A stretch of DNA of 11,634 bases. Source: Ktedonobacteraceae bacterium (lineage in GTDB: Bacteria > Chloroflexota > Ktedonobacteria > Ktedonobacterales > Ktedonobacteraceae). The stretch is from positions 1 to 11,634 of the forward strand of contig JADBKA010000143.1 of the NCBI GenBank assembly GCA_014896635.1. The letters are read 5' to 3'. Each line of letters begins with the position of its first letter. The stretch's first letter is position 1. A program made the translations under genes and the position numbers. Of this stretch, positions 1 through 11,634 are shown one piece after another. The notes beneath the pieces are model-generated. The model saw only the letters and a list, made by a program, of their open reading frames with translations. It ran no database searches and was not told the DNA's origin.

Positions 1-328
1 CTCCCAGCAGGTAGTCTTTCCCGACGACCTCACGAGCAACGGACAGAGGAAGGCTCCGCCTGCCTAGCTGGAAGCCGTCAGCTTTGACTGCCATGCCAAC
101 GTCCAGGCGGTCGTTAACGATGCAGAGCGCGCCGTATTGATGGCAGAGTGGACACAGGCGGCAGGTCAGCGCGTACAGGTACGCGGCATCGAGCTGATGC
201 CCGCGCACCTGGAGCATCGTAATACCCGCTGCCAGCGCCTGCTCGACGATTGCCTCCAGTCGCGCAACCGCTGGATCTGTGACCAGGCAGAGCTGCGGAC
301 GCTGCAATACGGAGATATTCGATCTCAT
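1..328 (-). CDS. thiE: Thiamine-phosphate synthase, 3' end beyond the window
   Basis: The first 109 residues are visible and the frame is still open at the left edge. ThiE joins HMP-pyrophosphate to thiazole phosphate to give thiamine phosphate; it is a cytoplasmic TIM barrel. What shows this is the first strand LCLVTDP (residues 13-19), the second-strand motif ITMLQVR (36-42), CIVNDRLDVG (69-78) and ADGFQLGRRSLP (83-94), which match the family order LVTD, xxxQLR, VNDR, ADGxHLG. Two oddities stand out: the usual Arg-x-Lys phosphate-binding motif reads R-G-H, and the usual LGQxDLP reads LGRRSLP. The ATG lies 16 bases after the thiG stop and there is no in-frame start between them, so the two genes are very likely co-transcribed and under the same TPP riboswitch. 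The ribosome site (CACGGG) is weak, consistent with translational coupling. The family assignment is firm; the missing part is not seen. Confidence 0.88.
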   Translation of the reverse strand, partial: MRSNISVLQRPQLCLVTDPAVARLEAIVEQALAAGITMLQVRGHQLDAAYLYALTCRLCPLCHQYGALCIVNDRLDVGMAVKADGFQLGRRSLPLSVAREVVGKDYLLG

Positions 329-344
329 CCCGTGACGCTGTGAT

Positions 345-1127
345 TTAGCTGGATAGCAGAGACGGTATACCGGTGGTCGGGCTGCTGGCCGAGGCATAAG
401 GTTTGCGCGGAATGCGCCCGGCCAGGAAGGCTGCGCGCCCGGCTTCGATGCCCTGCTTCATCGCCTGCGCCATCAGTACAGGATTCCGAGCCTGCGCGAC
501 CGCAGTATTCACCAGGCAGGCCGAGGCTCCCAGTTCCATCGCCAGAGCGGCATCAGAAGGCGCACCTATACCGGCATCGACAACCACAGGAACGCGCGCC
601 TGCTCAATGATGATCTGGATCTGCGGTAGATTGAGCAGCCCCTGTCCCGAACCGATTGGCGATCCTAGCGGCATGACAGTGACCGCGCCGGCATCCTGCA
701 AACGCAGCGCCAGTACAGGATCGGCATTGATGTAAGGCAACACATCAAAGCCCTCTTCGATCAGAATGCGTGTGGCTTCTAAGGTGGCAACGGGATCAGG
801 CAGCAGATAATTGGGATCGGGAATCACTTCCAGCTTCACCCAGCGCGGCAGTCCCATTGCTGCCGCCAGGCGCGCCGTCTGCACGGCTTCCTGCACCGTT
901 TTGCAGCCGGCTGTGTTGGGGAGAATCGTGTAGCGTTCAGGACTGATGTAATCAAGCAGACCAGGTTGTTGAGGATTGGAGAGATCCAGCCGCCGCAGAG
1001 CTACCGTAACGATCTCGGTCCCGCTCGCTTCCAGGCTGGCCCGCATCTCTTCAAACGAGCGATACTTGCCGGTGCCAAGCATCAGGCGCGAACGGAATTC
1101 GCGCCTGCCAATTTTGAGTGTGTCCAT
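345..1127 (-). CDS. thiG: Thiazole synthase ThiG
   Basis: ThiG makes the thiazole phosphate half of thiamine from deoxyxylulose 5-phosphate, a glycine- or tyrosine-derived imine and ThiS thiocarboxylate. It is a cytoplasmic (beta/alpha)8 enzyme. The 260-residue length is normal for the family. Visible signatures are [10 protein letters not shown] near residue 13, [12 protein letters not shown] (71-82), WVKLEVIPD (96-104) with the presumed Schiff-base lysine K98, [12 protein letters not shown] (152-163) and [14 protein letters not shown] (181-194) for phosphate binding. The ATG has an AAGGGAAG ribosome site six bases upstream, which is itself part of the riboswitch. The gene is first in the visible unit and is followed by thiE. 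No thiS, thiO or thiH is inside the window, so the sulfur donor must be encoded elsewhere. Identification is secure. Confidence 0.97.
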
Positions 1128-1129
1128 TT

Positions 1130-1227
1130 TTTGCTTCCCTTCGCTGGTATGACCCAGATCAGGTTTTCAGGGTTTCCCACAGACCGGTGGCGATCTCAGC
1201 CCGGCTCAACCGGACACCCCTAGCAAA
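1130..1227 (-). promoter_or_regulatory. TPP riboswitch (THI element) before thiG
   Basis: Read on the minus strand, the leader contains the conserved THI-box elements in order: AGGGGTG, GGCTGAGAT, ACCCTG, then CCTGATCTGGGTCATACCAGCG and GAAGGGAAG. These form the pyrimidine- and pyrophosphate-sensing arms of the TPP aptamer. The closing helix P1 can be drawn as TTTGCT (1222-1227) with AGCAAA (1130-1135). The ribosome site GGGAAG and the bases leading into the ATG therefore lie in or beside P1. No uridine-tailed terminator follows, so control is most likely at translation initiation: TPP binding would close P1 and hide the ribosome site. Confidence 0.95.
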
Positions 1228-1252
1228 CCGATCAGTACATTCTTTCTCATTC

Positions 1253-1281
1253 ATTGTAACGCACAATGCCAGCGTATTCAA
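1253..1281 (-). promoter_or_regulatory. Promoter of the thiG-thiE unit
   Basis: On the minus strand, TTGAAT (1276-1281) and TACAAT (1253-1258) are separated by exactly 17 bases. Transcription would start near 1246, about 20 bases before the riboswitch P1 helix. The position makes sense for both the riboswitch and the gene. Confidence 0.7.
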
Positions 1282-1328
1282 GGGTTGTACTGTGCAGCAG
1301 CCCTTTTTTCCGTTCGTCCGTTCAGGGT

Positions 1329-2678
1329 TCATGCTTGCAACCGGCGCGCTCTGCGTACAGCTTTGCCCGACGGGGCCTGTTCGCCTTGCCCACCAAGCAT
1401 ATCCTGCAACTCGTTGTAGGCATAGGCCAGCGGGTTGATCCGGTATCCGACCTCTCCCGGCGGAACTTCCATCACCAGGTTGTCAGCTCTCGCGCTCCAC
1501 AGCGCTTCCCCTTCTTTTCTCACAAAACCCCAGGTCTGTGCAAAGTCCAGAAAGCCCTGCGCCAGTTTGCGCGCTCTACGCGCTGAGAGCAAACGTCGAT
1601 CTACATACCGTCCCTGCTGCTCCAGTTCTCTTGCCCTGCGCCACACATACTCAGCTAGCTCGCCTACCGTGAACAACGTCTCAACACTCCGACTTTGCTC
1701 TACCAGGAAGCCGCTCGCAAGTTGCGTACAGGTAAAACAGCTATGGAGCAGCCATGTATCGTGCAACTGCGTTTCTAGCTGCTTGATCGAGATTGCCGGA
1801 TCTTTATACAGCGGGGCAGCCAGGCTCACAAAAATACGCTGCCGTCGTGTGGTCATAAAATCATAGCTGATGCTGATTGGAACGATAGCTGTTCTCTCCG
1901 GCCACTCACGTAGCAAACGGTGGATAGCCGCCACTGCCAGGCTGATCCTGCCATCCGGTGAGAGCTGCCCTTCGGGTGCGCCCAGCAGCGCCCCTCCTTG
2001 CTCCAGCCATGCCAGTAGATCCTGAATCTGGCGCTTCATCCTTTGCAGCATCTCACGCTTCAGAACCTGCCGCGCCGGCTCAACAAAAATATCTACGCTC
2101 TGCCAGCGATGCAGCGCATCACGATAGCGCCAGGCGAGCAGATCCTTCAGCGATAACATCCGCACTTTGCTTATCTCTTCGTGACTCTGCACAGCAACAA
2201 ATGTGAGAAAGTTCAAAGAAAGCACTTCTACCGCCGGGGCATTTCCACGCAGGTTCAGCCATTCATGAATCCATACCTCAGCGGGACGAATATAGACATT
2301 ATCCAGTGGTTGCGCCCCCAGTCCGCGCAAGATCTCCCCCAGCGGGATCAGACCCACCAGACGTGCGAACCAGCGTGGACGTCTGACAATACGGGCAAGA
2401 AAGCCGGGCAAGAATGCTTCTCCTCCTAGCGCGAAGTGAACACGACCACAGAGAGCCTGCCATCCACAGCGAAATAACACCGATGGAAGCTCAACGATGG
2501 GATCAAGGTCGCGCTTGTGTTGTATGGCGAAATAGATCGGGTATCTGGCCTTTGCATGCCTTGACCCTCGTATCTCGATACTGTAAAACAATCGCACCGC
2601 TACCCAGAAGATTCCTGCCACCACAATACGGCTTAAAGCGATAAGTACCAGTTTGCAGTGCCTCATAGTATTGCTCAC
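1329..2678 (-). CDS. Large PlsC-like glycerolipid acyltransferase
   Basis: A 449-residue protein with one N-terminal hydrophobic segment (about residues 9-33), then a PlsC-type acyltransferase core. Motif I is HKRDLD (54-59), the H-x4-D catalytic pair. Motif III is APEGQLSPDG (234-243), like the family's FPEGTRS-x-x-G. Motif IV is IVPISI (265-270). This family moves acyl chains onto lysophosphatidate or similar glycerolipids at the inner membrane face. The protein is much longer than the usual 200-260 residues: about 175 residues separate motifs I and III (commonly about 70), and a charged, Arg-rich tail of about 150 residues follows. The exact acceptor is therefore not predictable. The open frame begins at a GTG at 2678 that sits only two bases after AAGG; an ATG at 2666 is possible but lies 14 bases from it, so the start is uncertain. 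The gene is divergent from the csaA-like gene. Confidence 0.8.
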   Translation of the reverse strand: MSNTMRHCKLVLIALSRIVVAGIFWVAVRLFYSIEIRGSRHAKARYPIYFAIQHKRDLDPIVELPSVLFRCGWQALCGRVHFALGGEAFLPGFLARIVRRPRWFARLVGLIPLGEILRGLGAQPLDNVYIRPAEVWIHEWLNLRGNAPAVEVLSLNFLTFVAVQSHEEISKVRMLSLKDLLAWRYRDALHRWQSVDIFVEPARQVLKREMLQRMKRQIQDLLAWLEQGGALLGAPEGQLSPDGRISLAVAAIHRLLREWPERTAIVPISISYDFMTTRRQRIFVSLAAPLYKDPAISIKQLETQLHDTWLLHSCFTCTQLASGFLVEQSRSVETLFTVGELAEYVWRRARELEQQGRYVDRRLLSARRARKLAQGFLDFAQTWGFVRKEGEALWSARADNLVMEVPPGEVGYRINPLAYAYNELQDMLGGQGEQAPSGKAVRRARRLQA

Positions 2679-2694
2679 AGCCTTATTCTTTCAA

Positions 2695-2703
2695 ATTGTA
2701 TCA
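2695..2703 (-). promoter_or_regulatory. Extended -10 promoter for the acyltransferase gene
   Basis: The minus strand reads TGATACAAT, an extended -10 (TG-N-TACAAT), just upstream of the gene. No good -35 is seen at 16-18 bases. Such spacing would give a very short leader. Confidence 0.45.
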
Positions 2704-2739
2704 TATTCCCATTACTAAAGCTCCACTATCCGTCAGGCA

Positions 2740-2748
2740 TGATAAAAT
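2740..2748 (+). promoter_or_regulatory. Extended -10 promoter for the csaA-like gene
   Basis: TGATAAAAT is an extended -10 placed about 40 bases before the ATG. No clear -35 is visible. Together with the minus-strand element at 2695-2703 it makes a compact divergent promoter pair. Confidence 0.42.
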
Positions 2749-2787
2749 AAGGAACAAAAATTACGTCTTCCTATGATGAGGGAATGA

Positions 2788-3126
2788 ATGGACACGATTA
2801 CCTTTGAGGACTTCGAGAAAGTTGATATTCGCGTAGGAAAGATTATACAGGTAGAGGACTTCCCGCAAGCACGCAAACCGGCTTACAGGCTGCTATTAGA
2901 TTTCGGACCAGAGATTGGTCTCAAAAAATCATCGGCGCAGATTACCAGACACTACACGAAAGAAGAACTGATAGGCAAGCAGGTGATTGCGGTTGTGAAT
3001 TTTCCGCCCCGGCAGATTGGACCATTTCGCTCAGAAGTTCTGACACTAGGTGTACCCGATGGAGACGGTGGCGTGATTCTGCTCAGTCCGACGAAAGAGG
3101 CCCCTCTGGGGGGAAAAATGTTCTGA
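2788..3126 (+). CDS. csaA: CsaA-like tRNA-binding domain protein
   Basis: A 112-residue, single-domain protein of the size typical for CsaA, a dimeric OB-fold protein related to the tRNA-binding domain of methionyl-tRNA synthetase and Trbp111. In Bacillus, CsaA has chaperone and secretion-related activity. The family pattern is continuous: FEKVDIRVGKI (9-19), DFPQARKPAYRL (24-35), GLKKSSAQIT (44-53), IGKQVIAVVNFPPRQIG (62-78), EVLTLG (83-88), then the C-terminal LLSPTKEAPLGGKMF (98-112). GAGGGA four to five bases before the ATG is the ribosome site; another ATG three bases earlier is out of frame. The gene stands alone, divergent from the acyltransferase and convergent with the aldo/keto reductase. 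Family is secure; the physiological role here is inferred. Confidence 0.93.
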   Translation: MDTITFEDFEKVDIRVGKIIQVEDFPQARKPAYRLLLDFGPEIGLKKSSAQITRHYTKEELIGKQVIAVVNFPPRQIGPFRSEVLTLGVPDGDGGVILLSPTKEAPLGGKMF

Positions 3127-3132
3127 ACCGGC

Positions 3133-3170
3133 GAGCATGCGCTGTCATTCATAACGCACAGCGCATGCTC
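3133..3170. terminator. 13-bp perfect hairpin between convergent genes
   Basis: GAGCATGCGCTGT (3133-3145) pairs perfectly with ACAGCGCATGCTC (3158-3170) around a 12-base loop. Outer CCGG boxes at 3128-3131 and 3175-3178 can extend it. It lies between the csaA-like stop (3126) and the aldo/keto reductase stop (3181), so it could serve both genes. No T-run follows on either strand, so it may be a processing or stabilising hairpin rather than a classic intrinsic terminator. Confidence 0.5.
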
Positions 3171-3180
3171 ATCACCGGAC

Positions 3181-4137
3181 CTATATGCGAGCACGCCAGC
3201 CATAGCGACTGCCAGGTATCCATTTGCGCCACCTGGTAACAGTCTGCCAGCGAGAGCGAATCGACTCAAACTGCTCTTCGGAGAGCGGCCCCTCCGCCAC
3301 AGAGGCCAGATTCTGGTAAATGCGCTGCGGCTTTGTTGTTCCTACCAGAACCACATCAACGCCAGGAATACTGAGCGTGAAACGCAGAGCGTGCGCTACC
3401 GCTCGCTGCGTCTCCTGCTGGAGGAAGGAATAGTTGAGTTTTCTGAGGCGCCTCCGGTAAATCTGGCGCGTCGGGTCGTTCTCAGCAGAACCTCCAATCC
3501 AGGCGACATTGGCGAGAGGATGCTTGGCAATTACTCCTATGCCGGATTCACGAGTAGAGGGAAGAATACGATCAATCGCTTCTTGATCGGCAACGTTCAC
3601 TGTGATCTGCAACGTATCAAAAGCACCACAGAGTACAGCCGCCAGCGCATCTTCACGATCACCGCTGTAACCGAGATAGCGCACTTTACCAGCCTGGCGG
3701 GCCTGTTGCAGCACTTCGATCACCTCACCACGCCGCAAAATCGCTCTGGGGCAATTATGCAACTGTACCACATCCAGATAATCGGTACGCAGGCGCCGCA
3801 AACTGCGCTCGATACTCACCATCAACAAATGGGGATGCCAGTCTGGCAGATCCAGGCCCGCCGCATGTCCATGCCCACACTTGGTAAACAGGTAATAATC
3901 GCCGCGCCGGTGATCGACGCTCCGCCCGATCAATTCTTCGCTCCTACCATAACACTCTGCTGTATCTATCAGATTAATCCCGGCATCCAGAGCCGAGTGC
4001 AGTAACCAGCTTACATCTTTGACAGAAGTGGCACAGCTTATCTCATGACTTCCCAGACCTAAAACGCTTACCCGCATATCGGTCGTTCCCAGGAGACGCC
4101 GCTCGACGGCGACGTCAGCAGACCGTTGTAGTATCAC
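3181..4137 (-). CDS. Aldo/keto reductase
   Basis: A 318-residue NAD(P)H-dependent aldo/keto reductase, a cytoplasmic TIM barrel that reduces aldehydes or ketones to alcohols. The full catalytic tetrad is visible: D58 in NLIDTAECYG, Y63, K86 in LFTKCG and H127 in DVVQLHNC. The start of the barrel reads RRLLGTTDMRVSVLGLG, and the C-terminal LVGTTKPQRIYQN is the cofactor-phosphate loop region (SxxR-like). The start is a GTG at 4137, supported by a perfect AGGAGG (plus-strand 4148-4153) ten bases upstream. The protein begins about 12 residues before the usual family start. The substrate cannot be told. It is divergent from the MerR/GyrI regulator, but the 470-base gap and the regulator's own promoter mean control by that regulator is only a possibility. 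Confidence 0.93.
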   Translation of the reverse strand: MILQRSADVAVERRLLGTTDMRVSVLGLGSHEISCATSVKDVSWLLHSALDAGINLIDTAECYGRSEELIGRSVDHRRGDYYLFTKCGHGHAAGLDLPDWHPHLLMVSIERSLRRLRTDYLDVVQLHNCPRAILRRGEVIEVLQQARQAGKVRYLGYSGDREDALAAVLCGAFDTLQITVNVADQEAIDRILPSTRESGIGVIAKHPLANVAWIGGSAENDPTRQIYRRRLRKLNYSFLQQETQRAVAHALRFTLSIPGVDVVLVGTTKPQRIYQNLASVAEGPLSEEQFESIRSRWQTVTRWRKWIPGSRYGWRARI

Positions 4138-4492
4138 TTCCTTCTCGCCTCCTGCCTTTTTCTGTTTTTTGTGTCGTGATTTCCTGCTGTATTTTCACTT
4201 AATATATAATCTAACTTTCTCTAAATCATGCTCCTTCTCAACAATGAGAGAAGGAAGCTCTCCCATTTTTCTGTTCTTACTGTAACAGCAGACTATGAGC
4301 AAATGATGAACAGGCTTCCTTCCTGATCTCCCTCATCACAGCAGGCATGCAGATTAACTATAACAGCTACCGCTCAGATCAGGTTGAGCATAAGCGACCC
4401 GCCTGTACAAATGGTACTACTGCCATTCTGGATCTTCACCAACCCGACCGGTCTCTTGATCCCGATGCCGCTGACTACTTCCTCGTTGTCCC
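4138..4492. other. Intergenic region between divergent AKR and MerR genes
   Basis: Next to the reductase lies its AGGAGG ribosome site. An AT-rich stretch at about 4199-4212 (minus strand TATATT) may be its -10, but no good -35 accompanies it. A short inverted repeat, CCTTCTC (4233-4239) with GAGAAGG (4248-4254) around an 8-base loop, sits just upstream and could be an operator. Between 4260 and 4490 there is an open stretch coding a 49-residue ATG frame (4347-4496) with no ribosome site; I do not call it a gene. Confidence 0.4.
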
Positions 4493-4523
4493 TTGACTCT
4501 CCACCTGCTGGAGGCAGTATAGT
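4493..4523 (+). promoter_or_regulatory. MerR-type promoter with 19-bp spacer and operator dyad
   Basis: TTGACT (4493-4498) and TATAGT (4518-4523) are separated by 19 bases, the over-long spacing typical of promoters activated by MerR-family proteins through DNA distortion. Within the spacer is the perfect dyad CTCCA-CCTGC-TGGAG (4499-4513). The regulator gene starts at 4614, so this predicts autoregulation. Confidence 0.8.
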
Positions 4524-4527
4524 AGCG

Positions 4528-4543
4528 TCAGAAGGCCTTCTGA
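4528..4543. promoter_or_regulatory. Perfect 16-bp palindrome at the predicted transcription start
   Basis: TCAGAAGGCCTTCTGA is a perfect palindrome beginning five bases after the -10 of the MerR-type promoter, so it covers the expected +1. Its sequence differs from the spacer dyad. It may bind a second regulator or form a 5' hairpin in the transcript. Confidence 0.55.
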
Positions 4544-4613
4544 AGTAATGACGCCCGGCCTGCCTGATCTACAATGATATGACAGTCAGGCACAGGCGCG
4601 TGGAGCTTAAAGC

Positions 4614-5426
4614 ATGCTGACAATCGGTGATTTTTCTAAACTGAGCCGGGTACCGGTGAAGACTCTGCGTTTCTATGATGAGACAGGTCTCTTCAAGGCC
4701 ATGAGCGTAGATCGCTCTACCGGCTATCGCTACTATTCCGCCAGTCAACTGTCCCGACTCTACCGCATCCTGGCGCTCAAAGATCTGGGATTCTCCCTGG
4801 AGCAGATTGCACAGGTGCTGGACGATGGACTATCGCTGGAACAGCTACGCGGCATGTTCCGCCTGAAACAGGCGGAGATTCAGCAGCGGGTAGCGCAGGA
4901 GCAAGAGCGCCTGACACGAATAGAGGTACGGCTCAGCCAGCTTGAAATGGAGGAAACGATGCCAACCTACGATGTAATTGTGAAACACGTGGAACCGCAA
5001 CTGGTTGCCTCGATCCGCGATGTTGTTCCACGCTATCAGGATGTCGGTCGGCTAATCGGCGAACTATATGCGTACCTGCAACAGCAAGGGACAGGTGGCG
5101 GATTAACTGCCGCCGTCTGGCACGATGAGGGCTATAAAGCCAGCGATGTCGATGCCGAGGTAGTCATCTTTCTTAAAGATCGTGTACCCGCAACGGAGCG
5201 CGTGCAGGTCTACGAACTGCCCGCCGCGACAATGGCAAGCGTCATCCATCGCGGCTCCTATGCCACTCTCAACCAGGCATACGATGCCCTGGTACGATGG
5301 ATTGAAACAAACGGGTATAAAATCACCGGCCCCAATCGCGAGTTGTACCTGTACAACGTCGTGCCAGTGCGGCAGGACGATGAGTCGTACGTGACCGAGA
5401 TTCAGTTCCCGGTTGAGAAAGGGTAG
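4614..5426 (+). CDS. MerR-family regulator with GyrI-like effector domain
   Basis: A 270-residue BmrR-type regulator. Residues 1-70 are the MerR winged helix: LTIGDFSKLSRVPVKTLRFYD, then TGYRYYSASQLSRLYRI and the LKDLGFSLEQI helix. A dimerising coiled coil, rich in Glu, Gln and Leu, covers about 75-115. From about 118 comes a GyrI-like (AraC effector-binding) domain with its usual C-terminal pattern: HRGSYATLNQAYDALVRWI (212-230), NGYKITGPNRELYLYN (233-248) and YVTEIQFPV (259-267). Conserved acidic residues such as E243 lie where this fold binds cationic or lipophilic compounds. GGAG eight bases before the ATG is the ribosome site. Members sense a drug-like ligand and remodel a 19-bp-spacer promoter, and such a promoter lies directly upstream, so autoregulation is likely. 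Ligand and further targets are unknown; the divergent reductase is one candidate. Confidence 0.93.
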   Translation: MLTIGDFSKLSRVPVKTLRFYDETGLFKAMSVDRSTGYRYYSASQLSRLYRILALKDLGFSLEQIAQVLDDGLSLEQLRGMFRLKQAEIQQRVAQEQERLTRIEVRLSQLEMEETMPTYDVIVKHVEPQLVASIRDVVPRYQDVGRLIGELYAYLQQQGTGGGLTAAVWHDEGYKASDVDAEVVIFLKDRVPATERVQVYELPAATMASVIHRGSYATLNQAYDALVRWIETNGYKITGPNRELYLYNVVPVRQDDESYVTEIQFPVEKG

Positions 5427-5439
5427 CTCTGACAGGCAA

Positions 5440-5472
5440 AGCGGTTCGGGCAGATAGTCTGCCCGAACCGCT
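5440..5472. repeat. 33-base near-perfect palindrome after the MerR gene
   Basis: AGCGGTTCGGGCAGA (5440-5454) and its exact reverse complement (5458-5472) are separated by only TAG, giving a 15-bp hairpin 13 bases after the regulator's stop. It is very stable but has no following T-run. It lies inside the open frame of the downstream GyrI fragment, so it may mark the rearrangement that created that fragment, or act as a rho-type or processing hairpin. Confidence 0.7.
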
Positions 5473-5473
5473 G

Positions 5474-5647
5474 TACGGAATTAAAGTCGAGAAGCTGCAT
5501 GCCTTCATCAAGGATCATGGCTATATGTTAAGCGGCAAGCACCATGAGATCTACCTCGGCGATCCCCGCAAAGCGGCCCCGGAAAAGCTGAAGACGGTCA
5601 TCAGGCAGCCTGCACAGCATCCCGACTCTTCCTCGAACAAGAGATAA
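5474..5647 (+). pseudogene. C-terminal remnant of a GyrI-like small-molecule-binding protein
   Basis: In the frame ending at the TAA at 5645-5647, the translation includes KVEKLHAFIKDHGY, then GKHHEIYLGDPRKAAPEKLK and TVIRQPAQ. This is the closing part of GyrI-like proteins (Gly-His-His-Glu-Ile-Tyr-Leu-x-Asp-Pro-Arg, then Pro-Glu-Lys-Leu). The frame has no credible start codon or ribosome site; it enters from the 33-base palindrome, and a TGA blocks it at 5414-5416. Only about 50 residues of a domain that normally spans about 150 remain. It directly follows a MerR gene that carries its own intact GyrI domain, so it is not that gene's tail shifted out of frame: both closing motifs are present. 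I read it as debris from a second, deleted gene. Confidence 0.72.
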
Positions 5648-5653
5648 AACAAT

Positions 5654-5699
5654 GAGAGCCGGTTAACCAGTATTAACCGACTCTCGTATAATCTTTTTT
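5654..5699. terminator. Bidirectional intrinsic terminator
   Basis: GAGAGCCGGTTAA (5654-5666) pairs with TTAACCGACTCTC (5673-5685), with one C/A mismatch and a six-base loop. On the plus strand TCTTTTTT follows after GTATAA. On the minus strand ATTGTTTTAT follows directly. It closes the plus-strand GyrI remnant and the minus-strand micro-ORF array, which converge here. A perfect TATAAT lies at 5687-5692 on the plus strand, inside the tail. Confidence 0.78.
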
Positions 5700-5796
5700 G
5701 ATGATACAGGCTTCACCTCCCCACGTTCATCCGCATCCTGATTATGCTGATGAAGCATGAGAGGCAAAGCTCAACTCAGGGATGAGATGCCCGCTT

Positions 5797-5859
5797 CTAC
5801 GGGCACTCCCGGTCGATCTGAAACACCACCCCTAATACATGGACCGGTATCTTCATCAT
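5797..5859 (-). CDS. Micro-ORF copy 1, 20-residue peptide
   Basis: The peptide is MMKIPVHVLGVVFQIDRECP. It starts at the first of two consecutive ATGs (5857-5859), seven bases after GGAGG; the second ATG aligns with the start of the other copies. It ends at TAG inside the GCCCG/CGGGC hairpin. It has one Lys near the start, a central hydrophobic block (VLGVVF) and a polar end with a single Cys (DRECP). It is too short for a signal peptide, membrane protein or folded domain. Relative to copy 2, most codon differences are silent or conservative. I do not recognise it. A pheromone-like signal, a small toxin or a regulatory decoy ORF are all possible. Confidence 0.7.
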   Translation of the reverse strand: MMKIPVHVLGVVFQIDRECP

Positions 5860-5932
5860 GGTTCTGCCTCCTTTCGGCTGTACCCGTGAAGATTTCCGTT
5901 TTCAGGATAAGCCAGTGATAGGAAGCCCGTCT

Positions 5933-5992
5933 CTACGGGCACTCCTGATCAATCTGGAACACCATCCCTCTTAAACGAACCGGTACTTTCAT
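5933..5992 (-). CDS. Micro-ORF copy 2, 19-residue peptide
   Basis: The peptide is MKVPVRLRGMVFQIDQECP, ending at TAG inside the hairpin. The ATG is 11 bases from GGAGG; a TTG directly before it (5993-5995), eight bases from GGAGG, aligns with the first ATG of copy 1 and could be the true start. It shares PV-x-x-x-G-x-VFQID-x-ECP with copy 1. Gly9, Val11, Phe12, Gln13, Glu17, Cys18 and Pro19 are the same, with codon changes such as TTC/TTT and GAT/GAC. Function unknown. Confidence 0.7.
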   Translation of the reverse strand: MKVPVRLRGMVFQIDQECP

Positions 5993-6081
5993 CAAGGTTC
6001 AGGCCTCCTTTCGGCTGAGCCTCCATAAAGACCTCACCTTCCCGGTGATTGATGCTCCAATGCCCGCCTTTACGGGCACTC

Positions 6082-6129
6082 TCAATCGACCTGGAACACC
6101 ATCCCTAACAGGCGAACCGAGATCTTCAT
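6082..6129 (-). CDS. Micro-ORF copy 3 (promoter-proximal), 15-residue peptide
   Basis: The peptide is MKISVRLLGMVFQVD. GGAGG is seven bases before the ATG, the best spacing of the three copies. A TGA at 6082-6084 sits where the other copies have CAG or CGG, so the ECP tail is not made unless the TGA is read through. The downstream codons GAG TGC CCG and the hairpin stop (TAA) are still present, so the shortening looks recent. It is the first coding unit after the strong promoter. Confidence 0.68.
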   Translation of the reverse strand: MKISVRLLGMVFQVD

Positions 6130-6176
6130 AGGTGTGCCTCCTTTCGGCTGACCTATTGAAGCTATCCGCCATAGTA

Positions 6177-6204
6177 CCCAGAGGACTGTTATCATTCCCC
6201 TGGG
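6177..6204 (-). other. Hairpin at the 5' end of the array transcript
   Basis: CCCAGAGG (6177-6184) and CCCCTGGG (6197-6204) form a seven-pair stem with one A/C mismatch and a 12-base loop. The predicted start of transcription is at about 6204, so this stem would begin at the first bases of the RNA. Such 5'-terminal stems often protect RNA from decay. Confidence 0.5.
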
Positions 6205-6210
6205 ATTGGT

Positions 6211-6239
6211 ATTGTAATACATGGCGCAAACAATGTCAA
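6211..6239 (-). promoter_or_regulatory. Strong promoter of the micro-ORF array
   Basis: On the minus strand a perfect TTGACA (6234-6239) and TACAAT (6211-6216) are spaced by exactly 17 bases. This is the closest match to consensus in the window. It points into the array, and no other gene lies between it and the bidirectional terminator at 5654-5685, giving a predicted RNA of about 530-550 bases. Confidence 0.85.
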
Positions 6240-6284
6240 GGCCGCCACCAGAAAAACCGCCGGTCCTTTTTTCGCACCAGGGGG

Positions 6285-6314
6285 TTGACGAAACGAAGTC
6301 TCAACCATTATGCT
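6285..6314 (+). promoter_or_regulatory. Possible promoter for the CxxC mini-protein gene
   Basis: TTGACG (6285-6290) and TATGCT (6309-6314) are spaced by 18 bases, back to back with the array promoter. The -10 is only a moderate match. It would give a leader of about 120 bases. Confidence 0.38.
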
Positions 6315-6439
6315 TAGAGACAAATCAGGGACGACAAAGTGCCTCGCCGATTGAGCCTGCCCGATAGATATCCTTCCTCACAGAAGCGGAAGATACTATT
6401 CCTGATGCCGGATGAGAAAAAAGGAGAAAATAACTTCTT

Positions 6440-6631
6440 ATGCTTCACTGGGAACGCTGCCTGTGTCCAGAGTGTACACTTGTATGGGAACGCAACCTGG
6501 ATGGCGCCTGGCGCTATATCGCGCTCGTGGCAGTGCCACTGCCTCAGGAGAGACCCTGCCCCCTGTGTGCAAGTAACCTCTCTCTACACTGGGAGAAACC
6601 GCTGCCCGCTCTCCCATTAACCGAAGAGTAG
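6440..6631 (+). CDS. Small CxxC...CxxC protein, likely zinc-binding
   Basis: A 63-residue protein of unknown function. It has CPEC (C9-C12) and CPLC (C40-C43), with 27 residues between the pairs, the layout of a small zinc ribbon. The second pair is followed by Trp-rich, Pro-rich polar sequence, and a further Cys is at residue 7. AAGGAG lies at 6421-6426, 13 bases before the ATG, which is too far to be a strong ribosome site; no better in-frame start is seen. An overlapping longer open stretch in another frame (6339-6620) has no comparable features. The spaced Cys pairs and the Trp content make this frame the likelier gene. Role could be a nucleic-acid- or protein-binding mini-protein. Confidence 0.5.
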   Translation: MLHWERCLCPECTLVWERNLDGAWRYIALVAVPLPQERPCPLCASNLSLHWEKPLPALPLTEE

Positions 6632-6678
6632 CGCGAGAGAGGGTTGCTGACTTCCTTTTTTCGACACGTCATTAGAAA

Positions 6679-6704
6679 GCTCTGCGGCGCCTCTGCCACA
6701 GAGC
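6679..6704 (-). terminator. Hairpin after the formaldehyde-dehydrogenase-like gene
   Basis: As minus-strand RNA, GCUCUGUGG pairs with CCGCAGAGC (nine pairs, one G-U) around an eight-base loop. The short U-run UUUCUAAU follows. On the plus strand the same position is a C/A mismatch, so the structure fits the minus-strand gene better. Confidence 0.4.
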
Positions 6705-6747
6705 CTCCTCTGTTTTGCGCTTTTCACTGCTTTTTTAGAGCAGCGAT

Positions 6748-7881
6748 TCAGGGTTTCAAGATGACTTTGGTGTACCCTTCAACACGCTTGTCGAACTTCT
6801 CGTACGCCATAGGCGCGTCGTTGAGCGGCACCTGGTTGGAGACGATGAAGCTTGGTTTCGCTCTGCCGGCAATGATCAGATCACGCAGGTAACGGTTATA
6901 GCGTTTCACATTGCATTGCCCGGTCCCCAATCGCAACCCTTTCTCGAACAGCTTGCCGAAGGAGATGAGCAACTGACCTTTCTTAGCGTGCGGGTCCACT
7001 CCACCAGGATCGCTTGGCACATAGAGACCGGGTATTCCCAGCATGCCGGTTGGATTCACAATCTGAATCAACGCTTCAAGCACGGCTGAAGGCTGCTCCG
7101 CGTCTTTGCCAGGCTCAATGGCCTGATAACCGACCGCATCAATCCCTTTATCAACTCCGTCACCATGACGCATCTGGCGAATCTGCTCCACCGGATCACC
7201 CTTGCTGAAATCAATAGGGATAGCCCCGATATCCTTGATTTTTTGCAGGCGCTCAGGCACACGATCTACCACATACACCTCAGCCGCACCACGAATAAGC
7301 GCGCTGTACGCCGCCATCGCACCCACCGGCCCGGCGCCAAAAACAACCACCGATTCGCCGGGTGAGACCTGTGCTAGCTCGGTTCCATGATAGCCAGTAG
7401 GAAAGATATCGGCCAGCAAGGCGAAATCCTCTTCATGCTCCGTCCCCTGTGGCAGCTTGAGCGCATTGAAATCGGCATAGGGGACACGCAGATACTCAGC
7501 CTGCCCACCCGGATATGGTCCCATTGCCACATAGCCATACGCCCCACCAGCAAAGCCCGGATTGACCGTCAGGCAGAATCCCGTAAAGCCACGCTCACAG
7601 TTCTTACAGAACCCACAGGCTGCGTTGAACGGCATCACCACACGATCGCCTTTATGTAGCGTCGTGACACCAGAGCCAACTTCTTCAACGATGCCCATGT
7701 TCTCATGTCCAAACACAATGCCCGGCTGTGCTGCCGTCCGACCTTCATACATATGCAGATCGGAACCACAAATAGCTGAAGACGTAATACGCACGATCAC
7801 ATCATTGGGATGCTGGATCTTGGGATCAGCAACCTGCTCTACAGCGACCTTGAACGGTCCTTTGTAAACAACGGCTCGCAT
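6748..7881 (-). CDS. Zinc-dependent dehydrogenase, glutathione-independent formaldehyde dehydrogenase type
   Basis: A 377-residue medium-chain zinc dehydrogenase. Numbered from the ATG at 7881, the catalytic zinc ligands are C38, H59 (in GHENMG) and probably D158, as in the Pseudomonas formaldehyde dehydrogenase. The structural zinc site is C89, C92, C95 and C103. The Rossmann loop GAGPVG (182-187) and the acidic D206 in VVDR favour NAD. The long loop around NPGFAGGAYGYVAMGPYPGGQAEY is typical of this subfamily, which oxidises formaldehyde or dismutates aldehydes. AAGGAG lies seven bases before the ATG at 7881; the GTG two codons earlier is only one base from it, so I choose the ATG. The gene is alone and converges with the CxxC gene. 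The class is secure, formaldehyde as substrate likely but unproven. Confidence 0.92.
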   Translation of the reverse strand: MRAVVYKGPFKVAVEQVADPKIQHPNDVIVRITSSAICGSDLHMYEGRTAAQPGIVFGHENMGIVEEVGSGVTTLHKGDRVVMPFNAACGFCKNCERGFTGFCLTVNPGFAGGAYGYVAMGPYPGGQAEYLRVPYADFNALKLPQGTEHEEDFALLADIFPTGYHGTELAQVSPGESVVVFGAGPVGAMAAYSALIRGAAEVYVVDRVPERLQKIKDIGAIPIDFSKGDPVEQIRQMRHGDGVDKGIDAVGYQAIEPGKDAEQPSAVLEALIQIVNPTGMLGIPGLYVPSDPGGVDPHAKKGQLLISFGKLFEKGLRLGTGQCNVKRYNRYLRDLIIAGRAKPSFIVSNQVPLNDAPMAYEKFDKRVEGYTKVILKP

Positions 7882-7887
7882 ACTCAC

Positions 7888-8117
7888 GCTCCTTTGCTCT
7901 TGCTGTTCAATTCAGAATAAACTCTGCGAGTCACGCTCTTCCTCCCGTATACAAGGAACTCTATAACATATTTCTTCGACAGAATCTATGATTTTCAATA
8001 GAGATTATACCTATTTTTCCTTGCGCGAAATACTCAATAGCAAAACTGAACCAATCAATTCTAGATATAGAAGAATGTAGAGCTTTTCAGGGACTGACCC
8101 CTTTCTGCTGGATGAGC
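7888..8117. other. Divergent intergenic region with candidate promoters
   Basis: Next to the dehydrogenase are AT-rich segments. On the minus strand a perfect TATAAT lies at 8004-8009, with no convincing -35 at 16-18 bases; it would give a leader of about 115 bases. At 8088-8107 is a short interrupted inverted repeat around AGGGACTGACCCCT. No open reading frame in it looks real. Confidence 0.35.
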
Positions 8118-8146
8118 TTGACATCTCTTATCAGAACCAGTAGTCT
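8118..8146 (+). promoter_or_regulatory. Possible promoter of the S-x-x repeat gene
   Basis: A perfect TTGACA (8118-8123) is followed after 17 bases by TAGTCT (8141-8146), a poor -10. A weak -10 with a perfect -35 suggests a promoter that needs an activator. Confidence 0.4.
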
Positions 8147-8257
8147 GGATGAGAAAGGAAGCACGTACCGCCTCCTCTAGCTGATTTCCAGGCGAAGGAG
8201 CATACGCGAGATAAGCCTGCCTCGCCCATGCGAGTTAAATATTATGAGGAGAAAGAG

Positions 8258-8581
8258 ATGGACCGTCTTTCACAGTTTTTTCGCTATGGCATGCAAAAGC
8301 GACACCCCAAAACCGTTGAAGACAGCAAGAAACGCTGGAGCATCCCCTCGTTTCTCAGCATCAATAGTATTGGCAGCTTTTTGAGCATCTGGAGCCTTTT
8401 GAGCGCTGGCAGTATCCTGAGCATCGGCAGCGCAGGCAGTATCCTCAGTATCGGTAGCACCGGAAGTATTCTCAGTATCGGGAGTGTAGGTAGTATTTTG
8501 AGCATCGGCAGCGCAGGAGCAATCCTCGGTATTGGCCGGATGCGCGTGTTCACCCTCAAAGCTCCCCAGAAAGAGCAGTGA
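8258..8581 (+). CDS. Ser-x-x triplet repeat protein
   Basis: A 107-residue protein. Residues 1-27 are basic and polar (MDRLSQFFRYGMQKRH..., ending KKRW). From residue 28 to 85, serine occupies every third position without exception, twenty in a row, followed by A88 and G91. From residue 52 the triplets form a nine-residue unit SILSIGS-A/T/V-G, four times plus a partial copy. The tail (94-107) is basic. A strict three-residue period of Ser with Ile/Leu and Gly suggests a beta-solenoid or other stacked fold, not a transmembrane helix. I have a general impression of similar repeat proteins with a leading RW-x-x-PS motif in Actinobacteria; none has a function I can name. AGGAG six bases before this ATG (8247-8251) decides the start over an ATG at 8228. 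No signal peptide is seen. Confidence 0.8.
   Translation: MDRLSQFFRYGMQKRHPKTVEDSKKRWSIPSFLSINSIGSFLSIWSLLSAGSILSIGSAGSILSIGSTGSILSIGSVGSILSIGSAGAILGIGRMRVFTLKAPQKEQ
8339..8536 (+). repeat. 27-bp tandem coding repeat (SILSIGSxG)
   Basis: The repeat portion of the S-x-x gene is visible in the DNA as imperfect 27-base units, clearest from 8411 to 8518 (such as AGTATCCTGAGCATCGGCAG). Copies differ at many third codon positions (AGC/AGT, ATC/ATT, GGC/GGT/GGG), so the array is old and kept by selection on the protein, not a fresh slippage product. Confidence 0.8.
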
Positions 8582-8587
8582 GTGAGC

Positions 8588-8628
8588 AGACCAGTCGGCT
8601 ATTGCTGGCTCTCCGACCGCGCAGGTCT
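8588..8628 (+). terminator. Two-part hairpin after the S-x-x gene
   Basis: AGACC (8588-8592) can pair with GGTCT (8624-8628), and GTCGG (8594-8598) with CCGAC (8613-8617). It begins seven bases after the stop codon. It has an internal loop and no T-run, so it is a weak terminator candidate. Confidence 0.3.
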
Positions 8629-8653
8629 CCGGTGCCATCCATCTGAACACTCA

Positions 8654-8683
8654 TTGTCGTCCGTCATCATGCAAGCATATAAT
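8654..8683 (+). promoter_or_regulatory. Promoter candidate for the five-helix membrane protein gene
   Basis: TTGTCG (8654-8659) and a perfect TATAAT (8678-8683) are spaced by 18 bases. The predicted start is near 8690, about 110 bases before the gene. Confidence 0.45.
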
Positions 8684-8800
8684 AATTAACAACAAGAAGT
8701 AGAGTGATTTTACAGATCCAGGCCGGTAGATTTTCCCGGAGGCGCTGAGCTTGACCGAGCTGTTATCTATGCCGCTAGATTTCTTGCCGCTTGATATCCT

Positions 8801-9832
8801 GTGTTTCTGCTGATGATATCGCTCTTTCTCTCATTCGCCACCATGAGCTTCGCCTGGTACAGGATGCCAGCAAACAGGACGCCTGTGGTTCTTACCGCTC
8901 TGGTGCTGGTTGTCGCTACTGGCACATCGCTAGCTGCGTTCCCATATTCCCCCGCGTATCTTGTCGTCGGCTGTATGCTCTTCGTACTGGGAATAACCAT
9001 TGCCGCTCAAGATGCTGCCGATCAGGGAGAAGCTCTGCTCCCTGATCTCTTTCGCTCGTTTGACTATGCCTTGCTCACCGCTTTTCTCTTTGGTGGGCAG
9101 ATGGCATTGATCATGTTCTTAGGAACAGGTGTGACATTTCCTGCTCTGGCGCTCTTATTGAGCACACTCGCAACGGCCATCACTATCCAGGTATTCGCGC
9201 GCACTTTTGTGAAGCTGCTCGATACCATTGCTTTCGCCACTTTTCCCTGGCTCAGGAAAACGCGAGACGATTTGCACACTGTGATTGATGTGTTGCCACG
9301 ACTCCAGCAGGAAATAGACCCGGATGTGATGGATGAGGCAGAATTTACGCGGCTCACCCGGCGCGCGCTTTCACACCTGGGTGATCTCCCACGCCTGGCA
9401 AGCAGCCCGCTCACTCGTCTTGCACTTATTAAAATCCGCTTGCACGCGCGAGGCATCAAAGACGAAGATGTTCTGGAGAGTGCTGCCGAACTGAAAACGG
9501 TGCTGACCGAGAGCATCTGTCGTCTCAAACCACGTGGCAAGGGAGCATTTGGCACCTCTGATGAATGGCGCTACTACAATGCACTCTATTTCCCCTATGT
9601 GATCGGTCTGAAACCGTATAGCCGTCGCTCTCGCTCTTCTCACTCTGACCCGGTGGTGAACGAAGCCCTCAACTGGTTTCGCATCCATGTTCCCGAACGG
9701 ACATTGCACAACTGGCAAAATACGGCGGCCAGGCTCGTCTCTCAGGATCTGCGTAGCCAGAACGCTGCTTCTCTCTCTCCAAAACAGCCCCCAAAAGTCA
9801 AAACTGGCAGTGTCTGGCAGGATTTTTCGTAG
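8801..9832 (+). CDS. Five-helix membrane protein with long cytoplasmic tail, unknown function
   Basis: A 343-residue protein I do not recognise. The first 132 residues hold about five hydrophobic segments (roughly 2-19, 28-46, 51-69, 89-108, 112-132). They are followed by a soluble, mostly helical region of about 200 residues, rich in Arg, Leu and Asp, that contains a conserved-looking aromatic stretch EWRYYNALYFPYVIGLKPYS (256-275). Positive charges after helix 5 (FARTFVK, WLRKTR) suggest the tail is cytoplasmic. The start is a GTG at 8801; an in-frame TGA at 8792-8794 prevents anything further upstream, and an ATG at 8813 is the alternative. Neither has a ribosome site, which is unusual in this window. 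The tail could be a sensor or partner-binding domain; nothing visible gives a catalytic role. Confidence 0.75.
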   Translation: MFLLMISLFLSFATMSFAWYRMPANRTPVVLTALVLVVATGTSLAAFPYSPAYLVVGCMLFVLGITIAAQDAADQGEALLPDLFRSFDYALLTAFLFGGQMALIMFLGTGVTFPALALLLSTLATAITIQVFARTFVKLLDTIAFATFPWLRKTRDDLHTVIDVLPRLQQEIDPDVMDEAEFTRLTRRALSHLGDLPRLASSPLTRLALIKIRLHARGIKDEDVLESAAELKTVLTESICRLKPRGKGAFGTSDEWRYYNALYFPYVIGLKPYSRRSRSSHSDPVVNEALNWFRIHVPERTLHNWQNTAARLVSQDLRSQNAASLSPKQPPKVKTGSVWQDFS

Positions 9833-9865
9833 GCATGGCACCTGTTTGGCCTCTATGATGCAAGT

Positions 9866-9901
9866 AGCCTGACGATACAGGCTGTAGCCGGAAAACTCCG
9901 G
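9866..9901 (+). other. Two small adjacent hairpins
   Basis: AGCCTG/CAGGCT (9866-9871 and 9878-9883, six-base loop) and CCGGA/TCCGG (9888-9892 and 9897-9901, AAAC loop) stand in tandem, 34 bases after the membrane-protein stop. No T-run follows. They may stabilise the 3' end of that mRNA. Confidence 0.35.
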
Positions 9902-9952
9902 TAGTTCAGGTAGTTTATAACAGCTACAAGAGTCAAGGAAAGGTACTTGCAA

Positions 9953-10468
9953 ATGAACGTGATTTCTTTGCTCCGCGAGCAGATTCAACAGGCTCATGCA
10001 TTCCTGGAAGCAACTATGTAGAATGTCACCGCCGAACAGGCGCACTGGACTCCTCCGGGAACGGCAAATCCTTTAGCAGCTACCTACGTCCATGCTATTG
10101 CCAGTGAAGATGCTGCCATTAACATGATTCTCAAAGGTGGTGCTCCTCTCTTCGCCTCTGAGTGGGCTGAGAAGACGGGAGTGAGCGAGATTCAGCCTCT
10201 GGCAACGGCTGAGTGGGCGCGCCGCGTCCGCGTTGATTTGCCGAGAGTGCGTCAGTACGCGCGGGCTGTCCACGCGGCCACTGACGGCTACCTCGCCGGG
10301 CTTGCTGAGGAAGATCTGGCGCGTGTCATCGACCTGTCTCAATTTGGTCTGGGACAACAGACGGTCGGCTCGATTCTCAACCGGCTGGTGCTTGGGCATA
10401 TTGACAACATGTGTGGCGAGATCTCCTGCCTCAAAGGTCTCCAGGGAGGACGTGGCTACCCGATCTAA
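9953..10468 (+). pseudogene. DinB-fold protein gene interrupted by an in-frame TAG
   Basis: Read from the ATG at 9953, the frame is 172 codons long and would give about 171 residues, normal for DinB/YfiT-like four-helix metal-binding proteins. Codon 23 is TAG (10019-10021), between LEATM and NVTAEQAHW, which belong to one continuous helix. The rest is intact: TYVHAIASED with H47 on helix 2, and GHIDNMCGEISCLKGLQGG near the C-terminus with H149. The third metal ligand expected four residues later is M153, where relatives I recall have His. Roles in the superfamily include thiol transfer and other DNA-damage- or thiol-linked reactions; the substrate is unknown. AAAGG lies nine bases before the ATG. 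After the TAG the first ATG is at 10124, too late to rescue the fold. The cause is a nonsense mutation, sequence error or stop-codon suppression; one C-to-T change from CAG would suffice. Confidence 0.8.
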
Positions 10469-10594
10469 CATCATTCTCCCTTGAGAAGAGCGGCCCGGCT
10501 CATCTTACAGATCGATGTCCGGACTGCCCGGTGGTTCATTGTGTCGTTTGAGAACAGGGAAGCATATTCAAAAGAGAAAGCGAAGGCTTATTCG

Positions 10595-11026
10595 ATGTCA
10601 ACACGAGCAACATCTCATATAACGAGTTCCTTTTCGGCTTCAGCCCTGCTGCTCCACCGTAGTCTCCAGCTAGATGCTTTGACGTCGCTTGTTGGAGCAG
10701 CAGGTTTTCTGGCTGTTGGTCTCAGTCCGCTTGCGCAGATCATGGGTTTCACTGAGCCGGCTCTTCCTCTGATTGTAGGTGTGGTCCTGCTGGCCTATGT
10801 GGGCTGGCTGTTCTGGTTAACACGCAGGCCGGATGCGCAGCCTCGCCAGGCCCTGCTAGTTATTGCTATCAATGATTGCTGGGTAGTAGGATGGCTGGCT
10901 GTGCTGATTTTCAACCTGCTGCCGCTTACCCTTTTAGGGAAGCTGTTTGTGGGTTTGATGGTAGTGATAGTCGCGCTTTTCGCTCTTGTAGAGTTCTACG
11001 CGATACGTAAAATGCGCACAGAGTGA
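10595..11026 (+). CDS. Small four-helix membrane protein, unknown function
   Basis: A 143-residue integral membrane protein with four hydrophobic segments (about 28-50, 57-76, 86-108, 112-134), short loops, and a basic WLTRRP loop after helix 2, suggesting a cytoplasmic N- and C-terminus. A polar patch, INDCWVVGW (92-100), begins helix 3. The layout resembles widespread uncharacterised small membrane proteins in which a polar N-x-x-W motif opens helix 3, but I know no function. The ATG at 10595 has GAAGG eight bases upstream. An upstream extension to a TTG at 10481 is open but adds only charged, non-conserved-looking sequence and has no ribosome site, so I exclude it. The neighbouring broken DinB gene may share its transcript. 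Confidence 0.75.
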   Translation: MSTRATSHITSSFSASALLLHRSLQLDALTSLVGAAGFLAVGLSPLAQIMGFTEPALPLIVGVVLLAYVGWLFWLTRRPDAQPRQALLVIAINDCWVVGWLAVLIFNLLPLTLLGKLFVGLMVVIVALFALVEFYAIRKMRTE

Positions 11027-11131
11027 TGCCCGGCTAACTACCGCTCTTTCGTAGGATTCCATCGCCTGGCCGCTCGCCTGGTTGACGCTCCGTCGTTTCA
11101 GGCGCTGTTGCCAGGCGGTGCTGTAAAACGG

Positions 11132-11509
11132 TCAACTCGCTGTCTCTCCCTGGCTGCTCATTGTCGTCTGCAATCGTGCGATTGTGCGATTGAGCCAGGC
11201 CCGCTCTGCCGCCAGCAGCGTTTTTATATGGTCATTGATCGCTCCTTGCAGGATGTCGCGCTCTTCGCTCTCTTGCTCCTGTGCCGGCATCTGCTCCATG
11301 ATCTCCTGCGAGCGTACCACCAGGTCGCGGCGCTCCTCCAGCACTGTCAGAGCCTCTCCAGGCGAGAGGAAATGCAGGAAAAAGAGGCCGAGATCCATCT
11401 CGCCTGGCTCTCGGCCAGAGTCATGCAGCGCCTTGCTGAACAATGTGAAGAAACGCTGCTGCTCGCTTCTCGTCATAGCCGGTAAACATAAACAGATGAT
11501 TTGCCACAT
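11132..11509 (-). CDS. PadR-like C-terminal domain lacking the DNA-binding half
   Basis: A 125-residue frame. From about residue 12, MTRSEQQRFFTLFSKAL, then EMDLGLFFLHFLSPGEAL and TVLEERRDLVV, and finally a long charged helix (about 75-120) containing AERAWLNRTIARL, it follows the layout of the effector/dimerisation part of PadR-family repressors: T-x-x-G-x-x-RF, LxFLHFLPPEEA, LEERR, then a final AWL helix. The preceding winged-helix DNA-binding region (about 75 residues) is not upstream in any frame; residues 1-11 (MWQIICLCLPA) do not fit the family. AAGGAG seven bases before the ATG could start it. It overlaps by 89 bases the 3' end of an out-of-phase frame entering from the right edge. It may be a truncated regulator, a dominant-negative partner or a pseudogene. 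Confidence 0.55.
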   Translation of the reverse strand: MWQIICLCLPAMTRSEQQRFFTLFSKALHDSGREPGEMDLGLFFLHFLSPGEALTVLEERRDLVVRSQEIMEQMPAQEQESEERDILQGAINDHIKTLLAAERAWLNRTIARLQTTMSSQGETAS

Positions 11510-11634
11510 AGACCTTCTCCTTGTCTTCTTTCCCGCCAGTGTAGTGCGAACGCATGACAAAAAGATGAACCGGGGGAGCGTATTCTGTCATCGGATTGTC
11601 ATAGTGATACTGATTGGGACCAGGCAGAGAGAAA
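11421..11634 (-). CDS. C-terminal part of an unknown protein, 5' end beyond the window
   Basis: A frame open from the right edge to a TGA at 11421-11423, about 70 residues. It reads protein-like, with segments SLPGPNQYHYDNPMTEYAPP, VHLFVMRSHYTGG and KEDKEKVYVANHLFMF. I do not recognise a family. Its last 20 or so codons run out of phase over the PadR-like frame, so the natural C-terminus may have been replaced by readthrough into PadR debris. Alternatively the two genes overlap by design. An internal ATG at about 11589 gives a shorter product. Confidence is limited because most of the gene is not visible. Confidence 0.45.
   Translation of the reverse strand, partial: FSLPGPNQYHYDNPMTEYAPPVHLFVMRSHYTGGKEDKEKVYVANHLFMFTGYDEKRAAAFLHIVQQGAA

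Follow-up and report, generated by a model that had tools for sequence, protein, structure and literature searches.

The window, an 11,634-nucleotide stretch of DNA from a Ktedonobacteraceae bacterium (contig JADBKA010000143.1), carries on its minus strand three tandem cassettes that each consist of a Shine–Dalgarno box within a hairpin, a micro-ORF and a stop-proximal hairpin. Based on comparison with related genomes, the array is an accessory form, duplicated, shortened and arranged in tandem as in two other genomes, of an element that apparently represents a gene family of the Ktedonobacteria not described before. The codon comparison indicates that the core of the micropeptide is under purifying selection, and the micro-ORF is very probably both translated and selected. 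A micropeptide encoded in a structured small RNA is a known kind of gene; the layout, the breadth of distribution and the tandem form are new as far as was searched.

The three-cassette array of the window

An earlier note, made from the sequence of the window, had described three minus-strand cassettes with an identical box, an ORF and a hairpin at the stop codon. This description was confirmed except that the stop codon of unit 1 lies 5′ of the hairpin P5 and outside its loop. The 15-nt Shine–Dalgarno box CAGCCGAAAGGAGGC is the same in all three units by sequence identity (positions 6136–6150 in unit 1, 6003–6017 in unit 2 and 5866–5880 in unit 3, all on the minus strand as are the features that follow), with a spacing of 133 and 137 bp. 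The micro-ORFs, defined by ORF and codon comparison, comprise 15 codons in unit 1 (MKISVRLLGMVFQVD followed by the stop codon, 6082–6129), 19 codons in unit 2 (MKVPVRLRGMVFQIDQECP and stop, 5933–5992) and 20 codons in unit 3 (MMKIPVHVLGVVFQIDRECP and stop, 5797–5859). The predicted P4 hairpins of units 1 and 3 (6124–6161 and 5851–5891) place the box in the loop and the start codon in the stem, and a similar predicted hairpin in unit 2 (5994–6022) ends immediately before the start codon. The stop-proximal hairpins P5 are of the type GCCCG...CGGGC and were assigned by folding and covariation (6061–6078 in unit 1, 5925–5940 in unit 2 and 5788–5805 in unit 3, the latter two containing the stop codon). 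The three cassettes are preceded by a predicted 5′ hairpin P2 (6177–6204), the probable counterpart of a CCAGRG/CYYTGG helix in the single-copy RNAs described below, and are followed by a predicted 3′ stem CATCCCTGA/TCAGGATG (5734–5784). Based on a by-eye comparison with the single-copy RNAs, this stem is possibly a shortened counterpart of their 3′ domain (CCTCTGAG...CAGAGG and the like).

The array is bounded by a sigma-70-type promoter found by motif scan (TTGACA-17-TACAAT, 6211–6239, 11 out of 12 consensus positions) and by an intrinsic terminator found by motif scan and folding (5646–5685, a 14-bp stem at 5685–5654 with a T-rich tail), in agreement with the isolated transcription unit that the earlier note had proposed. 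In the 1301 bases of the window that were scanned, four promoter-like sites were found versus 0.9 expected and two terminator-like sites versus 1.3 expected. The fold of the 561-nt array transcript has a free energy of −246.7 kcal/mol compared with −183.3 kcal/mol in shuffled sequences (z = −8.3), and none of 100 shuffles was as stable. Among the 53 units of the family that were aligned (see below), 32 have an upstream promoter-like site that matches at least 10 out of 12 positions and 17 have no site of at least 9 out of 12 in the stretch scanned, in some cases through short flanking sequence. Terminators behind the units of relatives were recognised by eye. A plus-strand promoter-like site (10 out of 12) lies within the array terminator at positions 5663–5692, and an antisense transcript of the array is therefore possible. 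Antisense sites of at least 10 out of 12 were found in 2 of the 53 units, both of them in the window, and sites of at least 9 out of 12 in 4 of the 53.

Elsewhere in the window, a TPP riboswitch scored above the Rfam gathering score at positions 1119–1231 of the minus strand, upstream of the gene (345–1127) for the thiazole synthase ThiG, and a plus-strand ORF at 8228–8581 contains about 4.3 copies of a 27-bp tandem repeat at 8402–8517 that encodes Ser-Ile-Leu-Ser-Ile-Gly. One protein of the window has four clear relatives, at 56–58% identity, and a fifth, weak match.

Distribution and forms of the family

An exact-pattern scan of the genome_contigs collection for the unit returned seven loci, all within the Ktedonobacteria: five in Thermogemmatispora, one in a Ktedonobacteraceae MAG and one in Ktedonosporobacter rubrisoli. 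Exact patterns fit close relatives only and the scan is therefore no test of absence elsewhere. A covariance search of related genomes, which the earlier note had suggested, extended this range considerably: a model built from nine units (threshold E up to 0.01) matched 44 out of 47 Ktedonobacteria genomes, all except G013, G019 and G030. A second model, built from 53 units and run against 400 Chloroflexota genomes, again hit those 44 and returned no matches in the other 356, where nine candidates per genome were scored and distant members could be missed. With matches in 44 of the 47 Ktedonobacteria and none among the 356 other Chloroflexota, the family is class-wide and class-specific as far as tested. 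Most genomes contain one match and 10 out of 47 contain two to four, including one genome (G016) whose second match is weak and has no ORF. The locus set comprised 67 matches, of which seven weak ones (E 0.007–0.09) and locus L065 (E 1e-4), which has no ORF, were discarded as chance hits; the near-identical loci L012, L014, L015, L028, L029 and L055 were omitted from the set of 53 units.

The earlier note had known of no described family with this layout, and the database searches bear this out. No Rfam family, including known aptamer families, matched the element, whether in the window or in loci L001, L003 and L007, and neither Pfam nor NCBIfam contained a match for the two peptides that were searched. 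In the literature on small or structured RNAs of the Ktedonobacteria, as far as searched, nothing relevant to the element was found; a study of two thermophilic Chloroflexi strains reportedly mentions transcriptomes. A phage origin was considered and rejected because exact-pattern scans of viral_contigs returned no matches, which for exact patterns is weak evidence. A HEARO RNA scored above the gathering score at positions 1643–1885 of the plus strand of L003, a contig of a Ktedonobacteraceae MAG. The Rfam model of the 6S RNA matched none of the 47 Ktedonobacteria, compared with 4 out of 14 control genomes, so that either the model may not reach this class or the 6S RNA is absent or diverged.

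The common form of the element is a single copy within a structured RNA gene of 320–420 nt that is often convergent to lepA, the gene for elongation factor 4. In the core lineages the order of the single-copy RNA is promoter, hairpins P1 to P4, ORF, P5, 3′ domain and terminator. A 3′ box similar to GGATTAGGACTCGGTTGACGTAACACGGGAGTTGTG is present in many of the single-copy RNAs and absent from Thermogemmatispora. The lepA gene was identified 3′ of the element in 29 out of 53 loci, convergent in all 29, and several of the remaining loci have too little flanking sequence for this count. Larger flanks in G034 and G044 place a convergent lepA 2.5 and 3.1 kb away.

Accessory copies were identified in G001, G033 (at a contig end), G047 and four Thermogemmatispora-type genomes (G040 to G043) and, arranged in tandem, in G022 (two copies), G044 (three copies) and the window (three copies). 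The 8–13 kb around seven accessory loci and the window itself revealed no lepA; in L069, a match of 30% fell on a different GTPase-like stretch. The neighboring genes of the accessory copies vary from locus to locus, and these copies therefore look like dispersed standalone duplicates. ORF listings for seven accessory and nine other loci showed, beyond lepA, a gene of a small-molecule-binding type upstream in several of them. By eye, the long 3′ domain is missing from all three tandem arrays (G022, G044 and the window) and is retained in the accessory copy of G047. In the G044 array, one unit (L042:320) carries ATC at the position of the start codon, showing that single array units can decay, and the terminal Asp is changed to Thr or Ser in four array units of G044 and G022, which suggests that accessory copies may be drifting. 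A long GAAA-type microsatellite was seen immediately 3′ of the accessory copy at L054, in a Thermogemmatispora genome.

Codon conservation and RNA helices

The conserved core of the peptide, KKPIR(L/V/I)LGMV(F/Y)Q(I/V)D, is encoded by 42 nt that align without gaps in all 53 units (51 of which are distinct in the core). Codon differences between the distinct sequences are synonymous in 54.6% of cases in the frame of the ORF, in 11.9% and 5.1% in the other two forward frames and in at most 39.2% in the reverse-strand frames. Shuffling of the alignment columns gave a mean of 18.9% and a maximum of 39.5%, and none of 1000 shuffles reached the observed value; the sequences compared are related and the shuffles ignore this kinship. 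The individual positions display the same pattern (residues numbered from the aligned Met position): Lys2 and Val11 are invariant (53/53) with two and four codons, Gln13 is invariant with CAA in 27 and CAG in 26 units, Pro4 is present in 51 out of 53 with four codons and Asp15 in 49 out of 53. We know of no RNA-only constraint that would explain free third positions together with fixed amino acids. The core ends at the near-fixed Asp, and the N-terminal length of the peptide is variable.

The earlier note had read selection on the peptide from the three copies of the window, had asked for synonymous and nonsynonymous changes to be compared across copies, and had named lost frames and random indels in relatives as the observation that would contradict it. 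The opposite was seen in the relatives, where the frame is kept without indels, and the selection claim stands on the strength of the 53 units. The window copies by themselves differ pairwise by three to five silent and four to five replacement changes, and because only about half of their codon changes are silent the claim rests on the relatives.

The helices were examined in the same units. P5 is 99.7% paired over 318 alignment cells with 15 two-sided changes, compared with 0.9 in shuffles, in an alignment that had been adjusted to this helix. P3 and P4 were counted in 20 out of 22 leaders (19 distinct; L030 and L033, whose P3 and P4 differ, were omitted) and are 86.3% paired with 17 two-sided changes versus 4.0 in shuffles; P3 alone accounts for 10 such changes versus 1.7. 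The basal lineages have different leaders and fall outside the leader sets, and covariation of the leader is therefore demonstrated for part of the class, just as the finding of a structured conserved leader before the ORF applies to the core lineages. P2 reads CCAGAG/CTCTGG in 6 of the 22 leaders and CCAGGG with CCCTGG or CCTTGG in the other 16, an assignment made by eye because the 5′ arm of this helix was wrongly aligned by MAFFT. A full-length alignment of the 22 single-copy RNAs gave a partial consensus only with RNAalifold. At least 20 out of 53 units contain a CC-GNRA-GG mini-hairpin (loops GAAA, GAGA and GGAA) with the Shine–Dalgarno sequence as its 3′ strand, and the basal units of the 53-unit set lack this mini-hairpin.

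A model of the leader (R3) gave 37 matches in 29 out of 47 genomes (E up to 0.05). The 29 strong matches (E < 1e-4), in 27 out of 47 genomes, are all located at element ORFs, and the eight weaker matches (E 9e-4 to 0.03) include one at the known site in G004 and seven elsewhere that were taken as chance. The strong leader matches are confined to element sites, and a general riboswitch that is used on many genes was rejected. The leaders of L007, L003, L021, L026 and L028 contain a T-T mismatch in P3, and most of these five carry an AGGCCT-type repeat, recognised by eye, that could possibly pair with bases at the Shine–Dalgarno site to form an alternative fold.

The codon that follows the Asp is a stop codon in 29 out of 53 units, and Arg (11), Gln (7), Lys (5) or Glu (1) in the others. 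The distance between the Asp codon and P5 is 7 nt in 36, 6 nt in 12 and 5 nt in 3 of the 53 units (2 unscored), based on a strict Watson–Crick stem scan that replaced a looser text pattern (7 nt in 44 and 6 nt in 9 out of 53). Among the 39 non-accessory units, 26 have a stop codon directly after the Asp, leaving the hairpin bases beyond it untranslated, and three (L003, L052 and L059) contain no stop codon within 13 codons after the Asp and read on through P5, so that the peptide is not short everywhere. Tails ending in xECP, which terminate within or close to the P5 loop, occur in 8 out of 14 accessory units and in 1 of the 39 others. ECP, which had been noted as a shared peptide motif, is the in-frame reading of GAGYGCCCGU, bases of the conserved hairpin region. 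RNA pairing accounts for the conservation of these bases, and ECP was accordingly discarded as a selected motif in favor of a by-product of the hairpin.

Function and relation to known systems

The array is, on balance, best described as a tandemly amplified accessory form of a Ktedonobacteria-specific micropeptide RNA gene that acts through a regulatory micropeptide, a reading that we hold with modest confidence. Each cassette would form a self-contained translation unit within a small mRNA or dual-function RNA that is transcribed from its own promoter. Melting or remodeling of the leader hairpin P4 would open translation, and the released peptide may then regulate a larger partner, as SpfP does with CRP. 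The triple copy would provide a higher peptide dosage or, alongside the single-copy gene, a source specific to certain conditions. The translated cassette is taken as the functional unit because the arrays repeat the leader hairpin, the ORF and P5, and an active role of the RNA itself is suggested as well by the rich 3′ domain that many of the single-copy forms carry.

The best analogy for this mechanism is Spot 42 and its peptide SpfP, likewise a small, separately transcribed RNA with a conserved ORF some 15 codons long. Other dual-function small RNAs are also separately transcribed and carry a conserved ORF of about this length, and the family units combine such a conserved small ORF with a promoter and terminator of their own. 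SpfP itself is described as a 15-residue peptide from Spot 42 RNA that binds CRP (PMC11188072). Nothing points to a sequence relation between the two systems, which belong to different phyla, and in the Ktedonobacteria the ORF lies between covarying hairpins and can be repeated in tandem. The best analogy for the layout is the Downstream-peptide RNA, or yfr6, of the cyanobacteria, a glnA-related riboswitch candidate located upstream of an ORF of 17–100 residues (PMC2864571). Both place a structured leader before a short conserved ORF that is recognisable by its synonymous changes, and the yfr6 gene is compact, at about 250 nt. There, only the 5′ UTR is thought to be conserved among 634 Downstream-peptide RNAs, with two full-length yfr6 RNAs (PMC2864571), whereas conservation in the Ktedonobacteria extends to the peptide and the stop hairpin and, for part of the class, to the 3′ domain. 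The tmRNA resembles the element as a structured RNA of about 400 nt with a short internal ORF but differs in that the element combines a Shine–Dalgarno site with a start codon, and nothing like a tRNA domain was seen in it. It was dismissed as an identification: the tmRNA covariance model gave no gathering-score match in the window or at the element in three loci, and 37 out of the same 47 genomes contain a separate tmRNA gene above the cut-off.

The main rival to the regulatory micropeptide is a ribosome-arrest sensor, in which the nascent peptide stalls its ribosome at the C-terminal (I/V)-Asp, beside a stop, Lys, Arg or Gln codon, with the leading edge of the ribosome on P5, and the RNA fold switches, so that the nascent peptide would sense and the RNA would act. 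We regard this as doubtful. Given the geometry of the ribosome, the 5–7 nt between the Asp codon and P5 place the hairpin approximately where a ribosome with the Asp in the P site would touch it, at the end of a core whose Asp is near-fixed and whose N-terminal length varies. The chemistry also has a precedent in ErmBL, where the stalled ribosome holds Asp10 in its P site and Lys11 in its A site, and Arg7 and Val9 to Lys11 are critical (PMC4935803); like ErmBL, the element is a short ORF in a structured leader, and some members contain a Val/Ile-Asp beside a basic residue. It differs from ErmBL in that the stop codon directly follows the Asp in 29 out of 53 units and in that the inspected loci contain no regulated gene downstream on the same transcript. 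In these loci no same-strand gene is conserved behind the element, the lepA gene is convergent wherever it was matched (29/29) and same-strand genes further down vary between lineages. The N-terminal Lys-Pro-Arg part of the peptide is also conserved, and the Asp is lost in four accessory units, both of which argue against arrest. Less probable still is a version in which the element is a class-defining RNA whose self-stalling micropeptide is the sensor and whose surrounding RNA is an effector that acts in trans and not on a gene behind it, the terminating ribosome parking on P5 at the conserved Asp codon and thereby switching the fold. To our knowledge, a free-standing, ribosome-gated regulatory RNA of this kind would be unlike the known leader-peptide attenuators.

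The remaining alternatives make the peptide a toxin, a signal or a by-product. A type I toxin-like tandem locus of the Ibs/Sib or ZorO/OrzO type, with toxic peptides that the leader hairpin would silence together with an antisense RNA, had been among the candidates of the earlier note. The likeness lies in the tandem small ORFs and sequestered ribosome-binding sites; ZorO-type toxins show tandem duplication and sequestration of the ribosome-binding site (PMC8309996), and the plus-strand site at 5663–5692 could yield an antisense transcript. The membrane-associated type I toxins described there are hydrophobic peptides with antisense RNA antitoxins (PMC8309996), and neither a hydrophobic transmembrane peptide nor a conserved antisense promoter was found here: the mean hydropathy of the core is 0.42, its longest run free of charged residues, His, Gln and Asn is 6 in 49 out of 53 units (maximum 9), and the strong antisense sites are those of the window, inside the terminator. 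The family is also class-wide with one copy in most genomes, and with no positive evidence in its favor a toxin is improbable. That the RNA alone is the product, as a structured or titrating RNA with an incidental ORF, would fit the stable fold (z = −8.3), the covarying helices and the identical boxes in tandem, but it is contradicted by the synonymous pattern, a codon-level signal far beyond that of the other frames and the shuffles, and is very improbable. A secreted signaling peptide of the quorum type, also a candidate of the earlier note, would account for a short conserved peptide that is multicopy in the window. Its standing is the poorest of all and we consider it highly unlikely: no positive evidence was found, most units show no larger precursor, the ORF listings revealed no shared neighbor beyond lepA and the small-molecule-binding-type gene, and across the class the family is mostly single-copy.

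A 15-residue peptide with a dedicated folded RNA that is present nearly class-wide is an unusually clear case of a gene far below the size limits of annotation, and the element is not among the protein and RNA family libraries that were searched. The comparative signal is strong enough for direct functional testing in Thermogemmatispora or Ktedonosporobacter, both of which include cultivated strains, and the coexistence of single-copy and array forms represents a natural dosage experiment. If the arrest reading were true, it would extend the logic of leader peptides to a free-standing RNA, and if the RNA acted in trans, the array of the window would provide such a switch in a multi-input or digital form.
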